The position numbers and the translations under genes were made by a program. 64,000 nucleotides of DNA, from assembly GCA_001768325.1 (NCBI GenBank), contig MENQ01000007.1:62001-126000 (forward strand), written 5' to 3'. This stretch comes from Bacteroidetes bacterium GWC2_46_850. GTDB taxonomy: Bacteria; Bacteroidota; Bacteroidia; Bacteroidales; Dysgonomonadaceae. Under the pieces are notes generated by a model. The model did not search any database. It was not told where the DNA came from and worked only from the letters and a program-made list of their open reading frames with translations. This document shows, in pieces, positions 1-64,000 of this stretch (position 1 is its first letter; each line of letters begins with the position of its first letter).

Positions 1-1082
1 AGATTGAAAAGACACCCAACTGGGAGGATGATCTGGGGGGAGAATTCGCAAAAAGAGGCATGGATGCAAACTTTAAAGGTGTCCCAAAAGATATATACGG
101 TGAGTTTAAAAACTCATTCATCATGTATCTGCCCCGTATTTGTGAACATTGCCTCAATCCTACCTGTGTGGCAGTATGTCCTTCGGGAGCTATCTACAAA
201 CGTGAAGAGGATGGCATTGTGCTCATCGATCAGGAGCGCTGCAGGGGCTGGCGTCAATGTATCAGCGGTTGCCCCTATAAAAAGGTCTACTTCAACTGGG
301 AAACCAAAAGATCTGAGAAATGCACTTTCTGCTATCCGCGCATCGAAGCCGGTGAATCAACCATTTGCAGTGAATCGTGTGTGGGAAGGATTCGATATAT
401 TGGCATGATGCTTTACGATGCCGACAAGATTAAATCAGTAGCAATGACACCCGATGAAACAGATCTTTACGATGAACATCTCAACCTGTTTTTAGATCCC
501 CGCGATCCGGATGTTATTTCTGAAGCCCGCAAACAGGGTATTCCGGAAAATGTGCTGCAGGCTGCAGCGGCCTCCCCCATTTACAGGATGGCGATCGACT
601 GGAAGATTGCCTTTCCGTTGCACCCTGAATACCGGACACTGCCCATGGTGTGGTACGTACCTCCCCTCTCGCCCATACAATCGGCAGCCAATAGCGGAGA
701 TATCGGGATGAACGGTATCTTACCCGACGTGGATGATATGCGTATCTCTCATAAATATTTGGCAAATTTATTTACAGCGGGTGATGAAAAGCCTGTAAAA
801 GATGCGCTGAAGCGAATGCTTGCCATGCGGGCGTATATGAGAAGCAAGACGGTTGACAAAGAAGAGAACCTCACAGTATTGGAAGGAACCGATCTCACAC
901 CGGAAGAGGTAGAAAAGATGTATCATCTTTTGGCTATTGCAAACTATAAGGATCGGTTCGTGATACCCACAAGCCACAGGGAAGAGGCTAAAAATGTCTA
1001 TCTGAAACAATCCAGCTGTGGCTTCTCAGATGGAGGCTGCGACGACAATCAAAAAATAAAAAACCTGTTTGGAGGAATCTGA
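1..1082 (+). CDS. narH: Respiratory nitrate reductase beta subunit, 5' truncated
   Basis: This is the iron-sulfur electron-transfer subunit of membrane-bound NarGHI nitrate reductase, passing electrons from NarI to NarG. The reading frame is open from base 3, so the gene runs off the left edge and the ATG at 60 is internal. Cysteine clusters typical of NarH are visible: CEHCLNPTCVAVCP, then CRGWRQCISGCPYKK, in which Trp takes the place of one Cys as in the [3Fe-4S] centre of this family, then CTFCYPRIEAG and CSESCVGRIRYIG. The C-terminal half is the NarH-specific extension. The stop overlaps the narJ start by one base, indicating translational coupling. narG is presumably upstream, outside the window. 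Confidence 0.95.
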   Translation, partial: IEKTPNWEDDLGGEFAKRGMDANFKGVPKDIYGEFKNSFIMYLPRICEHCLNPTCVAVCPSGAIYKREEDGIVLIDQERCRGWRQCISGCPYKKVYFNWETKRSEKCTFCYPRIEAGESTICSESCVGRIRYIGMMLYDADKIKSVAMTPDETDLYDEHLNLFLDPRDPDVISEARKQGIPENVLQAAAASPIYRMAIDWKIAFPLHPEYRTLPMVWYVPPLSPIQSAANSGDIGMNGILPDVDDMRISHKYLANLFTAGDEKPVKDALKRMLAMRAYMRSKTVDKEENLTVLEGTDLTPEEVEKMYHLLAIANYKDRFVIPTSHREEAKNVYLKQSSCGFSDGGCDDNQKIKNLFGGI

Positions 1083-1705
1083 TGATGAAAACCTATAAAG
1101 TGCTCTCTCTGCTACTCTCTTACCCCACTGATGAGCTGCAAAAATTTTTGCCTCACGTGGAAAGAGAAATGAGGGAAGAATCATTGCTGCAGGAAGATAC
1201 AATAAGCGGATTGGTTCAGTTTTGCAAAAGACATGGTCCACTCGATCTCACCCATTGGCAGGAAGAGTACGTGCAGCTGTTTGATTACTCCAGAAGTGTT
1301 TCGCTGCATATCTTTGAACATATCAAAGGTGAGTCGAAGGATCGTGGACAAGCCATGGTCAACCTGATGGAATTTTACAAGGAAAATGGAATGTACCTCA
1401 CCACCAAGGAACTTCCAGATTATATTCCCGCTTTCTTGGAATTCCTTTCTACCCTGCCCCCGGCAAAAGCAGCAGAACTTTTGGGTGAGACCGTGCATGT
1501 GATGGATCGGATCAATGAGGCACTGATCGAAAGTGAAAATATCTACAACGTCATCTTCCAGGCTATTATTTCATTATCAGCCAAAAAACCTGACAAGACA
1601 ATTACCAGGGAGATGATTAAGAACGAGAAACCGTTGGATTTGGATGCGGAGTATGAAGAAGAGCCTGTGACCTTTGGAGGAGAAGCCTGCCAAACCGACC
1701 GGTAA
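1082..1705 (+). CDS. narJ: Nitrate reductase molybdenum cofactor assembly chaperone
   Basis: NarJ is a cytoplasmic chaperone that binds apo-NarG and supports molybdenum cofactor insertion and membrane docking. The 207-residue product has the family length, helix-rich composition and a conserved-looking core around YVQLFDYSRSVSLHIFEHIKG near residue 60, which matches the NarJ/TorD-type ExxHxxG-like signature region. The start ATG overlaps the narH stop codon, with a second ATG directly after it that could equally be used. narI follows after 35 bases. It should act only with the neighbouring NarGHI complex. Confidence 0.9.
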   Translation: MMKTYKVLSLLLSYPTDELQKFLPHVEREMREESLLQEDTISGLVQFCKRHGPLDLTHWQEEYVQLFDYSRSVSLHIFEHIKGESKDRGQAMVNLMEFYKENGMYLTTKELPDYIPAFLEFLSTLPPAKAAELLGETVHVMDRINEALIESENIYNVIFQAIISLSAKKPDKTITREMIKNEKPLDLDAEYEEEPVTFGGEACQTDR

Positions 1706-1740
1706 ACCATTTGACCTGTTTAAACATAAAATCAACAGAC

Positions 1741-2418
1741 ATGAATGATTATATCAACAATTTTCTGTTTACCTATTTCCCTTATATTGCACTGACAATA
1801 TTCTTCTTTGGATTTATCACACGGCTGGTAAAGTTTAACAAAACAGTGCAGGCAGAGTCAACCCAATTTCTTGCCGACAACAAGGTGAAGCTGGCAAGCA
1901 ATCTGTTTCATGTGGGGATTATATTTGTCTTTTTCGGCCATCTCACGCTTTTCCTTCCGGAGTGGCTCTACCACATGGTGATGACCACAGAAACCAAAAG
2001 GATGATTGCATTGTCAATGGGATCCTTTTTTGGGACAATGGCTTTTGTGGGAATGGCCATGTTGGTATTCAGACGTTTTGGCTCACCGCGCATGAAACAA
2101 AATAGTAGTTTTCAAGACTATTTTATTATCATACTGCTGCTGGCAGAAATTGTAATCGGACTCTCAGCTGCGCTGAAAACAGCCACTGCACCCATAGAAA
2201 CATATGCAGCCCTGGGCAAATGGGCGCTGGCGGTGGTCACTTTTCAACCAGATGCCGGATTAATACTGGCAAATCACCCCCTACAATATAAACTTCATAT
2301 AGTGCTCGGCCTTTTTATTTTTATGATTTTCCCCTATACAAAACTGATGCATATGCTGGCTTTTCCATATGTTTACTTCCTTCGATCAGGCTATCAGTTA
2401 GTAAGAAAAAGGAGTTAG
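1741..2418 (+). CDS. narI: Respiratory nitrate reductase gamma subunit (cytochrome b)
   Basis: NarI is the membrane-embedded dihaem cytochrome b that oxidises quinol and feeds electrons to NarH. The protein of about 225 residues has five hydrophobic segments. Candidate haem-ligand histidines lie in the segment NLFHVGIIFVFFGH and near the C-terminus (HPLQYKLHIV, KLMHMLAFP). I chose the ATG at 1741, beginning MNDYINNFLF, over an upstream in-frame TTG, because NarI proteins begin close to the first membrane helix. Its stop lies one base from the stop of a gene on the opposite strand. The subunit is menaquinol-dependent by inference, in keeping with menA at 38474. Confidence 0.92.
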   Translation: MNDYINNFLFTYFPYIALTIFFFGFITRLVKFNKTVQAESTQFLADNKVKLASNLFHVGIIFVFFGHLTLFLPEWLYHMVMTTETKRMIALSMGSFFGTMAFVGMAMLVFRRFGSPRMKQNSSFQDYFIIILLLAEIVIGLSAALKTATAPIETYAALGKWALAVVTFQPDAGLILANHPLQYKLHIVLGLFIFMIFPYTKLMHMLAFPYVYFLRSGYQLVRKRS

Positions 2419-2419
2419 T

Positions 2420-3619
2420 TTAATCAGTCTCTCCCTCGTCGAGCTGCCGCAGGAGATGATGGTGCCAGCTGTCAACATAACGCAAGCTGGTTGCTATGGA
2501 GCGTGCCGGATTTGCGATAAAGCGGCGTGTGGTCGTAAAACTACTGATCACCATGGGCAATATGCCGAAAGCATGATTTACCGAAAGATAGAGCTGCCTG
2601 AATCCCGAACGAAAAAAGAGCCGCTGCATGAGGGGAGCACGCAATTCAGTGCTCAGGGCAGCAAAACCCGTGACCACCACCAGCGCACGAAGCACCATGA
2701 TAAACCCATTTGAGAGCGCCATAAGGCGACCCTCAAGCCCGGGTTCCGCTGTCTTCGTAAAAAACCAGGCTAATACAAGTATCACCAGCAACTGCATCCA
2801 GAAGAGCCATTTTCTCAACTGTCGCAAAGCAGCATGATAACGTCGGAAAACAAAAATAAACCAGGGAATAGTCAGGATGAGTGCCGGTACCCACGTCAGA
2901 TTATTCAAGCCATAAAGAAGCAGGGGAATCAGTATGATCAGCATGATTAAATATCGGGTGGAATAGACAATCGCTTCAGTTGGCCGATTCCAGATTTCAT
3001 TCTGAGAGGAGGCGGAAAACGAAAGATCACGATACTGCTCTGCCTTTGATCTTTGTCCCAGCTTGTAACCAAACAGTGCAACCACTGCGCCCAGCAAAGC
3101 ATAAATAACAAACAGAATAAACACGGCGCGCATGGGTTGTGTGTGGAGAAATTCAAGACTCCGGGTTGCAAAATTGTACATCTCTTCGTAAATGACAAAT
3201 ATATCCCAACCATACAATAAATAAAGTCTTACAATTTTATGGATCAGGATTCCCACCATGGTCAGCATCCCCGCACTGATATATCCCATGATATTCCTGC
3301 CAACCATACGAATGGCGAACTCCATCACAAACCCCTCCATGGCAATGGCAATCATGGGCCCCAGGATAACAGAACTGGGGGAAATGGATTTCATGAGCGC
3401 AGTAATCAATCCTGCCCGCCAGATAATGCCATACCTTGGCCATATCTGAAAAAAACCGATGACCAGCACAATGGAAATAAGTGTAAGGAAAGTACCTGAA
3501 AAAGGTATTTTGAGATTGTGCAAAAAACTGCCTGCTATGATCTCGACACCAGCCCACAAACCTGCGAGGACCGATGCCTTGATCCATTTGTCGTTCACGA
3601 TCCTTTTTTGTTGCTCCAT
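2420..3619 (-). CDS. Polytopic membrane protein of a molybdenum-cofactor gene cluster (possible ECF-type permease)
   Basis: A 399-residue protein with about nine to eleven hydrophobic segments. The N-terminal half (about 1-200) resembles a substrate-binding S component of an energy-coupling-factor importer. The C-terminal half has basic cytoplasmic stretches (ELRAPLMQRLFFRSGF, TRRFIANPARS) loosely like the coupling helices of EcfT; this assignment is tentative. The start overlaps the mobA stop by 25 bases, so the two are probably co-translated, with the P-loop NTPase gene as first gene of the operon. Context (nitrate reductase, MobA) suggests a role in molybdenum or cofactor supply, but no substrate can be read from the sequence. 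Confidence 0.6.
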   Translation of the reverse strand: MEQQKRIVNDKWIKASVLAGLWAGVEIIAGSFLHNLKIPFSGTFLTLISIVLVIGFFQIWPRYGIIWRAGLITALMKSISPSSVILGPMIAIAMEGFVMEFAIRMVGRNIMGYISAGMLTMVGILIHKIVRLYLLYGWDIFVIYEEMYNFATRSLEFLHTQPMRAVFILFVIYALLGAVVALFGYKLGQRSKAEQYRDLSFSASSQNEIWNRPTEAIVYSTRYLIMLIILIPLLLYGLNNLTWVPALILTIPWFIFVFRRYHAALRQLRKWLFWMQLLVILVLAWFFTKTAEPGLEGRLMALSNGFIMVLRALVVVTGFAALSTELRAPLMQRLFFRSGFRQLYLSVNHAFGILPMVISSFTTTRRFIANPARSIATSLRYVDSWHHHLLRQLDEGETD

Positions 3620-4215
3620 AACGTACGGGCTTGTTGTAACAGGTCCATGCTATTCACATTGATAAAAGCATGTTCCTGGTAAAGTGGATGTTCTTTGGAT
3701 ATCTGTACATATTTCACAGGCACCATATCAAGTAAGCATTTCATCTTATACTGATTGGAATCAATCTGCCGTTTTAATACCGGAAGGATATCCCTGTGGT
3801 AGACGGCACACAACATCTGTTCCTGACCGCTGCAATCGACCGGCAGTGTAAGCAAAGCCCCACTCTCTTCTGCCTGTGAAACAATATATTTCAATAAAGA
3901 TACAGATACCAGCGGAATATCACATGATACGACTAAATTTAACATAGATGTGGAAGCATTCAACACAGAATAGATGCCACCCAAAGGACCACACTGAGGA
4001 TATTCATCGGGTATCTGTGGAAATGATATGCCGGGATATATGACGGAGCCACTACCCACCACAATGGCAGGAGTGACCTCCTGCAGTTTCTCAATCATCC
4101 GGATGAGCATGGACGCTCCGCTGATCCCGGCCTCGGCCTTGTTGAATCCCATTCGCCTGCTTTGTCCGCCAGCCAGAACGACACCGGTTATGTCCACGTT
4201 GTATCTGTCCATCAA
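3595..4215 (-). CDS. mobA: Molybdenum cofactor guanylyltransferase-like NTP transferase
   Basis: MobA attaches GMP to Mo-molybdopterin to give the guanine dinucleotide cofactor that NarG uses. The 206-residue protein starts with the nucleotidyltransferase signature VVLAGGQSRRMGFNKAE (residues 12-28), followed by DEYPQCGPLGGIYSVL and the metal-binding VSCDIPLV. These match the MobA family; related CTP- or purine-transferring enzymes are the alternatives. It sits between a P-loop NTPase gene (39 bases upstream) and an overlapping membrane protein gene, and converges on the narHJI operon, which is the likely consumer of its product. Confidence 0.85.
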   Translation of the reverse strand: MMDRYNVDITGVVLAGGQSRRMGFNKAEAGISGASMLIRMIEKLQEVTPAIVVGSGSVIYPGISFPQIPDEYPQCGPLGGIYSVLNASTSMLNLVVSCDIPLVSVSLLKYIVSQAEESGALLTLPVDCSGQEQMLCAVYHRDILPVLKRQIDSNQYKMKCLLDMVPVKYVQISKEHPLYQEHAFINVNSMDLLQQARTLWSNKKGS

Positions 4216-4254
4216 TATAAATTTTTTAAAAAACTGTCCGATTATCGATCAGAT

Positions 4255-4773
4255 TTATCGAACCAATTCTTTTATTTTTTCAAATATCTTTATGGGGTTC
4301 CCAAAATCAGCCGGTTCGAAAATAAAGGCAGTGTCGATATGCCACTTTTCAATGACCTGGTGAAGATGTTTCGTTTTGACTGTGAAGATTAAGGGTGTAT
4401 CAGACTCTATCAATCTTGTAAACCCATCACTCCAAAGCCTTCCCTGCAACTCATAACCACCAATTTCATCAATTACGGCGATATCGGGAGATTGCTCAAG
4501 CATCTCTTCCATCCAAATGAGCCCTTTTTCAACTCCCTCCGGAAAAAAACTGAAATGATCCGGTCGTTTTTCAAAACCGGTGACCCGTTGCATCACCGGA
4601 AACTCTTCGTGGGTTGTCACATTTTTTATCCGGTAAGTGTCAGATTCAAGGTGATGCAATGCCACAAAACCATGCACGACAAAGCCATTCATCTGTAGCA
4701 AAGACAACACCGTTGCCAGAAAGGTGGATTTCCCGCTTCCTTTGTCACCGGAAATAATAAATACTGGTTTCAA
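4255..4773 (-). CDS. P-loop NTPase of the THEP1/NTPase_1 type
   Basis: A 172-residue nucleoside-triphosphatase. It has a Walker A motif GDKGSGKST at about residues 9-17 and a Walker B segment IAVIDEIGGYELQ, whose DEIG is typical of the NTPase_1 (THEP1) family. No membrane segment is present. It is the first gene of the operon with mobA and the polytopic membrane protein. The family has an NTPase activity of unclear physiological role. Here it may energise the membrane protein or act like MobB beside MobA; both are inference. Candidate minus-strand -7 boxes lie upstream at 4834-4841 and 4876-4883. Confidence 0.75.
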   Translation of the reverse strand: MKPVFIISGDKGSGKSTFLATVLSLLQMNGFVVHGFVALHHLESDTYRIKNVTTHEEFPVMQRVTGFEKRPDHFSFFPEGVEKGLIWMEEMLEQSPDIAVIDEIGGYELQGRLWSDGFTRLIESDTPLIFTVKTKHLHQVIEKWHIDTAFIFEPADFGNPIKIFEKIKELVR

Positions 4774-5238
4774 TGGTCAATTGTTTAATATTTGTAACAG
4801 GCACGAAATACATTTTTTCAAGAAGTACAAAGGCAAATCTAAAGTTGAGTATCCTTCAAAAAAGACGACAACAAACAAAAGTAAATATTTTTACGGATAA
4901 TAGGGTAATACCAAATTGTCTTTCTTGCACGAATCCAACCTTTTCAATGACTGTGCATATCTGAATTAAAAACGACCGATTACATGCTTCATTGAGTAAA
5001 ATGAGCGATGATGCGAAACGATTGAAAGACTAAGCAACCAGATGACTTTTTTCTGAATTACGCGAAAAAAAATGATTACCTTTGACTGAAATTAGAATAA
5101 AGATGCCTATTCTTTGATAGCGTAGTCTGTATTTTTAATTACTTTTGTAAAGTAAAATAATGTGAGTCGCTTTGTCTCTGTGCAGAGATTTTACCCCGCA
5201 GTCGGAAGGGAGAGAGCGCCTTTTCAACACCAAACAGT
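4774..5238. promoter_or_regulatory. Divergent intergenic region: Moco operon and pyrB leader
   Basis: These 465 bases hold no credible gene. For the minus-strand cofactor operon, rightward CAAATCTA (4834-4841) and CAAAAGTA (4876-4883) read as TAGATTTG and TACTTTTG -7 boxes, without a well-spaced TTG. For pyrB, TACCTTTG (5078-5085) and TACTTTTG (5140-5147) are candidates; the second has TTTG 23 bases upstream at 5113-5116. The remaining leader of roughly 85 bases before pyrB is purine-rich close to the start and contains a small CTCTG/CAGAG hairpin. No known riboswitch was recognised. Confidence 0.5.
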
Positions 5239-6156
5239 ATGCTTCCCAAATGTTTTGTAAATATTGATGATTACAGCCGGGAGGATATATTCCGTATCCT
5301 TGAAAGTGCAGCCAGATTCAAGCAGCAACCCAACCGTGACCTGCTACAGGGAAAAGTATGCGCCACGCTTTTCTTTGAGCCATCCACCCGTACCCGACTG
5401 AGTTTCGAGACGGCGGTCAACAGGCTCCGGGGACGCATCATCGGCTTCTCCGATGCAGCCACCAGCAGCTCCACCAAAGGGGAGTCGCTGAAAGACACCA
5501 TCATGATGGTCAGCAATTACGCCGACCTCATCATCATGCGTCATCACCTCGAAGGATCGGCACGCTATGCATCGGAGATATCCCCCGTACCGGTGGTCAA
5601 TGCCGGCGATGGATCCAATCAGCATCCCACACAAACAATGCTCGATCTGTTTTCGATCTATGAGACCCAGGGCACACTGGAAAACCTCACGGTCACCATC
5701 GTGGGTGACCTGAAGTATGGACGAGCTGTACATTCTCTCATCCAGGGGCTGTCGCACTTCTCTCCCACCTTCAACTTCGTTGCGCCGGAGGAATTGCATA
5801 TCCCCGATAAATACAAGGTATTCTGTGATCAAAAGCAGATTGTTTACAATGAGTTTACCGACTTCTCCCCCGAATCGATCAACAGCGCCGATATTCTTTA
5901 CATGACCCGTGTGCAGAAAGAACGCTTCACCGACCTGATGGAGTATGAGAAGGTAAAGAACATTTATGTGTTGCACAACGACATGCTGGCGGACTCGAAA
6001 GAAAACCTGCGGGTGCTGCATCCGCTACCCCGGGTGAAAGAGATCAGCCAGGATGTGGATGACAATCCCAAGGCCTACTATTTTCAGCAGGCCAGGAACG
6101 GCATGTATACCCGGCAGGCTGTCATCTGTGACCTGATGGGTATTGCTGTGGACTAA
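5239..6156 (+). CDS. pyrB: Aspartate carbamoyltransferase catalytic subunit
   Basis: PyrB condenses carbamoyl phosphate with aspartate to N-carbamoylaspartate, the committed step of pyrimidine synthesis. At 305 residues it has the usual catalytic-chain length. The carbamoyl-phosphate loop [15 protein letters not shown] (about residues 48-62), the lysine-containing loop SSTKGESL, the HPTQTMLDL segment and the C-terminal HPLPRV are all present. pyrI follows after 33 bases, so the enzyme is probably the allosteric PyrB6-PyrI6 holoenzyme. Flavin reductase and metA genes follow on the same strand with short gaps. Confidence 0.97.
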
Positions 6157-6189
6157 AGAAAGGTCTTTCATGCATAATTTGAAATAAAT

Positions 6190-6651
6190 ATGAGAAAAGA
6201 ACTGCAGGTTGCCGCACTCGAAAATGGCACGGCCATTGATCATATCCCAAGCGAGGCTGTTTTTAAAGTGGTGTCGCTGCTACAGCTACAGAAGCTGAGC
6301 AACCGCATCACCATCGGCAACAACCTAAAAAGCAGCAAGATGGGAAAGAAGGGAATCATCAAGGTTTCCAATAAGTTTTTCAGGGAAGATGAAATAAATC
6401 GCATCGCACTGGTAGCACCCAATGTGAATCTGAATATTATTCGTAACTTCGAGGTGGTGGAAAAGAAGAAAGTCGTGCTCCCCGATGAGATCATCGAAAT
6501 CGTGAAGTGCAACAATCCCAAATGCATCACCAACAACGAACCGATGCGCACCCGTTTTCACGTGATCGACAAGGAAATGGTGGAGCTTCAGTGCCACTAC
6601 TGCGAATTGAAAATCAAAAAAGAGGAAATTGAGCTGATTGCTGAAAGCTGA
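6190..6651 (+). CDS. pyrI: Aspartate carbamoyltransferase regulatory subunit
   Basis: PyrI binds ATP and CTP/UTP and controls PyrB. The 153-residue protein has the N-terminal allosteric domain ([19 protein letters not shown]) and a C-terminal zinc domain with four cysteines in CNNPKC and CHYC. The gene end is unusual: its last six codons (Glu-Leu-Ile-Ala-Glu-Ser) and the stop lie inside a run of GCTGANN heptad repeats that continues into the spacer. The C-terminal tail may therefore have been formed or extended by the repeat. Confidence 0.95.
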
Positions 6652-6674
6652 TTGCTAATCGCTGAACGCTGAAT
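6632..6674 (+). repeat. Heptad repeat GCTGANN at the end of pyrI
   Basis: Six consecutive seven-base units (GCTGATT, GCTGAAA, GCTGATT, GCTAATC, GCTGAAC, GCTGAAT) cover the last pyrI codons, its stop codon and the whole spacer up to the next ATG. The same kind of repeat occurs directly before hisD and hisF in this window. Confidence 0.8.
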
Positions 6675-7256
6675 ATGAAACATGACTGGAAGCCGGGAAC
6701 AATGATTTATCCACTGCCGGCGGTGATGATTAGTTGTGGCAGCGCCCCCGAAGAACAGAATATTTTCACTGTCAGCTGGGTGGGTACCATCAATACGAAT
6801 CCGCCGATGTGTTACATATCGGTCAGACCCGAACGGCATTCGTATGATATCATCAAAAGAAATAAAGAGTTTGTGATCAATCTCACCACGGAGGAGCTGG
6901 CCCGTGCTACCGACTGGTGTGGCGTGCGCTCCGGCAGAGATTACAATAAGTTTGAGGAGATGAAACTGACTGCAGGCAAGGCAACCGTGGTGAAAGCGCC
7001 TGTCATAGCCGAGTCGCCGCTCAGTATTGAATGCATTGTGAAGGATATCATTTCACTCGGATCGCACGATATGTTTATTGCAGATGTAGTAAACGTGCAG
7101 GCCGATGATCGTTTTTTGCATCCCGAAACAGGCCGGTTCGACCTGCATAGTTCAAAACTGATCGCCTACGCACACGGACATTATTACGGTCTTGGAAAAG
7201 AGATCGGCAAATTTGGCTGGAGCGTTCAGAAAGATCAGAAGAAAAAGAGAAAATAA
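6675..7256 (+). CDS. Flavin reductase-like FMN-binding split-barrel protein
   Basis: A 193-residue cytosolic protein of the flavin reductase-like domain family. It has the N-terminal PLPAVMISCG strand, the FTVSWVGTINTNPPMCYISVRP segment with the family's Asn/Pro-rich turn, and HSYDIIKRNKEFVINL. Members bind FMN and reduce flavins or act as reductase partners; the substrate cannot be told here. It has a lysine-rich C-terminal tail (QKDQKKKRK). It lies 23 bases after pyrI and 17 before metA, probably in one transcript, without an obvious pathway link to either. Confidence 0.85.
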   Translation: MKHDWKPGTMIYPLPAVMISCGSAPEEQNIFTVSWVGTINTNPPMCYISVRPERHSYDIIKRNKEFVINLTTEELARATDWCGVRSGRDYNKFEEMKLTAGKATVVKAPVIAESPLSIECIVKDIISLGSHDMFIADVVNVQADDRFLHPETGRFDLHSSKLIAYAHGHYYGLGKEIGKFGWSVQKDQKKKRK

Positions 7257-7273
7257 CAAAGATAACACCGATT

Positions 7274-8209
7274 ATGCCCGTAAATATACCCGATAAATTA
7301 CCTGCGATAGAGATTTTAAAAAAGGAACATATTTTTGTGATGGACGATCTGCGTGCTTCCTCGCAGGACATCAGACCTCTCAAAATACTCATCCTCAACC
7401 TCATGCCACTCAAGGTGACCACGGAGACCGATCTGATCAGGCTGCTCTCCAACTCTCCCTTGCAGATAGAGATTGAGTTTCTGGGACTGACGACCCACAC
7501 GCCCAGAAACACACCCATTGAGCATCTGGTATCATTTTACACCGGCTTCTCCAACATAAAGGATTCCTACTACGATGGCATGATCATTACCGGAGCACCG
7601 GTGGAGATGCTTCCTTTTGAAGAGGTGAATTACTGGGATGAGCTTACCCTGATTTACGACTGGGCGCGCACGCATGTAACCTCCACCTTTTATATTTGCT
7701 GGGGAGCCCAGGCTGCATTGTACCATTTTTATGGTATCCGGAAATATCCACTGGATAAGAAATTGTTTGGCGTATTTAATCATACAATCAACGACCCCTC
7801 TTTTCCACTTTTCCGTGGCTTCGACGATACGTTCTATGCACCCCACAGTCGTCACACAACCATCCTTGCTGAAGAAATCAAACGCAATGTGGAGCTTACC
7901 ATCCACTCGGAATCGGAAGAGGCGGGTGTTTACATTGTCTCATCCCGTGGAGGGAGGGAGTTTTATGTCACCGGTCATTCGGAATACTCACCCATGACGC
8001 TACACAATGAATATACACGGGATAAGGAAAAGGGAATGAACTCGGTGGAGGTGCCCCTCAACTACTACAGGAACAACGATCCTGCACAACCTCCATTGGT
8101 ACAGTGGCGTTCTCACGCCAACCTATTATATATAAACTGGTTAAACTACTTTGTCTATCAGGCAACACCTTTCAACATACATGAAATTGCACAGCTGGGA
8201 AATCTGTAA
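7274..8209 (+). CDS. metA: Homoserine O-acyltransferase, MetA family (predicted acetyl-specific)
   Basis: MetA activates homoserine for methionine synthesis. The 311-residue protein has the catalytic cysteine at residue 142 in FYICWGAQAALYH and the later His/Glu region around HSEYSPMTLHNEY. Residue 111, in the segment TGAPVEMLPF, is glutamate. In studied MetA enzymes Glu111 goes with acetyl-CoA use (Bacillus cereus) and Gly111 with succinyl-CoA use (E. coli). The usual automatic name homoserine O-succinyltransferase is therefore probably wrong for this protein. It is followed after 23 bases by a glycosyltransferase gene on the same strand. Confidence 0.93.
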   Translation: MPVNIPDKLPAIEILKKEHIFVMDDLRASSQDIRPLKILILNLMPLKVTTETDLIRLLSNSPLQIEIEFLGLTTHTPRNTPIEHLVSFYTGFSNIKDSYYDGMIITGAPVEMLPFEEVNYWDELTLIYDWARTHVTSTFYICWGAQAALYHFYGIRKYPLDKKLFGVFNHTINDPSFPLFRGFDDTFYAPHSRHTTILAEEIKRNVELTIHSESEEAGVYIVSSRGGREFYVTGHSEYSPMTLHNEYTRDKEKGMNSVEVPLNYYRNNDPAQPPLVQWRSHANLLYINWLNYFVYQATPFNIHEIAQLGNL

Positions 8210-8232
8210 CTAAACAAATAGCAACTGTTCTT

Positions 8233-9474
8233 GTGGAAAGATCATCCGAAGACCAAATATCGACGTCGGTGGAAAAAATTAAAGTGGCTTTTTTCACGGA
8301 TATCCTGGTAAAGGATTACGATGGAGCAATCAAAACGATGTACCAACTCATCAACAGAATCCCTGGCGACCGGTTTGAGTACCTCTTTTTTTGTGGCGTA
8401 GCACCCCGGCACAGCTTTCCGCATCATACCGTCAGGGTCCCCTCCCTCATCATCCCCTTCAACATTTCTTACAGAGCAGCCCTGCCCTGCATGGCAACAA
8501 AGAAGTTGAGAAAGACGTTGAATGACTTCAACCCAGATGTAATTCATATATCAACTCCTTCATCTCTAGGCTTTTTTGGCCTACGTTATGCCAAAGAACA
8601 ACAGATTCCGGTCTTGTCGATCTATCACACCCATTTCATCTCTTACATGCGGTACTATTTCAAAATGGTACCGTTTATGATCAAGGTGACCGAATCGTTG
8701 ATCACCCGCCTCTACAAGAAATTCTACAATTGCTGTGACCTGGTGTATGTACCCACTGACTTCATGATCAAGGAGCTGACAGAGCACGGCATCGCAGCAA
8801 AACGTCTCAAACAGTGGCACAGGGGGCTGGATACCGATTTGTTTAATCCGGAACGACGGGATGATGCGTACATCAGAAGCATCACCGGAAACGATAAACC
8901 CTGTTTACTTTACGCCTCACGCATTGTTTGGGAAAAAAATATCGAAACACTGATCGGGATATACGAAGAGGCTGAAGCACAACAACTCGATGTTAATTTT
9001 ATTGTTGCCGGTAGCGGCGTCGCAGAACCCGAAGCACGGGAACGGATGAAAAATGCTTTCTTTCTGGGACATCTCGACCAGAACACGCTCGGCAAACTGT
9101 ATGCATCGACAGACATCTTTATCTTCCCTTCCATCTCCGAATCATACGGCAATGTGGTGATGGAAGCAACGGCCTGCGGATGCATACCCGTCATTGCGCG
9201 CGGGGGAGGTTCTCAGGCACTGGTGGAGGATGGCGTAACCGGTTTTATGTGTGAACCCAACGATGCACGGGATTACATAGAAAAGATACGTGTTCTGTTG
9301 AATGACGACGGGCTGAGAGACCGAATGAAACAGGAAGGCAGCAAATACATCTCGTTGTTAAGCTGGGAACATCTGGCAAAGGCATACTTTTCCGATATAG
9401 AACAACTGGCCCGCCGGTCCCCAATACAACCTGTCATTGCACAAGCACCTGTTGCCGCCCTAATTGATGAATAA
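8233..9474 (+). CDS. GT4-family glycosyltransferase
   Basis: A 413-residue retaining GT-B glycosyltransferase. The N-terminal domain starts IKVAFFTDILVKDYDGA. The C-terminal donor-binding domain has LYASRIVWEKNIETLI and FIFPSISESYGNVVMEATACGCIPV, the E-x7-E type motif of family GT4. The start used is GTG at 8233; no ATG fits upstream of the first beta strand. The gene overlaps the next one by 11 bases. With the following AglD-like membrane protein and a second GT4 enzyme it probably builds a membrane glycolipid or glycan; donor and acceptor are unknown. Confidence 0.88.
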   Translation: MERSSEDQISTSVEKIKVAFFTDILVKDYDGAIKTMYQLINRIPGDRFEYLFFCGVAPRHSFPHHTVRVPSLIIPFNISYRAALPCMATKKLRKTLNDFNPDVIHISTPSSLGFFGLRYAKEQQIPVLSIYHTHFISYMRYYFKMVPFMIKVTESLITRLYKKFYNCCDLVYVPTDFMIKELTEHGIAAKRLKQWHRGLDTDLFNPERRDDAYIRSITGNDKPCLLYASRIVWEKNIETLIGIYEEAEAQQLDVNFIVAGSGVAEPEARERMKNAFFLGHLDQNTLGKLYASTDIFIFPSISESYGNVVMEATACGCIPVIARGGGSQALVEDGVTGFMCEPNDARDYIEKIRVLLNDDGLRDRMKQEGSKYISLLSWEHLAKAYFSDIEQLARRSPIQPVIAQAPVAALIDE

Positions 9475-10495
9475 GATGATTGATTTCCTGAAAAAATACA
9501 AACAATATGTATTGGCGGCGTTGCTCATCACTGTCTTCATCCTGATTGCCCGGTTTCTGTCATCCATCGATTTTAATTCACTCAGAATTTATCTGAAAGA
9601 AACACCCGGTATGTTTGCAGGTGTGCTCGCCGCTTCCCTGCTTGCCTATCTCACCTCCACCCTCGCCTGGAAGCTCTGCATGGGCAGTGAGTCTAAAAAA
9701 ATATCCTTCACGCAGCTTTTCATATTCCGGCATGTGGGTGAAATGCTTTCTCTTTTTAACCCCACCAGCATCGTGGCGGGAGAGAGCCTGAAAGCATTCA
9801 TTCTCAACAAAAAAGGCATATCCCCCCAATATGGCATCAGTTCGATACTCCTGCACCGGGTACTGGTCATTTTTGGCGGACTCTTTTTGGCCATGATCGC
9901 TTTCCTGTACCTGACTGTGGGACATATTATCAATGGCCAGAACATCCTTTTTATCCTGCTTGTCGTTGTCATGGTGATCGCAATCGCTTATCTGGTATTG
10001 CGCTTACTGGTACATCCCCGACTCTTTTTGGGAAAGACCATTGAGAAATTGAAAAACAAAACAGGCTGGTCGTTCATTACTGATGAGCTGCTTACCTCCG
10101 TATACGAGATGAATAACATCTCTGCCGGTTTTTTCCGGGAAAATAAGGGGAAGTTTCTCTTCGCCTTTCTGTTGTGTATGATACACTGGATATTTGGTGC
10201 AATGGAATTTTACATTGTCCTGAATATGATGGGACTCGATGTTTCAATCATCAAAGCTGTAACAGTAGAAATGGGTGTCATCGTTTTTAAAACAGTGGGT
10301 GCCATTGTACCGGGACAGATTGGCGTGGAGGAGTATGGCAACAAGGTGATGCTCGATGCCATTGGCATTGTGAGCAATGAGATATGGCTGGTAGTAACGC
10401 TCATGAGAAGAGGACGTCAGCTTTTTTGGTTGCTGGTGGCCGGCATCTTCCTGCTGATCATCACCAGGTTTTCACAAATAAAATTGTATAAATGA
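9464..10495 (+). CDS. Lysylphosphatidylglycerol synthase TM-region / AglD-like membrane protein
   Basis: A 343-residue protein with about eight or nine hydrophobic segments, matching the UPF0104/LPG_synthase_TM family. The family signature NPTSIVAGESLKAFILNKKGI lies at about residue 100 and VPGQIGVEEYGNKVM near residue 285. Relatives act on or near polyprenyl or phospholipid-linked substrates (AglD, the MprF flippase part, YbhN). It overlaps the upstream GT4 gene by 11 bases and the downstream GT4 gene by 4, so the three products are likely made together. Moving or accommodating the lipid product of the two transferases is a plausible role but not shown. Confidence 0.82.
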   Translation: MMNKMIDFLKKYKQYVLAALLITVFILIARFLSSIDFNSLRIYLKETPGMFAGVLAASLLAYLTSTLAWKLCMGSESKKISFTQLFIFRHVGEMLSLFNPTSIVAGESLKAFILNKKGISPQYGISSILLHRVLVIFGGLFLAMIAFLYLTVGHIINGQNILFILLVVVMVIAIAYLVLRLLVHPRLFLGKTIEKLKNKTGWSFITDELLTSVYEMNNISAGFFRENKGKFLFAFLLCMIHWIFGAMEFYIVLNMMGLDVSIIKAVTVEMGVIVFKTVGAIVPGQIGVEEYGNKVMLDAIGIVSNEIWLVVTLMRRGRQLFWLLVAGIFLLIITRFSQIKLYK

Positions 10496-11655
10496 CCGAA
10501 GTCCTGTGTGTAACGCATAAGTATCCACCCTCCATCGGGGGAATGGAAAAGCAAAGTTATGAGCTGATCGCCGGGCTTGGGAAATATTACAAAACCCATG
10601 TGATCGCTTATCAAAACAGCGGCAACAAAACAGTATGGTTCACATTGCTGCGGGCCAAAATTGAAGCCATGCTGAAGGCATACCCCGGCATCAGCCTGAT
10701 CCATCTCAACGACGGCTCCATGGGTGCTGCCTGTCTCTGGTTACAAAAAAGCACCGGGATACCTGTGGTGGTGACTTATCATGGCCTGGATATCACCTTT
10801 CCACTTGCGATCTATCAACGCCGCATTGTACCCCGACTCGCTCAATACGCGGGTGCCATCTGCGTGAGTGAATTCACCCGGTCGGAATGCATCCGGCGGG
10901 GATTTAACGAGGCAAACACCTTCACCGTGAAAAACGGCGTAGACATTGCAATGGCTGACATACCTTCCGATCCCGGCATCGTGGAAAAATTGAGAAACCG
11001 GTATGGCATCGATGTGACCGGCAAACAGATCCTGCTTGCCACGGGACGACCGGTGAAGAGAAAAGGATTCTCCTGGTTCATAAAGCAGGTGATGCCATTG
11101 CTAAGCGAAGATACACTCCTGCTGATGACCGGACCGATGAAGGAGGAACCTTCATTCCTGGAAAAGAATATCAGTTCCCTGCCGGGCGGCCATCATCTGC
11201 AGCTTTTACTGGGCATTGCCAGCGATGCCGGAGAGGTAAATGAACTGCTGAAGACCACCCAAAATGTCCATCACCTGGGCAGCATCCCCTACAACGATCT
11301 TTTGCAGTTATTCTCGCTGGCCGATCTTTTTGTGATGCCCAACATACGGGTGGACGGTGACGAGGAGGGATTTGGCCTGGTGGCGCTGGAAGCCAGCATA
11401 AGGGGCACCTACGTGCTCGCCGCCGGTATTGAGGGAATCACCGATGCCGTGATCGACGGGGAAAACGGCTCACTGATCCCCACGGGCGATGCGCAGGCAT
11501 GGGCAAAAAAGATCAAAGAACTTTTAAGCGACAAACCAAAGCTCGCCATTCTTTCTGAAAAGGGAAAGCATTTCACCCGTGCCAATTATTCGTGGAATAA
11601 CATGGTAAACGGATACAAAGAGGTATTCGACAAGCTGATTGGTTCGCGGTCTTAA
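10492..11655 (+). CDS. GT4-family glycosyltransferase
   Basis: A 387-residue GT-B glycosyltransferase. Near the N-terminus it has KYPPSIGGMEKQSYEL, the glycine-rich acceptor-side loop common in GT4. Later come LLATGRPVKRKGFSWFI and DLFVMPNIRVDGDEEGFGLVALEAS with the paired glutamates of the donor site. The start codon overlaps the stop of the AglD-like gene (ATGA-type coupling). It ends 3 bases from the convergent lactonase gene stop, so no terminator separates them. It probably works in sequence with the GT4 at 8233. Confidence 0.88.
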   Translation: MTEVLCVTHKYPPSIGGMEKQSYELIAGLGKYYKTHVIAYQNSGNKTVWFTLLRAKIEAMLKAYPGISLIHLNDGSMGAACLWLQKSTGIPVVVTYHGLDITFPLAIYQRRIVPRLAQYAGAICVSEFTRSECIRRGFNEANTFTVKNGVDIAMADIPSDPGIVEKLRNRYGIDVTGKQILLATGRPVKRKGFSWFIKQVMPLLSEDTLLLMTGPMKEEPSFLEKNISSLPGGHHLQLLLGIASDAGEVNELLKTTQNVHHLGSIPYNDLLQLFSLADLFVMPNIRVDGDEEGFGLVALEASIRGTYVLAAGIEGITDAVIDGENGSLIPTGDAQAWAKKIKELLSDKPKLAILSEKGKHFTRANYSWNNMVNGYKEVFDKLIGSRS

Positions 11656-11657
11656 CT

Positions 11658-12884
11658 CTAGTGCAAAGCACCCTGCTCGTCGGGCTGTTGCTCTCCCATT
11701 TCGGCAAACTTCAGACAAACAGGCTTGCTGAGTGGAATGGGATGATTTGTATCGGTGAGCATACCGGTTTCCATGTCTACCGAGAAAACCTGAATCCGGT
11801 CGTCATCCCTGCCGGCTACCAGCAAAAACTTGCCGTTGGGCGTAATCACAAAATTACGTGGATGCTTTACCGTAAGCTGGTAACCCACCTTCGTGAGGGT
11901 ACCGTTCTCCGGATTAATGGAGAAGATGGCGATGCCATCGGCCTGCAACCGATTGGAAGCATAAAGAAACTTACCGTCGGGCGACACATGGATGTCGGCG
12001 CTGCCGCGTGCTCCAACCGTATCGGCAGCGATGACCTGTTTCTGCGTTAAGCCGCCAAGATCATAATCAAATACAATCACCTCTCCCGATAATTCACCCA
12101 GCACATAGAGATATTTGCCTCCGTCGGGGTGAAAGTCGAAATGACGCGGTCCCGTACCGGGGGGCATGTCGAATGCTTTCAGGCTGCTCTGTTGCAACGA
12201 TGGCTGTCCCTCAAAGGGAGTGTCGTTCACGCTGAAACGATAGAGCTTGTCGCTACCCAGATCGGCAGCAAACAGAAACTGTCCGTCCGGCGAATACATG
12301 ACGCTGTGCAAATGCGGACTGCTCTGCCGCTTCCTGTCGGGGCCCTCCCCTTTGAACTGCATCACCATGGTTGCGGGACCGAGGCGCCCCTTCTCATCTG
12401 CCCTGAACGAGGTAATGCTGCCCCCGCCATAATTGGCAGTGTGCACATCTTTGCCGTTGCCGCTTATGGTTATGTAGCAGGGACCGCCACCCAGCGTGGG
12501 ACTGGAATTGACTGGCGTGAGCATCCCCCGCTGCTTGTCGAACGAAAAAGCATGGGCAGCACTGTTCCCCTCGTCATTTTCACCCACCGCATAAACATAC
12601 TTTTCATCGGGACTCAGCGTGAGATAAGATGGATTGACCACCTCAGCCATGCTCACAGAATCAGATCTCCCGGTAAGTGTATTGAAACGATACAGATAAA
12701 TCCCCTTGCTACCTTTTTCCGAAGTGTAGGTACCCACAAGCAAAAAAAGATCTCCTGCTTCGCCCTTCACAAGCGATGCTGCCTCAGGAGCGTTTCCGGT
12801 TTCATGCACATTGCGTGCGTGCTTTCCCGTGCAAGACAACAACAAAGCTGAGGTCAGACCCGCCATGATAATTTTTTTATACAT
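11658..12884 (-). CDS. Lactonase-family beta-propeller lipoprotein (6-phosphogluconolactonase-like)
   Basis: A 408-residue exported protein. The signal MYKKIIMAGLTSALLLSC ends in the lipobox LLSC, so Cys18 should be lipidated. The mature part is a seven-bladed propeller of the lactonase family (Pgl type) with repeated strand patterns such as PSYLTLSPDEKYVYAVGE, PHLHSVMYSPDGQFLFAAD and DIHVSPDGKFLYASN. E. coli Pgl is cytosolic and hydrolyses 6-phosphogluconolactone. A lipoprotein version in the envelope is common in Bacteroidetes and may have another lactone or no enzymatic role. It is a single gene converging on the GT operon. Confidence 0.85.
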   Translation of the reverse strand: MYKKIIMAGLTSALLLSCTGKHARNVHETGNAPEAASLVKGEAGDLFLLVGTYTSEKGSKGIYLYRFNTLTGRSDSVSMAEVVNPSYLTLSPDEKYVYAVGENDEGNSAAHAFSFDKQRGMLTPVNSSPTLGGGPCYITISGNGKDVHTANYGGGSITSFRADEKGRLGPATMVMQFKGEGPDRKRQSSPHLHSVMYSPDGQFLFAADLGSDKLYRFSVNDTPFEGQPSLQQSSLKAFDMPPGTGPRHFDFHPDGGKYLYVLGELSGEVIVFDYDLGGLTQKQVIAADTVGARGSADIHVSPDGKFLYASNRLQADGIAIFSINPENGTLTKVGYQLTVKHPRNFVITPNGKFLLVAGRDDDRIQVFSVDMETGMLTDTNHPIPLSKPVCLKFAEMGEQQPDEQGALH

Positions 12885-13009
12885 ACAATATGAATTACAT
12901 TAATAGATCAAAATAAGTCATTTTTTCCGAAACAACGCTCTTTACAATCGAAAATGTTGTTCCCTGACGCTTTTCAGCTGAAAAATTTAAACGGAATTCG
13001 CAATTAAAG

Positions 13010-13040
13010 TTGCGAATATGGCGTAGTCTGCTTACTTTTG
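13010..13040 (+). promoter_or_regulatory. Bacteroidetes-type promoter of the DUF5606 gene
   Basis: TTG at 13010-13012 and the -7 box TACTTTTG at 13033-13040 are separated by 20 bases, as in the Bacteroidetes primary sigma factor consensus. Transcription would begin near 13047, about 33 bases before the ATG at 13080, and probably reads on into cdsA. Confidence 0.75.
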
Positions 13041-13079
13041 CATCGACAAACGAAGACCTATACATTAATAAAATAAATT

Positions 13080-13541
13080 ATGTTATCCAAGATATTATCA
13101 ATTACAGGACGCCCCGGCTTATATAAACTCATCTCGACAAACAAAAATCTGAACATTGTAGAATCGCTTGCCGACGGAAAACGAATTCCAGTATACCCCC
13201 AGGAAAAAGTTGTCGCCCTGAGCGATGTCTCCATATATACCACAGACGGAGATGCACCGCTGCGCGATGTATTGAGAAATATAAAGGAAAAAGAGCAGGG
13301 CCAAAAGGTTGCTCTGGGTAACAAATCCACGGGCAGTGAATTGTTGACTTATCTCGAAGGGGTACTGCCCGATTACAGCCGGGAGAGTGTTTATGCTTCG
13401 GATGTGAAAAAGATGATTTCCTGGTACAACATCCTGATGGAAAATGGAATCAGCCTTGAAAAGGAAGAAAAAGAACCGGAAACAGAAGATAAGGACGCCG
13501 TGACTGAGGAAAAAGGAAATCCCGAAGAAAAAGAAAAATAA
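13080..13541 (+). CDS. DUF5606 family protein
   Basis: A 153-residue cytosolic protein of the DUF5606 family, which is restricted to Bacteroidetes. The conserved N-terminal part ILSITGRPGLYKLIS is followed by a compact domain to about residue 120, then a Glu/Lys-rich low-complexity tail starting near residue 127. No catalytic motif is evident and the function is unknown. It is preceded by a consensus promoter and followed after 20 bases by cdsA, so it may be co-transcribed with phospholipid synthesis. Confidence 0.85.
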   Translation: MLSKILSITGRPGLYKLISTNKNLNIVESLADGKRIPVYPQEKVVALSDVSIYTTDGDAPLRDVLRNIKEKEQGQKVALGNKSTGSELLTYLEGVLPDYSRESVYASDVKKMISWYNILMENGISLEKEEKEPETEDKDAVTEEKGNPEEKEK

Positions 13542-13561
13542 CGCGATAAAGAAGACGGAAA

Positions 13562-14404
13562 TTGAATGTAAACAATTTGATTACACGTGCGGGAGCCGGG
13601 ATCATCTACATATTGGTGATCCTTCTTGGCGTTTTGGGAGGACAAGTTCCCTTCCTGATCATCTTTGGTGCGATACTCGCTACCGGATTATTTGAATTCT
13701 ACCGGATGATGGAGAAAGACACCTCCCATGCCATCAGCAAGATTTTCAACATTTCGATGGGTATCATCATTTTTCTGTCGGTTTTCCTTTATATAAAAGG
13801 AATTACGGTTTATGCACTTCCTGCTGCCATACTTGTTTATCTGTTGATCCTCATTGCTTCTTCCGTTTTCATTCGCAGAGAAGACATCTTTCACGGCATC
13901 ATCTACTCGGTCTTCGGCCAGATCTATATCACCATGCCGCTGGGTTTGCTGATGCTCATATCCTACTCCTATCAAAATAGTATTCCCGGCGGAGGATCAG
14001 ACTGGGTGCCCATTCTTGCATTGTTTGTATTTATCTGGGTCAACGATACCGCGGCCTATTTCATCGGGTCGCTGATCGGCAAACACAAACTCATAGAACA
14101 TATTTCTCCCAAAAAATCGGTGGAAGGATTCATTGCGGGAATCATCTTCACCCTGCTCGCCTCTTTCATTTTCGCAAGGGTCTATCATGAGTTTTCTACT
14201 GTTTTCTGGATTGGATATGGCGCCGTTGTCGCCCTGTTCGGCACCCTGGGAGATCTGTTTGAATCGCTTATCAAACGTACCTCATCCGTGAAAGATGCCG
14301 GTCACCTGATTCCCGGACATGGCGGCATACTGGACCGCATCGACAGCCTGCTGGTGGCTGTACCGGCCGTCTACCTCTATCTGCTTCTTTTTTTATCTTT
14401 TTAG
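13562..14404 (+). CDS. cdsA: Phosphatidate cytidylyltransferase
   Basis: CdsA makes CDP-diacylglycerol from phosphatidate and CTP, the precursor of all phospholipids. The 280-residue membrane protein has eight or so hydrophobic segments and the C-terminal family signature KRTSSVKDAGHLIPGHGGI followed by LDRIDS. The only plausible start is TTG at 13562 (MNVNNLITRAGAG): no in-frame ATG exists near, and the ATG overlapping at 13566 runs straight into a stop. It lies 20 bases after the DUF5606 gene. Confidence 0.93.
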   Translation: MNVNNLITRAGAGIIYILVILLGVLGGQVPFLIIFGAILATGLFEFYRMMEKDTSHAISKIFNISMGIIIFLSVFLYIKGITVYALPAAILVYLLILIASSVFIRREDIFHGIIYSVFGQIYITMPLGLLMLISYSYQNSIPGGGSDWVPILALFVFIWVNDTAAYFIGSLIGKHKLIEHISPKKSVEGFIAGIIFTLLASFIFARVYHEFSTVFWIGYGAVVALFGTLGDLFESLIKRTSSVKDAGHLIPGHGGILDRIDSLLVAVPAVYLYLLLFLSF

Positions 14405-14476
14405 TTATTTCCTCATTTTTGTTAAACAAAAAATCGCTCCAGAGCGTTTGAACATAAATCAAACACGCATCGCAAC

Positions 14477-14695
14477 ATGAACAAAAAAATAATCGGGACA
14501 AATGCAGGGATTATCTGGAATCTTCTAAACAACAATCAGAAATGGAGCATCACCCAATTGCAGGAAGCTTCCGGATTATCGGAAAAAGAAATCTATTCCG
14601 CCATTGGTTGGTTGGCCAGGGAAAACAAGATCGAAATTGATAAAACCGCAGATAACAAAGAGGCTTATTATCTTGTTATAGAGTATTATTTCTAA
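14477..14695 (+). CDS. Small winged helix-turn-helix protein (DUF2582 type)
   Basis: A 72-residue protein of the small winged helix family (DUF2582), present widely in Bacteroidetes. The sequence IWNLLNNNQKWSITQLQEASGLSEKEIYSAIGWLARENKIEI shows the helix-turn-helix followed by the wing. It has no effector domain. DNA binding is likely from the fold, but targets are unknown. It ends 4 bases before the convergent galE stop. Confidence 0.8.
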   Translation: MNKKIIGTNAGIIWNLLNNNQKWSITQLQEASGLSEKEIYSAIGWLARENKIEIDKTADNKEAYYLVIEYYF

Positions 14696-14699
14696 TATA

Positions 14700-15731
14700 T
14701 TACATCACGCCTTTCTCCCGGAGGTGTTGCTGCCATTTCCAGGCTGAGGACATGGTATCTTCGATGGTCTCAACAGCCTTCCATCCCAGCACATTGTTTG
14801 CTCTGTCGGGTTGTGCCCATATCTGCTCAATATCCCCTTCCCGGCGCCCCACAATCTTATAATTCAGCGATTCCCCCGACACCTTCTCGAAGACGCGGAT
14901 CAGTTCCAATACTGAGACACCGTTGCCGGTACCCAGATTGAAAACCTCTACCTTCTCGTCCGATTTGTTGTCAAGCATCCGTTCAATGGCTACCACATGG
15001 GCTTTGGCAAGATCCACCACATTGATAAAGTCACGGATGCAGGATCCGTCCGGCGTGTTGTAATCATCGCCAAAGACACTCAGTTGTTGCCTGATGCCGA
15101 TACCGGTCTGCGTGATATAGGGTACCAGATTCTGCGGAACACCCAGGGGCAGCTCGCCGATCTCGGCAGAAGGATGTGCCCCGATGGGATTAAAATAACG
15201 CAGGATAATGCTCCTGATGGGTGCACCGGAATGGATAAAATCCTGTATGATCTCTTCATTAATCTGTTTTGTATTGCCGTAGGGAGAAGCCGCCGGCTTG
15301 ATGGGTGCATTCTCATCAATGGGATTCCTGTCTGGCTCTCCGTAGACTGTGCAGGAGGAAGAAAAAACGATGCCCTTCACGTTATATTCCGGCATCAGCT
15401 CCAGCAAATTAATCAGGGAGACCAGGTTGTTGCGGTAGTAGAGCAACGGCTTCTGTACAGATTCACCCACAGCCTTGCTGGCAGCAAAATGAATGATCCC
15501 GTCGAAACGATACTTCCTGAATAACGCCTTCATGGCTTCCAGATCGGTACAATCCATCTTATCGAAAACGGGACGTTTTCCGGTTATGCGCATGATGCCT
15601 TCCAACACCTCCGCATTTGAATTGGAGAGATTATCCACAATCACCACTTCGTATCCTGCCTGTTGCAGTTCTACCACCGTATGAGAACCAATATACCCAG
15701 TTCCACCGGTTACCAAAATTTTCTTTGCCAT
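14700..15731 (-). CDS. galE: UDP-glucose 4-epimerase
   Basis: GalE interconverts UDP-glucose and UDP-galactose for galactose use and surface-glycan precursors. The 343-residue short-chain dehydrogenase fold protein has the NAD-binding TGGTGYIGSHT at residues 8-18, the catalytic Ser region VFSSSCTVYG and the YGNTK motif (YxxxK). C-terminal substrate-binding segments NLGTGNGVSVLELI and GWKAVETIEDTM fit the bacterial family. A minus-strand -7 box TAATTTTG lies at 15759-15766. Genes for the FemAB-like protein lie divergently. Confidence 0.96.
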   Translation of the reverse strand: MAKKILVTGGTGYIGSHTVVELQQAGYEVVIVDNLSNSNAEVLEGIMRITGKRPVFDKMDCTDLEAMKALFRKYRFDGIIHFAASKAVGESVQKPLLYYRNNLVSLINLLELMPEYNVKGIVFSSSCTVYGEPDRNPIDENAPIKPAASPYGNTKQINEEIIQDFIHSGAPIRSIILRYFNPIGAHPSAEIGELPLGVPQNLVPYITQTGIGIRQQLSVFGDDYNTPDGSCIRDFINVVDLAKAHVVAIERMLDNKSDEKVEVFNLGTGNGVSVLELIRVFEKVSGESLNYKIVGRREGDIEQIWAQPDRANNVLGWKAVETIEDTMSSAWKWQQHLREKGVM

Positions 15732-15818
15732 ATTATCTTATGTTTCCCTGATTTTGCACAAAATTACAAAAATTTTTTCTATGTTTGTCACTACGAGACC
15801 ATCGTTGGCAAAAACGCA

Positions 15819-16805
15819 ATGAAATACAATGTTAAAACATTCTATCACAAGGAGGAACTTCCTCCCCTGGAAGAGGTGAATTTCTTTCACAATGCTTCCG
15901 CATTTGACTGGTACGGCAACTCACCCACCTATACGCCTTTGATGGTCGTCGCCTTTGATGGTGAAAAACCCGTCGCCGCCATGTTTGCCATCATCATGCG
16001 GATAAACCGTATTTTCAAGGGAAAACTTTTTAAACGCTGTTTCATCACGCAGCAGCCTCCTTTCTTCGGGCAAGAGCTACCCGGGATAGATATTTTCAAT
16101 GCCCTGATCTCCCATCTGGTGAACGAAGTGAAGCACAAGGTGTTTCTGATCCGATACGATAACCTCGGAAATGCAATCTTCGGCTATAAAGGATTTCGCG
16201 ATAATCAATTCTACTCGGTGAAATGGATTAATATCCGGAATTCACTGCAACGAAAGCGAAAGATATGGGATCAACTGTCCGCCTCCCGAAAGAACCAGAT
16301 AAATAAAGCGATGAAAAGGGGGTTGACAATGGAGGAATTTGTTTCCGAAGAAAATCTGCCCGAAATATACAAATTGATTCAGGATACCAACAACAAAAAA
16401 ATTTCACGACGTTTTCCCCCATACCAGTATTTTGAGAATTTCTTCTGTCACTATGTAAAAGAGGGGAAAGGGAAAATAGTGCTTACCCGCTTTCAGGGTA
16501 AAATCATCGGGGGTGCCATACTGGGATTTGAGAAAAAGAGTACCGTCTATTGCCTCTATTATTGGGGAAAGGCGAAACGACATAAAATACTCTATCCGAC
16601 TATATTTACCCTCTACTCTGCCATGAAGATGGCCGAAGAACAGGGATTTCACTATTTCGACTTCATGGATGTGGGATTCCTTCATAAGCGTGCAGGCAGG
16701 TCACATTTCCTGCTGCAATTCGGCGGCAAACAAAGAGCCACCAGGCGCTGGTACAGATTCAACTGGGGACTGCTTAATTTCTTTGCCAATCAGATCTACG
16801 ATTGA
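15819..16805 (+). CDS. FemAB-like / GNAT-fold acyl- or aminoacyltransferase
   Basis: A 328-residue protein related to the FemAB and BioF2-like acetyltransferase families. The C-terminal half has the GNAT-like stretch GKIVLTRFQGKIIGGAILGF followed by a Tyr-rich region (TVYCLYYWGKAKRHKILYPTI is partly such) and FHYFDFMDVG. I chose ATG 15819, beginning MKYNVKTFYHKEE, rather than a longer frame open from 15663, because the upstream part overlaps the galE promoter and is not conserved-looking. Family members add amino acids to peptidoglycan bridges or acylate surface molecules; the substrate here is unknown. The stop is followed immediately by a tetranucleotide repeat. Confidence 0.7.
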   Translation: MKYNVKTFYHKEELPPLEEVNFFHNASAFDWYGNSPTYTPLMVVAFDGEKPVAAMFAIIMRINRIFKGKLFKRCFITQQPPFFGQELPGIDIFNALISHLVNEVKHKVFLIRYDNLGNAIFGYKGFRDNQFYSVKWINIRNSLQRKRKIWDQLSASRKNQINKAMKRGLTMEEFVSEENLPEIYKLIQDTNNKKISRRFPPYQYFENFFCHYVKEGKGKIVLTRFQGKIIGGAILGFEKKSTVYCLYYWGKAKRHKILYPTIFTLYSAMKMAEEQGFHYFDFMDVGFLHKRAGRSHFLLQFGGKQRATRRWYRFNWGLLNFFANQIYD

Positions 16806-16854
16806 GTATGTATGTATGTATGTATGTATGTATGTATGCATACATACATACATA
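16806..16854 (+). repeat. GTAT tetranucleotide repeat folding into a perfect palindrome
   Basis: Eight GTAT units run from 16806 to 16837, directly after the stop codon of the FemAB-like gene, and turn into the complementary ATAC series to 16854. Bases 16823-16838 and 16839-16854 are perfect reverse complements, a 32-base palindrome without a loop. A run of six T begins about ten bases later, so it might also serve as a poor terminator. Confidence 0.85.
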
Positions 16855-16973
16855 ACAAGCCTGTTTTTTCTTACAAAATTTGCAAAGAAACGCAAAGATG
16901 ACTTCCCTTTTGTCACCACGCTGCCATTTAAGAATTAAATTAATTTAAAAACGAAATATTTTACGCAGGAATC

Positions 16974-17005
16974 TTTGGAGAAATGCAAAGCGCGCTGTAT
17001 ATTTG
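16974..17005 (+). promoter_or_regulatory. Consensus promoter of a candidate small RNA
   Basis: TTTG at 16974-16977, a 20-base spacer, and TATATTTG at 16998-17005 form a perfect Bacteroidetes promoter. No open reading frame with a plausible start follows on this strand, but a hairpin with a T-tract lies 46 bases downstream. Confidence 0.75.
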
Positions 17006-17010
17006 CAACG

Positions 17011-17080
17011 TGTTTTTCATGGTATTAGATTTAAGGTTAACAATGAAGATTGGTTGTCGTGAGACAACCATTCCTTTTTT
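17011..17080 (+). ncRNA. Candidate small RNA of about 70 nt
   Basis: Between the consensus promoter (16974-17005) and the hairpin terminator (17051-17080) lies a transcript of about 70 bases with no coding capacity. It ends in the stem TGGTTGTC/GACAACCA closed by a GTGA (GNRA-type) loop. It is flanked by the FemAB-like gene (+) and plsC (-). From memory it resembles a short RNA found in many copies in Bacteroidales genomes; that is not verified here. The start is inferred from the -7 box and may be off by a few bases. Confidence 0.6.
17051..17080 (+). terminator. Intrinsic terminator of the small RNA
   Basis: Perfect 8-bp stem TGGTTGTC (17051-17058) and GACAACCA (17063-17070) with loop GTGA, followed by TTCCTTTTTT. 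It closes the candidate small RNA. Confidence 0.7.
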
Positions 17081-17150
17081 ATATAGGTCTGTAATTCCTG
17101 TCTGATGGAATCCCCTCCACTTGTTTAATGGAACCCCTGACGTTTTGCTG

Positions 17151-17882
17151 TTATTGATATTTTTCCCACAAAGCCTGGTGAATAATTGCCCGTGATTGGT
17201 CGATCAGTGCGGGGATATCAGACTCTTCCAACCCTTCTGTGGGGATGGGCTCATGAATGATCAATTCCATCTTTGACGGTTTCAACCGGAGCGTGTTCCT
17301 TTTTAATACATCATACGGCCCGTTGAGAGTCAGTGGGACAATGGGCAGCTTCATATCAAAGGCAATGTGATAGGCACCCCGCTTAAAGTGCCCCATCTGT
17401 CCATTATGGGAGCGGGATCCTTCCGGAAAAACCACCATCGACACACCACCCGCCATCTGCTCTTTGGCCTTCTCAATGGAAGCAGCACGCGTGGCAGCAT
17501 TTGTATTATCCACAAAGACATGGCCTGCTTTTTCCGATGCAAAACCCACAAAAGGTATTTTCCGCAAACTCTGCTTCTGCATCCATTTGATATTCTGATT
17601 GAGAAAACCGTAAATCAAAAAAACATCAAAAGCTCCCTGGTGATTGGAGACAAAGATATAGGAACGACGCGGATCCAGATTTTCGTGACCCTTTGACTGA
17701 ATGCGACAGAGAGCCAGCCAGCAGGTAAAACGCGACCACCATCTGGGAGGATAATAACCCCATGAGCTATTTCCAAAAAGAGGAGCCAGGGCCATTACCA
17801 GGAGTGCCGTAATCAATGTAAGCAGGATAAACAGCGGCGCAAAAATGATCCACTGATATAAAAAAAATAAAAATTTTTTCAC
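17151..17882 (-). CDS. plsC: 1-acyl-sn-glycerol-3-phosphate acyltransferase
   Basis: PlsC acylates lysophosphatidate to phosphatidate, the substrate of CdsA. The 243-residue protein has an N-terminal membrane segment (about residues 5-35), the catalytic SNHQGAFDVF (HX4D), the FVDNTNAATRAASIEKA region, and FPEGSRSHNG (the EGxR motif). All four acyltransferase blocks are recognisable. A minus-strand -7 box TATTTTTG lies at 17911-17918, as one half of a palindrome with a rightward box. Confidence 0.93.
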   Translation of the reverse strand: MKKFLFFLYQWIIFAPLFILLTLITALLVMALAPLFGNSSWGYYPPRWWSRFTCWLALCRIQSKGHENLDPRRSYIFVSNHQGAFDVFLIYGFLNQNIKWMQKQSLRKIPFVGFASEKAGHVFVDNTNAATRAASIEKAKEQMAGGVSMVVFPEGSRSHNGQMGHFKRGAYHIAFDMKLPIVPLTLNGPYDVLKRNTLRLKPSKMELIIHEPIPTEGLEESDIPALIDQSRAIIHQALWEKYQ

Positions 17883-17910
17883 TTCTTCGCGTTATTCTTC
17901 ATAAACAATG

Positions 17911-17928
17911 CAAAAATAAATATTTTTG
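17911..17928. promoter_or_regulatory. Back-to-back -7 boxes between plsC and a small membrane protein gene
   Basis: CAAAAATA (17911-17918) and TATTTTTG (17921-17928) are the same -7 box on opposite strands, two bases apart, giving an 18-base palindrome. The leftward box fits plsC. The rightward box is 154 bases from the next start, so it may be coincidental. No well-placed TTG was found for either. Confidence 0.45.
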
Positions 17929-18081
17929 CAAATCATCGGGACATAAACAGCTAGTTTTTCCTGCACAATAAGCCTTTTTCTACTTTAATCTATTTTTTAT
18001 CCCGATTTATTTCCTTATTTGTCGAATTTTGTGTTTATTTGCGTTACGAAATCAGTAACAAAATTATTATTCACATCACAC

Positions 18082-18366
18082 ATGAAAGAATTTGCAAAAT
18101 ACAGCGGTGCATTTGTCATGCTAATAGGTGTTGCCTTTTTAGTAATACCTTTTTTAACGGGCGCAACTACCAACACAAACCTCATCATTGGGCTGATATT
18201 GGTGATTGAAGGTTTATTTGGGCATATTTATGTGAACAACATGAAAAAAGGAAACATCATCAGCAACATCCTTTGGGCGATCATTTTATTAATTGTACCT
18301 TTTGTGATTTTCTATTTTTCCAAGAAGATTGCTTACACGGAAAAAGAAATCAGGGCTTACAATTAA
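18082..18366 (+). CDS. Small three-helix membrane protein of unknown function
   Basis: A 94-residue protein with three hydrophobic segments: YSGAFVMLIGVAFLVIPFL, NLIIGLILVIEGLFGHIYV and ISNILWAIILLIVPFVIFY. I chose the ATG at 18082; an upstream in-frame TTG would add 21 unlikely residues. No family is recognised with certainty. It is a stand-alone gene followed by a strong terminator. Confidence 0.65.
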   Translation: MKEFAKYSGAFVMLIGVAFLVIPFLTGATTNTNLIIGLILVIEGLFGHIYVNNMKKGNIISNILWAIILLIVPFVIFYFSKKIAYTEKEIRAYN

Positions 18367-18395
18367 TCAGACTTGATACAGCTACGGCATAACGG

Positions 18396-18422
18396 CCCCG
18401 GGTTCACCACCCGGGGTTTTTT
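18396..18422 (+). terminator. Strong intrinsic terminator
   Basis: An 8-bp GC-rich stem CCCCGGGT (18396-18403) with ACCCGGGG (18409-18416), loop TCACC, and six T. It ends the small membrane protein transcript before the convergent kdsB. Confidence 0.85.
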
Positions 18423-18432
18423 GATGGTTGTT

Positions 18433-19227
18433 TTATTTTGTTTTCCGCAAAAATGCCAGTGCCTTTTGCATGTCCTCCGGCGTATCGATGCCGATGGTTT
18501 CATGTTCGGTGACAGCCACCTGAATGCGGTATCCGTTTTCTATCCAGCGAAGTTGTTCCAGTGATTCTGCTTTTTCGAGGAGCGATTGAGGCAGCTGCGT
18601 TATCTTTTCCAACACATCGGTTCGATAACCATACACACCGATGTGCTTGTAAAAAGAATGTCTTTTAAGCCAGTCCTCCTGCGGGACATCGCGCAAATAG
18701 GGAATGACGGAGCGACTGAAATAGATGGCTTCTCCCTTTTTATTGACCACCACCTTGGGAGACGACGGATTGTACAAGGCCTGTAAACCGTCCTCTTCTT
18801 TGAAAGGCTTCACCAGTGTGGCCAGCTCCACCCCGGGAGAGGTAAAACAATCCTTCAGCAGATCAATCTGAGCGGGATCGATAAACGGTTCATCTCCCTG
18901 GATGTTGAGGATCACGTCAAACGCCTGACCGATCTTTTTCATTGCTTCGCAACAACGGTCGGTACCGCTCCGGTGATGCACCGAGGTCATCACAACCTCG
19001 CCCCCAAAAGCTTTGACCGCTTCGTAGATACGGACATCATCCGTTGCCACATAGACCACATTCACGCTTTTCTTTACCTGCTCATAGACCCTTCTGATCA
19101 TCGGTTTGCCGTCCATATCGGCAAGGGGCTTACCTGGAAACCGGCTCGACGCATAGCGTGCCGGTATGATGGCAGCAAACCGGGTTGTTTTATCTGTTCC
19201 GTTCAACATATAATTGAAAATTTTCAT
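18433..19227 (-). CDS. kdsB: 3-deoxy-manno-octulosonate cytidylyltransferase
   Basis: KdsB activates Kdo as CMP-Kdo for the lipopolysaccharide inner core. The protein shows the family nucleotide-binding start AAIIPARYASSRFPGKPLAD, then NIQGDEPFI and the C-terminal GIDTPEDM. Up to 264 residues are possible. The Met at residue 7 (start 19209, 258 residues) better matches family length. Either start overlaps the end of the upstream NfeD gene by 20-38 bases, so the two are translationally coupled. Confidence 0.94.
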   Translation of the reverse strand: MKIFNYMLNGTDKTTRFAAIIPARYASSRFPGKPLADMDGKPMIRRVYEQVKKSVNVVYVATDDVRIYEAVKAFGGEVVMTSVHHRSGTDRCCEAMKKIGQAFDVILNIQGDEPFIDPAQIDLLKDCFTSPGVELATLVKPFKEEDGLQALYNPSSPKVVVNKKGEAIYFSRSVIPYLRDVPQEDWLKRHSFYKHIGVYGYRTDVLEKITQLPQSLLEKAESLEQLRWIENGYRIQVAVTEHETIGIDTPEDMQKALAFLRKTK

Positions 19228-20578
19228 ATCGTTTCACCAGTACCTCTTCATCTTTCTCAATGAAACCTTTCAGTGAAACGGCATCGTAATAAACACCATC
19301 CAGTACGACCTTTCCCGAAGGACGAAGGACGGTTGCCGCCCTGCCGGTCTTACCCACCATGATGGCAGGCTCCATCGATACGGAGACATAACCTTCCTGG
19401 TCGGCATGCAACGCAACGCTGTTCAGGATTCCCGGTTTCCCTATTCTGCTCGACAGGTACAGGATAAGGGCGATACCCATCCCCATTCCACCCAGCACAG
19501 TCATCACTGCCCGGAAGATTTCCGTGGCCGGTAACCCTTCAAAGTTAAACCGGATGTTTCCCACCAACGCCAGCAGCAGTGCCAGAAATACAAAGGTGAC
19601 ACCCAGAATTCCGGTGACCCCGAAGCCGGGAACGACAAATATCTCGAAGACAATGAAAATGAGTCCCAGCACAAACAGTAGAACCTCCCAATTCTGGGCG
19701 TAGCCGGTCAGATACAACGGCGTAAAATAGAGTATGGCGGCCGTGATGGCGATGGCTGTGGGAAAACCAATGCCGGGCGATTGCAACTCAAAGTAAATGC
19801 CTCCGATAATCAGCATGATCAGCAAGGCCTGCACCACCCCGTTGGTGAGAAAACCCCTGATCTTGTCGTAAAAAGTGGGATTATAAGTTTCAAGGTCGTA
19901 GTCGGGATATCCCAGATAGGAGACAATCAATTCATGCACGCTCTCCGCCATGCCGTCGCAATAGCTCAGCTCCACAGCCTGGCTGGCGGTGAGGGTAAGG
20001 ATCTGCGTGGAGTCGGCATAGCCTGGCACCACAATTCGCTCATCCACCATGGCTTCGGCAACGTGTGGATCACGTTTCCATTTCGAAATGGTGTCACCCC
20101 CCACAATAGTTACCTCTTTACCGTGACTTTCTGCTGTGGCACGCATTATACCGCGCATATAAGACTGATACTTGTCGGGAGCCTTGCTCCCGTCACCGCC
20201 ATTCACTACCGTGGCAGCCCCTATGGAAGCACTCTTTCGCATGAAGATGCTGTCACAGGCTATGGAGATAAGCGCTCCGGCTGAAGCAGCGTTGTTGTCG
20301 ATAAAAACATAGACAGGAAGCGGAAAATTCAGAATGGCTGTACGCATGGAGTCAGCCTCCTGTACGCCACCTCCGTAGGTATTCATGTGCAGCAACACGG
20401 CATGCGCATCCTTCTGCAAAGCTTCATGCAAACCATTCTGCAGGTAGATCCACGTATTGCTTCCGATATTCTCTTTGATGTTGATCCGGTAGATAGTCAC
20501 CTTTTCTCCTTGGGCATACAGATTAAAAAGAATGAGCCAACCTGTGAAAACTAAGAAGACAAATCGTAATTTTTTCAT
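19190..20578 (-). CDS. NfeD-family membrane-bound serine protease
   Basis: A 462-residue exported protein with a signal peptide (to about residue 22), a ClpP-like protease domain (about 25-220), four to five membrane helices (about 240-380) and a C-terminal OB-fold NfeD domain (about 395-455). The catalytic serine is in NNAASAGALISIACD; the dyad lysine is probably in the KAPDKYQSYMRG segment. Related archaeal proteases cleave stomatin C-termini. No stomatin gene is adjacent here. A minus-strand -7 box TATCTTTG lies at 20599-20606. kdsB overlaps its 3' end. Confidence 0.88.
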   Translation of the reverse strand: MKKLRFVFLVFTGWLILFNLYAQGEKVTIYRINIKENIGSNTWIYLQNGLHEALQKDAHAVLLHMNTYGGGVQEADSMRTAILNFPLPVYVFIDNNAASAGALISIACDSIFMRKSASIGAATVVNGGDGSKAPDKYQSYMRGIMRATAESHGKEVTIVGGDTISKWKRDPHVAEAMVDERIVVPGYADSTQILTLTASQAVELSYCDGMAESVHELIVSYLGYPDYDLETYNPTFYDKIRGFLTNGVVQALLIMLIIGGIYFELQSPGIGFPTAIAITAAILYFTPLYLTGYAQNWEVLLFVLGLIFIVFEIFVVPGFGVTGILGVTFVFLALLLALVGNIRFNFEGLPATEIFRAVMTVLGGMGMGIALILYLSSRIGKPGILNSVALHADQEGYVSVSMEPAIMVGKTGRAATVLRPSGKVVLDGVYYDAVSLKGFIEKDEEVLVKRYENFQLYVERNR

Positions 20579-20598
20579 TTTTAACAGGGATAATGGAA

Positions 20599-20655
20599 CA
20601 AAGATAATAGATTTTGTATTTCACTGGTCAATTTCATTAAAAATGTGTATATTTG
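20599..20655. promoter_or_regulatory. Divergent promoters of nfeD-like and folK-like genes
   Basis: Leftward CAAAGATA at 20599-20606 reads TATCTTTG for the NfeD gene, with CAA at 20629-20631 as a possible -33 element (22-base gap). Rightward TATATTTG at 20648-20655 serves the HPPK-like gene starting at 20673. The two transcripts start within about 60 bases of each other. Confidence 0.6.
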
Positions 20656-20672
20656 TAATTCAATTTATCAGT

Positions 20673-21143
20673 ATGAACACTATTTTACTTAGCATAGGAT
20701 CCAATACATTCGCCAAAACAAATATAGACAAAGCGAAGCGAATGCTTACCCGACTTTTTCCTGAGATTATTTTTACACAGCCCATCCTCACCGAGCCCGA
20801 TGAAGAAAAATATTCATTTCTTTTTCGCAATGTGTTAGCCAAAGCAGAAACAGAGATGACACCCGAGGAGGTTATTGACAAGATCAAACAAACCGAACGG
20901 GCTGTAGGACGCTCACCAAAAGATAAATACCTCGGCAAAGTGATCATCGACATCGATCTCCTGCAATACAACAACGAAATACTCCGCCCCGGCGATCTTG
21001 AACGTGATTATGTACAGCAGCTGCTGGCTACACTCCCGCAGGCAGCGTTGCCGGCAACGAGCGAAACATCCGAGGCAGCAGCCGAAGATGCATCAGCCCC
21101 TGTTGTCGGGACTTATGACGATGATACCGATCCGGAAGATTAA
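20673..21143 (+). CDS. HPPK (FolK)-like protein with acidic tail
   Basis: A 156-residue protein resembling 6-hydroxymethyl-7,8-dihydropterin pyrophosphokinase. It has the N-terminal ILLSIGSN motif and the central QTERAVGRSPKDKYLGKVIIDIDLL block with the Asp-x-Asp magnesium ligands. It is followed by a C-terminal Ala/Glu/Asp-rich tail of about 35 residues. The chain is shorter than usual FolK in the N-terminal half and several substrate loops look divergent, so catalytic competence is uncertain. ATG 20673 is placed by the -7 box 18 bases upstream. The stop overlaps the convergent RSH stop by four bases. Confidence 0.7.
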   Translation: MNTILLSIGSNTFAKTNIDKAKRMLTRLFPEIIFTQPILTEPDEEKYSFLFRNVLAKAETEMTPEEVIDKIKQTERAVGRSPKDKYLGKVIIDIDLLQYNNEILRPGDLERDYVQQLLATLPQAALPATSETSEAAAEDASAPVVGTYDDDTDPED

Positions 21144-23338
21144 TTCAGTCTCGTCACCGACTTCACTCCTTTTACCGCTTTCAGTTTTTTGATCAGTTGA
21201 TCCATCATGGAGGTGTTGGCGATCATTACCGAGATGTTGCCCTGAAAAAGTCCATCGTTTGAATCAATGGAGATGGACCGCATCTGCACGCCCTCTTCTT
21301 TTGAGATGATGGACATCAGGTTGGCCACAATGTTGATCTGGTCATTGCCAATCACCCGCAGCACGATGGTGTAGCTGGATGATCCGGTGGTTCCCGACCA
21401 GCGGGCCTTCAGTACACGATAGCCGTACCGGGAAAAGAGATCATGGGCATTCGGACAATTGATGCGGTGAATCTTGATGCCCTGTGAGGAAACAAAACCA
21501 AAAATCTCATCACCGAAAATCGGATTACAGCATTTTGCCAGTTTATAATCGATCCCTGTCAGGTTCTGGTCGATCACCAGTTCATCGGTACTCTTATAAT
21601 CCTGCGTGGGGGGCTTCATGGTGAAGTTCTCGGCACTCACCGGAAGATGGGCATCCCTGCTCTCCTCCTCCCTGTTCTCCAGCTCCAGATAACGGTCGAT
21701 GACCCAGTTCACCTCCATCTTTTCGGCTGCGATATCCACATAAAAATCGGTCACCGTCTTATACCTGAGCTTTTTGATCAGTTGCATCAAATGTGCATCA
21801 TCCACCTCGATCTTACGGTTCTTCATCCTGCGCAACAGGGTCTCCTTGGCAATGTCCACCTGCTTGCCTGCTTCCTCCTTGAGAAGCTGCCTTATTCTGG
21901 TGCGCGCTTTCGCCGTGACCACGAAGCTCAGCCAGTCCTGCTTGGGTGTCTGGTGAGTAGAGGTGTTGATCTCCACCTGATCACCGCTTTTCAGCTGGTG
22001 CTTGATGGGTACATTCTTGCCGTTCACCCGCCCCGACATGCAGGTAGCCCCCAGTTTTGAGTGGATGGCAAAAGCAAAATCAAGTATGGTGGCTCCTTTG
22101 GGAAGCTTGAAGAGATCGCCCTTGGGTGTAAAAACAAAAATCTCCTCCTCATAGAGGTCCAGCTTGAAATCGGTCAGCTTCTGGCTCAGGTTTGCTTCAT
22201 TGTCTTCGAGCGACTCGCGCAGTGAGTTCAGCCAGTTATCCAGGGTGGACTCCTCCTTCACCCCCTTGTACTTCCAGTGAGCTGCCAGTCCCCGCTCTGC
22301 AATCTCATCCATTCGTTTTGTCCGTATCTGCACCTCCACCCACCGGGCCTTGGGCCCCATGACCGTGATGTGCAGCGATTCGTATCCATTGCTTTTGGGG
22401 ATGGAAAGCCAGTCCTTGAGCCGCTTAGGATTGGGCTGATACATGTCGGTGATGATGGAATAAACCTGCCAGCATTGTGCCTTCTCCTGCTCGGCAGGCG
22501 CATCGAGGATCACACGGATGGCAAAGAGGTCGTAGATATTCTCAAACTCTATCTTCTGCTTTTTCAGCTTGTTGAGGATGGAATGAATCGATTTGGTGCG
22601 CCCCTTGATGTCATATTTCAACCCGGTCCTGTCGAGCCGCTCCTTCAGCGGTTCGATGAACTCCTGGATATATTGCTCGCGCGACCGTTTTGTCTCGTTC
22701 AGTTTCCGGGCAATAAAATCGTAGTTGTCGCGGTCGGTATACTTCAGACAGAGGTCCTCCAGCTCCGACTTGATGGTGTAGAGACCCAGGCGATGGGCCA
22801 ACGGCGCATAGAGATAGGTGGACTCCACCGAAAGATCGAGCCGCTGTGAACGGTCCGAACCTTTTGCGTCGCGCATCAGCTGCAGCTGTCGTGCAATCAT
22901 GATAAAAACCACCCTGATATCCTCGGCCATCGAGAGCAGCAGGCGCATGTAATTCTCCGACTCCACGGTAGACCGCCTGTCGGTGAACTCGCCCACCTTC
23001 TTCAATCCCCGGAGAATCAGCTCCACCTCATCGCCAAAGAGCTTCTTTGTCTCAGCGAGCGTATACTCCTCATTTCTTACCGGACGAAAGAGCAGCACAG
23101 CACAGACGGCAGGTTGCTTTAACCCGATCTCGTCTATGGTAATGAGAGCTGTCCGCATCTCAAGCAACAGCGCATAAAATGCTTCCTCCCTGTTTTCATC
23201 CACCTTTGCCAGCGACTGCTGCACCATCTCCTTCAGATACAGCACCTTCTCTCTCTCCCAGGCTTGTCTCAAAAACGAGTAAAGCCTGCGATAAAGTTGC
23301 AGAAACTCACGCCGGTCGGTGAAAATGAAATCTGTCAT
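21140..23338 (-). CDS. RelA/SpoT homologue with degenerate hydrolase domain
   Basis: A 732-residue RSH protein. The synthetase domain (about 230-360) is intact: IKGRTKSIHSILNKLKKQ, the RLKD form of the RXKD motif, GYESLHITV and EVQIRTKRMDEIAERGLAAH. TGS (about 395-455) and C-terminal ACT (about 650-730) domains follow. In the N-terminal HD region the expected LLHDTVEDT is replaced by LLFRPVRNEE, so the HD pair is missing. The later catalytic Asp of the ADRLHNMRT segment is Gln in ARQLQLMRD. (p)ppGpp hydrolysis is therefore unlikely, and a second, bifunctional RSH should exist elsewhere. A -7 box TAAATTTG (minus) lies at 23366-23373. Confidence 0.9.
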   Translation of the reverse strand: MTDFIFTDRREFLQLYRRLYSFLRQAWEREKVLYLKEMVQQSLAKVDENREEAFYALLLEMRTALITIDEIGLKQPAVCAVLLFRPVRNEEYTLAETKKLFGDEVELILRGLKKVGEFTDRRSTVESENYMRLLLSMAEDIRVVFIMIARQLQLMRDAKGSDRSQRLDLSVESTYLYAPLAHRLGLYTIKSELEDLCLKYTDRDNYDFIARKLNETKRSREQYIQEFIEPLKERLDRTGLKYDIKGRTKSIHSILNKLKKQKIEFENIYDLFAIRVILDAPAEQEKAQCWQVYSIITDMYQPNPKRLKDWLSIPKSNGYESLHITVMGPKARWVEVQIRTKRMDEIAERGLAAHWKYKGVKEESTLDNWLNSLRESLEDNEANLSQKLTDFKLDLYEEEIFVFTPKGDLFKLPKGATILDFAFAIHSKLGATCMSGRVNGKNVPIKHQLKSGDQVEINTSTHQTPKQDWLSFVVTAKARTRIRQLLKEEAGKQVDIAKETLLRRMKNRKIEVDDAHLMQLIKKLRYKTVTDFYVDIAAEKMEVNWVIDRYLELENREEESRDAHLPVSAENFTMKPPTQDYKSTDELVIDQNLTGIDYKLAKCCNPIFGDEIFGFVSSQGIKIHRINCPNAHDLFSRYGYRVLKARWSGTTGSSSYTIVLRVIGNDQINIVANLMSIISKEEGVQMRSISIDSNDGLFQGNISVMIANTSMMDQLIKKLKAVKGVKSVTRLN

Positions 23339-23429
23339 CTTTCGGTCTTGTGCATTATTGAACTACAAATTTACGATTTTCTGTGAAAGTGCGCCTTTTC
23401 AACAGGCAAAATAACCTTCCGGTCGTTGC

Positions 23430-23461
23430 TTTGCGGGTTCGGGAACAAATCGTTATATTTG
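23430..23461 (+). promoter_or_regulatory. Consensus promoter of the GH2 gene
   Basis: TTTG at 23430-23433, 20 bases, then TATATTTG at 23454-23461. Transcription near 23468 leaves a leader of about 32 bases to the ATG at 23500, which also rules out the longer reading frame from 23383. Confidence 0.8.
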
Positions 23462-23499
23462 CGCAGATATTTTTTACGGTATATCCCTATTTCCTCTGT

Positions 23500-26058
23500 A
23501 TGAGAAAAATTGTATTTCTGTTTTTTTTTCTGATATCCTGTATGCTTGCAGCACAACAAAATGAAACCCTGTCCCTGAACGGAGGATGGCAATTCCGACA
23601 GATGAACAAGTCCGGAGAATGGTACGCTGCGGAGGTACCCGGCTCGGTTCAGCGCGATCTCATCCGGCATGGTCTGCTGCCCGACCCCTACTATGGCACC
23701 AACGAAAAAAAGGTACAATGGGTAGAAGATGAAAACTGGGATTTCAAAAAAACATTCCATGTCACAGCTGCACAGTTGCAACATGACGACGCAGTAATCT
23801 TTTTTGAGGGACTCGACACCCACGCCGATGTGTTTCTGAACGGCTCCCGCATCCTGCAATCCAACAACATGTTCATCGGCCATAAGATACCGGTGAAAAA
23901 TATGCTCAAAGAGGGAGAGAACCTACTCTATATCCGTTTCTATTCCCCCATTGAGACCATGATGCCGGCCCGGGAAACATTTGGCTATGAGTATCCGGCA
24001 GGGAATGATCACAGAAATGAAAAACTAAGCGTCTACAACCGCAAGGCACCCTACCACTTTGGGTGGGACTGGGGTATCCGCATGGTGCAGATGGGCATCT
24101 GGAAACCGGTATCCCTTCACTTTTATAACAAGGCCCGCATTGAGGATTATTATGTGAAACAAGTATCCGTCAACGCGCAGGAGGCGAAAATTGAAAATCA
24201 GATAGAGATCTTCTCCTTGTCTGAACAGCCACTGAAAGCCACTTTATCGGTAGCATACGGCCTCGAAGGCAGCACACCCGCGAAGCAGGTGAAAGAGATC
24301 ATACTCCTGAAAGGAGAAAACAGGGTGCACCTCCCGCTCGCAATATCCGCTCCCAGACTGTGGATGCCGATACATTGGGGAGAGCAGCACCTGTATGACT
24401 TCACCGCGCAGATCGTGGTAGATGGCAGCGTGATCGCCGAAAGGAGAGTCAGAACCGGACTGCGCACCGTCCGTCATATTGCCGAAAAGGACGCACAGGG
24501 CAGCTCCTTCTACTTCGAGGTGAACGGCATCCCGCTGTTTGCCAAGGGAGCCAACTACATCCCGGGGGAGATTCTCACCACACAACAGGATAGCGCATAT
24601 TACATAAAGATGTTCAATCATATCGAAGAGGCAAACATGAACATGGTGCGCGTCTGGGGAGGCGGCATCTACGAAAATGAGGAGTTCTACCGCCAGGCCG
24701 ATGAGCGGGGTATCCTGGTGTGGCAGGATTTTATTTTCGGCTGTACACCCTACCCCTCCGACGATGCTTTTCTGGCCAACGTGAAGGAGGAAGCTGTCTA
24801 CAACATCAGACGACTGCGCAACCACGCCTCACTGGCCTACTGGTGCGGCAACAACGAGGTACTCGAAGGGTTGCACTACTGGGGATGGGATAAAGATTAT
24901 CCCAAAAAGGTGATGGATGCCTGGTTCAAAGGGTACGACAAGACCTTCAGGGAACTGCTTCCCGCGCTAGTGAAGGAGCATGACGGCACACGCGATTATA
25001 CACACGGCTCACCCGATGTGGCCAACTGGGGCAGACCGCACCTCTTCAACCAGGGCGACGTGCACGACTGGGGCCTCTGGTACGGAGAGCTCCCCTTTGA
25101 GGCAATGGCTGAGCGGCTACCCCGCTTTGCCAGTGAGTTCGGTTTTCAGTCGTTTCCCGAGATGAAAACCATCCGCTCCTTTGCAGAGCCCGACCAGTGG
25201 AGCCTCGACAGCGAGGTGATGAAAGTACACCAGAAAGCTTCCACAGGCAACTCGCTCATCAAGAAGTACATGGACATGTATTACCATGAACCGGAGAATT
25301 TTGAAGATTTTGTCTATGTGGGACTGGTCATGCAGGGCAACGGCATGGAAGAGTCGGTGGAGGCCATGCGCCGCGGCCGGCCCTATTGCATGGGGGCGCT
25401 CTACTGGCAGATCAACGACAGCTGGCCGGTGGTATCCTGGTCGAGCATCGACTACTACGACAACTGGAAGGCGCAGCACTACCGGATGCGCGATGTGCTG
25501 GCCCCGCTCGCCCTGGGCATCGCCTTCAGGGATGACACCCTGCAGTTTTTCACCATGTCTGATTATCTGCAGGAGCGGAACAACCTGCAGTTGACCGTGC
25601 AGGTGATCGATTTCAATGCTGGAAAGCAGAAGGAACTTAAAATGAAGGTCGATGCCAAAGCCAATTCAAGCAATATCATCCGTACGATGGCCCTGGCTGA
25701 GTTGGTGAGCGAGTCAGACAAAGCCGACAGGATGATTCATGCCTTTTTGAGTGACAGCAAAGGGAATGTGATTTCTACGAAAGATTACTTCTTCTACTGG
25801 CCCAATAAGCTAAACCTCCCCGAAACAGAGATTGATACAAAAATAAAATATGCCGACGGGCAATATACCCTCACACTCAAGAGCACCAGGCTGGCCAAAG
25901 ATGTCTTCGTGGAGATACCCGTGCAGGGTGCCCGCTTCAGCGACAACTTCATCGACCTGCTCCCGGGAGAAAAAAGAACCATCGTGATCACGTCGCCACA
26001 GCTAAAAGCAGCCGACAGAACTCCTGTCACGTTGAAGCACATCAGGGAGACCTATTGA
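23500..26058 (+). CDS. GH2 beta-mannosidase, exported
   Basis: An 852-residue glycoside hydrolase of family 2, most like beta-mannosidases, releasing mannose from non-reducing ends of mannan or N-glycan cores. It has a signal peptide (MRKIVFLFFFLISCMLAAQ), an N-terminal jelly-roll (about 25-200), an Ig-like domain and the TIM barrel. The acid/base glutamate lies in WCGNNEVLEG and the nucleophile is probably the glutamate of FASEFGFQSFPEM. The substrate-binding WGGGIYENEEFYRQADERGI is present. Secretion to the periplasm or surface fits glycan foraging, but no SusCD pair is adjacent. Confidence 0.92.
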   Translation: MRKIVFLFFFLISCMLAAQQNETLSLNGGWQFRQMNKSGEWYAAEVPGSVQRDLIRHGLLPDPYYGTNEKKVQWVEDENWDFKKTFHVTAAQLQHDDAVIFFEGLDTHADVFLNGSRILQSNNMFIGHKIPVKNMLKEGENLLYIRFYSPIETMMPARETFGYEYPAGNDHRNEKLSVYNRKAPYHFGWDWGIRMVQMGIWKPVSLHFYNKARIEDYYVKQVSVNAQEAKIENQIEIFSLSEQPLKATLSVAYGLEGSTPAKQVKEIILLKGENRVHLPLAISAPRLWMPIHWGEQHLYDFTAQIVVDGSVIAERRVRTGLRTVRHIAEKDAQGSSFYFEVNGIPLFAKGANYIPGEILTTQQDSAYYIKMFNHIEEANMNMVRVWGGGIYENEEFYRQADERGILVWQDFIFGCTPYPSDDAFLANVKEEAVYNIRRLRNHASLAYWCGNNEVLEGLHYWGWDKDYPKKVMDAWFKGYDKTFRELLPALVKEHDGTRDYTHGSPDVANWGRPHLFNQGDVHDWGLWYGELPFEAMAERLPRFASEFGFQSFPEMKTIRSFAEPDQWSLDSEVMKVHQKASTGNSLIKKYMDMYYHEPENFEDFVYVGLVMQGNGMEESVEAMRRGRPYCMGALYWQINDSWPVVSWSSIDYYDNWKAQHYRMRDVLAPLALGIAFRDDTLQFFTMSDYLQERNNLQLTVQVIDFNAGKQKELKMKVDAKANSSNIIRTMALAELVSESDKADRMIHAFLSDSKGNVISTKDYFFYWPNKLNLPETEIDTKIKYADGQYTLTLKSTRLAKDVFVEIPVQGARFSDNFIDLLPGEKRTIVITSPQLKAADRTPVTLKHIRETY

Positions 26059-26098
26059 TCATTCACCAATATATCACGGCATTTACGTACAGCAGCAA

Positions 26099-27496
26099 AT
26101 GGGAAAAAGAGAAGAACTTTCGGTGTTACTGGTCGTGTCGACCACCTCCTTCATGGGCACCTTTCTTATATCGGCGGTGAACATCGCATTGCCCACCATC
26201 GAGCGAAACCTCTCTCTCACTGCCATTGAGCTGAGCTGGATCATCACATCCTTCATCCTGGGTACCGCACTGTTCATGTTGCCGGCAGGCACCTGGGGCG
26301 ACCGGAACGACAACCGGAAGCTCTTCAAATGGGGTCTGGTCCTTTTCACGCTCTCCTCCCTTCTCTGCTACCTTGCACCCGACGGGCACTGGCTCATCGC
26401 GGGGCGCTTTGTACAGGGCGTGGGCGCTGCCTTCACAGGCACCACTGGGCAGGCTATTCTGGTGGCTTCCTTCCCAGCCGAGAAAAGAGGTCAGGTTCTC
26501 GGCATAGCGGTATCATCGGTCTATGCAGGTCTGGCACTGGGACCGCTTGTGGGCGGCATCCTCACCAGTCACGCAGGATGGCGTTCTCTTTTCCTGATTG
26601 CCGCTATTTTTGGACTGATTACCTTCTTCATTTCGATGCGCTATCTGAAGGGGAATGGAAAGACCAGCCGTCCCGCCAGCAGTGGGGACCATCTGGGCAC
26701 CATTCTGTTTATGGTCGGACTCACAACGCTGGTTTTCGGATCGTCCCTTATTCCCAGCACTGAAGGCTGGATCTTGATGGGGGTGGCGTTCATCCTTTTG
26801 CTCCTTTTCCTGCGAGTTGAAAGCAAAACAACCCACCCGCTGCTCGATATCCGCCTGTTTACCCGGAACAAACTTTTCACCTACTCCAACCTCTCCGCAC
26901 TCATCAATTATACCGCCACCTTTGCCATAGTCTTTTTCCTGAGCCTCTACCTGCAAAAGATTCAAGGCCTCTCACCCCGCGATGCGGGAGCAATCATCGT
27001 GGCACAACCCCTGATGATGGCGCTCTTCTCACCGGTGGTTGGTAAGCTATCCGACAAATTTCAGCCCCGCTACTTCGCCACCGTGGGCATGGCCCTGTGT
27101 ACTTCAGGACTGGGCATGCTGGCCTTTCTTTCACCTGCCACACCCATCGGGTGGATTGTAGCGATCCTGATTTGGGTGGGAGTGGGCTTTGCCCTCTTTT
27201 CATCCCCCAACATGAGCACCATCATGAGCTCTGTGAAGCCACTCCAGTACGGTCAGGCTTCCGGAATCGCCTCTTCCATGCGTGTATTCGGTCAGATCAT
27301 CAGCATGAGCATCATCACCTTCCTTTTCTCAATGAACTTCGATAAATCTTCGATAGAAACTGTTCCCGACCCTGTTTTTATGAATGTGATGCAATGGGGA
27401 TTTATCATCTTCACAATCATCGGTGTGCCGGGTATCTACTTTTCGTATAACCGAGGCAACATAAAAAAAAAGAAAAAACACGCTGAATCTCCGTAA
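26099..27496 (+). CDS. MFS drug exporter, DHA2/EmrB type
   Basis: A 465-residue major facilitator with about 14 hydrophobic segments. The early TFLISAVNIALPTIERNL and SWIITSFILG stretches, the GDRNDNRK loop between helices 2 and 3, and the antiporter motif AGLALGPLVGG place it in the DHA2 proton-antiporter group. Exported compounds cannot be predicted. It lies 40 bases after the beta-mannosidase gene and may share its transcript. The C-terminus is lysine-rich. Confidence 0.87.
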   Translation: MGKREELSVLLVVSTTSFMGTFLISAVNIALPTIERNLSLTAIELSWIITSFILGTALFMLPAGTWGDRNDNRKLFKWGLVLFTLSSLLCYLAPDGHWLIAGRFVQGVGAAFTGTTGQAILVASFPAEKRGQVLGIAVSSVYAGLALGPLVGGILTSHAGWRSLFLIAAIFGLITFFISMRYLKGNGKTSRPASSGDHLGTILFMVGLTTLVFGSSLIPSTEGWILMGVAFILLLLFLRVESKTTHPLLDIRLFTRNKLFTYSNLSALINYTATFAIVFFLSLYLQKIQGLSPRDAGAIIVAQPLMMALFSPVVGKLSDKFQPRYFATVGMALCTSGLGMLAFLSPATPIGWIVAILIWVGVGFALFSSPNMSTIMSSVKPLQYGQASGIASSMRVFGQIISMSIITFLFSMNFDKSSIETVPDPVFMNVMQWGFIIFTIIGVPGIYFSYNRGNIKKKKKHAESP

Positions 27497-27513
27497 GACG
27501 CTCCCGGTAAATA

Positions 27514-27558
27514 CCCCTAAAAGGGGGTTTTATCCTTCCTTCTGGCTGATTATCTTTG
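27514..27558 (+). promoter_or_regulatory. Palindromic operator and -7 box of the TPR-kinase operon
   Basis: CCCC-TAAAA-GGGGG (27514-27527) is followed after exactly 23 bases by the -7 box TATCTTTG (27551-27558). No TTG lies at the -33 position. The operator recurs with the same 23-base gap before the OmpA/TPR operon at 36840-36884 on the other strand, which argues for an activator-dependent promoter. Confidence 0.65.
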
Positions 27559-27632
27559 ATGATTAAATCCCGATGATAGATGGTTCTGTAAAACAAAATA
27601 CTGATACGCTTATGATTAACCTAAAAAACACG

Positions 27633-29567
27633 ATGAGGCTCAAGAAAATAATTTCAATGAACTTGCTGCTTGCCGGGTGGTGCTGCCTTACGACAAGCGG
27701 ATATGGCCAGAATTTGGATAGCCTGGAACAGCAATTGTCCCGCACCAATCTCTCTGCAGAAGAGTATTTGCGTGTCTGTGACGATTTGAGTTGGAGCTTC
27801 CTGGATGATGATTTCGAGAAATCAAAAAAATATGCTTCCATGGGGATAGAAAAAGCCCAATTGGCACAAAACCCGTCAATGGAAGCCAGACTGTACCGCA
27901 ATTTGGGGGTGGCCTATTACATGAACAGCCAGATGGACTCGGCCCAGCTCTTCCTGAATATATCTCTGGAAAAAGCACTCAAATTGAAGGATGAAAGACT
28001 GGAGGCTCTTGTCTATGGCGCCATCGGAAACATCCATAATGTGACGGGTAATTATCACGAGGCGCTCACCTTTTACCTGAAAGCACTTGCCATGTTTGAA
28101 CTGCAGGGAAACAAGGAACGGATCAGATCCCTGCTTGGAAACATCGCCACTTTGTATTACAGTCTGCTGAACCTGAACCAGGCAGAAAAATATTTTCTGC
28201 AACTCGAGAAGGAGAGCCAGCCGGCACACGATATGTACAATTTAGGGCGTGCTTACGACGGATTGAGCAGGATCGCACTTAAACGCAAAGATTTTGACGC
28301 CTCACTGAACTATGCCGCATCAGCAGCGGAGATCTTTCATGAGAGCAACCAAAAAACAGCCGAGGCCATCGCCCTTCAGGGCATAGCCATGGTCCACTAT
28401 ACCCATCACAGGGATTATGCCAAAGCCAAAGAATACGCACTGAAGGCATTGGAGCTCACGAAAGAAACAGGCTATCAGGCTCAAATTTCCGGATCGTTGA
28501 ATATCCTGTCCAATATTTATTTCAATGAAAAGGATTATGAAAACTGTCTTCAAACTGCCCGTGAGGCCATCGAGACGGATACAACCGATGCCAACGTCAC
28601 CACAAATTTGTATGCCAACATGGTACGTGCAGGTATTTTTTTGCATCACACAGACGAAGCACTGTTTTATTTTGATAAATACCGTGCTTTGATCGATGAC
28701 CGGTCTACACGAGAATTTGAGCTGTCTATAGCCGAACTGGAAAAGAAATATGAGACCGAAAAAAAGGAGTTACGTATTGGCACGTTGGAAAGAGAACGGA
28801 AACTGTATGGAATCATCCTCTGCACGGGCCTGTTGATTCTGTTGCTCCTTTTGCTGCTACTCTATCTCCGACAAAAATCGGTGCGAAACAAAAAAAAGCT
28901 GGCCGAACAAAAAATCATTCAACTGCTACAGGAGAAACAGATTGTTGCCACTCAAGCCGTGCTGGATGGCGAGACGGCTGAACGCTCCAGACTGGCGCGT
29001 GATCTGCACGATGGTTTAGGCGGGATGCTCTCAGCTGTAAAATTAAACCTGTTTGATATGAAACAAGATGTGATCGTGGAAGCGGAAGATGTGATCCGCT
29101 TCAACAAGGTGATGGAGATGCTGGATAAATCCATGCAGGAACTACGCCGTGTGGCTCATAACATGATGCCCGAATCGTTGTCGAGGTATGGGTTGAAAGT
29201 AGCCCTGGAAGATTTTTGTCGTAGCTTTTCCAACATCAGCTTCCATTTTTTCGGCGAGGATCGGCGAATCAATCAGAAGACCGAGAACACCTTATACCGA
29301 GCGGTTTTCGAGCTTATCAACAATGCCGTAAAACATGCACAGGCTGAACAAATCAATGTCCAGGTCATCCAGCAGGCCGACAGGATTTCCATTACGGTAC
29401 AAGACAACGGCAAAGGTTTCGATCTCCAAAGGGCCACAAATGGAATAGGACTTCAAAACGTCAGGAACCGCATCAGTTCAGTCGGCGGCACGGTAGAGAT
29501 ACACTCGGTGAAAGACCGGGGCACAGAGATAACCATGGAAATAGATATCCATCATGACAGCAAGTGA
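27633..29567 (+). CDS. TPR-containing sensor histidine kinase (HisKA_3 / NarX-LuxR class)
   Basis: A 644-residue sensor kinase. It has a signal peptide (MRLKKIISMNLLLAGWCCLT), a periplasmic array of about six to eight TPR-like helical repeats (about 30-330), a coiled-coil, one membrane helix (about 391-413), then the dimerisation/phosphoacceptor motif RLARDLHDGLGG with His459. The ATPase domain has ELINNAVKHA, DNGKGF and GIGLQNVRNRI. ATG 27633 gives a proper signal peptide; a longer frame from 27573 starts almost at the predicted transcript end. The response regulator gene overlaps its end by 14 bases. Confidence 0.9.
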   Translation: MRLKKIISMNLLLAGWCCLTTSGYGQNLDSLEQQLSRTNLSAEEYLRVCDDLSWSFLDDDFEKSKKYASMGIEKAQLAQNPSMEARLYRNLGVAYYMNSQMDSAQLFLNISLEKALKLKDERLEALVYGAIGNIHNVTGNYHEALTFYLKALAMFELQGNKERIRSLLGNIATLYYSLLNLNQAEKYFLQLEKESQPAHDMYNLGRAYDGLSRIALKRKDFDASLNYAASAAEIFHESNQKTAEAIALQGIAMVHYTHHRDYAKAKEYALKALELTKETGYQAQISGSLNILSNIYFNEKDYENCLQTAREAIETDTTDANVTTNLYANMVRAGIFLHHTDEALFYFDKYRALIDDRSTREFELSIAELEKKYETEKKELRIGTLERERKLYGIILCTGLLILLLLLLLLYLRQKSVRNKKKLAEQKIIQLLQEKQIVATQAVLDGETAERSRLARDLHDGLGGMLSAVKLNLFDMKQDVIVEAEDVIRFNKVMEMLDKSMQELRRVAHNMMPESLSRYGLKVALEDFCRSFSNISFHFFGEDRRINQKTENTLYRAVFELINNAVKHAQAEQINVQVIQQADRISITVQDNGKGFDLQRATNGIGLQNVRNRISSVGGTVEIHSVKDRGTEITMEIDIHHDSK

Positions 29568-30186
29568 CAAAGTCAACATCCTTATTGTGGATGACCATCG
29601 CATACTGGTGGAAGGGTTGAAAAAACTCTTTGCCCACTCGGAGACCATTCAAGTGATGGGTGTGGCATACACCGGCAAAGAATGCCGAAATGTGATATCG
29701 AAAGCTATTCCCGATGTAATCTTACTCGATATCAACTTACCCGATGTCAGTGGGATTGATCTCTGTAAAGAAATAAAAGAACAGTATCCTGAGATAAAAA
29801 TCGTTGCATTATCCAGTTTCAATGAGTACGCCATTGTCCGCCGGATGTTAGAGAACGGTGCTTCCGGGTATGTGGTAAAAAATGCCATGCCCGAAGAGAT
29901 CATCATGAGCGTGGAGATGGTGATGTCTGACGAAACATTCCTTTGTGATGAAATCGATCTCCTGATGCGAAATCGCTCCCACAATCCCGTGTGGCTCACA
30001 CCCCGTGAAAAGGAATTGCTGCGTTTCATCGTGGATGGGTTCACCAATTCGGAGATTGCCGAGAAAATGTTTCTTGGCGTGGAGACCATCAACGGATACC
30101 GCAAGAATCTACTGGTAAAACTGGGAGCAAAAAACACAGCCATGATGGTTCGCATGGCACTGGAACAAAAACTGGTGTTGGTGTAA
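29554..30186 (+). CDS. LuxR-family (NarL-type) response regulator
   Basis: A 210-residue response regulator, cognate to the overlapping kinase gene. The receiver domain has the acidic pair Asp13/Asp14, phosphoacceptor Asp59 in LLDINLPDVSG, and the switch residues in VALSSF and YVVKNAMPEE. The C-terminal LuxR-type helix-turn-helix is LTPREKELLRFIVDGFTNSE to the VETINGYRKNLLVKL recognition helix. It should bind inverted-repeat DNA as a dimer. The CCCC-N5-GGGGG palindromes before its own operon and before the convergent OmpA/TPR operon are the obvious candidate sites; that is inference. Confidence 0.93.
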   Translation: MTASDKVNILIVDDHRILVEGLKKLFAHSETIQVMGVAYTGKECRNVISKAIPDVILLDINLPDVSGIDLCKEIKEQYPEIKIVALSSFNEYAIVRRMLENGASGYVVKNAMPEEIIMSVEMVMSDETFLCDEIDLLMRNRSHNPVWLTPREKELLRFIVDGFTNSEIAEKMFLGVETINGYRKNLLVKLGAKNTAMMVRMALEQKLVLV

Positions 30187-30203
30187 CCTGCATGGCAGAT
30201 AAA

Positions 30204-31067
30204 TTACGGCGTATCCTTTGATTTCCTTTGGAACATTTTATTCATCTCCTGTACTGCATCGAAGGGACTCATTGCACCTTCGGCCTCAACATTATAAGAA
30301 TAAGTTCTCAGCATTGATTGATAGAGATCTCTTAAGGCTGTCAAACCGACTGATCCCGATGCAATCCTGTAACCATCCACCATGAAATTATCCAGCTTCT
30401 CCACAATGGTAGCCAATTTCTCATACTCCTGCAGCATCTTTTGAAGATTTTTCCTGTTCCTCTCATCCACCTCTTTGTGAAACTTTAACCGGTTGTGATA
30501 GATTTGTTGTTCTAATTGTTTTTTTCTTTGCTGATTTCCTGTCGAGGCAGGTTGACTTCTGAGTTCCACCAACTCATAATTAAGGGGTTCGTTCAATTTT
30601 ATCAGTGAATCAATGCCCTCCCGCCATTGGTGCAAAATATCCAGTTCATTCTCAGCAAGAGGCATTGTGATCGCCGTATACTGATCATAAATCTCCTCCC
30701 ACTCTTTTTGAGCAGCATCAATCTTATTCAGTTTCTCCAGATCAAAAGGAACAGACTTATTGTCTCTTATTCTTTGTTTCTCTTTCTCTGCTTCTTCACA
30801 ATCATAGAGCTGTTCGTTAATGATCGCCAATTTCTCCTTGTAACGCTCAATATCTGTTGGACTGGCGGTAAGTGTATTTTCCGGAATCGATGGAAAACTA
30901 CGCAATATGCGCAGATAGTTGTAGTCCGGGTTGTTTTGTATCAACAGAGTTCCATTGACCGTTGTCATCCCATCTCTCATAGACAGATCACTGTGCTGTT
31001 CTCCATAGCTGTGCGTCATACACAACATTGCAATAATGACAAAATTGAATTTATTCATCTGATTCAT
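30204..31067 (-). CDS. Exported coiled-coil protein of unknown function
   Basis: A 287-residue protein and last gene of the OmpA/TPR operon, 6 bases after the 699-residue TPR protein gene. It has a signal peptide (MNKFNFVIIAMLCMTHSYGE, counted from the second Met) and is otherwise rich in charged helices. Heptad-like stretches around residues 65-100 and 165-235 (KKQLEQQIYHNRLKFHKEVD, then RKNLQKMLQEYEKLATIVEK) suggest a coiled coil. It has no lipobox, no membrane anchor and no family I recognise. It probably acts in the periplasm with the two TPR proteins. Confidence 0.7.
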   Translation of the reverse strand: MNQMNKFNFVIIAMLCMTHSYGEQHSDLSMRDGMTTVNGTLLIQNNPDYNYLRILRSFPSIPENTLTASPTDIERYKEKLAIINEQLYDCEEAEKEKQRIRDNKSVPFDLEKLNKIDAAQKEWEEIYDQYTAITMPLAENELDILHQWREGIDSLIKLNEPLNYELVELRSQPASTGNQQRKKQLEQQIYHNRLKFHKEVDERNRKNLQKMLQEYEKLATIVEKLDNFMVDGYRIASGSVGLTALRDLYQSMLRTYSYNVEAEGAMSPFDAVQEMNKMFQRKSKDTP

Positions 31068-31073
31068 ATTTTT

Positions 31074-33173
31074 TCAGTTACTTGTTTCCCTTGCTACTCC
31101 TCCCAAAGATATCTTCGTTCTTGGGGAAGAAACCATGCCTATGTCGCTTGAAATTCCAATGGATTTACTCACAGAAACGGGTCCCATTCCTACTTTGGCA
31201 CCTACCTCCGATTTTACCGCCCATCCTGTGAAATCACCTGCTTCATTAAACTTGAGCGATATGCCCTCCTTGGCGGTGGCACTTACGCCACCCACACCGG
31301 CTTTAACACCTACAAGGACTGTAATTTCGGTATCTCCGTTCTTTATGTTTCGTTTAAATGATCCTCCAATACCTTGTAAATATTCAATTTCCCATGTTTC
31401 ACAGGTGATGCCAATCCCTATTGCCCCCATATCAAAAGTGATTTTTTGATCCTTGAAGGGGCAATCATCCACTTCTTTTTCGGGTACTTCAATCTTTTTT
31501 ACCGGTGAAAGTTTATATTGATTCAGGTCTTCATCCTTGGTCACAATGGGTGCGAAAAAATCGGCCAACGCATAGCCCTGAGGTAATAAAGAAAAATCGG
31601 TTGCGATGGGTAACAGACTGATGTAAACGGTTAATTCCCGAATGTCGTTGAAATAATTGACTGCATCCTGATCATACATATCTCCAGCCACCTGGTAAGC
31701 TACATTCCAATATTCATAAAGCAATATCTTTACGCCCCGATAGGTCTCCAATGTCATATCCCTCCATTGAATAAAATGATCATCGGCAAGGGCAGAGGCA
31801 CGCTTGTTGATATCCCTGGCAAGTTGTTTAGACTTGTAGTAATCATTCTCCAGCACGTACTTCATCATCTGCTTATATTCACCACTTTCCTTCAAATTGT
31901 CCAGTTCCTTCTGAAAAATCTCATCTGCCATTTTTCTTCTCGCTGAATTTTTATTGTATTCCTGCTCTATTTTTTGGGTGTAATAATCATTTACCAGCTC
32001 CAACATGAATAATTTCTGTCCATAGGAAGGCAACAACTCAACACTTTCAATACTCCCCATTTCAGAAGAAGAGTCTTCAAATAAATCATTGTCTTCATCG
32101 TCACCGTCTCCATCACCTTCCTCATCCGGATATGAGTCAGTCTCATAATCATCTAGGGCTTCCTCCAACTCGTCGGCATGGTAGGTGGCAGCAAATTGCA
32201 ATCCCCCTGCCATGCTCTTCTCCATCACATCCTGTGAGAACTCAACCAGATTGGATAAGGTAAACATAAACGCTTCCCTGCTGACCCATCTCGGAAAAAC
32301 AGGCAGTTTCAACTGATCATCCTGCGACTTCTCCTGCTCACCTTGGTCCTCACCTTGTTGATCTTCTTCCCAGAAAGGAGCATCAACATGTTCTCCACCT
32401 TTTACGGCCTCCCTGAATCCCTTCCGCATGGAAGCTGAAAATCCCAGTTTGCCCGCCTTGATAAGCTCATCTATGGCACGCCTGCTATCTTTTTCATGGA
32501 GATATACTCTCGCCATCCCTTCATGGGCCGCACAGAAAAAATCATCGTATTTGATGGCCTCCCGATAATTTTCTTCGGCCTCTGCATACATGTTCAGGTC
32601 AATATAGGCGTTACCGAGATTTGTCAGGATCATCGGAGAACGTGGATCTAAGGTTTTCGCATAAATAAATATAAGGATAGGATCATCGAAGCCCTGAGAA
32701 ATATGTTTCACATCGACATCATGCAACGCACGCAGGATAGCACCAAAATTATTCACGAGTAGCGGATCCACCGGATCAGAAAGCGCCGCTAACGCAGACA
32801 TCACGATGGGCATTTTCTCCAGTGTGGAGGCGGCGGAAGCCATCACTGCAATGGCAGACAGCTCAGCGGCATAGGCTCCATTTACCTTTAATCGTTCTTT
32901 AGCGCTGTTTATCCGTGATTTTTCAATAAGATCAAACGTATCGTAATAGATGTCGATCTGTTTCTGGCATAATTTGGTGAAATCTTCCTTTGTTATTTTC
33001 AAATCACCCTTATCTCCACCCTGTTCACCGACTTTGAAAGAGATGTTCCTCTCATTGATGACGGCACTGTTGATGGTCCGATCCCGAGCCAAAAGGTTCA
33101 AGGAAGAACACCACAAAAAAGTGATGATGATTCCTGTAAAAATTCTCATGCTTTTAATCTTAATGCGAATCAT
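31074..33173 (-). CDS. Exported TPR protein with glycine-rich C-terminal domain
   Basis: A 699-residue protein (691 if the ATG at 33149 is used, giving the cleaner signal MRIFTGIIITFLWCSSLNLL). TPR units lie at about 150-240 (LTNLGNAYIDLNMYAEAEEN, then AAHEGMARVYLHEKD). An acidic stretch follows (about 345-370, DEEGDGDGDDEDND), then a helical region to about 560. The C-terminal 130 residues are Gly/Val-rich predicted beta strands, starting CPFKDQKITFDMG with ITCETWEI and GGSFKRNIKNGDTEITVLVG. This last domain is homologous to the C-terminus of the upstream 718-residue protein. Function unknown. Confidence 0.75.
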   Translation of the reverse strand: MIRIKIKSMRIFTGIIITFLWCSSLNLLARDRTINSAVINERNISFKVGEQGGDKGDLKITKEDFTKLCQKQIDIYYDTFDLIEKSRINSAKERLKVNGAYAAELSAIAVMASAASTLEKMPIVMSALAALSDPVDPLLVNNFGAILRALHDVDVKHISQGFDDPILIFIYAKTLDPRSPMILTNLGNAYIDLNMYAEAEENYREAIKYDDFFCAAHEGMARVYLHEKDSRRAIDELIKAGKLGFSASMRKGFREAVKGGEHVDAPFWEEDQQGEDQGEQEKSQDDQLKLPVFPRWVSREAFMFTLSNLVEFSQDVMEKSMAGGLQFAATYHADELEEALDDYETDSYPDEEGDGDGDDEDNDLFEDSSSEMGSIESVELLPSYGQKLFMLELVNDYYTQKIEQEYNKNSARRKMADEIFQKELDNLKESGEYKQMMKYVLENDYYKSKQLARDINKRASALADDHFIQWRDMTLETYRGVKILLYEYWNVAYQVAGDMYDQDAVNYFNDIRELTVYISLLPIATDFSLLPQGYALADFFAPIVTKDEDLNQYKLSPVKKIEVPEKEVDDCPFKDQKITFDMGAIGIGITCETWEIEYLQGIGGSFKRNIKNGDTEITVLVGVKAGVGGVSATAKEGISLKFNEAGDFTGWAVKSEVGAKVGMGPVSVSKSIGISSDIGMVSSPRTKISLGGVARETSN

Positions 33174-33215
33174 GTTTTCAGTATGGTAACAATAGCCGTT
33201 ACCATCGTTTATAAT

Positions 33216-35372
33216 TTATTTAGACAGTAAATCCGAAATACTGGGAAGGCTCATTCCCGCCGATGCATCAATGGAGGGTCCACCCTCAAGGGCAAAACGA
33301 CCACTCACCTCTCCCTCTACCAGTCCACCCAAGCCAGCCTTCACACTGCTGGTGAAAGCCACATCCTTTACCGCATCACCCTGCCCGATGGTGATCTCCA
33401 TCCCCAGGGTAGCCTCGGCTGTGATATTTCCACTACCATATTCACCTTTGACACCCACGCCTCCCCAGATTGTGGTTTCATGTTTATTAAAATCGCGTTT
33501 TACTGACCACAGCAACCCTTCACCTCCCGATAACTTTACATGATCGCAGCTGAGTTCAAAGGAGAGTGGACCTATGCCTCCTCCAATGCCATTTTCACCC
33601 AGGGGACACTCCTTCTTACTATCTAATGACAATGCGGCTTCATCAACCTCAACGGGAGGATCGGGTGGTGCTGGTTCAACACAAATCATCTGATTGAGTT
33701 GATCGGCAAGGGGTGGAATTCCGGCAGCAAAAACAGTATTTGTCTCTAAATGAATAATTACTATTAGCTCACGATAGATATTGTAATACTCATTTAAAGC
33801 GGGAGCATATATCCTTTCTATGATTGGATTGGTAAAGGCATAAAAATCAGGAATAGCTTCATTCAACGTGCTTGCAACCAATGTGTAATATCTGCAATAA
33901 GCTGAGAACGTGGATTCCAAATCACTTTTTTGCAACTTGCAGAGGCGAAACTGTAATTGCTCAGCTTCATATTGAACCTTTTCAATTTTTGCTACCACCT
34001 TTTTCTGACAGGATTCATTGTTACCACATGCCGCTAACTCTTCTATGAGCTTGGATAAATCATTTTGTAGCTGTAATAATTGTTCCATCATTTGTGTAAT
34101 GGTAGGTAAATGCTGCTCCATACGCTCGGCATTATCCTTAAGCAATTCTGATCCCTGTTGTAATGCACGTCCGTAATTGCTGTTTTCACCCAACAGCAGT
34201 TCGGCAATATCGTTGATATGCATGATCTCTTTCGAAAAATCACGCTGGAAGACTACCGCGTTGCCTGGATCCTTTGTGGCACGCATCTGTTGGATTCTCA
34301 TCCGTTCCATCACCGCATGAAGCTGAGACATCAATTCACTTTTACGTCCTGTAAGTTGTGTATGATATCTTTCGAAGGGTCGCTTCTGTTCCACCATTTT
34401 GCCTACATCCTCATGCACAGGCAAATCGGGAATATTAAGACCCTGTACATTCCCTTTCTCATTTGTCAGCGGTCTTGGCTGACTACTCTGGCTCTGTGAG
34501 GGAGACTTTGCAGCTTGTGCCTGCTTCATGGCGCTAAGACCTACCTCGGAGAACTTTTGCCCCAGTGCTTTTCGCAGGTATTGCTCCGCCTTGAGGTGAT
34601 TGTTCTCACATTGGGCAATCAATCCCAGTCCCAGCCAGGGCGAGCTCATCTTGGGCGCCACCCGCAAAGCCTTTTCAAACATCAACGTAGCGTTCGCGTT
34701 GTCACCTACTTCTCGATAAGTCCACCCCATGTTGCAGAGAACAATGCCGATGTTTGGTTTTAACTGATCGGCATACTGTAACACCTGTAGGGCTTGGGAG
34801 TAGTCGCCCATGTCCTTCAGTGCCACACCCAGGTTGTTGGCCGTAAGCAGATCATCCGGCGACCGGGCGGCGCTCCATGCAATGGCATAGACCGAGGCCG
34901 AGCCAGCCCCCGACATCACAAATGCAGCACCCATGTCCGCACCATCCGTCTGCCTGACCGACTTCTCCAACATCCGTCTCAACTTCTGCAAATCACCTGT
35001 CTTTGGTCCATAGAGCGTCATAAGTGATTGTGCCAACTGTACATACCCTGCACGCGTAAGTGGCGGTTTGACAGCCAATTTAATTTTCTCGGGACAAGGA
35101 TTTCCAATGCCTGCAATGAACGTTTTCCCCATAGGGGGTTCTGAGGTATGCGCTTGCAGCGCATCCTTACCCTTTTTATTCTCCTTTTCCCCGTATTGTT
35201 GCTCCAAGGTGTTACCCCACTCTTCCAACCGGATATTCTCCTGTTCAGTAAGTTCTTTTCCGGTAGATGCCTTCTCCAGGATCCGTTGAATATCTTTGGG
35301 CATTTGCATCTGGGCGCACACCACTCCCGTGTAAATCATCAACACGAGCAAACAGACAGCAATCTTCTTCAT
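33216..35372 (-). CDS. Exported TPR protein with glycine-rich C-terminal domain (paralogue)
   Basis: A 718-residue exported protein with signal peptide MKKIAVCLLVLMIYTGVVCA. It has three TPR units (about 165-285: LTANNLGVALKDMGDYSQAL; VLCNMGWTYREVGDNANATL; PWLGLGLIAQCENNHLKAEQ), a Ser/Gln-rich linker, and a long helical domain with a CGNNESCQKK cysteine pair. The C-terminal domain begins near CPLGENGIGG and continues SFELSCDHVKL, LLWSVKRDFNKHETTIWGGVG. That domain matches the downstream 699-residue protein in layout and key residues (CP, C, S-x-KR, T-x-I-x-GV). No family is recognised; an envelope role is inferred. Confidence 0.75.
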   Translation of the reverse strand: MKKIAVCLLVLMIYTGVVCAQMQMPKDIQRILEKASTGKELTEQENIRLEEWGNTLEQQYGEKENKKGKDALQAHTSEPPMGKTFIAGIGNPCPEKIKLAVKPPLTRAGYVQLAQSLMTLYGPKTGDLQKLRRMLEKSVRQTDGADMGAAFVMSGAGSASVYAIAWSAARSPDDLLTANNLGVALKDMGDYSQALQVLQYADQLKPNIGIVLCNMGWTYREVGDNANATLMFEKALRVAPKMSSPWLGLGLIAQCENNHLKAEQYLRKALGQKFSEVGLSAMKQAQAAKSPSQSQSSQPRPLTNEKGNVQGLNIPDLPVHEDVGKMVEQKRPFERYHTQLTGRKSELMSQLHAVMERMRIQQMRATKDPGNAVVFQRDFSKEIMHINDIAELLLGENSNYGRALQQGSELLKDNAERMEQHLPTITQMMEQLLQLQNDLSKLIEELAACGNNESCQKKVVAKIEKVQYEAEQLQFRLCKLQKSDLESTFSAYCRYYTLVASTLNEAIPDFYAFTNPIIERIYAPALNEYYNIYRELIVIIHLETNTVFAAGIPPLADQLNQMICVEPAPPDPPVEVDEAALSLDSKKECPLGENGIGGGIGPLSFELSCDHVKLSGGEGLLWSVKRDFNKHETTIWGGVGVKGEYGSGNITAEATLGMEITIGQGDAVKDVAFTSSVKAGLGGLVEGEVSGRFALEGGPSIDASAGMSLPSISDLLSK

Positions 35373-35427
35373 ACGGTTTTCATGGGTTAAAAGTGATCAT
35401 GACAGCCTGCTCCATTCATTTTACAGT

Positions 35428-35454
35428 CTTTCCGGGCGCAATATGCCCGGAAAG
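35428..35454. other. Hairpin between ompA-like and TPR genes
   Basis: A perfect 10-bp stem CTTTCCGGGC (35428-35437) with GCCCGGAAAG (35445-35454), 7-base loop, in the 114-base spacer inside the operon. Neither strand has a T-tract after it, so it is more likely an RNA processing or stability element than a terminator. It could set different levels for the OmpA protein and the TPR proteins. Confidence 0.6.
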
Positions 35455-35486
35455 ATCAACTGTAGCAGATGCATTCGTTTCTCCTC

Positions 35487-36809
35487 TTAATTGGTCTTTA
35501 CAAACTCAACACGCCTGTTTTGGGCTTTGTTAGCCGGGGTATCATTGGCAACGATCGGTTTACTTTCGCCTGCACCTTCGGTCTCCATTCGCGATGCATC
35601 AATACCGAACGTGCTCACCAACTCACTTTTCACCGCTGCGGCACGTCGTCTGGATAGTTCCATGTTCTTGGTATCATCGCCATCGCTGTCGGTGTGGCCG
35701 ATAATTTTCACCTTCACGCCTTCATTTTCCTTCAGTACATCGGCAATGCTTTTCAGTGTACCGAACGACTCAGGCTTAACTTCTGCCTTGTTCACATCGA
35801 AGGTGATGCCATAGGTGATCAGCTTTCCTTCGGTAATCAGCTTGCTGCGTGTATCGGGCGATGCGGTCGTAACTTTCAGGTTCGTTATGTACGGCGTACT
35901 ATATCGATCCCATCCCGAAAAGCGCATGCGGTTAAAAGTCACACCGGGATAGATGTTGGTAGGCACATCCACAACTTTCTCGTTCTGGTGGTATATACGT
36001 ACTCTTCGTTTTTGCACCCAAATGATTACATGGTTTTCTTTTTCGCGGATTACCGGATTCTTCGTAGCCTGTCCGGTAATCCAATCTTCCGTTTCCCGGT
36101 AACCCTTGGTATCCCATCTGTCATATCCCAGGTCGACATGAAGTCCCGCCTCACCGGGATACAAATCGTCGTTCAACTCTTTTGCATCGACTGCTTTCTC
36201 CTGGTAGAGTGTGAACTGAATCCCATATTGATAATTCTCATCGGGAATAATGTCAAACTCAACGATAAAATTGTCCGGGAATGCTATGGGGCGATTGTAA
36301 CAATAGACCGCATCATCACCGTTAAGATGAAACCATTTGCCCGGTGCGATGTTCACTGTTTTCACCTCGCCACTGCCGTTCGAGCTCCACAATGCCGGGA
36401 AGTCGCCTATGGCATCCTGTGAGAAGTCGTCGAAGAAGAGGAGCTGATCGCCCGGCACAAAATCATACTGACTGCTGCTGGTCAGTTTCTGTGGTGAACT
36501 TTTTGAAGCAGTTTGCTTCTTGTCTTGTGCACTCTTCTTCGAAACAGTGTCGTTGCTTTCTGCCGGGGAGCTCTCTTCGTCCTGATCGTGGGATGCTGAC
36601 TTGTCGCCTTTCTCTTTTTTAGTCACTGACTCCTCCGCCTTATCCATCGCATTCTCGGTGGCCTCCTCCGCTTTCTGCTCCACCCGTCGTTCCACGGCAT
36701 TCTTTGCCGCCTCCTTGGCGGCATTACCCAATTTGTTCAGCCATTTCTGTGCATCGGCCTGCGTGGTGAACAACAGGCAAAAACTTAAAAGGATAAGTAC
36801 TCTTTTCAT
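35487..36809 (-). CDS. OmpA-family protein with lectin-like domain
   Basis: A 440-residue exported protein and first gene of the four-gene envelope operon. It has a signal peptide (MKRVLILLSFCLLFTTQADA), an Ala/Glu/Lys-rich helical stretch (about 25-75), a low-complexity linker, a beta-sandwich of concanavalin-like type (about 120-315, with DDFSQDAIGDFPALW and HVIIWVQKRRVRIYHQNEKV), and a C-terminal OmpA peptidoglycan-binding domain (about 330-440). The last shows YGITFDVNKAEVKPES, IIGHTDSDGDDTKN, LSRRRAAAVKSEL and NRRVEFVK. It should anchor the system to peptidoglycan; the sandwich may bind a glycan. Confidence 0.88.
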   Translation of the reverse strand: MKRVLILLSFCLLFTTQADAQKWLNKLGNAAKEAAKNAVERRVEQKAEEATENAMDKAEESVTKKEKGDKSASHDQDEESSPAESNDTVSKKSAQDKKQTASKSSPQKLTSSSQYDFVPGDQLLFFDDFSQDAIGDFPALWSSNGSGEVKTVNIAPGKWFHLNGDDAVYCYNRPIAFPDNFIVEFDIIPDENYQYGIQFTLYQEKAVDAKELNDDLYPGEAGLHVDLGYDRWDTKGYRETEDWITGQATKNPVIREKENHVIIWVQKRRVRIYHQNEKVVDVPTNIYPGVTFNRMRFSGWDRYSTPYITNLKVTTASPDTRSKLITEGKLITYGITFDVNKAEVKPESFGTLKSIADVLKENEGVKVKIIGHTDSDGDDTKNMELSRRRAAAVKSELVSTFGIDASRMETEGAGESKPIVANDTPANKAQNRRVEFVKTN

Positions 36810-36839
36810 GATAACTTTGTTTTAATAATGGTCAGGAGA

Positions 36840-36884
36840 CAAAATTACCCGACAAACTTTGAACAAAACACCCCCAAAAAGGGG
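36840..36884 (-). promoter_or_regulatory. Palindromic operator and -7 box of the OmpA/TPR operon
   Basis: Read on the minus strand: CCCC-TTTTT-GGGGG (plus-strand 36884 to 36871), 23 bases, then TAATTTTG (36847 to 36840), about 30 bases before the ompA-like start. Operator layout and the 23-base gap are the same as before the kinase operon at 27514-27558. No correctly spaced TTG is present. Confidence 0.65.
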
Positions 36885-36938
36885 TTTTTCAAAAATAAAA
36901 TGTGTCATAAGGATGGGGTAAAATCAGTCAGATGGTGT

Positions 36939-36946
36939 TATCTTTG
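36939..36946 (+). promoter_or_regulatory. -7 box of proS
   Basis: TATCTTTG, 33 bases before the proS ATG. No well-placed TTG upstream. It is divergent from the OmpA/TPR promoter about 90 bases to the left. Confidence 0.55.
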
Positions 36947-36978
36947 CACCCACAAACAAAAAACAGTATTCAGACGAA

Positions 36979-38460
36979 ATGGCAAAAGAATTGAAGGAGA
37001 TTACTCCCCGCAGCAAAGACTATTCACAGTGGTACCTCGATGTCGTGATCAAAGCCGACCTGGCTGAGAACTCAGCCGTAAGAGGCTGCATGGTGATCAA
37101 ACCTTACGGTTACGCAATCTGGGAAAAGATGCAGCGTCAGCTGGACGACATGTTCAAGGAGACAGGGCATATGAATGCCTACTTCCCGCTATTCATCCCC
37201 AAATCATACCTGAGCCGTGAGGCCGACCACGTGGAAGGTTTTGCCAAAGAGTGTGCCGTAGTAACACACTACCGTCTGAAAAATGCACCCGACGGCAGCG
37301 GCGTGGTGGTTGATCCCGAAGCAAAGCTCGAAGAGGAGCTGGTAGTACGTCCCACTTCCGAGACCATCATCTGGAGCACCTACAAAAACTGGATCCAGTC
37401 CTACCGCGACCTACCCCTGCTCATCAACCAGTGGGCCAACGTGGTACGCTGGGAGATGCGCACCCGTCTTTTTCTGCGTACTGCCGAGTTTCTCTGGCAG
37501 GAGGGCCACACCGCACATGCCACCAAAGCAGAGGCGGTGGAGGAAGCAGAGCGGATGATCAATGTATATGCCGAGTTTGCAGAAAAATATATGGCGATGC
37601 CGGTGGTGAAAGGCTTCAAATCGGAGTCGGAACGTTTTGCCGGTGCCCTCGACACCTACACCATTGAGGCGTTGATGCAGGATGGCAAGGCATTACAGTC
37701 GGGCACCTCTCACTTCCTCGGACAGAATTTTGCCAAAGCATTCGATGTACAGTTCTCCGATCAGAACGGAAGCCGCGACTACGTGTGGGCCACCTCATGG
37801 GGTGTCTCCACCCGCCTGATTGGCGCACTGATCATGTCGCACTCCGACGACAACGGCCTGGTCCTTCCCCCCAGCCTGGCACCCTGGCAGGTGGTGATTG
37901 TGCCCATCTACAAAAACGACGAACAACTCCAACAGATCAATGAGAAAGTGGCCGGAATCGTTGCAAAGTTAAAATCTCTCGGTATCAGCGTGAAGTACGA
38001 CAACACCGACAACAAGAAGCCGGGATGGAAGTTCTCGGAATATGAACTCAAGGGAGTGCCGGTGCGGCTCGCCCTGGGAGGACGAGACCTGGAGAACAAC
38101 ACCATCGAGGTGGCCCGCCGCGATACACTGACAAAAGAGACCCTCTCGTGCGATGGCATCGAACAGCATGTGCAGGCACTGCTGGGTGAGATTCAGGAAA
38201 ACATCTACAGGAAGGCGGCCGACTTCCGCACAGCCCAGACCAGGGAGGTGAACAGCTACGAAGAGTTCAAGGTAGAGATCGAAAAGGGCGGATTCCTGCT
38301 CTGCCACTGGGATGGCACGGCTGAAACAGAGGCACTCATCAAGGAAGAAACCAAGGCCACCATCCGCTGCATTCCACTGGAGGGCGACAAAACACCGGGC
38401 AGCTGCATGGTTACCGGCAAACCGTCACCCCAGCGGGTTATCTTTGCACGGGCCTACTAA
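36979..38460 (+). CDS. proS: Prolyl-tRNA synthetase (short, archaeal/eukaryal-like type)
   Basis: ProS charges tRNA-Pro. The 493-residue chain lacks the editing insertion of the long bacterial enzyme and matches the short archaeal/eukaryal-like type used by Bacteroidetes. Class II motif 2 is seen in [20 protein letters not shown] followed by EGHTAH. The conserved [18 protein letters not shown] and the [10 protein letters not shown] region come before the anticodon-binding domain (from about 300, [11 protein letters not shown]), with the C-terminal extension ending in a tyrosine. menA follows after 14 bases. Confidence 0.96.
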
Positions 38461-38473
38461 TCAGCAATTGAAG

Positions 38474-39379
38474 ATGGCAACCTTCACGCAGTGGATCTCC
38501 GCCTTTCGGCTGCGGACACTCTTTCTGGCCGTCGCCACTGTCGTCCTCGGCAGCGGGCTGGCCTGGCATGAAGGCAGCTTTAGCACCCCCATCCTGCTGC
38601 TGGCGCTGTTGCTGGCGGTCACCATCCAGATCCTGGCAAACCTGGCAAACGACCTGGGTGACTTTCAAAAAGGCACAGACATTACCGGACAGCGACAAGG
38701 CCCCACCCGCGCGCTGCAGAGCGGGAACATCTCACTAAAGGAGATGAAAACAGCAGTCCTCCTCTTCACGATCCTTTGCCTGGTGACAGGCCTGGCGCTT
38801 ATATGGAGCGCAACACCTTTCAGAGACGCTTCGTCTGCATGGATCATGATAGCCCTCGGTGCAGGCTCCATCCTGGCGGCGCTCTTTTACACCATGGGAA
38901 AGCATGCCTACGGATACCGGGGTTGGGGCGACCTGTTTGCTTTCCTCTTCTTCGGGCCCGTACCGGTGATAGGCACCTGGTTCCTGCATACGCACGAAAC
39001 GGGATTTAAACCACTCCTGCCAGCCATCGGACTGGGGCTGATCAGCACCATGATCCTCAACATCAACAATATGCGGGACATCGAAAACGACAAGGCATCC
39101 GGAAAGATCACCCTTGCCGTCAAGCTGGGTTTACCCGGGGCAAAAGTGTATCATCTGCTGATGACCCTTATTTCCTTTGTCTGCTTTGCCGGATACAACA
39201 TCCTTTTTGAACTGGCACCCTGGTACCGGTATGCCTATCTCCTCTTCTTTTTGCTGCCTCTTAAAATTGTGATCGACATCAGGCACAAAGAGGGACAGGC
39301 GCTCGATCCCTACCTGAAGCTCACCTCCCTCTCGGGATTCCTGCTGGCAGTCACTTTCGCCCTGTGCATCAATTTTTAA
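38474..39379 (+). CDS. menA: 1,4-dihydroxy-2-naphthoate polyprenyltransferase
   Basis: MenA prenylates dihydroxynaphthoate to demethylmenaquinone, the quinone precursor needed by NarI and other respiratory enzymes. The 301-residue UbiA-family protein has about eight to nine hydrophobic segments. The first aspartate motif is in LANLANDLGDFQKGTD, and the second in NNMRDIENDKASGKITLAVKLG. I chose ATG 38474, 14 bases after proS, since the frame open from 38312 lies inside proS. Confidence 0.93.
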   Translation: MATFTQWISAFRLRTLFLAVATVVLGSGLAWHEGSFSTPILLLALLLAVTIQILANLANDLGDFQKGTDITGQRQGPTRALQSGNISLKEMKTAVLLFTILCLVTGLALIWSATPFRDASSAWIMIALGAGSILAALFYTMGKHAYGYRGWGDLFAFLFFGPVPVIGTWFLHTHETGFKPLLPAIGLGLISTMILNINNMRDIENDKASGKITLAVKLGLPGAKVYHLLMTLISFVCFAGYNILFELAPWYRYAYLLFFLLPLKIVIDIRHKEGQALDPYLKLTSLSGFLLAVTFALCINF

Positions 39380-39387
39380 ACTGCGGA

Positions 39388-40689
39388 TTATTTCAACTCC
39401 ACCTCCACCACACAGACGGTTTCATCGGGAATGCGACCCAGTTGCAGCACGATGCCGCCGGCAACCTTTGTGAATTTCACCGGTTTGCTGTCGACAAACA
39501 ATTTCGCAGAACTTACCTGCTTCCCTTCCATGGGCAGATAAAGCGCATCATCCTTCAGGTTCAGGATATGCACAAAGAGCCTGTTTCCCTTCTGCGTGGT
39601 CACCCCCCAGTCGCGGGGTGCTACAAAGCCGGCACGGGTGCCATAGATGGTCTCACCATATGTTTTCAGCCACACGCCCATCGCGTTGTAGCGTTCAATG
39701 GCTATGTCGGGGAAGGTTCCGTCGGGTCGTGGGCCCACGTTCATCAGGAGGTTGGCGTTGTTGCCCGCAGCCTTCACCAGGTAGTGAATCAGCTCTTTCT
39801 CCGTTTTGTAATTCTTGTCGGTGATATTGTATCCCCAGGAGCGGTTCATGGTCTCGCAGGTCTCCAGCGGCAACTGACCAACGGTTGATGTGCTGGAATA
39901 GCCCGACTGGTTCTGACCAGGCAGGTCCTTCTCGAAGGTCTGTCCGTCTTCGCCCTCGATGGGTGCCAGGTGATGGTTGTTGATGACCATGCAACCCGGC
40001 TGTATGGCATGAATATGGTCGTAAATCTCCCGCAGGCGCCAGTCGAATGTGGCTGGTTGATCCCACTGTCCATCGAACCAGATGGCCCCTATCTCTCCAT
40101 AGTTTGTCAGCAACTCGGTCAACTGATTCAGCATAAACCGGTGGTAGCTATCCCACGCACCCTGTTCGGTGCGCCCCACACCCTTACCCGTTCTGCCCAA
40201 CGGAAAATAGTCACTTCTGGCCCAGTCGAGCAGTGAATAGTAAAAGTGCAATTTTATTCCCTGTTTGTGACATTCGTCGGCCAGCTCCTTGAGGACATCC
40301 CGTTTAAAGGGTGTGGCATCCACAATGTTGTAGGGCGACTGCTTCGTGGCGAACATCGAGAAGCCATCGTGATGGCGAGAGGTGATGCAGATATACTTTG
40401 CGCCAGCAGCCTTCACGTCCGACACCCATTTGGCAGCACTGAACTGTGAGGGATAAAAGCCTTTGGCCAGCAGGGCATATTCTGCGTGATTGATGTTCTT
40501 GTTGTTCATAATCCACTCCCCGTCGGCCATCATGCTGTAGATGCCCCAGTGGATAAAAACGCCGAACTTCATGTCCTGAAAGAGTTCCCGGTTATGCAAG
40601 TTCTCTTTGGCGGGTGTGTAGGGAGACTGTGCCGATGCCCCGGTGGCGGCAATTAAAAGGATGAGGGGCAGGATAAAGATCTTTTTCAT
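39388..40689 (-). CDS. GH29 alpha-L-fucosidase, exported
   Basis: A 433-residue family GH29 enzyme removing alpha-linked fucose from glycans. It has a signal peptide (MKKIFILPLILLIAATGASA), then WFQ-like start features (FQDMKFGVFIHWGIYSMMADGEWI), the AKYICITSRHHDGFSMF block with catalytic-pocket histidines, and the nucleophile aspartate in GAIWFDGQWDQP. The C-terminal beta-sandwich is short. It lies 12 bases after a small exported protein gene on the same strand. Confidence 0.93.
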   Translation of the reverse strand: MKKIFILPLILLIAATGASAQSPYTPAKENLHNRELFQDMKFGVFIHWGIYSMMADGEWIMNNKNINHAEYALLAKGFYPSQFSAAKWVSDVKAAGAKYICITSRHHDGFSMFATKQSPYNIVDATPFKRDVLKELADECHKQGIKLHFYYSLLDWARSDYFPLGRTGKGVGRTEQGAWDSYHRFMLNQLTELLTNYGEIGAIWFDGQWDQPATFDWRLREIYDHIHAIQPGCMVINNHHLAPIEGEDGQTFEKDLPGQNQSGYSSTSTVGQLPLETCETMNRSWGYNITDKNYKTEKELIHYLVKAAGNNANLLMNVGPRPDGTFPDIAIERYNAMGVWLKTYGETIYGTRAGFVAPRDWGVTTQKGNRLFVHILNLKDDALYLPMEGKQVSSAKLFVDSKPVKFTKVAGGIVLQLGRIPDETVCVVEVELK

Positions 40690-40701
40690 TGTAATCGGTT
40701 A

Positions 40702-41361
40702 TTAATTGGTTTCGGTTTCAAGAGTATAAATCATCTGTGTCATCGCACCGGTATCTTCAAAATCTACTTTCTGTTCCTTCAGGTACTGGTCCACCCGCTT
40801 CTTGTCTTTCTTATAATGGCTTTTCAGTTGCCTCATCGATTTAAGCTCTTTCAACCCCGAGCCATTATCCAGAAAATAGATTGTGTAAGGCTTCACCTGA
40901 AAATCGTCGGGAAGCTGCAGCTCATATACTCTACCTCCACTGGACCAGCTGGAATAGCTGTCGGCGGAAGATGTCTGTGACGTTCCTCCATAGGCGGCAG
41001 GCTTTCCGGGAGGAATCACCTTGCATTTGTAGGATGCCAGGAGTGTAAAGCCATCCCGGTGTAACACCTCCACAAATTTTTTGTTGTGCAGCACAAACTT
41101 CCTGTCGTATAAAAAGACGCTGTCCAGCTGACTTAGAGAAGGCTCTGCCAATGCCAGCACCTTGTCGTTCTGCATAAAGACCATCTCTTCGGAGGCTGCA
41201 TTGTAATTGAGTTTCGCCGGATTCTTCTGTCCGTTCTTCATCAGCACCGTCCCTTGCACGAATTCCGGGAACAGATAGTGGGAAATCTCCTTTCCCTTTG
41301 TTTGTGCATACAAAGCACACTGCACAAACAGGAGAATCAACAGCATAATCATTGTTTTCAT
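40702..41361 (-). CDS. Exported protein of unknown function
   Basis: A 219-residue protein with signal peptide MKTMIMLLILLFVQCALYAQ. The mature part starts with a beta-rich region (GTVLMKNGQKNPAKLNYNAA and EEMVFMQNDKVLALAEP), resembling small Bacteroidetes envelope proteins with no assigned role. A Ser-rich stretch lies near residue 130, and a lysine-rich helical tail follows. No catalytic motif or lipobox is seen. It probably shares a transcript with the fucosidase gene. Confidence 0.7.
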   Translation of the reverse strand: MKTMIMLLILLFVQCALYAQTKGKEISHYLFPEFVQGTVLMKNGQKNPAKLNYNAASEEMVFMQNDKVLALAEPSLSQLDSVFLYDRKFVLHNKKFVEVLHRDGFTLLASYKCKVIPPGKPAAYGGTSQTSSADSYSSWSSGGRVYELQLPDDFQVKPYTIYFLDNGSGLKELKSMRQLKSHYKKDKKRVDQYLKEQKVDFEDTGAMTQMIYTLETETN

Positions 41362-41464
41362 ACGATTCAGATTTATATTGAACTATAAGTGTAAAGATAA
41401 GCGATATACTTTAATAGCAGGTATAGACGATGCGGATAACTTCTGATCGGGCCACATCCACTGC

Positions 41465-42241
41465 TTATACCGCAAAGTAAGACTCCAGCTCTTTCAGCGT
41501 ATTCTCGCTGGTACGGATATCATTCACAACCAATCCTTTTTCAAGCACCACAATGCGGTCGCACACCTCGGTCACATGGTTGAGATCGTGGCTGGAGATC
41601 AGCATGGTCATATTCCGTGTGGTCTTCAGCTCGTTGAGCAGCCGCTTCAGCCGTATCTGCGAGGTAGGGTCGAGGGCGGTAAACGGCTCGTCGAGGATCA
41701 GTATCTGCGGGTCGCTGATCAGCGCGGCGGCGATGCCTGTCTTCTTCTGGTTCCCCTTGGAGAGGTCGCGGATCAGCTTGCCCGATCCCAGTATCTCGCC
41801 GTGAAAGAAATCTCCCATCGACTCCAGGAAGGTATTCATATCGCCCTCCGACTTGCTGTATACTTTGGCTGTGAACGCGAAATACTCATCGGGCGTGAGG
41901 AAGTCGATCAGAAAACTCTCATCGAGGAACGATCCCACCTTCGCTTTCCACGCATCGCGCCGGGCCACTTTTTCTCCGTCGATCTGCACCTCACCCGCAG
42001 AGGCCTCGATCAGGTCGAGGATCAGCCGGAAGAAGGTGGTCTTGCCCGCGCCGTTGTTGCCCACCAGACCGAAGCTCTCACCGTTGCTGACCTGTATGGA
42101 GGGGATATTGAGGACGGTGACACCACCATAGATCTTCTTCAGGTTGACTGCGGTGATGATCCCTTGCGTCTGTCCGGCCGACTGCGGCACGGGGGGAGGT
42201 ACATCGGCAAGGGTGACGGAATTGTGTATTTCTTCTTGCAT
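41465..42241 (-). CDS. ABC transporter ATP-binding protein
   Basis: A 258-residue ATPase of an ABC exporter. It has Walker A GNNGAGKTT, a Q-loop in the SFLDESFLIDFLTPDEYF region, the degenerate signature LSKGNQKKTG, Walker B QILILDEPFTALDP and the switch SSHDLNHV. Residues 1-30 form a Pro/Gln-rich extension before the domain. It is the last gene of an operon with the DUF5687 permease (28 bases upstream) and a HerA-like ATPase. The substrate is unknown. Confidence 0.9.
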   Translation of the reverse strand: MQEEIHNSVTLADVPPPVPQSAGQTQGIITAVNLKKIYGGVTVLNIPSIQVSNGESFGLVGNNGAGKTTFFRLILDLIEASAGEVQIDGEKVARRDAWKAKVGSFLDESFLIDFLTPDEYFAFTAKVYSKSEGDMNTFLESMGDFFHGEILGSGKLIRDLSKGNQKKTGIAAALISDPQILILDEPFTALDPTSQIRLKRLLNELKTTRNMTMLISSHDLNHVTEVCDRIVVLEKGLVVNDIRTSENTLKELESYFAV

Positions 42242-42269
42242 GTGATTGATTTTTATTTATTATACATAC

Positions 42270-43751
42270 TTACTCTTTCTTGCGGAAGCCGGTGCAGAGG
42301 GCATATTTTCTGCGCAGAAACTGTTTCTCGATCACACCCAGGAGTGCATCTCTGAACAGGATACCGGCCAGTCCCATCAGAGCGATGATGATCAGCGCGA
42401 TATAGGTGGCGGAAAAGAGGGAAAACAGGCCGACCAGCGCGATGGGGATCACCAGCAGGGGAATCATCACGAGAAAGTTTTTGTAACTCACCCCCTGCAT
42501 ATTCATTGAGTTGCCCCGGGAGAGCTCCAGCCGCTTGGTGTTCAGTGTCGCTGCAAACAGATAGACATAGATATTAACGCCGGCGTTATAGACGAAGGCC
42601 ACCAGGTGATAGAGGATGATCTGCCTGCCAAACAGGAAGTAGGGGGTGGTGGCGATGAAAGAAACCGTACATAGCGCCAGCATCAGCGTGTAGTTGGCCC
42701 GGATGTAGGTGCGGGTATCGATATCGCGGGTCATCAGAAAGTCGAAGTGGGCCCCATCCCAGTTGATGATCCACTGGCCAAACATCAGCATCCCCGTACC
42801 CGTGACAAAGATGGCCACGAAGAGCAGCCAGCCGGGATTCTGATTGTACATGGGGTTGGGATAGAAGATCAGTCCGTAGAGCAGGAAGAAGAACGCGGTG
42901 TAGAGGGTGCTCTTTGTCCGCTTATGCCGGAGCACCAGCCTGATCTCGAGAGAGATGAGTTCCCCTATTTTTCCAAATCGCTCCATAAAGGTAAACCGCT
43001 GCGTTCCGGCCTCTCTCTTTTTGCTTTTTCTTTCAAACGACTCGGGATAGTAGTTACGGTCAAAAAAGAACTTGTTCAGCAGAAAAGCCAACAGGCCCGG
43101 TAACCACACGGAGATCCAGACGACGGGTGTTTCGGTCAGAAAGCCAAAAAGGTGCTGCGACAGCGTATACAGGGAGAAGATTTTGAAATACTCCAGCGCC
43201 GCCAACCCGCCTGCGAGAAGCAAGAAAAGGATTACTCCGATGAGGATATTGCTGAATTGTCGCTTCAGCAGCGGTGCCATCAGCGTGTTGAAACAGATGA
43301 GGCCGAGGATGATGAAGATAAAACGGAAGGCTCCTGCGGTACCGTATACAGGGTATATACCCGTGACGGCAAAAGGAATAACCAGGCAGAGGACGATGTA
43401 GTTCAACGGGTTGAGCAGTGGTTTCAACACCAGATAGGCAACCAGGGCCGACCTCTTGACCGGCAGTACCTGATAACTCTCCAGGTTCAGCCTGCTCAGC
43501 GGCTGCATCACATAACGGATCAACAGCAGGGCGATCAGGCCATAGATGATGCTGCCATGGAAGAGTCTCCCAGGATCGGCCTGCGGGGCTATCTCCTGTA
43601 GCATCTTCGGCAGCATCAGCCCTATCAGGATGAAGATCGCCAGGAAATAAAGCGCCATCAGTCCTACGAAGATATTCACTACCAGATTTTTATAGTATCC
43701 TGGTGAGCGGACTGTCTGCAGCCAGTAATGTTTGAGGAGCGTTCGATACAT
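42270..43751 (-). CDS. ABC transporter permease, DUF5687 family
   Basis: A 493-residue membrane protein with about ten to twelve hydrophobic segments and a central cytoplasmic loop (about 225-265, rich in Arg/Lys). It matches the Bacteroidetes DUF5687 permeases that partner with the adjacent type of ATPase. It lies 18 bases after the HerA-like gene and 28 before the ATPase gene. Such systems are often annotated as exporters, but no substrate is known. Confidence 0.83.
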   Translation of the reverse strand: MYRTLLKHYWLQTVRSPGYYKNLVVNIFVGLMALYFLAIFILIGLMLPKMLQEIAPQADPGRLFHGSIIYGLIALLLIRYVMQPLSRLNLESYQVLPVKRSALVAYLVLKPLLNPLNYIVLCLVIPFAVTGIYPVYGTAGAFRFIFIILGLICFNTLMAPLLKRQFSNILIGVILFLLLAGGLAALEYFKIFSLYTLSQHLFGFLTETPVVWISVWLPGLLAFLLNKFFFDRNYYPESFERKSKKREAGTQRFTFMERFGKIGELISLEIRLVLRHKRTKSTLYTAFFFLLYGLIFYPNPMYNQNPGWLLFVAIFVTGTGMLMFGQWIINWDGAHFDFLMTRDIDTRTYIRANYTLMLALCTVSFIATTPYFLFGRQIILYHLVAFVYNAGVNIYVYLFAATLNTKRLELSRGNSMNMQGVSYKNFLVMIPLLVIPIALVGLFSLFSATYIALIIIALMGLAGILFRDALLGVIEKQFLRRKYALCTGFRKKE

Positions 43752-43769
43752 GGAGTCAGTTTAAAAAGT

Positions 43770-45308
43770 TCATTTTCTTCCAAAGAGCGCGCCCATCAGG
43801 CTGCGGGTAAGGGTCCTGCCCAGCTGGTTGCTGATCTGTCGCGTGGTGCTGCGTCCCACCTGGGTGAGGATGTCACCCAGGATACCCTGATCGGCCTTGC
43901 GCTGCCGCGCCGCGGCACGCTTCGCCCGTTCTGCCTCCAAGGCTGCTTTCTGTTCCTCCTTCTGCAGGCGGATACGTTCTTTCTCTGCAGCAGCCTGATT
44001 GCGCTCCTCCTCGAGCAGTTCCTGTTTTTGTGACAGGATCTCGTAGGCCGACTCGCGATCCACCAGCTTCTCATAAACGCCGTAGATCAGCGAGCCGCGC
44101 ATCAACTGGTCTCTCTCACCCACGGTGATAGGACCTATCTGCCCTTGTGGTGGCAGGATGTTGGCCCGCTCCACCATCCGGGGCGCTCCCTTCTCGTCGA
44201 GAAACGATACCAGCGCCTCACCCGTGTTGAGCTGGGTGATGGCCTCGCCCGTATCGAACCGGGGGTTGGCACGGAAAGTGTTGGCCGCGACCTTCACCGC
44301 CTTCTGATCGTTGGGGGTGTAGGCACGCAGTGCATGCTGCACGCGGTTGCCAAGTTGTCCGAGGATGCGTTCGGGAATATCTGCCGGGTTCTGTGTGCAG
44401 AAGTAGACACCCACCCCTTTGGAGCGGATGAGGCGTACAATCTGTTCCACCTTCTCCAGCAGGGAGGAGGGCATGTCGTTGAAGAGCAGGTGTGCCTCGT
44501 CGAAGAAGAAGACCAGCTTCGGTTTATCCAGATCGCCCACCTCGGGAAGAGTCTCATAAAGATCATCCAGCAGCCAGAGCAGGAAGGTGGTGTATACACG
44601 GGGTGAGTTCATCAGCTTGTCTGCCGCCAGGATGTTGATCACACCCCTACCCTGTTCGGTCTGGATGAAGTCGGTGATCTCCAGCTCCGGCTCACCGAAG
44701 AACCTGTCGGCTCCCTCGCTCTCCAGCCGCATCAGTCCGCGCTGGATGGCACCGATGCTGGCAGGTGAGATATTACCATATTTTGTGGTGAACTGCGTCC
44801 TGTTATCGCCAATATATTGCAGCATCTTCTGCAGGTCTTTCAGGTCGATCAGCAGCAGGTTGTTGTCGTCGGCAATCCGGAAGGCCATGGTCAGGATGGC
44901 ACCCTGTGTCTCGTTCAGGTCCAGCAGACGTTCCAGCAGCAGCGGCCCCATGGCGGTAACGGTGGTGCGCACCGGGTGGCCCTGCTCGCCGAACACATCC
45001 CAGAAACGTACAGGAAAGGGTTTATACTCAAATCCTTTCTCTTTCAGGTTGTAACTATCTACCCGTTTGGTGACGCTCTCCTTGTTTCCCCCTGTCTTGG
45101 CCACACCCGAGAGATCGCCTTTCATGTCGGCGGCGAAGACGGGCACACCCATCTCGCTGAAAGTCTCGGAGAGTGTCTGCAGGGTGACTGTTTTTCCGGT
45201 TCCGGTGGCGCCGGTGATGAGGCCGTGGCGGTTTGCCATTTTGGGGATCAGGCACACTTCCGCCTCCTGGTTGATGGCTATAAAAGCGCGTTTGCTGTTG
45301 TCGAACAT
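43770..45308 (-). CDS. HerA-like / DUF853 P-loop ATPase
   Basis: A 512-residue FtsK/HerA-superfamily ATPase of the DUF853 (helicase HerA-like, C-terminal) type. It shows Walker A GATGTGKTVTLQ at about residue 33, Walker B KLVFFFDEAHLLF, GVYFCTQNPADIP and a C-terminal coiled coil rich in Glu/Arg/Ala (about 420-475). No membrane segment. Related proteins pump or remodel DNA, but this family's role is not established. A -7 box TAATTTTG (minus) is at 45340-45347. It heads the operon with the ABC permease and ATPase, an association without obvious logic. Confidence 0.85.
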   Translation of the reverse strand: MFDNSKRAFIAINQEAEVCLIPKMANRHGLITGATGTGKTVTLQTLSETFSEMGVPVFAADMKGDLSGVAKTGGNKESVTKRVDSYNLKEKGFEYKPFPVRFWDVFGEQGHPVRTTVTAMGPLLLERLLDLNETQGAILTMAFRIADDNNLLLIDLKDLQKMLQYIGDNRTQFTTKYGNISPASIGAIQRGLMRLESEGADRFFGEPELEITDFIQTEQGRGVINILAADKLMNSPRVYTTFLLWLLDDLYETLPEVGDLDKPKLVFFFDEAHLLFNDMPSSLLEKVEQIVRLIRSKGVGVYFCTQNPADIPERILGQLGNRVQHALRAYTPNDQKAVKVAANTFRANPRFDTGEAITQLNTGEALVSFLDEKGAPRMVERANILPPQGQIGPITVGERDQLMRGSLIYGVYEKLVDRESAYEILSQKQELLEEERNQAAAEKERIRLQKEEQKAALEAERAKRAAARQRKADQGILGDILTQVGRSTTRQISNQLGRTLTRSLMGALFGRK

Positions 45309-45410
45309 AATGGTGTAAGAAATTGGTTTCTGTTTTGAGCAAAATTAGGTAAAAACACTGAAATAAACGAATGAATTTTTTACTGATGCTTAAAAAATCA
45401 CAATATTGCC

Positions 45411-45418
45411 TATATTTG
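45411..45418 (+). promoter_or_regulatory. -7 box of the DUF5916 gene
   Basis: TATATTTG, 46 bases before the TTG start at 45464; divergent from the -7 box of the HerA-like gene (45340-45347). Confidence 0.55.
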
Positions 45419-45463
45419 CAACAGCTCCAACAAGTTTAGTATTTATCATAATTCAGAAATCAA

Positions 45464-47638
45464 TTGAAATATCAGACCATCTCCCTGCTTATAGCCTCCT
45501 TTAGTGTTGGCCCGGCGACTGCACAAAATCCACAGGAACTCCACGATACAATCGGCATCAATATTCACAATAAGGACTATGTGTATACTGCAAAAAAGAT
45601 GAAAGGGTCTATCACCCTCGACGGCATGCTCGATGAACCCGATTGGCAGACCGCAAACATAGCAGACAATTTCCACCTCGTGCAACCGGTGGATACCGGA
45701 TTTCCGAAACAAAAATCGGAAGTGATGCTGGTGTACGATGACAAAGCCCTCTACGTGGCGGTTATTTTTCACGATACGATTCCCGGCAAACGGATTTTTG
45801 AGTCGTTCCGCAGGGATTATGTTTTCAACAACAACGATAATTTTCTCTCCATATTCGATACTTTTCGCGATCAGACAAACGGGTATACATTTGAATTTTC
45901 AGCTTCCGGAGCCATCTCCGACGGCATCAGATCCGGCGAGACCAAGAACAGCGAATGGGACAGCAAGGTAGAACTAAAACTGAAAAATTATCCCGATAAA
46001 TGGGTTACGGAAATGAAAATACCATTTAAGTCCATCCGCTATCCGGCAAACAGCCAGACATGGTATACAAATTTCGGGCGGCTGGATCTCAAGGCCAACG
46101 AGAAATCGGCCTGGGCTCCCGTCCCCCGTCAGTTTCCTCACTCGTCGCTGGCATACACCGGCGTGTTACATTTCGAGGAGCCGCTGCCAAAGCCGAAGAT
46201 GAACTTCTCGCTCATTCCCTATCTTTACGGCGGCTACCACAGAAATTTTGAAGCAGGCGAAGAAGCAGGCTACCGAAGAGATTTTGGGATGGATGCAAAG
46301 ATAGGATTATCCACTGCCATGAATCTGGATCTGACTTACAATCCCGATTTCGCCCAGGTTGAAGTAGACCAGCAGGTGATGAACATCGACCGGTTTGAAC
46401 TGTTCTATCCCGAAAAAAGACAGTTTTTTCTCGAGAACAGCGATTTATTTGCCAATTATGGAAATGAGAAGCTCACCCCCTTCTTTTCCAGACGCATCGG
46501 GCTGGATGCTCCGGTGCTGGGAGGAGCCCGTCTAAGCGGAAAATTAAACAACACCCTCCGGCTTGGATTTATCAACATGACCACCGAGAAAACTGCGGAA
46601 CATGCCGTCAGAAACTATACGGTGTTATCCCTCCAAAAGAAGGTCCTGGCCCGCTCCAACATCAGTTTCATGTTTGTAAATAAGGAATATGCAAGCAAGC
46701 CTGCCGGGGTATCACAATACAACCGGGTGGCCGCATTGGATTTTAACCTGGCTAGCAAAAACAACGAATGGCTTGGTAAGGCATTTTACCACCGTTCTTT
46801 TCAACCGGGCAACCCCGACAAACAATATGCGCAAGGAACTTCTGTCAGATACAGCAAAGGCAATATTCTTGTCAGCCTCGACCAGGCAGCTGTCGGTGAA
46901 AACTACCTTGCAGAGACAGGCTATGTCCGTCGCAGCAATTATATCTCCTTCAGTCCTGAGTTGTCCTATTTTTTTATTCCCCGTAAGAAAGTAACCATAC
47001 ACGGTCCTTTTGTCAAGTACAGGCATTATGCCACCCATGCCTTCCAAAAGCTGGACCATGAGCTGGACGCAGGATACAAGGTGGAGTTCAGCGACCGTTC
47101 GGTATTCGCTGCCGGCATGCGTAACTATTACATCAGGCTGATGCAGGACTTTGATCCCACGCATGTGAGCAGCACCTTTCTACCGGCCGGAAATGAATAC
47201 AGCTATTCCGATGTGTATACCACCTTCACCTCAAACAACCGACAACCATTCAACACAATAGTGACCTTAGCCAAAGGAGGTTTTTATAATGGGAGTTACG
47301 ATATGATTGACACCAAGATGGTGTACCGGTTTCAACCCTACGTGAATTTCTCCATGAACGTAACCTACACAAATCTTCGTCTACCACAACCTTTTGAATA
47401 TCAACGGTTCTGGCTCATCGGACCCAAGCTGGACATCACCTTCACCGACAAATTGTTTCTCACCACGTTTATGCAGTACAATGAGCAACGCAACAACACC
47501 AATGTGAACATCCGTTTTCAATGGCGCTACAAGCCTGTATCGGATCTGTTTATTGTCTATACCGACAATTATTTTGCCAATACGCGGGAAGTACGCAACC
47601 GGGCACTGATATTTAAACTGACATACTGGTGGAATTAA
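45464..47638 (+). CDS. DUF5916 outer-membrane protein with CBM9-like domain
   Basis: A 724-residue exported protein. The start is TTG at 45464, giving the signal peptide MKYQTISLLIASFSVGPATA; no upstream ATG exists in frame. Residues about 40-210 form a CBM9-like carbohydrate-binding sandwich (ITLDGMLDEPDWQTANIADN; the MKIPFKSIRY block). The rest is the DUF5916 region of amphipathic beta strands ending in an aromatic (LIFKLTYWWN), as in an outer-membrane barrel. The role is unknown; a surface glycan or nutrient function is possible. Confidence 0.85.
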   Translation: MKYQTISLLIASFSVGPATAQNPQELHDTIGINIHNKDYVYTAKKMKGSITLDGMLDEPDWQTANIADNFHLVQPVDTGFPKQKSEVMLVYDDKALYVAVIFHDTIPGKRIFESFRRDYVFNNNDNFLSIFDTFRDQTNGYTFEFSASGAISDGIRSGETKNSEWDSKVELKLKNYPDKWVTEMKIPFKSIRYPANSQTWYTNFGRLDLKANEKSAWAPVPRQFPHSSLAYTGVLHFEEPLPKPKMNFSLIPYLYGGYHRNFEAGEEAGYRRDFGMDAKIGLSTAMNLDLTYNPDFAQVEVDQQVMNIDRFELFYPEKRQFFLENSDLFANYGNEKLTPFFSRRIGLDAPVLGGARLSGKLNNTLRLGFINMTTEKTAEHAVRNYTVLSLQKKVLARSNISFMFVNKEYASKPAGVSQYNRVAALDFNLASKNNEWLGKAFYHRSFQPGNPDKQYAQGTSVRYSKGNILVSLDQAAVGENYLAETGYVRRSNYISFSPELSYFFIPRKKVTIHGPFVKYRHYATHAFQKLDHELDAGYKVEFSDRSVFAAGMRNYYIRLMQDFDPTHVSSTFLPAGNEYSYSDVYTTFTSNNRQPFNTIVTLAKGGFYNGSYDMIDTKMVYRFQPYVNFSMNVTYTNLRLPQPFEYQRFWLIGPKLDITFTDKLFLTTFMQYNEQRNNTNVNIRFQWRYKPVSDLFIVYTDNYFANTREVRNRALIFKLTYWWN

Positions 47639-47652
47639 AAGGAGAAATACTG

Positions 47653-47660
47653 TACCTTTG
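47653..47660 (+). promoter_or_regulatory. -7 box of the DUF368 gene
   Basis: TACCTTTG, 24 bases before the ATG at 47684 and just after the DUF5916 stop. No clear TTG at the usual distance. Confidence 0.55.
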
Positions 47661-47683
47661 CTGCGAAAAAATAAAAAAACAAA

Positions 47684-48598
47684 ATGAGTACACCTGTAAA
47701 CGAGGGAACAACAGATAAGAGGGCAATCAGTCCGGTGGCCGACTGGTTTGTCCGCCTGGTAAAGGGAATGCTGGTGGGCATCGGATTTATTCTTCCGGGT
47801 CTCTCCGGCGGCGTGTTGGCCGTTATTTTTGGCATCTACGACCCGCTTATCCGTTTTTTGGCCAACATACGCCACAAGTTCATGAAAAATATCTTCTACT
47901 TCCTGCCTGTGGCCATTGGTGCCGGCATCGGCATCGTGCTGTTTGCCGTGGTGGTAGAAAAAGCCTTCGGCAAATATGCGGCACAATTTGTCTGTCTCTT
48001 CATCGGCTTTGTGGCGGGCACCTTTCCCTCCCTCTATAAGACAGCCGGAAAAAATGGCAGAAAAGCCACCGACATATGGATCCTCGTTGCTTCCACACTC
48101 GCCATCTTTTTGCTGATGGTGATTGGCGGACAGCAACTGACGGAAGTGACGCCCAACATCCTGGTATGGCTGGGTTCAGGCTTGCTGATGGGGTTGGGAC
48201 TGATTGTGCCGGGCATGAGCCCCTCCAACTTCCTCATTTATTTCGGACTGTATGATAAGATGGCCATCGGCATCAAGGATTTCGATTTCGCCGTCATCAT
48301 CCCGCTCATCATCGGATTTATATTGTGCGTGCTGCTCTTCGCAAAAGTGGCCGCCTATCTTTTTAAACAGTACTACTCGGGCATGTACCATTTTATTCTG
48401 GGGATGGTGATCGGCTCATCGCTGGCCATCTTCCCCACGGTGGTCTTCCCCTCTTTTACGGGGGAACAGCTTGCCATGGCGGGACTAAGCTTTGGTGGCG
48501 CCCTTCTCTTTTGCGTGGTATTGTTTATTGCCGGTACGTTTGCCTCCTACCTCTTCAGCAAGGTAGAAGAAAAATACCCGCGGGAAGAGATCTTCTGA
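47684..48598 (+). CDS. DUF368 (PopT-type) membrane protein
   Basis: A 304-residue protein with about eight to nine hydrophobic segments. The two internal repeats each carry a Pro/Gly-rich re-entrant motif: GIGFILPGLSGGVLAVIFGI and GLGLIVPGMSPSNFLIYFGL. This is the DUF368 family, members of which (PopT) have been shown to recycle undecaprenyl phosphate across the cytoplasmic membrane. That role is plausible here by homology and would support cell-wall and O-glycan synthesis. It has its own -7 box. Confidence 0.88.
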   Translation: MSTPVNEGTTDKRAISPVADWFVRLVKGMLVGIGFILPGLSGGVLAVIFGIYDPLIRFLANIRHKFMKNIFYFLPVAIGAGIGIVLFAVVVEKAFGKYAAQFVCLFIGFVAGTFPSLYKTAGKNGRKATDIWILVASTLAIFLLMVIGGQQLTEVTPNILVWLGSGLLMGLGLIVPGMSPSNFLIYFGLYDKMAIGIKDFDFAVIIPLIIGFILCVLLFAKVAAYLFKQYYSGMYHFILGMVIGSSLAIFPTVVFPSFTGEQLAMAGLSFGGALLFCVVLFIAGTFASYLFSKVEEKYPREEIF

Positions 48599-48710
48599 CG
48601 GGAGGGTGTTCCATTCCGGTTAAAAAGATAAAAACATCCGGAGATAGACCAAAGCGCCGTTTTTGTCTATGAAACGAGGTATTTTCCGGACAAACCGCAA
48701 AAAACAGCCT

Positions 48711-48728
48711 ATATATCCTTGGATATAT
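48711..48728. promoter_or_regulatory. Palindrome upstream of the Spy-like gene
   Basis: ATATATCC-TT-GGATATAT is an 8-bp perfect inverted repeat within the 245-base spacer between the DUF368 and Spy-like genes. It could be an operator. The spacer otherwise has no gene; TACTTTTA near 48786 is a near-match to a -7 box. Confidence 0.4.
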
Positions 48729-48843
48729 GGGTATTAATCGGCCAAAAAGAGTGTTAAAGCATTGTGATCGTATTAAACATTTTCCTACTTTTATGCGTCT
48801 TAAACACAGTAAATCTTTTTATTCACGTTTAAATTTTTAAAGT

Positions 48844-49299
48844 ATGAAACGATTAGCATTGATGACACTGGCAGCTCTTTTAACAATGAGTTTCTCCCTG
48901 ATGGCGCAACAAAACACCGGCAGACAGGGACAACGTACAGAAATGAGATGGACCGCCAAAGAGCGATCTGAGAAGATGGCCAAACAACTCAATTTGTCTG
49001 ATGAGCAAAAGGCAAAAGTGGAGGCGCTCTTTGAAAAACAGGATGCAAAACGCAAAGAGATGATGGCCAAACAGATGGAAAAAAGAGATGAAATGACGCA
49101 GGATCGCGAAGCACGCCGCAAGGAGATGATGGAAATGCGTAACCAGGCAGTCGCAGAAAATGATGCCGAACTGGAAACCATCATTGGAAAGGAAAAAATG
49201 GATGAGTGGAAAAAAGTCCGCGATGAGCAGCAGAAAACGATGCGGGGGGATGCGAAACGTCCAGGCAGGCGAAACATGCAAGCTCCGCAAACAAAGTAA
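48844..49299 (+). CDS. Spy/CpxP-like periplasmic protein (DUF4890 type)
   Basis: A 151-residue exported protein with signal peptide MKRLALMTLAALLTMSFSLMAQ. The mature part is all helical, rich in Lys/Glu/Met/Arg, with the LNLSDEQKAKVEALFEKQDA segment typical of LTxxQ/Spy-like proteins. Spy and CpxP are envelope-stress chaperones; this relative may bind unfolded periplasmic proteins. It is monocistronic, ending at a terminator. Confidence 0.8.
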   Translation: MKRLALMTLAALLTMSFSLMAQQNTGRQGQRTEMRWTAKERSEKMAKQLNLSDEQKAKVEALFEKQDAKRKEMMAKQMEKRDEMTQDREARRKEMMEMRNQAVAENDAELETIIGKEKMDEWKKVRDEQQKTMRGDAKRPGRRNMQAPQTK

Positions 49300-49343
49300 A
49301 GACACCCTGTAAGAAAGATAATCAGAAGATTGTCAGCATGTCG

Positions 49344-49382
49344 GCGGCCGATTCAATTCAATGAGTCGGCCGCTTATTTTTA
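49344..49382 (+). terminator. Intrinsic terminator
   Basis: Stem GCGGCCGA (49344-49351) with TCGGCCGC (49366-49373), then TTATTTTTA. It ends the Spy-like transcript; the opposite gene stops at its edge. Confidence 0.75.
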
Positions 49383-50204
49383 GTAGTACTTATCGTAGAT
49401 GGCTTTAAATGCTTCCGTATCCTTAAACCGGCCGAGCCAGCTATTGAGGCTGTCCAGCAGCACCGGCGAATCACGGCGTACCGCCCATGACTCCAACTGG
49501 GTAAAGCTGATATCTGTTTCCACATCGATCTCCGGAAGAGACAGTGACAGACGTCGAGCCACCCTTTCATCGCACACGGTGTAATCGATATCGCCTGCGG
49601 CCACCATCATCACCAGTTGCTCGGCTTCATATACCGGGTCCTCATTGATGTAGATGGTGTCTCCTATTTCGTGTGAAAGGTTATTCAGCCTGAGAATGGC
49701 GGGCGAGTCCCTGGCCACGTAAATGGTCTTCTTCGCCAGCTTGAGCTGTTGACGGATCGGCTCGATGCTGTCGTTGTAGACTGCCTTGCGTTGTACCAGC
49801 ACCTGCTTGTTGAGGGTAAGGGGATCGGTAAAGGAGAAATCATCCTTTAACTGTGCATTCACAGGAATATTGCGGGCCACCAGGTCGTAGCGATGGTTCA
49901 ACAATCCTTCCAGGTTTTCATCCAGGCTGTTCTCCAGAAAAAGATTCACCTGCACGCCCCACACCTCTTCCAGCGCCCGCATCATCTCCAGCTGAAAGCC
50001 CCGTGTGGAGTCACCCGAAACATAATAACCGATGGCATTGTAGTCGGTAACCACATTCAGCTCACCCGACGCCATGATCTCACTGTAGTCGCGCGGTGTA
50101 CGCGGTGCCTTTGCAGCATGCATGGCATTCCGGAGCAGGAGCATGACGCCGGCAGCCACAATCAGCAAAAAGAGATAAAGGTATAATCGTCTTTGCAGTT
50201 TCAA
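49380..50204 (-). CDS. Solute-binding protein family 3 domain protein, membrane-anchored
   Basis: A 274-residue protein with an N-terminal membrane segment (LYLYLFLLIVAAGVMLLL) that probably anchors it in the inner membrane, facing the periplasm. Residues about 45-270 are a type II periplasmic binding fold (ELNVVTDYNAIGYYVSGDST; FQLEMMRALEEVWGV; YDLVARNIPV). MltF transglycosylases have this domain followed by a lytic domain, which is absent here. Ligand unknown. It is the last gene of the operon with a porin and a MutS-like ATPase. Confidence 0.82.
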   Translation of the reverse strand: MKLQRRLYLYLFLLIVAAGVMLLLRNAMHAAKAPRTPRDYSEIMASGELNVVTDYNAIGYYVSGDSTRGFQLEMMRALEEVWGVQVNLFLENSLDENLEGLLNHRYDLVARNIPVNAQLKDDFSFTDPLTLNKQVLVQRKAVYNDSIEPIRQQLKLAKKTIYVARDSPAILRLNNLSHEIGDTIYINEDPVYEAEQLVMMVAAGDIDYTVCDERVARRLSLSLPEIDVETDISFTQLESWAVRRDSPVLLDSLNSWLGRFKDTEAFKAIYDKYY

Positions 50205-50216
50205 GGGCGGGAAAGA

Positions 50217-52274
50217 TTAATTGTGAAGATTCACCGACAGTCCGATTCTTAAGCCAAAGGGATTCACCGGATATCCCGGCAACGAGAAGTACTCCTGCGG
50301 CTTGATGAGCTTCGTCGCCGCATTGTAGAACATCACGAAAAAGCGGGTCTGCTTCAGATGCATGTTGGCATAGATGGTGGAGATGGGATAGTTGCCGATC
50401 TCCTTTTCCTGCTGATTATAGAACTGCAGCAGCGCCGGCTCATACCCGGGGGCAAAATAGCTGGTATGATAATGTGCATCGACACCCAGCTGCAGTGTCA
50501 GCTCATTCACGATTTTTGTCTTGAGGTACATGTTCGAATAGAGGCTGAGCGTGGGCACCGGAATAACAGCCTGGTGACTCGACGTCTGATACACAACCTG
50601 ATTGTCCCAGTTAAATATGCCCAGGCGCAGATTCTGCTCCACACGCGCCATCAATACCTGAATGCTGGCATTTTCCTGTTGTATATTCTTATCCTGATCA
50701 AAATAGATGAAGTTCTGCAGGTTCTCCACCCCGGCACTCAGGGTGGTGTTCGTAAAGGGGATATGCAGTTTGCCACCCACATATACCCGGCGTATATCTC
50801 CAAAATCACGATCCCACTTGAAATACTTGGAATAGTAATGATCCTGCAGATATTTGGGACGCAGATTCTTGATATAAGCCTCGGCCGAGAGCGTGGTACG
50901 GCGGCCGGCAATATCGAAACCGGTCTCCACATCGCCCATCGCCCTGAACTCGCCCAGGTTGGCTCCCAACACACCCAGGTCGGCCCGGAGATTGAACAAC
51001 AGGTTGTCGCCCTGCTGCTTGTTGAGAACGCCACCCACCGTGACGGCACTCTCGCGGTATTGCCTGTAGCCGGGGCCAATGCTATCCCGCAGGGAATAGT
51101 TGCGCAGGTCGTACTCCAGGAAAGCGGTCAATCCAAATTTCACCCACTCCTTAAATCCTTCTCTCAGGCTGAGTGACACACTATTTTTAACCGAAGTGAA
51201 ATGAATGCTGTCATCCACCGCCTCATCATAAAAGCGGTTTTTATAGAACTGATCGATGCGCTGCATCCGTACCCCTTCCACATCCACATAGGCAGTGTCG
51301 TACGACAGGAAGCGACGGTGCTGCTGTGTAAATTCCGATGAAAAGCCGATGCTGGCCACCGGCACGAAATGCCCCTGTCCCTGGTGTAGCGAGTCACCGG
51401 CAATCTCCCTGTATCCCAGATTGTAGCGCCCCGATAAAAAATAACGGTTGTTGCCTACCGAGTTCCAGGTATTGGTAAACTTCACGGGTATGTCCTTCGA
51501 GGTGAAGCTCTGCTGTATGGCCTGGGGGTTGGTGATGAAAAGTTCGTCGGTGATGCCGCCGTTCTCAAAGTTGCTCAGTGAACCCAGGTTCATAAAGGCA
51601 TGTGCCTCAATCCTGTCGGAGATGTAGTTGCCGAAGAGGGTGAAGTTGTTGTGTTTCACCGACTGGGAAGCATAGAAACCGCGGGCATTGATCAGATCAA
51701 TGTCCACCCCGATATTCAGCTCCTTCCCGAAGTTGGAGGTGAGCCTGGCATCGAGCCGTTCTTCGCGGGTCTGCTTGGGGCCGGCACGATGATAACTGAG
51801 CCTGGAGTAAGGTATGCGGGTGTTGACAAACAACAGGTCCCGCGGCTCCTTCAGGTAGTAGGAATAAGCATTGTTGAAAACAAACGTTTCCGTCTCCTCC
51901 CGATCGAAGAATATTTTGGAGAACATCGGTGCACCCAATGGCGCCAGAAAGCCCATGGCCACCGACTGTCCGTCGGGGAGTACCGTTTGTTGAAAGTTAT
52001 GCAGCAAGGTATCTGAAACAGCCGGTAACCGATTGCCGGTGCGTGTGTCAATTCTCCAGATGGTCATCTGTGCCATCTTTTGCAGTGAGTCGGCTTCTGC
52101 GCCATGGTCGTGTATCAGATGATCGAGTGGTGATGACTGTCGGGGCAGCAGATCCAGTGAATCGGGGTTTGTGGTAATCTGCGACGAATCGGGCATGATG
52201 ATGCGAGCCTGCGAAAATGCCGCCGTCAGGCCGATCATCCATGCAAAAAGAATAATAAACAGCTTTTCTTTCAT
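50217..52274 (-). CDS. Putative outer-membrane porin
   Basis: A 685-residue exported protein, with signal peptide MKEKLFIILFAWMIGLTAAF. A longer start at 52304 would spoil the signal. The mature protein is a series of alternating amphipathic strands typical of a large beta-barrel, with N-terminal proline-rich linker and a C-terminus ending GLRIGLSVNLHN. It fits the Bacteroidetes putative porin family. It lies 12 bases before the binding-protein gene and 53 after the MutS-like gene. Confidence 0.83.
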   Translation of the reverse strand: MKEKLFIILFAWMIGLTAAFSQARIIMPDSSQITTNPDSLDLLPRQSSPLDHLIHDHGAEADSLQKMAQMTIWRIDTRTGNRLPAVSDTLLHNFQQTVLPDGQSVAMGFLAPLGAPMFSKIFFDREETETFVFNNAYSYYLKEPRDLLFVNTRIPYSRLSYHRAGPKQTREERLDARLTSNFGKELNIGVDIDLINARGFYASQSVKHNNFTLFGNYISDRIEAHAFMNLGSLSNFENGGITDELFITNPQAIQQSFTSKDIPVKFTNTWNSVGNNRYFLSGRYNLGYREIAGDSLHQGQGHFVPVASIGFSSEFTQQHRRFLSYDTAYVDVEGVRMQRIDQFYKNRFYDEAVDDSIHFTSVKNSVSLSLREGFKEWVKFGLTAFLEYDLRNYSLRDSIGPGYRQYRESAVTVGGVLNKQQGDNLLFNLRADLGVLGANLGEFRAMGDVETGFDIAGRRTTLSAEAYIKNLRPKYLQDHYYSKYFKWDRDFGDIRRVYVGGKLHIPFTNTTLSAGVENLQNFIYFDQDKNIQQENASIQVLMARVEQNLRLGIFNWDNQVVYQTSSHQAVIPVPTLSLYSNMYLKTKIVNELTLQLGVDAHYHTSYFAPGYEPALLQFYNQQEKEIGNYPISTIYANMHLKQTRFFVMFYNAATKLIKPQEYFSLPGYPVNPFGLRIGLSVNLHN

Positions 52275-52327
52275 CGGGTGCAAATCTACATAAAAAATCG
52301 CCATGCAGTGATATCCGGCACTGCAAA

Positions 52328-54118
52328 TTATTCGGTAATGCCCATCTTTCTCATCAGGAAGCTGGCATTCATATTTCGCGCAATGCCTTCCTGCAGCCGA
52401 TAACTGAAAGTGAGCGCATCATCCCTGATCACGGCATCGAAATGGCAGTTCTTTATCTCCTGCGGAAACTCATCTTCCAGGTTACCCAGTGCCAGGTCGT
52501 GCGTGGCAATGATGCCAATTCCGTCCAGCCCGATCAATCGTCTCATCAGTGCCAGGGAGCCCCGTTGCTTGTCCTCTGAATTGGTTCCTTTCAGTATCTC
52601 GTCCAGGATGATCAGCAGGCCCTCCTCGTCTCCTTCGAGCCGGTCGATAATCATCCTGAGCCGCTTCAGCTCCGCCAGAAAATAAGACTCGCTGTTTACC
52701 AGGGAGTCGGAGGTACGCAGGTTGGTCAGCAGCCTGCCCGGGAAGAATGTCAGTTCGTCCGCACAGACAGGCAGTCCCACCGATGCCAGCACATGGTTGA
52801 CCCCGATTGTCCTCAGATAGGTACTTTTGCCGGCCATATTGGCTCCTGTCACGATCATAAAACAGGGTTTGCGGGAGATGTCGATATCATTCTTTACACA
52901 CTTGTCCTGGGGGATGAGCGGATGTCCCAATCCTTTACCCCGGAAGCAGTCGCTGTCGGCGATCTCCGGATAGGTGTAGCCGGGGTGGTTCAGGGCGAAG
53001 GTTCCCATCGATATGAGCGCATCCGCCTCGGCCAGCACGGCAAACCAGCTTTCGATATCCTGCCCGTGCTTTTTCATCCAGTGCTCAATCTTTAATGCAT
53101 AGCGTGTTGTCCAGAGAAATAGCGGATTTAGTACCAGCATGGCCAGGGTGAAGCCCACATCGAGGTTGCGGCTGTATTGTGATAACTCCCTGATCGCTTC
53201 CGAAGCTCTCTTGTTGTGTGTGAGTTGCTTTTGCAGGGAGATCAGCAGGGGAGACGCCATCTTTTCCTGCTCCAGAAGCTTTAAAAGCGATGCGTAGGTA
53301 TCCAATAATTTCGATTTCTTGTCGAAGAGAAGCCACGTCGCCTTCACTTTCTTAATCGGGAGAACCGACAAGGCCAGTGTGAAGAGATAAAGATACAGAA
53401 ACAGGCCGCCGGGAACCACGCCGGTGAGCCACAACAGGATAAAAAGAGGATAAAGGAGAGGAACTACGCGGACAGCCCATCTCCAAAACCTACTTTGAGA
53501 CAACCCGTTTTCAGCGTTGAACGCAGATACAATATGGGCATCCCCCACATGGGAAGATATTTTCATACCCGACATCCGGAAACGGAGGCCGAAATCTTCT
53601 TTCCCCGCCAACTCGTCAATCGCCCGCTGTCGGTTTGTGATCTTCTCTTTCCCTGTCAGCGGTGACTGAATGATCGCTGCCAGTCTCTCCTTGCCTGCCG
53701 GCAGTATGGTCCTGTTGATCTGCTGAAAAATGGAGCGGTCGCCAAAAATATCTAGATCAAAGCTGAATGGGTGCGAAGGGTCGGTCTTCTCGGGCGCACC
53801 ATCAAAAGCCGAAAAATCATGCCCAAATGCCTTTAATTCATCCTCGGCAATCCGGAGCAGTGACTCGGCCGACTCCCGCTCATCCGACAGGCTGTTGTGT
53901 TGCCGCAGCGACCATGCAAAGACGACAGCCAGAACCAGCAGCACGACGGCAAGCAGCCAGAGATGCTGCGTGAGGGCATATACCACGAAAAAGCTACCCA
54001 CGAAAAGTGCCAGCCTGAAGATGCCGTGAAAATAGATTCTTTTTTTCAGCCTGTCTATATCTTGCCGGCTATCTGCCGCCAGGACCTCATAATTCCGGAT
54101 TCTCTCCTGCACTGTCAT
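52328..54118 (-). CDS. MutS-like ATPase with membrane segments
   Basis: A 596-residue protein related to the MutS core and ATPase but lacking the mismatch-recognition domain. Two hydrophobic pairs (about residues 33-70 and 205-255) suggest membrane attachment. The C-terminal ATPase has Walker A TGANMAGKSTYLRT, the LVNSESYFLAELKRL region, Walker B LLIILDEILKGTNSED and THDLALGNL. MutS family proteins of this type occur in Bacteroidetes without a proven repair role. A perfect promoter lies at 54268-54299 with a 143-base leader containing 20-base periodic repeats. Confidence 0.85.
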   Translation of the reverse strand: MTVQERIRNYEVLAADSRQDIDRLKKRIYFHGIFRLALFVGSFFVVYALTQHLWLLAVVLLVLAVVFAWSLRQHNSLSDERESAESLLRIAEDELKAFGHDFSAFDGAPEKTDPSHPFSFDLDIFGDRSIFQQINRTILPAGKERLAAIIQSPLTGKEKITNRQRAIDELAGKEDFGLRFRMSGMKISSHVGDAHIVSAFNAENGLSQSRFWRWAVRVVPLLYPLFILLWLTGVVPGGLFLYLYLFTLALSVLPIKKVKATWLLFDKKSKLLDTYASLLKLLEQEKMASPLLISLQKQLTHNKRASEAIRELSQYSRNLDVGFTLAMLVLNPLFLWTTRYALKIEHWMKKHGQDIESWFAVLAEADALISMGTFALNHPGYTYPEIADSDCFRGKGLGHPLIPQDKCVKNDIDISRKPCFMIVTGANMAGKSTYLRTIGVNHVLASVGLPVCADELTFFPGRLLTNLRTSDSLVNSESYFLAELKRLRMIIDRLEGDEEGLLIILDEILKGTNSEDKQRGSLALMRRLIGLDGIGIIATHDLALGNLEDEFPQEIKNCHFDAVIRDDALTFSYRLQEGIARNMNASFLMRKMGITE

Positions 54119-54164
54119 CTTGTTTCCTTTTATGCCTGCCTGTTTATACCTATAACCAGCTTGG

Positions 54165-54235
54165 TTACGCTGTTTTACCTGTTTATTATGCTGTTGCGCC
54201 TGTTATTACGCTGCTGTATCTGCTCTTATGCTGTT
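54165..54235 (-). repeat. Four 10-mers at 20-base spacing in the MutS-like leader
   Basis: TTAYGCTGYT occurs starting at 54165, 54186, 54206 and 54226, with 21-, 20- and 20-base intervals. All lie in the predicted 5' untranslated region of the minus-strand MutS-like/porin operon. No reading frame is evident in them. Confidence 0.7.
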
Positions 54236-54267
54236 ACAACTGCCCCAACTTGTCCGTAGTAAAGTCG

Positions 54268-54299
54268 CAAAATTACATGTTTTTACATTGAGAATCAAA
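54268..54299 (-). promoter_or_regulatory. Consensus promoter of the MutS-like/porin operon
   Basis: On the minus strand TTTG (54299-54296), 20 bases, TAATTTTG (54275-54268). Transcription would start near 54261, leaving about 143 untranslated bases. Confidence 0.75.
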
Positions 54300-54380
54300 C
54301 AGCAGAAAAAATAATAAAAGCCGGACTCTTTCTCCGTGCAAATTCATTGATTTTTTTCGCGGTGTTTCAAATAATTCTAT

Positions 54381-54388
54381 TACCTTTG
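54381..54388 (+). promoter_or_regulatory. -7 box of the his operon
   Basis: TACCTTTG, placing the transcript start near 54395, about 12 bases before the his leader peptide ATG. No TTG at the usual spacing was found. Confidence 0.65.
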
Positions 54389-54406
54389 TGTCATTAAAAC
54401 GACAAA

Positions 54407-54463
54407 ATGAAAGCAAACATGTTCCATCATCATCATTTTCATACTTGCAATCAGGCGAGTTGA
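54407..54463 (+). CDS. hisL: his operon leader peptide
   Basis: An 18-codon frame reading MKANMFHHHHFHTCNQAS, with four consecutive CAT codons (54425-54436) and a fifth (54440-54442). It lies between the his promoter and an intrinsic terminator that precedes hisG. Its last codons, TCAGGCGAGT (54451-54460), almost repeat the 3' arm of the terminator, TCAGGCGGGT, and can pair with the 5' arm as an antiterminator. This is the arrangement of a classic ribosome-mediated attenuator: ribosomes stalled at histidine codons leave the antiterminator free. The peptide itself should have no function. Confidence 0.9.
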   Translation: MKANMFHHHHFHTCNQAS

Positions 54464-54531
54464 GATAGATATGTGCGAACACAAAAGTCTATATGTATAC
54501 ACCCGTCTGAATAAACTCAGGCGGGTTTTTT
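54443..54531 (+). terminator. his attenuator: alternative hairpins and terminator
   Basis: Segment 1 ACTTGC (54443-54448) pairs with GCGAGT (54455-54460). Segment 2 TCAGGCGAGT (54451-54460) can instead pair, 9 of 10 positions, with segment 3 ACCCGTCTGA (54501-54510). Segment 3 with segment 4 TCAGGCGGGT (54517-54526) makes a 10-bp terminator stem (one G-U) with loop ATAAAC and six T (54526-54531). The leader stop codon (54461-54463) lies just after segment 2, so a ribosome finishing the peptide masks it and permits termination. Confidence 0.88.
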
Positions 54532-54571
54532 GTTAAAATGACCTGAGTTATCCGGACAAAATAAACCAACA

Positions 54572-55429
54572 ATGGAGAAAATAAAAATTGCAATCCAAAA
54601 GAGCGGCCGGCTGAGTGAGAAGTCGCTCGAACTGCTGACCGAATGCGGTATCAAGGTTTCCAACGGAAACAGGAAGCTGAGAACCGAAGCACGCAACTTT
54701 CCCATGGAAATCCTCTTCCTGCGGGATGACGACATCCCACAGTATGTGGAGCAGGGCGTTGCCGACATCGGCATCCTGGGTGAAAATGAAGTGTGGGAGA
54801 AGGACAAGGAGGTCGATATGATCGAGAAGCTGGGCTTTGGCAACTGTCGCCTCTCACTCGCCATCCCCAAAGATGAGGAGTATACCGGCCTCGATTACTT
54901 CAACGGCAAACGCATTGCCACCAGCTATCCCAAGATTCTCCACAAATATTTTCAGGTGAAGGGCATCGAAGTGAAGATCGAAGAGCTGGGCGGCAGCGTG
55001 GAGATCGCCACCGGCATCGGACTGGCCGACGCCATCTTCGATATCGTGAGCACCGGCAGCACCCTGCTGATGAACGGGCTCAAGGAGGCCGAAGCCATCA
55101 TCAAGAGCGAAGCGGTGCTCATCGGCAACAAAAATCTCTCTCCGGCAAAAACTGAACTCCTCGATCGGTTGTTATTCCGTATCAAGGCCTACAAGAACGG
55201 GCAGGGCAAAAAGTATGTATTGCTGAATGCCCGCAATGAGGTAATCCCCGACATCGTGAAGCTGCTGCCGGGCATGCGCTCGCCCAGCATCCTGCCGCTC
55301 AACGACGAGGGCTGGAGCAGCGTGCACTCTGTGATCAGCGACGACGACTTCTGGGATATCATCGATGAGCTGAAGCGCCACGGCGCCGAAGGCATCCTCG
55401 TTGTTCCCATCGAAAAAATGATTTTATGA
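54572..55429 (+). CDS. hisG: ATP phosphoribosyltransferase, long form
   Basis: HisG catalyses the first step of histidine synthesis, joining ATP and PRPP. At 285 residues it is the long form with a C-terminal ACT-like regulatory domain (about 215-285), so it should be feedback-inhibited by histidine and not need HisZ. The KIAIQKSGRLSEKSLELL start, the QYVEQGVADIGILGENE loop and the PRPP-binding IVSTGSTLLMNGL are present. It is the first structural gene after the attenuator; hisD follows after a 294-base spacer filled with repeats. Confidence 0.96.
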   Translation: MEKIKIAIQKSGRLSEKSLELLTECGIKVSNGNRKLRTEARNFPMEILFLRDDDIPQYVEQGVADIGILGENEVWEKDKEVDMIEKLGFGNCRLSLAIPKDEEYTGLDYFNGKRIATSYPKILHKYFQVKGIEVKIEELGGSVEIATGIGLADAIFDIVSTGSTLLMNGLKEAEAIIKSEAVLIGNKNLSPAKTELLDRLLFRIKAYKNGQGKKYVLLNARNEVIPDIVKLLPGMRSPSILPLNDEGWSSVHSVISDDDFWDIIDELKRHGAEGILVVPIEKMIL

Positions 55430-55463
55430 TAGGGAGTAATGAATCTGTTTTTCTTTACTGCAT

Positions 55464-55573
55464 CTTATTAGCCGACCCATTGTCGTTTTACAGGCCATCT
55501 GATAAGAACTCGCTTCGCTCAAACAACTTATCAGATTACGCCTGTTGCAACGAATGGGTCCCCCGGCAATAAG
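55464..55573. repeat. Foldback repeat element, short copy
   Basis: A 110-base imperfect palindrome. The left arm (55464-55506) ends CTGATAAG; the right arm (55527-55573) starts CTTATCAG. The arms also match in GACCCATT/AATGGGTC and ACAGGC/GCCTGT. The 20-base loop starts AACTCGCTTCG. It is the same element, inverted and internally shortened, as 60703-60889 between hisA and hisF. It has no coding capacity; MITE-like or REP-like. Confidence 0.75.
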
Positions 55574-55610
55574 CTGAGGTTTCAAAAAAACAAATTCAAT
55601 TACAGATAAA

Positions 55611-55723
55611 AAGCTGATCGCTGAAAGCTGATTACTGAAAGCTGATCGCTAAATTACAAACCGCTGAATGTATAAAATTTTCACAAAAGAAGCTGAAAGC
55701 TGACAGCTGATCGCTAAACAATT
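55611..55723 (+). repeat. GCTGANN heptad repeats before hisD
   Basis: Six heptads (GCTGATC, GCTGAAA, GCTGATT, ACTGAAA, GCTGATC, GCTAAAT) start at 55613, and four more (GCTGAAA, GCTGACA, GCTGATC, GCTAAAC) start near 55692, ending just before the hisD ATG. The last 50 bases, from TATAAAATTTTCACAAAA on, are nearly repeated directly before hisF. Confidence 0.8.
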
Positions 55724-57073
55724 ATGAAAACAATATCAAACCCCTCTGAGTCCAAGTGGAAGAAGCTGGCTGAGCGGCCGATGATCAAACAGCGCAAGCT
55801 GATGGACACGGTCGAGAAGATGTTCTACGACATCCACCGCAAAGGTGACAAAGCCGTGCTGGCCTACAGCCGCAAGTTCGACTTTGCCACACAAGAGACG
55901 CTGGCAGTCGGCCCCGAGATCATCGACCAGTCCGCAGAGCAGATACCGGAACGGTTGAAGCAGGCCATGGCATTGGCGGCGAAGAACATTGAAACCTTTC
56001 ACCGTGCGCAGCAGGAAGAGATTAAAAAGGTAGAGACAGCCCCCGGCGTGGTCTGTTGGCGTGAAGCCCGCCCCATTGAGCGGGTTGGCATCTACATCCC
56101 CGGTGGCACGGCCCCACTCTTTTCCACGGTGCTGATGCTTGCCATCCCGGCAAGGATTGCCGGCTGCAGCGAGATTGTGCTCTGCACGCCCCCCGACGAA
56201 GAAGGGAATATCCATCCCGCCATTCTCCATGCAGCGCAGATGACCGGTGTCACCCGCGTCTTCGCGGTGGGTGGCATACAGGCCATCGGCGCAATGACTT
56301 TCGGCACGGAGAGCATTCCCAAGGTGGACAAGATCTTCGGTCCCGGCAACCAGTATGTGATGGCCGCCAAGCGGTCGGCACAGTTCTACGGGGTAGCCAT
56401 CGACATGCCAGCCGGTCCGAGTGAGGTGCTGGTGATTGCCGATCATACCTGCAACCCGGCATTCGTGGCAGCCGACCTGCTCTCGCAGGCCGAGCATGGT
56501 CCCGACAGCCAGGTGATCCTGCTCTCCAACAGCAAGCAGGTGATCAAGCAGGTGAACAGGGAGATCGATCTGCAGCTCCCCAACCTGCCACGACAGGAGG
56601 TTGCCGCAAAGGCGCTGAAAAACAGCAAAGCCATCCTCTTCCGCGAACTGGACGAATGCGTGGCATTCAGCAACTTCTATGCACCCGAACACCTGATCCT
56701 GGCGACAGAGAACCCTGTGCTGGTAAGTCGCGCTGTGGTGAACGCGGGCTCCGTCTTCCTGGGCAACTGGAGCTGCGAGAGTGCAGGCGACTACGCCAGC
56801 GGCACCAACCACACGCTGCCCACCAGCGGCTATGCCAGGGCCTATAGCGGTGTCTCACTCGACAGCTTCGTGAAGAAGATCACCTTCCAGCAACTCAGCG
56901 AGGAGGGTATCATCCGCATCGGCAACGCCATCGAGATCATGGCAGAGACAGAGCAGCTTTATGCCCACAAAAATGCAGTCACCCTGCGTCTGGGAGCCGT
57001 CACTGCCGGACACCTGACTGCAATCAATCCCGAAACAGATACCGAAGCAGCACAACTGAATGAAGAACTTTGA
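55724..57073 (+). CDS. hisD: Histidinol dehydrogenase
   Basis: HisD carries out the last two steps, oxidising L-histidinol to L-histidine with NAD and zinc. The 449-residue protein has the family signature VDKIFGPGNQYVMAAKR, the GPSEVLVIAD stretch, LLSQAEHGPDSQVIL and FYAPEHLILATE, with the zinc-ligand Gln/His residues in SQAEHGPDS and the C-terminal H of GHLTAINP. It overlaps the hisC start by 14 bases. Confidence 0.97.
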   Translation: MKTISNPSESKWKKLAERPMIKQRKLMDTVEKMFYDIHRKGDKAVLAYSRKFDFATQETLAVGPEIIDQSAEQIPERLKQAMALAAKNIETFHRAQQEEIKKVETAPGVVCWREARPIERVGIYIPGGTAPLFSTVLMLAIPARIAGCSEIVLCTPPDEEGNIHPAILHAAQMTGVTRVFAVGGIQAIGAMTFGTESIPKVDKIFGPGNQYVMAAKRSAQFYGVAIDMPAGPSEVLVIADHTCNPAFVAADLLSQAEHGPDSQVILLSNSKQVIKQVNREIDLQLPNLPRQEVAAKALKNSKAILFRELDECVAFSNFYAPEHLILATENPVLVSRAVVNAGSVFLGNWSCESAGDYASGTNHTLPTSGYARAYSGVSLDSFVKKITFQQLSEEGIIRIGNAIEIMAETEQLYAHKNAVTLRLGAVTAGHLTAINPETDTEAAQLNEEL

Positions 57074-58094
57074 TTTGAAAGCGTGGGTGCGCCCCAACAT
57101 CTGGGCATTGAAACCCTACTCGAGTGCAAGAGACGAATTTTCGGGCGACGAAGGGGTCTTTCTTGATGCCAACGAAAACCCGTTTGGCAGGAAGAACCGC
57201 TACCCCGACCCGCATCAGCGGGCGTTGAAAAAGGCGCTGTCGGAGCGGAACCATATTCCCGTAGAAAATATCTTTATCGGCAATGGCAGCGATGAGGTGA
57301 TCGACCTGGTCTACCGCATCTTCTGCGAGCCGGCAAAAGATCGCGTGATCATCTGCCCGCCCACCTACGGCATGTACGAGGTGTCGGCCAACATCCACAA
57401 TGTGGAGGTGGTCCGGGTGCCGCTGACCGACTCGTTTGAGATGAATATCGACGAGATTCTCGCCCACCCTGCCCAATGCCTGTTTGTCTGTTCACCCAAC
57501 AACCCCTCCGGAAACCGGCTGCAAAATGTGGAGCGGCTGCTCGAGGAGTTTCAGGGTATCGTGATTGTGGACGAAGCCTACATCGATTTCTGTGCCGAAA
57601 GAAGCTTTACGGAACTGCTGCCGCAATATCCCAACCTCATCGTGATGCAGACTTTTAGTAAAGCATGGGCCCTGGCCAGCGCCCGCGTGGGGATAGCCTA
57701 CGCCAGTGCGGAGATCATCGCCCTGATGGACAAGACCAAGCCACCCTACAACGTGAGCCGGTTTAATCAGGAGGAGGCCCTCAAAGCCCTCTCCAAGCCG
57801 GAGAAGCACGCCTACAGGGTAGCGACGATCCTCCGGGAACGGGCTTTGCTGGAGAAGGAGCTGCAGCGGCTGCCGGTAGTGAAACACATCTATCCCTCCG
57901 ATGCCAACTTCCTGCTGGTGGAGGTGACCGATGCCGATGCCATCTACCACTACCTGGTATCACAGAAAGTGATCGTCCGCAACCGCCACAGCGTCGTCCG
58001 CAACTGCATCCGCATTACGGTGGGCACGGCGGAAGAAAACAAGATCCTGCTGCAGGCGCTCAGGGACTATGGAAACGGAAACGAAAATTTATGA
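57060..58094 (+). CDS. hisC: Histidinol-phosphate aminotransferase
   Basis: HisC transfers the amino group from glutamate to imidazole-acetol phosphate. The 344-residue fold-type I PLP enzyme has FLDANENPFG near residue 37, GNGSDEVIDL (phosphate loop), CSPNNPSGN, VDEAYIDF and the PLP lysine in TFSKAWALASARVG. The start overlaps hisD by 14 bases, and hisB follows after 50 bases. Confidence 0.97.
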   Translation: MKNFDLKAWVRPNIWALKPYSSARDEFSGDEGVFLDANENPFGRKNRYPDPHQRALKKALSERNHIPVENIFIGNGSDEVIDLVYRIFCEPAKDRVIICPPTYGMYEVSANIHNVEVVRVPLTDSFEMNIDEILAHPAQCLFVCSPNNPSGNRLQNVERLLEEFQGIVIVDEAYIDFCAERSFTELLPQYPNLIVMQTFSKAWALASARVGIAYASAEIIALMDKTKPPYNVSRFNQEEALKALSKPEKHAYRVATILRERALLEKELQRLPVVKHIYPSDANFLLVEVTDADAIYHYLVSQKVIVRNRHSVVRNCIRITVGTAEENKILLQALRDYGNGNENL

Positions 58095-58144
58095 ACAAGA
58101 ATTAATCTGCTTCTTAACAGATTGATACCCACAAGAAACGATAC

Positions 58145-59233
58145 ATGAAGAAAGTACTTTTTATTGATCGCGACGGCACACTGATCATAGAGCCCGAGGA
58201 TGAACAGATCGACAGCCTGGAGAAGTTGGAATATTACCCCGGTGTCTTCCGCTATCTCTCCCGCATTGCCTCCGAGCTGGAGTATGAGCTGGTGATGGTC
58301 ACCAACCAGGACGGACTGGGAACGGATTCATTTCCCGAAGATACCTTTTGGCCGGCACAGAACAAGATCATCCGTACCTTCGAAAATGAAGGTGTTCATT
58401 TCAGTGAGATCCTGATCGACCGCTCCTTTCCGGAGGACAACCTGCCGACCCGTAAACCGGGTACTGCCATGCTCACCCATTACCTGAAGGGAGGGTACGA
58501 CCTGGCGAATTCCTATGTAATCGGAGATCGAATAACTGATTTACAACTGGCTGAAAATATGAATTGTAAATCGATATTCTTAAGTAATAATTCACATCCG
58601 GAAGCCACACTGAGTACAACTGACTGGGGCGAGATCTACCGCTTTCTGAAAGCCGCACCGCGCACAGCCAGGGTACACCGCCAGACCTCTGAAACCGATA
58701 TTTTCGTGGAGATCAATCTCGACGGCAAAGGAAAGAGCGACATCGCTACCGGCGTGGGCTTCTTCGACCACATGCTGGAACAGATTTCGCGCCATGGGAA
58801 TATCGACCTGACCGTGCAGGCCAAGGGCGACCTCCATATCGATGAGCATCATACCATCGAAGATGTGGGCATTGCCCTGGGAGAGACTTTTCTGGAGGCC
58901 CTCGGCAAAAAGAAGGGAATCACCCGATACGGCTTCCTGCTGCCGATGGACGACTGCCTGGCACAGGCAGCCATCGACTTCGGCGGCCGTCCCTGGCTTG
59001 TCTGGGATGTAACCTTTGCCCGTGAATTTGTGGGCGATATGCCCACGGAGATGTGCATGCACTTCTTCAAATCATTCAGCGACAATGCCCGCTGCAACCT
59101 CAACATCAAAGCGGAGGGCGACAACGAACACCACAAGATCGAGGCCATCTTCAAAGCTTTCGCCCGGGCCATCCGCATGGCGGTAGAACGGGGTGAAGAG
59201 GGAGGAATACCCAGTACGAAGGGAGTACTATAG
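58145..59233 (+). CDS. hisB: Bifunctional histidinol-phosphatase / imidazoleglycerol-phosphate dehydratase
   Basis: A 362-residue fusion. The N-terminal HAD phosphatase (about 1-165) has the nucleophile pair Asp8/Asp10 in FIDRDGTLI and [14 protein letters not shown]. The C-terminal dehydratase (about 170-362) has [16 protein letters not shown] and [15 protein letters not shown], the paired His/Glu manganese ligands, repeated in [10 protein letters not shown] and [15 protein letters not shown]. It thus covers the sixth and eighth steps of the pathway, like the E. coli HisB arrangement. Confidence 0.97.
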
Positions 59234-59235
59234 AT

Positions 59236-59307
59236 GATTGGCAGATTGGCAGATTGGCAGATTGGCAGATTAGCAAATCATCAAATCATCACATCATCAA
59301 ATCAATT
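59236..59307 (+). repeat. Octamer repeats filling the hisB-hisH spacer
   Basis: Four exact GATTGGCA units and one GATTAGCA (59236-59275) are followed by AATCATCA, AATCATCA, CATCATCA and AATCAATT (59276-59307), all in eight-base register right up to the hisH ATG at 59308. Confidence 0.9.
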
Positions 59308-59886
59308 ATGATTGCAATAATAAAATACAACGCAGGCAATATTACCTCGGTCGAGAATGCGATAAAGCGGCTTGACCTTCCCTGCAAGGTAACGGACAAC
59401 ATTGATGAGATTCTCTGCGCCGACAAGGTAATCTTCCCCGGCGTAGGCGAAGCGAAATCCGCCATGAACTATTTAAGGCAAAGAGAATTGGATGAAGTGA
59501 TTAAATCATTACTTCAACCCGTGCTTGGGATATGCCTTGGGTTGCAACTGATGTGCCGCCACTCGGAAGAGGGCGATACCGGCTGCCTGGGAATCTTTGA
59601 TACGGAGGTAAAGAAGTTTCCTGCCCGCGACATCGTCCCGCATATGGGATGGAACAACCTGGAAAAAGTGCAGACACCCCTTTTCCGGGACTTTGCAAAG
59701 GAGGATACGGTCTATTTTGTGCATGGCTATTATGCAGAACTTTGCAAGGATACCATTGCCCAATGCGATTATATCCTGCCATTCAGCGCCGCCATGCGGA
59801 GAGACAATTTTTACGCCACGCAGTTTCACCCCGAGAAATCGGGCAGCGTGGGAGAACGAATTTTAGAAAATTTCCTGAGATTATGA
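59308..59886 (+). CDS. hisH: Imidazole glycerol phosphate synthase, glutaminase subunit
   Basis: HisH hydrolyses glutamine and channels ammonia to HisF. The 192-residue class I amidotransferase has the nucleophile Cys76 in GICLGLQLM, the oxyanion region [11 protein letters not shown] and the catalytic His/Glu in [13 protein letters not shown] 59308 ([13 protein letters not shown]) is the family start; a longer frame from 59254 consists of translated octamer repeat. The partner hisF is three genes downstream. Confidence 0.95.
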
Positions 59887-59956
59887 AATACCAGTCGCCG
59901 GCCGAACGCCAGCGCCTGTCCAAATCAATCTCAGCCAATCTATAACAACCTGTCAT

Positions 59957-60670
59957 ATGAGAATCATCCCGGCCATCGACATCATCGGTGGCAAGTGCGT
60001 CCGCCTTACGAAGGGCGATTACAGCACAAAAAAGATATACAACGAGAACCCGCTGGAGGTAGCGAAAGAATTTGAAGCCCACGGCATCCGCTACCTGCAT
60101 CTGGTAGATCTCGACGGGGCCAAGTCGCAGCACATCGTCAACCACGGTGTCCTGCACGCCATCACCACGCAGACCTCGTTGCAGGTCGATTTTGGTGGCG
60201 GCATCAAGTCGGACGAAGATGTGCGTATTGCCTTCGACAACGGAGCGGTGCAGATTACCGGCGGCAGCATCGCATTGCAGCAACCCGATCTGTTTCTGCG
60301 GTGGCTGAATAAGTATGGCGCGGAGAAGATCATTCTCGGCGCCGACAGCCACCACCGCCGGATAGCCACCCACGGCTGGCAGCAGTCGTCTGAGGTCGAT
60401 GTGATCGACTTTATCGCCGACTACGCCGGCAAAGGCGTCCGCTACACCATCTGCACCGATATCTCGAAGGATGGCATGCTGGAGGGCCCCTCCCTCGATC
60501 TCTACAAGGAGATCCTGGAGAAGACCGACCTCCATCTGATTGCCAGTGGCGGCATCACTTCGGTAGCCGATCTGCATGCGCTGCAGCAGCTCGGTTGCGA
60601 GGGAGCCATCATCGGCAAAGCCATTTATGAAGGAAAAATCAAACTAAACGAGCTACAGGAATTCCTCTAA
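59957..60670 (+). CDS. hisA: ProFAR isomerase
   Basis: HisA opens the ribose ring of ProFAR (fourth step). The 237-residue TIM barrel shows the half-barrel repeat with catalytic Asp in [15 protein letters not shown], the phosphate-binding [13 protein letters not shown], and the second catalytic aspartate in [13 protein letters not shown], then [13 protein letters not shown]. It lies 70 bases after hisH; hisF follows only after a 337-base spacer with a foldback element. Confidence 0.96.
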
Positions 60671-60702
60671 ACATTGTTTGAATTGATTTTCTGAGACATT
60701 AG

Positions 60703-60889
60703 CTTATTACCAGGGTGCCCGTTCGCTGAAACAGGCGAAATCTGATAAGCTGTTTGAATATTTGCGATAAGCCAAATGGCAGAAGACAAGTTTACTTGGA
60801 TTATGCCATGGCGAGCAAATATCTACGTTAGTGAACGAAGCGAGTTCTTATCAGATAGCCTGTAAAACGGTAACGGGCCGGTAAATAAG
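60703..60889. repeat. Foldback repeat element, long copy
   Basis: A 187-base imperfect palindrome between hisA and hisF. Outer arms run from CTTATTAC (60703) to CTGATAAG (60749), and from CTTATCAG (60847) to AATAAG (60889). The loop itself folds further (ATATTTGC with GCAAATAT; GCCAAATGGCA with TGCCATGGC). Its reverse complement matches the short copy at 55464-55573, which appears to be a version with the loop deleted. No ORF of note. Confidence 0.75.
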
Positions 60890-60946
60890 ATACAGTTGAA
60901 GAGAATAATTCAAACAAGAGATATCATCTGAATTCCTTGGCACTGT

Positions 60947-61007
60947 ATATATAAAGTTTCACAAAAAAAGCTGAAAGCTGATCGCTGACAGCTGACCGCT
61001 AACAATT
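60947..61007 (+). repeat. GCTGANN heptad repeats before hisF
   Basis: Five heptads (GCTGAAA, GCTGATC, GCTGACA, GCTGACC, GCTAACA) follow TATAAAGTTTCACAAAA and end just before the hisF ATG. The block is a near copy of the one before hisD. The spacer between the foldback element and this block (60890-60946) shows nothing else. Confidence 0.8.
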
Positions 61008-61763
61008 ATGCTAAAAAAAAGAATCATTCCCTGCCTCGACATCAAAGACGGACGCACCGTGAAAGGTGTGAACTTCGTCGGACTCCGTGATGCGGGCGAC
61101 GCGGTAGAGCTCGCCAGACGCTACGTGCTGGAGGACGCCGACGAACTGGTGTTCCTGGATATCACCGCCACGGTAGAGAACAGGAAGACGCTCACAGAGC
61201 TGGTAAAGAAGGTGGCAGAAGCCATCAACATCCCCTTCACGGTGGGTGGCGGCATCCGCACACTCGAAGATGCACAGGCCATCATCCGGGCGGGCGCCGA
61301 CAAGGTGAGCCTGAACACCTCCGCCGTAGACCATCCCGAGCTGATCACCGAGATAGCCGGGCAGTTTGGCAGCCAGTGCGTGGTGCTCGCCATCGACACG
61401 AAGCTGGAGGAAAACGGAAAGTGGATGGTCTACATACATGGTGGCCGGACCGCTACCCCACTCCGCACGGTCGACTGGGCCAAGGAGGGCGAGCGAAGGG
61501 GTGCCGGGGAGATCCTGCTCACCTCCATGAACAACGACGGCACCAAAAATGGCTTTGCCATCGACATCACCCAACGTGTGAGCGAGGCAGTCAACATTCC
61601 GGTGATTGCCTCGGGCGGCGCAGGCAGCATGCAGCACTTTGCCGATGTGTTTCAGCAGACCAAAGCCAGTGCGGCACTCGGGGCCACTGTCTTCCATTTT
61701 GGCGAGATCCCCGTGCCGGAGCTCAAGGAATTTTTAAAGGCACAAGACATACCCGTACGATAG
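61008..61763 (+). CDS. hisF: Imidazole glycerol phosphate synthase, cyclase subunit
   Basis: HisF uses ammonia from HisH to form imidazole glycerol phosphate and AICAR. The 251-residue TIM barrel has catalytic Asp11 in [27 protein letters not shown], the second catalytic Asp in [14 protein letters not shown], and the phosphate loop [12 protein letters not shown]. hisIE follows after 43 bases. Confidence 0.97.
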
Positions 61764-61806
61764 ATCGGGATAATAATATAAATAATTAACCAAAAAAACA
61801 GATAAA

Positions 61807-62394
61807 GTGAACATCGATTTTAATAAAAACAATGGACTGGTGCCGGTCGTGATACAGCACGCCCACACGCTACAGGTGCTCATGCTGGGCTATATGAATG
61901 AAGAGGCACTGGAAAAAACCCGTGCAGAAGGCAAAGTAACCTTCTTCAGCCGGAGCAAAGGACGGCTCTGGACCAAGGGCGAGACGTCGGGCAATTTTCT
62001 TACGGTAGAGGATATACAGGTCGACTGCGACAACGACACCCTGCTGATCAAGGCCATCCCACTGGGGCCGACCTGCCACACCGGCAGCACCTCCTGCTTT
62101 GGGGAGGAGACCTCCAGAGGGTTTCTCTACGAACTGGAGAAGGTGATTGAGCAGCGCATCAGCGAAAATCCCGAGGGATCCTACACCGCCAAGCTGTTCA
62201 GTCGCGGAGTAAACAAAGTAGCTCAGAAGGTGGGTGAAGAAGCTGTGGAGCTGGTGATTGAAGCGAAGGACGACAACATCGACCTGTTTAAAAATGAAGC
62301 AGCCGACCTGCTGTATCACTTCCTGATTCTGTTAAAGACGAAAAAGCTGAAGCTGGAAGATATCGAAGCGATATTGGCTGAAAGGCATAAGTAA
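61807..62394 (+). CDS. hisI: Bifunctional phosphoribosyl-AMP cyclohydrolase / phosphoribosyl-ATP pyrophosphatase
   Basis: A 195-residue HisIE fusion covering steps two and three. The HisI part (about 1-105) has WTKGETSGNFLTVEDIQVDCDNDTLL with Asp/Cys metal ligands and GPTCHTGSTSCFGE. The HisE part (about 110-195) has EEAVELVIEAKDD and NEAADLLYHFLILL. The start is GTG at 61807, beginning MNIDFNKNNGLVPVV. The stop is next to the stop of a gene on the other strand, with no visible terminator between. Confidence 0.96.
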   Translation: MNIDFNKNNGLVPVVIQHAHTLQVLMLGYMNEEALEKTRAEGKVTFFSRSKGRLWTKGETSGNFLTVEDIQVDCDNDTLLIKAIPLGPTCHTGSTSCFGEETSRGFLYELEKVIEQRISENPEGSYTAKLFSRGVNKVAQKVGEEAVELVIEAKDDNIDLFKNEAADLLYHFLILLKTKKLKLEDIEAILAERHK

Positions 62395-62395
62395 G

Positions 62396-63598
62396 TTACA
62401 CCTTTCGGCAGACAATCCACACTTTTCGTTCATCGGAGAGTGTGGTGGCGAAGAGGTAAAGATCGCCCCCATCTGCCAATCCGGTCTTGCGACGGATCTC
62501 GGCGACCGTCATCGGAAAATTGCGGACAGCAATGTTCGCTTTTTTCGTTTCCATGGCAAAGGACTTGCTGTTTTGTTTGTTCGGGACAAAGAAGGTCTCT
62601 ATCTCAAATATACGTCCCGGAAAATCAGCCACCAGCACATTGGAAGTATACAAGTGACTGTTGATATGCAGTTTTTGAAGGTTGTATGATTGGGCGACCG
62701 ATTTGAATGCCCCCGCTTTCAGGATCGACGCATTGGGTTCGTACAGATAACGCCCCGGGGAATCAGCAAATGATATGTCCGCCTGCTGCTCCTGCGCCAC
62801 GGAAAATGAAAAGCGTTCCTTCTCACCCGACCTTTTCAGATTCACGGCCACATACTGCGGTACCTCCCCGGCAGTCTTCGATAGCAGAAAAAGCAACTCC
62901 TTGCACTCATTGTCCACCGAGACCACATGCACCTCCCGCACATTGCCCAGCGTCTTCGTGGCAAGTGAAATATCGAGCATGGGAGAATACTTCACCATCA
63001 CATGCCCTGCCCTCTCCAACAGCCGTTCTTTCAGTGATGTGAGGTCCGGCGTGCAATCTTCAATCCGGAACACTTTCCTTCCTGCATCATCCCGCCGTGC
63101 AGGATCGAGATAGATCAGGTCATACGGGTTGGCTTCCTGCAGGAAATGCGCCGCACTGTCGCAGTGAACTGTGACATGGTGCAATCCCAGCACGCCGAAA
63201 TTATGTTCCGCAATCCGGCACAACTCCTCGTTCTGCTCCACGTAGTCCGCTTCCCGGAAAAGAGGCGCCATAAAGGAAAAATCGATCCCCATGCCGCCAG
63301 TCAGATCCGCAAACCGTCCGTTCCCTCCCTCCGCAGAATTCTCTATGATCGTTGAAACCAGTGACGACTTGTAGCGTGCCGTCAGCTCCGAAGAAGCCTG
63401 CTCCAGCGGGAGATGAGCCGGATAGAAGATATCCTCCCGCCCATACCACGACGGAATCTTCAGCCTGGCTGTCTGTCGCCCTGCAATCTGCGACAGGAGC
63501 AAAGCCATGTCATCCCGCGAAAATCGGAGTGCCAGTTCGCGCACATCCATCTCCCCGTGGGTACGAATAAATTCCTTTTGAGGCAGTGACAGTTCCAT
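62396..63598 (-). CDS. SAM-dependent methyltransferase with THUMP-like domain
   Basis: A 400-residue class I methyltransferase. SAM motif I is in FADLTGGMGIDFSFMAPLF at about residue 97, and motif IV is YDLIYLDPARRDDAGRKV, with an acidic EDCTPDL after it. The C-terminal region (about 330-400, ANIAVRNFPMTVAEIRRKTG onwards) fits the THUMP-like domain of this Bacteroidetes family. An RNA substrate is likely from the domain set but not established. It starts 96 bases downstream of rpmA on the same strand, directly behind the rpmA terminator. Confidence 0.82.
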   Translation of the reverse strand: MELSLPQKEFIRTHGEMDVRELALRFSRDDMALLLSQIAGRQTARLKIPSWYGREDIFYPAHLPLEQASSELTARYKSSLVSTIIENSAEGGNGRFADLTGGMGIDFSFMAPLFREADYVEQNEELCRIAEHNFGVLGLHHVTVHCDSAAHFLQEANPYDLIYLDPARRDDAGRKVFRIEDCTPDLTSLKERLLERAGHVMVKYSPMLDISLATKTLGNVREVHVVSVDNECKELLFLLSKTAGEVPQYVAVNLKRSGEKERFSFSVAQEQQADISFADSPGRYLYEPNASILKAGAFKSVAQSYNLQKLHINSHLYTSNVLVADFPGRIFEIETFFVPNKQNSKSFAMETKKANIAVRNFPMTVAEIRRKTGLADGGDLYLFATTLSDERKVWIVCRKV

Positions 63599-63601
63599 AC
63601 G

Positions 63602-63638
63602 AAAAAGAACAACCCACTCTTTACAAGCAGGTTGTTCT
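63602..63638 (-). terminator. Intrinsic terminator of the rplU-rpmA operon
   Basis: On the minus strand, AGAACAACC (63638-63630) pairs with GGTTGTTCT (63614-63606), 15-base loop, then a T-tract (63606-63602). It lies just upstream of the methyltransferase start at 63598. Confidence 0.75.
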
Positions 63639-63693
63639 CAACTAATACTATTTATGGTTTGGTTCCTTTAACCGGAACAAAAGACATCTGTCT

Positions 63694-63963
63694 TTACGCT
63701 TCTGCCTGCGCCTGAGGCTGAACGGATACGTAAGAGCGGTTGTCCCTTTTCTTGCGGAACACCACTACGCCGTCCACCAGTGCAAACAGTGTATGGTCTT
63801 TGCCGATACCTACATTATCTCCGGGGTGGTGTACTGTTCCGCGCTGACGCACGAGAATGTTACCGGCTTTTGTAGCCTCACCGCCAAATATTTTTACGCC
63901 CAATCGTTTACTTTCCGATTCACGGCCGTTTTTCGAACTACCAACTCCTTTTTTATGTGCCAT
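63694..63963 (-). CDS. rpmA: 50S ribosomal protein L27
   Basis: L27 lies near the peptidyl-transferase centre of the large subunit. The 89-residue protein starts [20 protein letters not shown] and has the conserved [17 protein letters not shown] and [15 protein letters not shown]. The N-terminus lacks a cleavable Firmicutes-type extension. It has an Ala/Gln-rich C-terminal tail typical of the phylum. Confidence 0.98.
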
Positions 63964-63983
63964 TTTCTTCTGATTTTAACTGA

Positions 63984-64000
63984 TTAAGCCACAATTTCTT
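63984..64000 (-). CDS. rplU: Probable 3' end of rplU (ribosomal protein L21), cut by window edge
   Basis: Read on the minus strand, the last bases give Glu-Ile-Val-Ala and a TAA stop at 63986-63984, 20 bases before rpmA. rplU precedes rpmA almost universally and Bacteroidetes L21 ends in similar residues, but five codons are too few to prove it. Confidence 0.45.

Follow-up and report, generated by a model that had tools for sequence, protein, structure and literature searches.

The window, the whole 64,000-nucleotide stretch of DNA analysed, contains a sensor pair on the forward strand that converges with an operon for exported proteins on the reverse strand. Two 16-bp palindromes lie upstream of these transcription units.

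27513..27528, strand not assigned: putative operator 1, ACCCCTAAAAGGGGGT, 16-bp palindrome preceding the kinase operon, kept in orthologs
27551..27558, +: -7 box TATCTTTG of the kinase/response regulator operon, 22 bp from operator 1
27573..29567, +: TPR-sensor histidine kinase with Pfam TPR_12, HisKA_3 and HATPase_c; a later ATG may be the true start
29554..30186, +: LuxR/NarL-type response regulator (RR) with Response_reg and GerE; proposed binder of both operators
30204..31067, -: 287-aa protein, signal-like N-terminus, last gene of the target operon
31074..33173, -: TPR protein, 699 aa, signal-like N-terminus
33216..35372, -: TPR protein, signal-like N-terminus, very conserved C-terminal domain
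35487..36809, -: OmpA-domain protein (OmpA 8.3e-24), N-terminus signal-like by eye, first gene of the target operon
36840..36847, -: -7 box TAATTTTG of the OmpA operon, 22 bp from operator 2
36870..36885, strand not assigned: putative operator 2, ACCCCTTTTTGGGGGT as read on the - strand, 16-bp palindrome preceding the OmpA operon, kept in orthologs

The RR gene and the kinase gene share 14 bp. The domain matches are TPR_12 1.1e-16, HisKA_3 6.6e-11 and HATPase_c 2.5e-15 in the kinase, and Response_reg 2.3e-26 and GerE 4.1e-15 in the RR. A receiver, a GerE/LuxR helix-turn-helix and a HisKA_3-type kinase in the same operon place the RR in the NarL/FixJ (LuxR-type) class. Family searches of the exported proteins that lack a family, including the 287-aa protein, returned no firm family. 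The predicted fold of the 718-aa TPR protein was set aside, its pLDDT averaging 53 and staying under 50 in the C-terminal domain.

Geometry of the palindrome and the -7 box

The sequence-only reading had reported CCCC-N5-GGGGG at 27514-27527 and 36871-36884, ending 23 bases from the -7 box in both cases. Both copies are present, no others occur in the window, and the spacing is borne out; it corresponds to 22 bp from the symmetric 16-mer ACCCC-N6-GGGGT, the better form of the operator, which precedes TAnnTTTG. In both window sites the ACCCC and GGGGT halves are spaced by 6 bp. The N5 parts do differ (TAAAA and TTTTT), yet both are A/T-rich, as in the sites of relatives. A half site occupies the expected position of the -33 element, and the palindrome touches the -33 region. 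That neither promoter has a TTG at -33 needs amendment, since the OmpA promoter does carry a TTG 16 bases before the TA, nearer than the -33 spacing; the usual -33 element is located farther from the TA.

The palindrome alone is uninformative in number. Shuffled windows contain at least two bare matches in 15 of 100 cases, the own genome has 5 compared with 7 for the reversed control, and the genus has 100 compared with 71, which is near chance. Random scatter over the genome, named beforehand as evidence against the idea, is thus true of the bare form and does not extend to the motif with its box, for which no control matches were obtained. TAnnTTTG within 15-31 bases on either side accompanies only the window's two of the five bare matches in the own genome, both at 23 bases. 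With box and spacing required, the own genome yields 2 exact sites and 0 controls. Across the genus, 29 promoters on 24 palindromes were detected in 14 of 39 genomes with 0 reversed controls, and the spacing is 22 bp in 26, 23 bp in 2 and 21 bp in 1 of them; the N6 centre was built into the scan pattern. Looser scans gave 83 hits against 42 controls in the genus (2 mismatches) and 34 against 33 in the own genome (3 mismatches), which leaves four promoters on three operators as the only ones that can be recognised in the own genome.

Distribution, two-way sites and the variant operator

Of the 18 genus genomes that have the kinase, 13 contain exact sites; of the 19 that lack it, none does (Fisher 2.4e-6, relatedness ignored). 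Many of the genomes compared are close relatives. When 30 loci (L036-L065) were chosen by the kinase alone, a site with at most one mismatch, or the variant operator, was found at 12 of 19 genus loci and at 0 of 11 others. Both site and spacing are kept in relatives, as the sequence-only reading had asked to be checked. The pattern is imperfect in individual genomes. Among 18 OmpA genes with at least 50% identity, three (in G008, G032 and G042) have no operator; on the kinase side, G035 and G025 carry degenerate sites, and one site of G008 has a 7-bp centre. In G005, the kinase is absent beside the RR and the RR is split over two overlapping frames, whereas the OmpA operator is intact, suggesting that another RR may use it.

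TPR-type kinases match in 46 of the 61 genus and order genomes searched, mostly weakly. Nine genomes beyond the genus carry the motif with its box, four of them at a homologous kinase/RR pair and five elsewhere. The order scan matched 9 of 393 genomes, with the own genome, G341, G327 and G401 having the site at a kinase/RR homolog. In the other five (G345, G374, G391, G397 and G418), the stretch fetched round the site contains no such homolog; the spacing in G374 and G397 is 23 bp. The phylum scan matched 2 of 395 genomes, the own genome and G432, in which the site adjoins a kinase/RR homolog. The candidate operator is also present next to related sensor systems in some other Bacteroidia, including other families.

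The palindrome can face two promoters. In G013, G002 and G015, one copy serves divergent kinase-side and OmpA-side promoters, at 22 and 23 bp in G013 and at 22 and 22 bp in G002 and G015. The third operator of the own genome, ATCCCCCAAAGGGGGT, is also two-way, with 22 bp on each side. It is flanked by a paralogous TPR-kinase/LuxR pair (contig C16; 42% and 53% identity to the window's kinase and RR) and by divergent genes whose products have signal-like N-termini. The paralogous RR has a similar recognition helix and a very similar operator, and the finding of such a site ahead of a second system in one genome suggests that the two RRs may share a code.

In one variant lineage, operator and recognition helix appear to have changed together. 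Both RRs beside the variant operator AGACCCAAAAGGGAGT bear the recognition helix NNYRKK, which is found in 0 of 22 other RRs compared; many loci in this comparison had been fetched because the motif was present. The one-sided variant pattern matched 5 genomes and 1 control, being located at the module in G002 and G015 and elsewhere in G009, G013 and G025. Taken as comparisons of sequence, these data establish a putative operator with near-fixed spacing, conservation, two-way use and linkage to the subfamily of this RR.

Proposed activation and alternative explanations

Both palindromes are likely operators of the RR at 29554, which would control its own operon and the exported OmpA/TPR operon. 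The proposal that one regulator, most simply this RR, acts on both operons gains support from the conserved site and spacing, the shared palindrome, the co-occurrence with the kinase and the co-change of the helix. The TPR region of the kinase probably faces the periplasm, where it may read an envelope signal, perhaps a protein. The kinase would then phosphorylate the RR, and a presumably phosphorylation-dependent RR dimer would bind ACCCC-N6-GGGGT centred near -42.5. Bound in this position, it would replace the -33 contact and recruit RNA polymerase, thereby activating both the operon that encodes it and the convergent one for exported OmpA/TPR proteins. The mode is probably class-II activation, judged from position. 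The operator centre would fall at -42.5, where class-II sites are centred near -41.5, provided that the -7 box occupies -12 to -5, its position in Flavobacterium (PMC9723704).

It is unlikely that the cognate RR binds a genuine operator here but represses or autorepresses the promoters. A site that reaches into the -33 region could keep RNA polymerase out; an activator contact is the better match for a spacing so nearly fixed and for a half site at the -33 position. Among related regulators, Escherichia coli NarL acts from -44.5 to activate ogt (PMC7419079), and FimR of Porphyromonas gingivalis activates mfa1 via direct promoter binding (PMC1974823, PMC5706477). Reading mainly by another protein, such as a global regulator or the RR paralog encoded on contig C16, is quite improbable. 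The similar helix and operator of that second RR and the OmpA operator of G005, retained without an intact neighbouring pair, would fit such a reader, but exact sites track the kinase family within the genus and the helix changes with the operator in the variant lineage.

We give very little credence to the palindromes being intrinsic terminator hairpins. A terminator scan lists both sites, and site 1 is located 16 bases past the stop of an MFS gene with a short T run. However, operator 2 and the sites of several relatives lie between divergent gene starts, where no transcript end is known, and termination does not account for -7 boxes 22 bp away, whether on one side or on both. Only at 27513 do form and place fit a hairpin with a T run closing a transcription unit, and there a double role as terminator and operator is possible. 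Chance placement of a pair of G/C palindromes close to two promoters is scarcely credible. The matching spacing had been called unlikely by chance. The two bare matches are near expectation and not significant by themselves, but the comparison with relatives contradicts coincidence: the genus has 29 promoters and its reversed controls none, and members of other families have sites at homologous pairs.

Related systems and possible loss of the module

The pair resembles FimS/FimR of P. gingivalis in combining a TPR-sensor histidine kinase with a LuxR-type RR in the Bacteroidales. FimS has a periplasmic TPR sensor whose signal may be a protein, and no operator motif is named in the parts of the published account cited (PMC1974823, PMC5706477). 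The kinase here scores 68.9 bits against the NCBIfam FimS equivalog cut-off of 600, and its predicted targets differ, being OmpA/TPR proteins. Since the TPR and LuxR architecture is shared and the FimS cut-off is missed, the pair may work like FimSR and is not classified as FimSR. The operator half site resembles the NarL consensus TACYYMT. NarL has the same RR architecture, and its site is an inverted repeat immediately before the promoter (PMC7419079). Its 7-2-7 arrangement (two inverted 7-mers, 2 bp apart) is not seen here, the halves being 6 bp apart, and the present operator differs in its near-fixed 22 bp from a Bacteroidota -7 box.

Among solved structures, the best sequence match of the RR is DevR/DosR of Mycobacterium tuberculosis. 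The DosR box is palindromic and G/C-rich with an A/T centre, but its GGG..CCC polarity is opposite to that of the operator here, and host, kinase type and targets are unrelated. DevR/DosR is described as a NarL-subfamily RR controlling dormancy genes (PMC3029386). VraR and LiaS-type envelope stress systems share their RR and kinase superfamilies with the present pair, judged by profile or sequence matches, although the LiaS match reaches 96 against a 450-bit cut-off and the sensor here is a TPR array. Such systems have envelope-related outputs. Our literature search found no description of an operator for a TPR-kinase system of the present type. An operator whose near-fixed geometry is recognisable in the sequence would make the regulons of TPR-kinase systems predictable and directly testable. 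It would also connect the sensor with a defined set of exported proteins (OmpA, TPR and DUF3108-like), which hints at what these systems monitor.

A broader model is tentative and, in our estimate, rather doubtful. Several paralogous TPR-kinase/LuxR systems within a single cell might read approximately one rigid two-way operator and form a cross-regulated envelope network, with the module being movable and its bracketing operators acting as direct repeats for loss in one step. One draft relative, G030, appears to have lost the module by a deletion between the two operators. The genomes G030, G029 and G023, which lack the module, retain no more than operator remnants, upstream of proS. This favours the reading as operators of the RR, while the box left intact in G023 speaks against it: G030 has a palindrome without a box, G029 has 9 of 10 half-site matches with a changed -7 box, and G023 has 8 of 10 half-site matches with an intact -7 box at 22 bp.

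Two palindromes at the same distance from -7 boxes

The predicted operator lies beside both operons of the module, the kinase-response regulator-TPR-OmpA cluster between the MFS and proS genes.

27513-27528: operator 1, symmetric palindrome ACCCC-N6-GGGGT, exactly 22 bases to TATCTTTG
27573-29567 (+): TPR-sensor histidine kinase
29554-30186 (+): LuxR/NarL-type response regulator (RR)
30204-31067 (-): 287-aa protein
31074-33173 (-): TPR protein
33216-35372 (-): TPR protein
35487-36809 (-): OmpA protein
36870-36885: operator 2, symmetric palindrome ACCCC-N6-GGGGT, exactly 22 bases to TAATTTTG
G000:C16 (own genome, another contig), about 201087: third palindrome, ATCCCCCAAAGGGGGT, with a -7 box at 22 bp on each side

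The two CCCC-N5-GGGGG elements reported by the sequence-only reading were confirmed as the two occurrences in the window, one preceding the TPR-kinase gene and the other preceding the OmpA gene on the opposite strand. The bare palindrome is weak proof, as at least two matches occur in 15 of 100 window shuffles. In the own genome, five bare matches were found versus seven for the reversed motif used as control, and only the window's two have TAnnTTTG (the -7 box) 15-31 bases away. Random scatter, named in that reading as the adverse outcome, therefore describes the bare motif, which is near control level genome-wide, but not the window's pair, which is set apart by its boxes. The C16 palindrome is flanked on one side by a paralogous kinase and RR (42% and 53% identity) and on the other by divergent genes whose two products have signal-like N-termini. 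Relaxing the own-genome scan to three mismatches brought no excess over chance (34 matches versus 33 for the control), so the detectable set comprises three operators and four promoters.

Conservation and the link to the response regulator

The genus compared was taken to be Proteiniphilum; the six closest named contigs by OmpA protein comprise three from Proteiniphilum, and others named Bacteroidales, Porphyromonadaceae and Sphaerochaeta, the last probably a binning error. Across 39 genus genomes, ACCCC-N6-GGGGT without the box occurs at 100 places versus 71 for the reversed control. The expected conservation in relatives at fixed spacing was borne out when TAnnTTTG was sought 18-27 bases downstream: 29 promoters at 24 palindromes in 14 of the 39 genomes versus none for the control, counts that are not independent because the G011 and G062 sequences are almost identical. 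A promoter therefore accompanies 24 of the 100 palindromes, and the spacing is 22 in 26 promoters, 23 in two and 21 in one. With two mismatches at fixed spacing, 83 matches were obtained versus 42 controls. In a set of 32 promoters picked from the genus, order and phylum scans, operator positions 8-9 contain only A or T, and G is absent from positions 6-9. Among 70 named loci found by OmpA (1.117 Mb), six carry the site at 22 bp with no more than one mismatch (control 0), which is not separate evidence because five of the six are apparently the same genomes as G005, G011, G025, G027 and G062.

Exact sites occur in 13 of 18 kinase-positive and 0 of 19 kinase-negative genus genomes (Fisher 2.4e-6, uncorrected for relatedness), with G061 and G062 excluded as outside the kinase search and the dividing line set after the table was seen. 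Seventeen positives have E below 1e-80; the other, G009, was counted on a contig-end fragment (53% identity, 1e-37), and G012 was counted negative (33%, 3e-27). On inspection, the remaining five positives have altered sites: variant AGACCCAAAAGGGAGT in G002 and G015, a seven-base centre in G008, and ACCCG-AAAAA[G/T]-GGGGT at 23 bp upstream of the entire cluster in G007 and G022. When 30 loci were picked solely by their kinase, 12 of the 19 from the genus had a site at 21-23 bp, either the variant or one with no more than a single mismatch, and none of the 11 from other families did. The seven genus misses are G035 and G025 (degenerate), G007 and G022 (site outside the locus), G011 and G005 (cut by contig ends) and G012.

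Of 24 distinct RR genes with at least 45% identity to the window's (duplicates collapsed), 22 have the site in their locus, a count that includes G025 by its OmpA-side site and many loci fetched for holding the motif. None of ten RRs below 40% identity has it, most of those loci being merely 3.6-4.8 kb. The recognition helix reads NNYRKK in both RRs beside the variant operator and [N/K/R][G/S]YRKN in the other 22; this link rests on two genes because G002's RR is absent from its contig. RRs with a K-S helix (own C16, G432, G401) were observed beside a CAAAG-type operator centre (L193:7088-7103, L263:9447-9462), and those with N or R mostly beside AAAA/TTTT, with G007 and G022 (K-S) as exceptions.

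Shared palindromes and module remnants

The predicted operator geometry is unusually rigid and often two-way. A single palindrome lies between, and would serve, divergent kinase and OmpA genes in G013 (22 and 23 bp), and the variant does so in G002 and G015 (22 and 22 bp), with a small ORF between site and OmpA in G015. In G036 (contig C95), the variant faces OmpA at 22 bp, and the kinase side has no box match.

Several relatives appear to have lost the module, although they are mostly many-contig drafts and each case is provisional. In G030 (C70, about 32815; L269:7816-7831), one intact palindrome lies between MFS and proS, and the module is absent. Its left flank matches the kinase side of G003 at 73 of 80 bases versus 24 of 80 for the OmpA side, and its right flank can be aligned to the OmpA/proS side and not to the kinase side; because the flanks are hybrid, the deletion appears to end at the two operators. 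Both operators of G003, on separate contigs, share the sequence ACCCCCAAAAAGGGGT and, taking MFS and proS as reference, the same orientation; they would therefore be 16-bp direct repeats. The palindromes upstream of proS in G029 (L301, about 10387; 9/10 half-site matches, -7 box changed) and G023 (L302, about 8675; 8/10, box kept at 22 bp, no module between MFS and proS) are decayed operator remnants where the module is absent. G025 retains a 333-aa kinase remnant with a degenerate kinase-side site, and G005 (L206:5059-5675) has its RR in two overlapping frames and no adjacent kinase gene; the OmpA-side site is intact in both. In G004 (C143; L292), palindrome ACCCCTTTTTTGGGGT lies at a contig end upstream of proS, and the module is on a different contig.

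Predicted targets, mechanism and distribution

Four window genes are predicted targets, and each product has a signal-like N-terminus: they encode OmpA, a pair of TPR proteins and the 287-aa protein, for which family searches returned no firm family. In the 718-aa TPR protein, the last ~130 residues (window 33216-33620) are far better conserved among four orthologs than the remainder and have no Pfam match. Among OmpA genes with at least 50% identity, 15 of 18 have the operator directly upstream, facing, or upstream of the cluster; those of G008, G032 and G042 have no such operator. Elsewhere, the operator precedes Yip1 and DUF3108-like genes (G005, with similar sequences by eye in G003), a DUF3108-like gene (G327, G401), a gene in G341 for a DUF5018 protein whose beta-helix match is sub-threshold and, in further relatives, genes for proteins without a Pfam match. 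Judged by eye, the majority of targets look like envelope or exported proteins.

The palindrome would span -50 to -35, with its centre at -42.5, if the box keeps the position it has in Flavobacterium. Its right half would fall where the consensus places a -33 element, and its centre would be near the usual class-II activator position. In Flavobacterium, the box maps to -12 to -5 (PMC9723704); NarL activates at ogt from -44.5 (PMC7419079). In P. gingivalis, FimR activates mfa1 by direct binding, with a periplasmic TPR-sensor kinase as its partner (PMC1974823, PMC5706477). By analogy with that partner, the window kinase may sense a signal from the envelope, which might be a protein, and the RR would similarly activate its own operon and the exported protein set. 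The earlier proposal of one regulator for both operons is supported as far as it can be tested from sequence; the operator is a new, predicted one, and its regulator is of a known kind.

Few genomes outside the genus have the exact operator: the order scan matched 9 of 393 drawn genomes, own included, and the phylum scan only the own genome and G432 among 395. Five order matches have no kinase/RR homolog in the fetched stretch (spacings 23, 26, 23, 18 and 27 bp); the site lies at such a homolog in G341 (22 or 23 bp), G401 (22) and G327 (21). In G432, from another order of the same class, it has a kinase/RR pair on one side and divergent genes on the other, with 22 bp each way. Apart from its kinase/RR contig, G401 carries three near-identical operator-promoter units within ~4 kb (C206; L195:6657-10678), perhaps duplicated promoters, which precede three separate genes, for a small protein, an OmpA homolog (30%) and a DUF3108-like protein.
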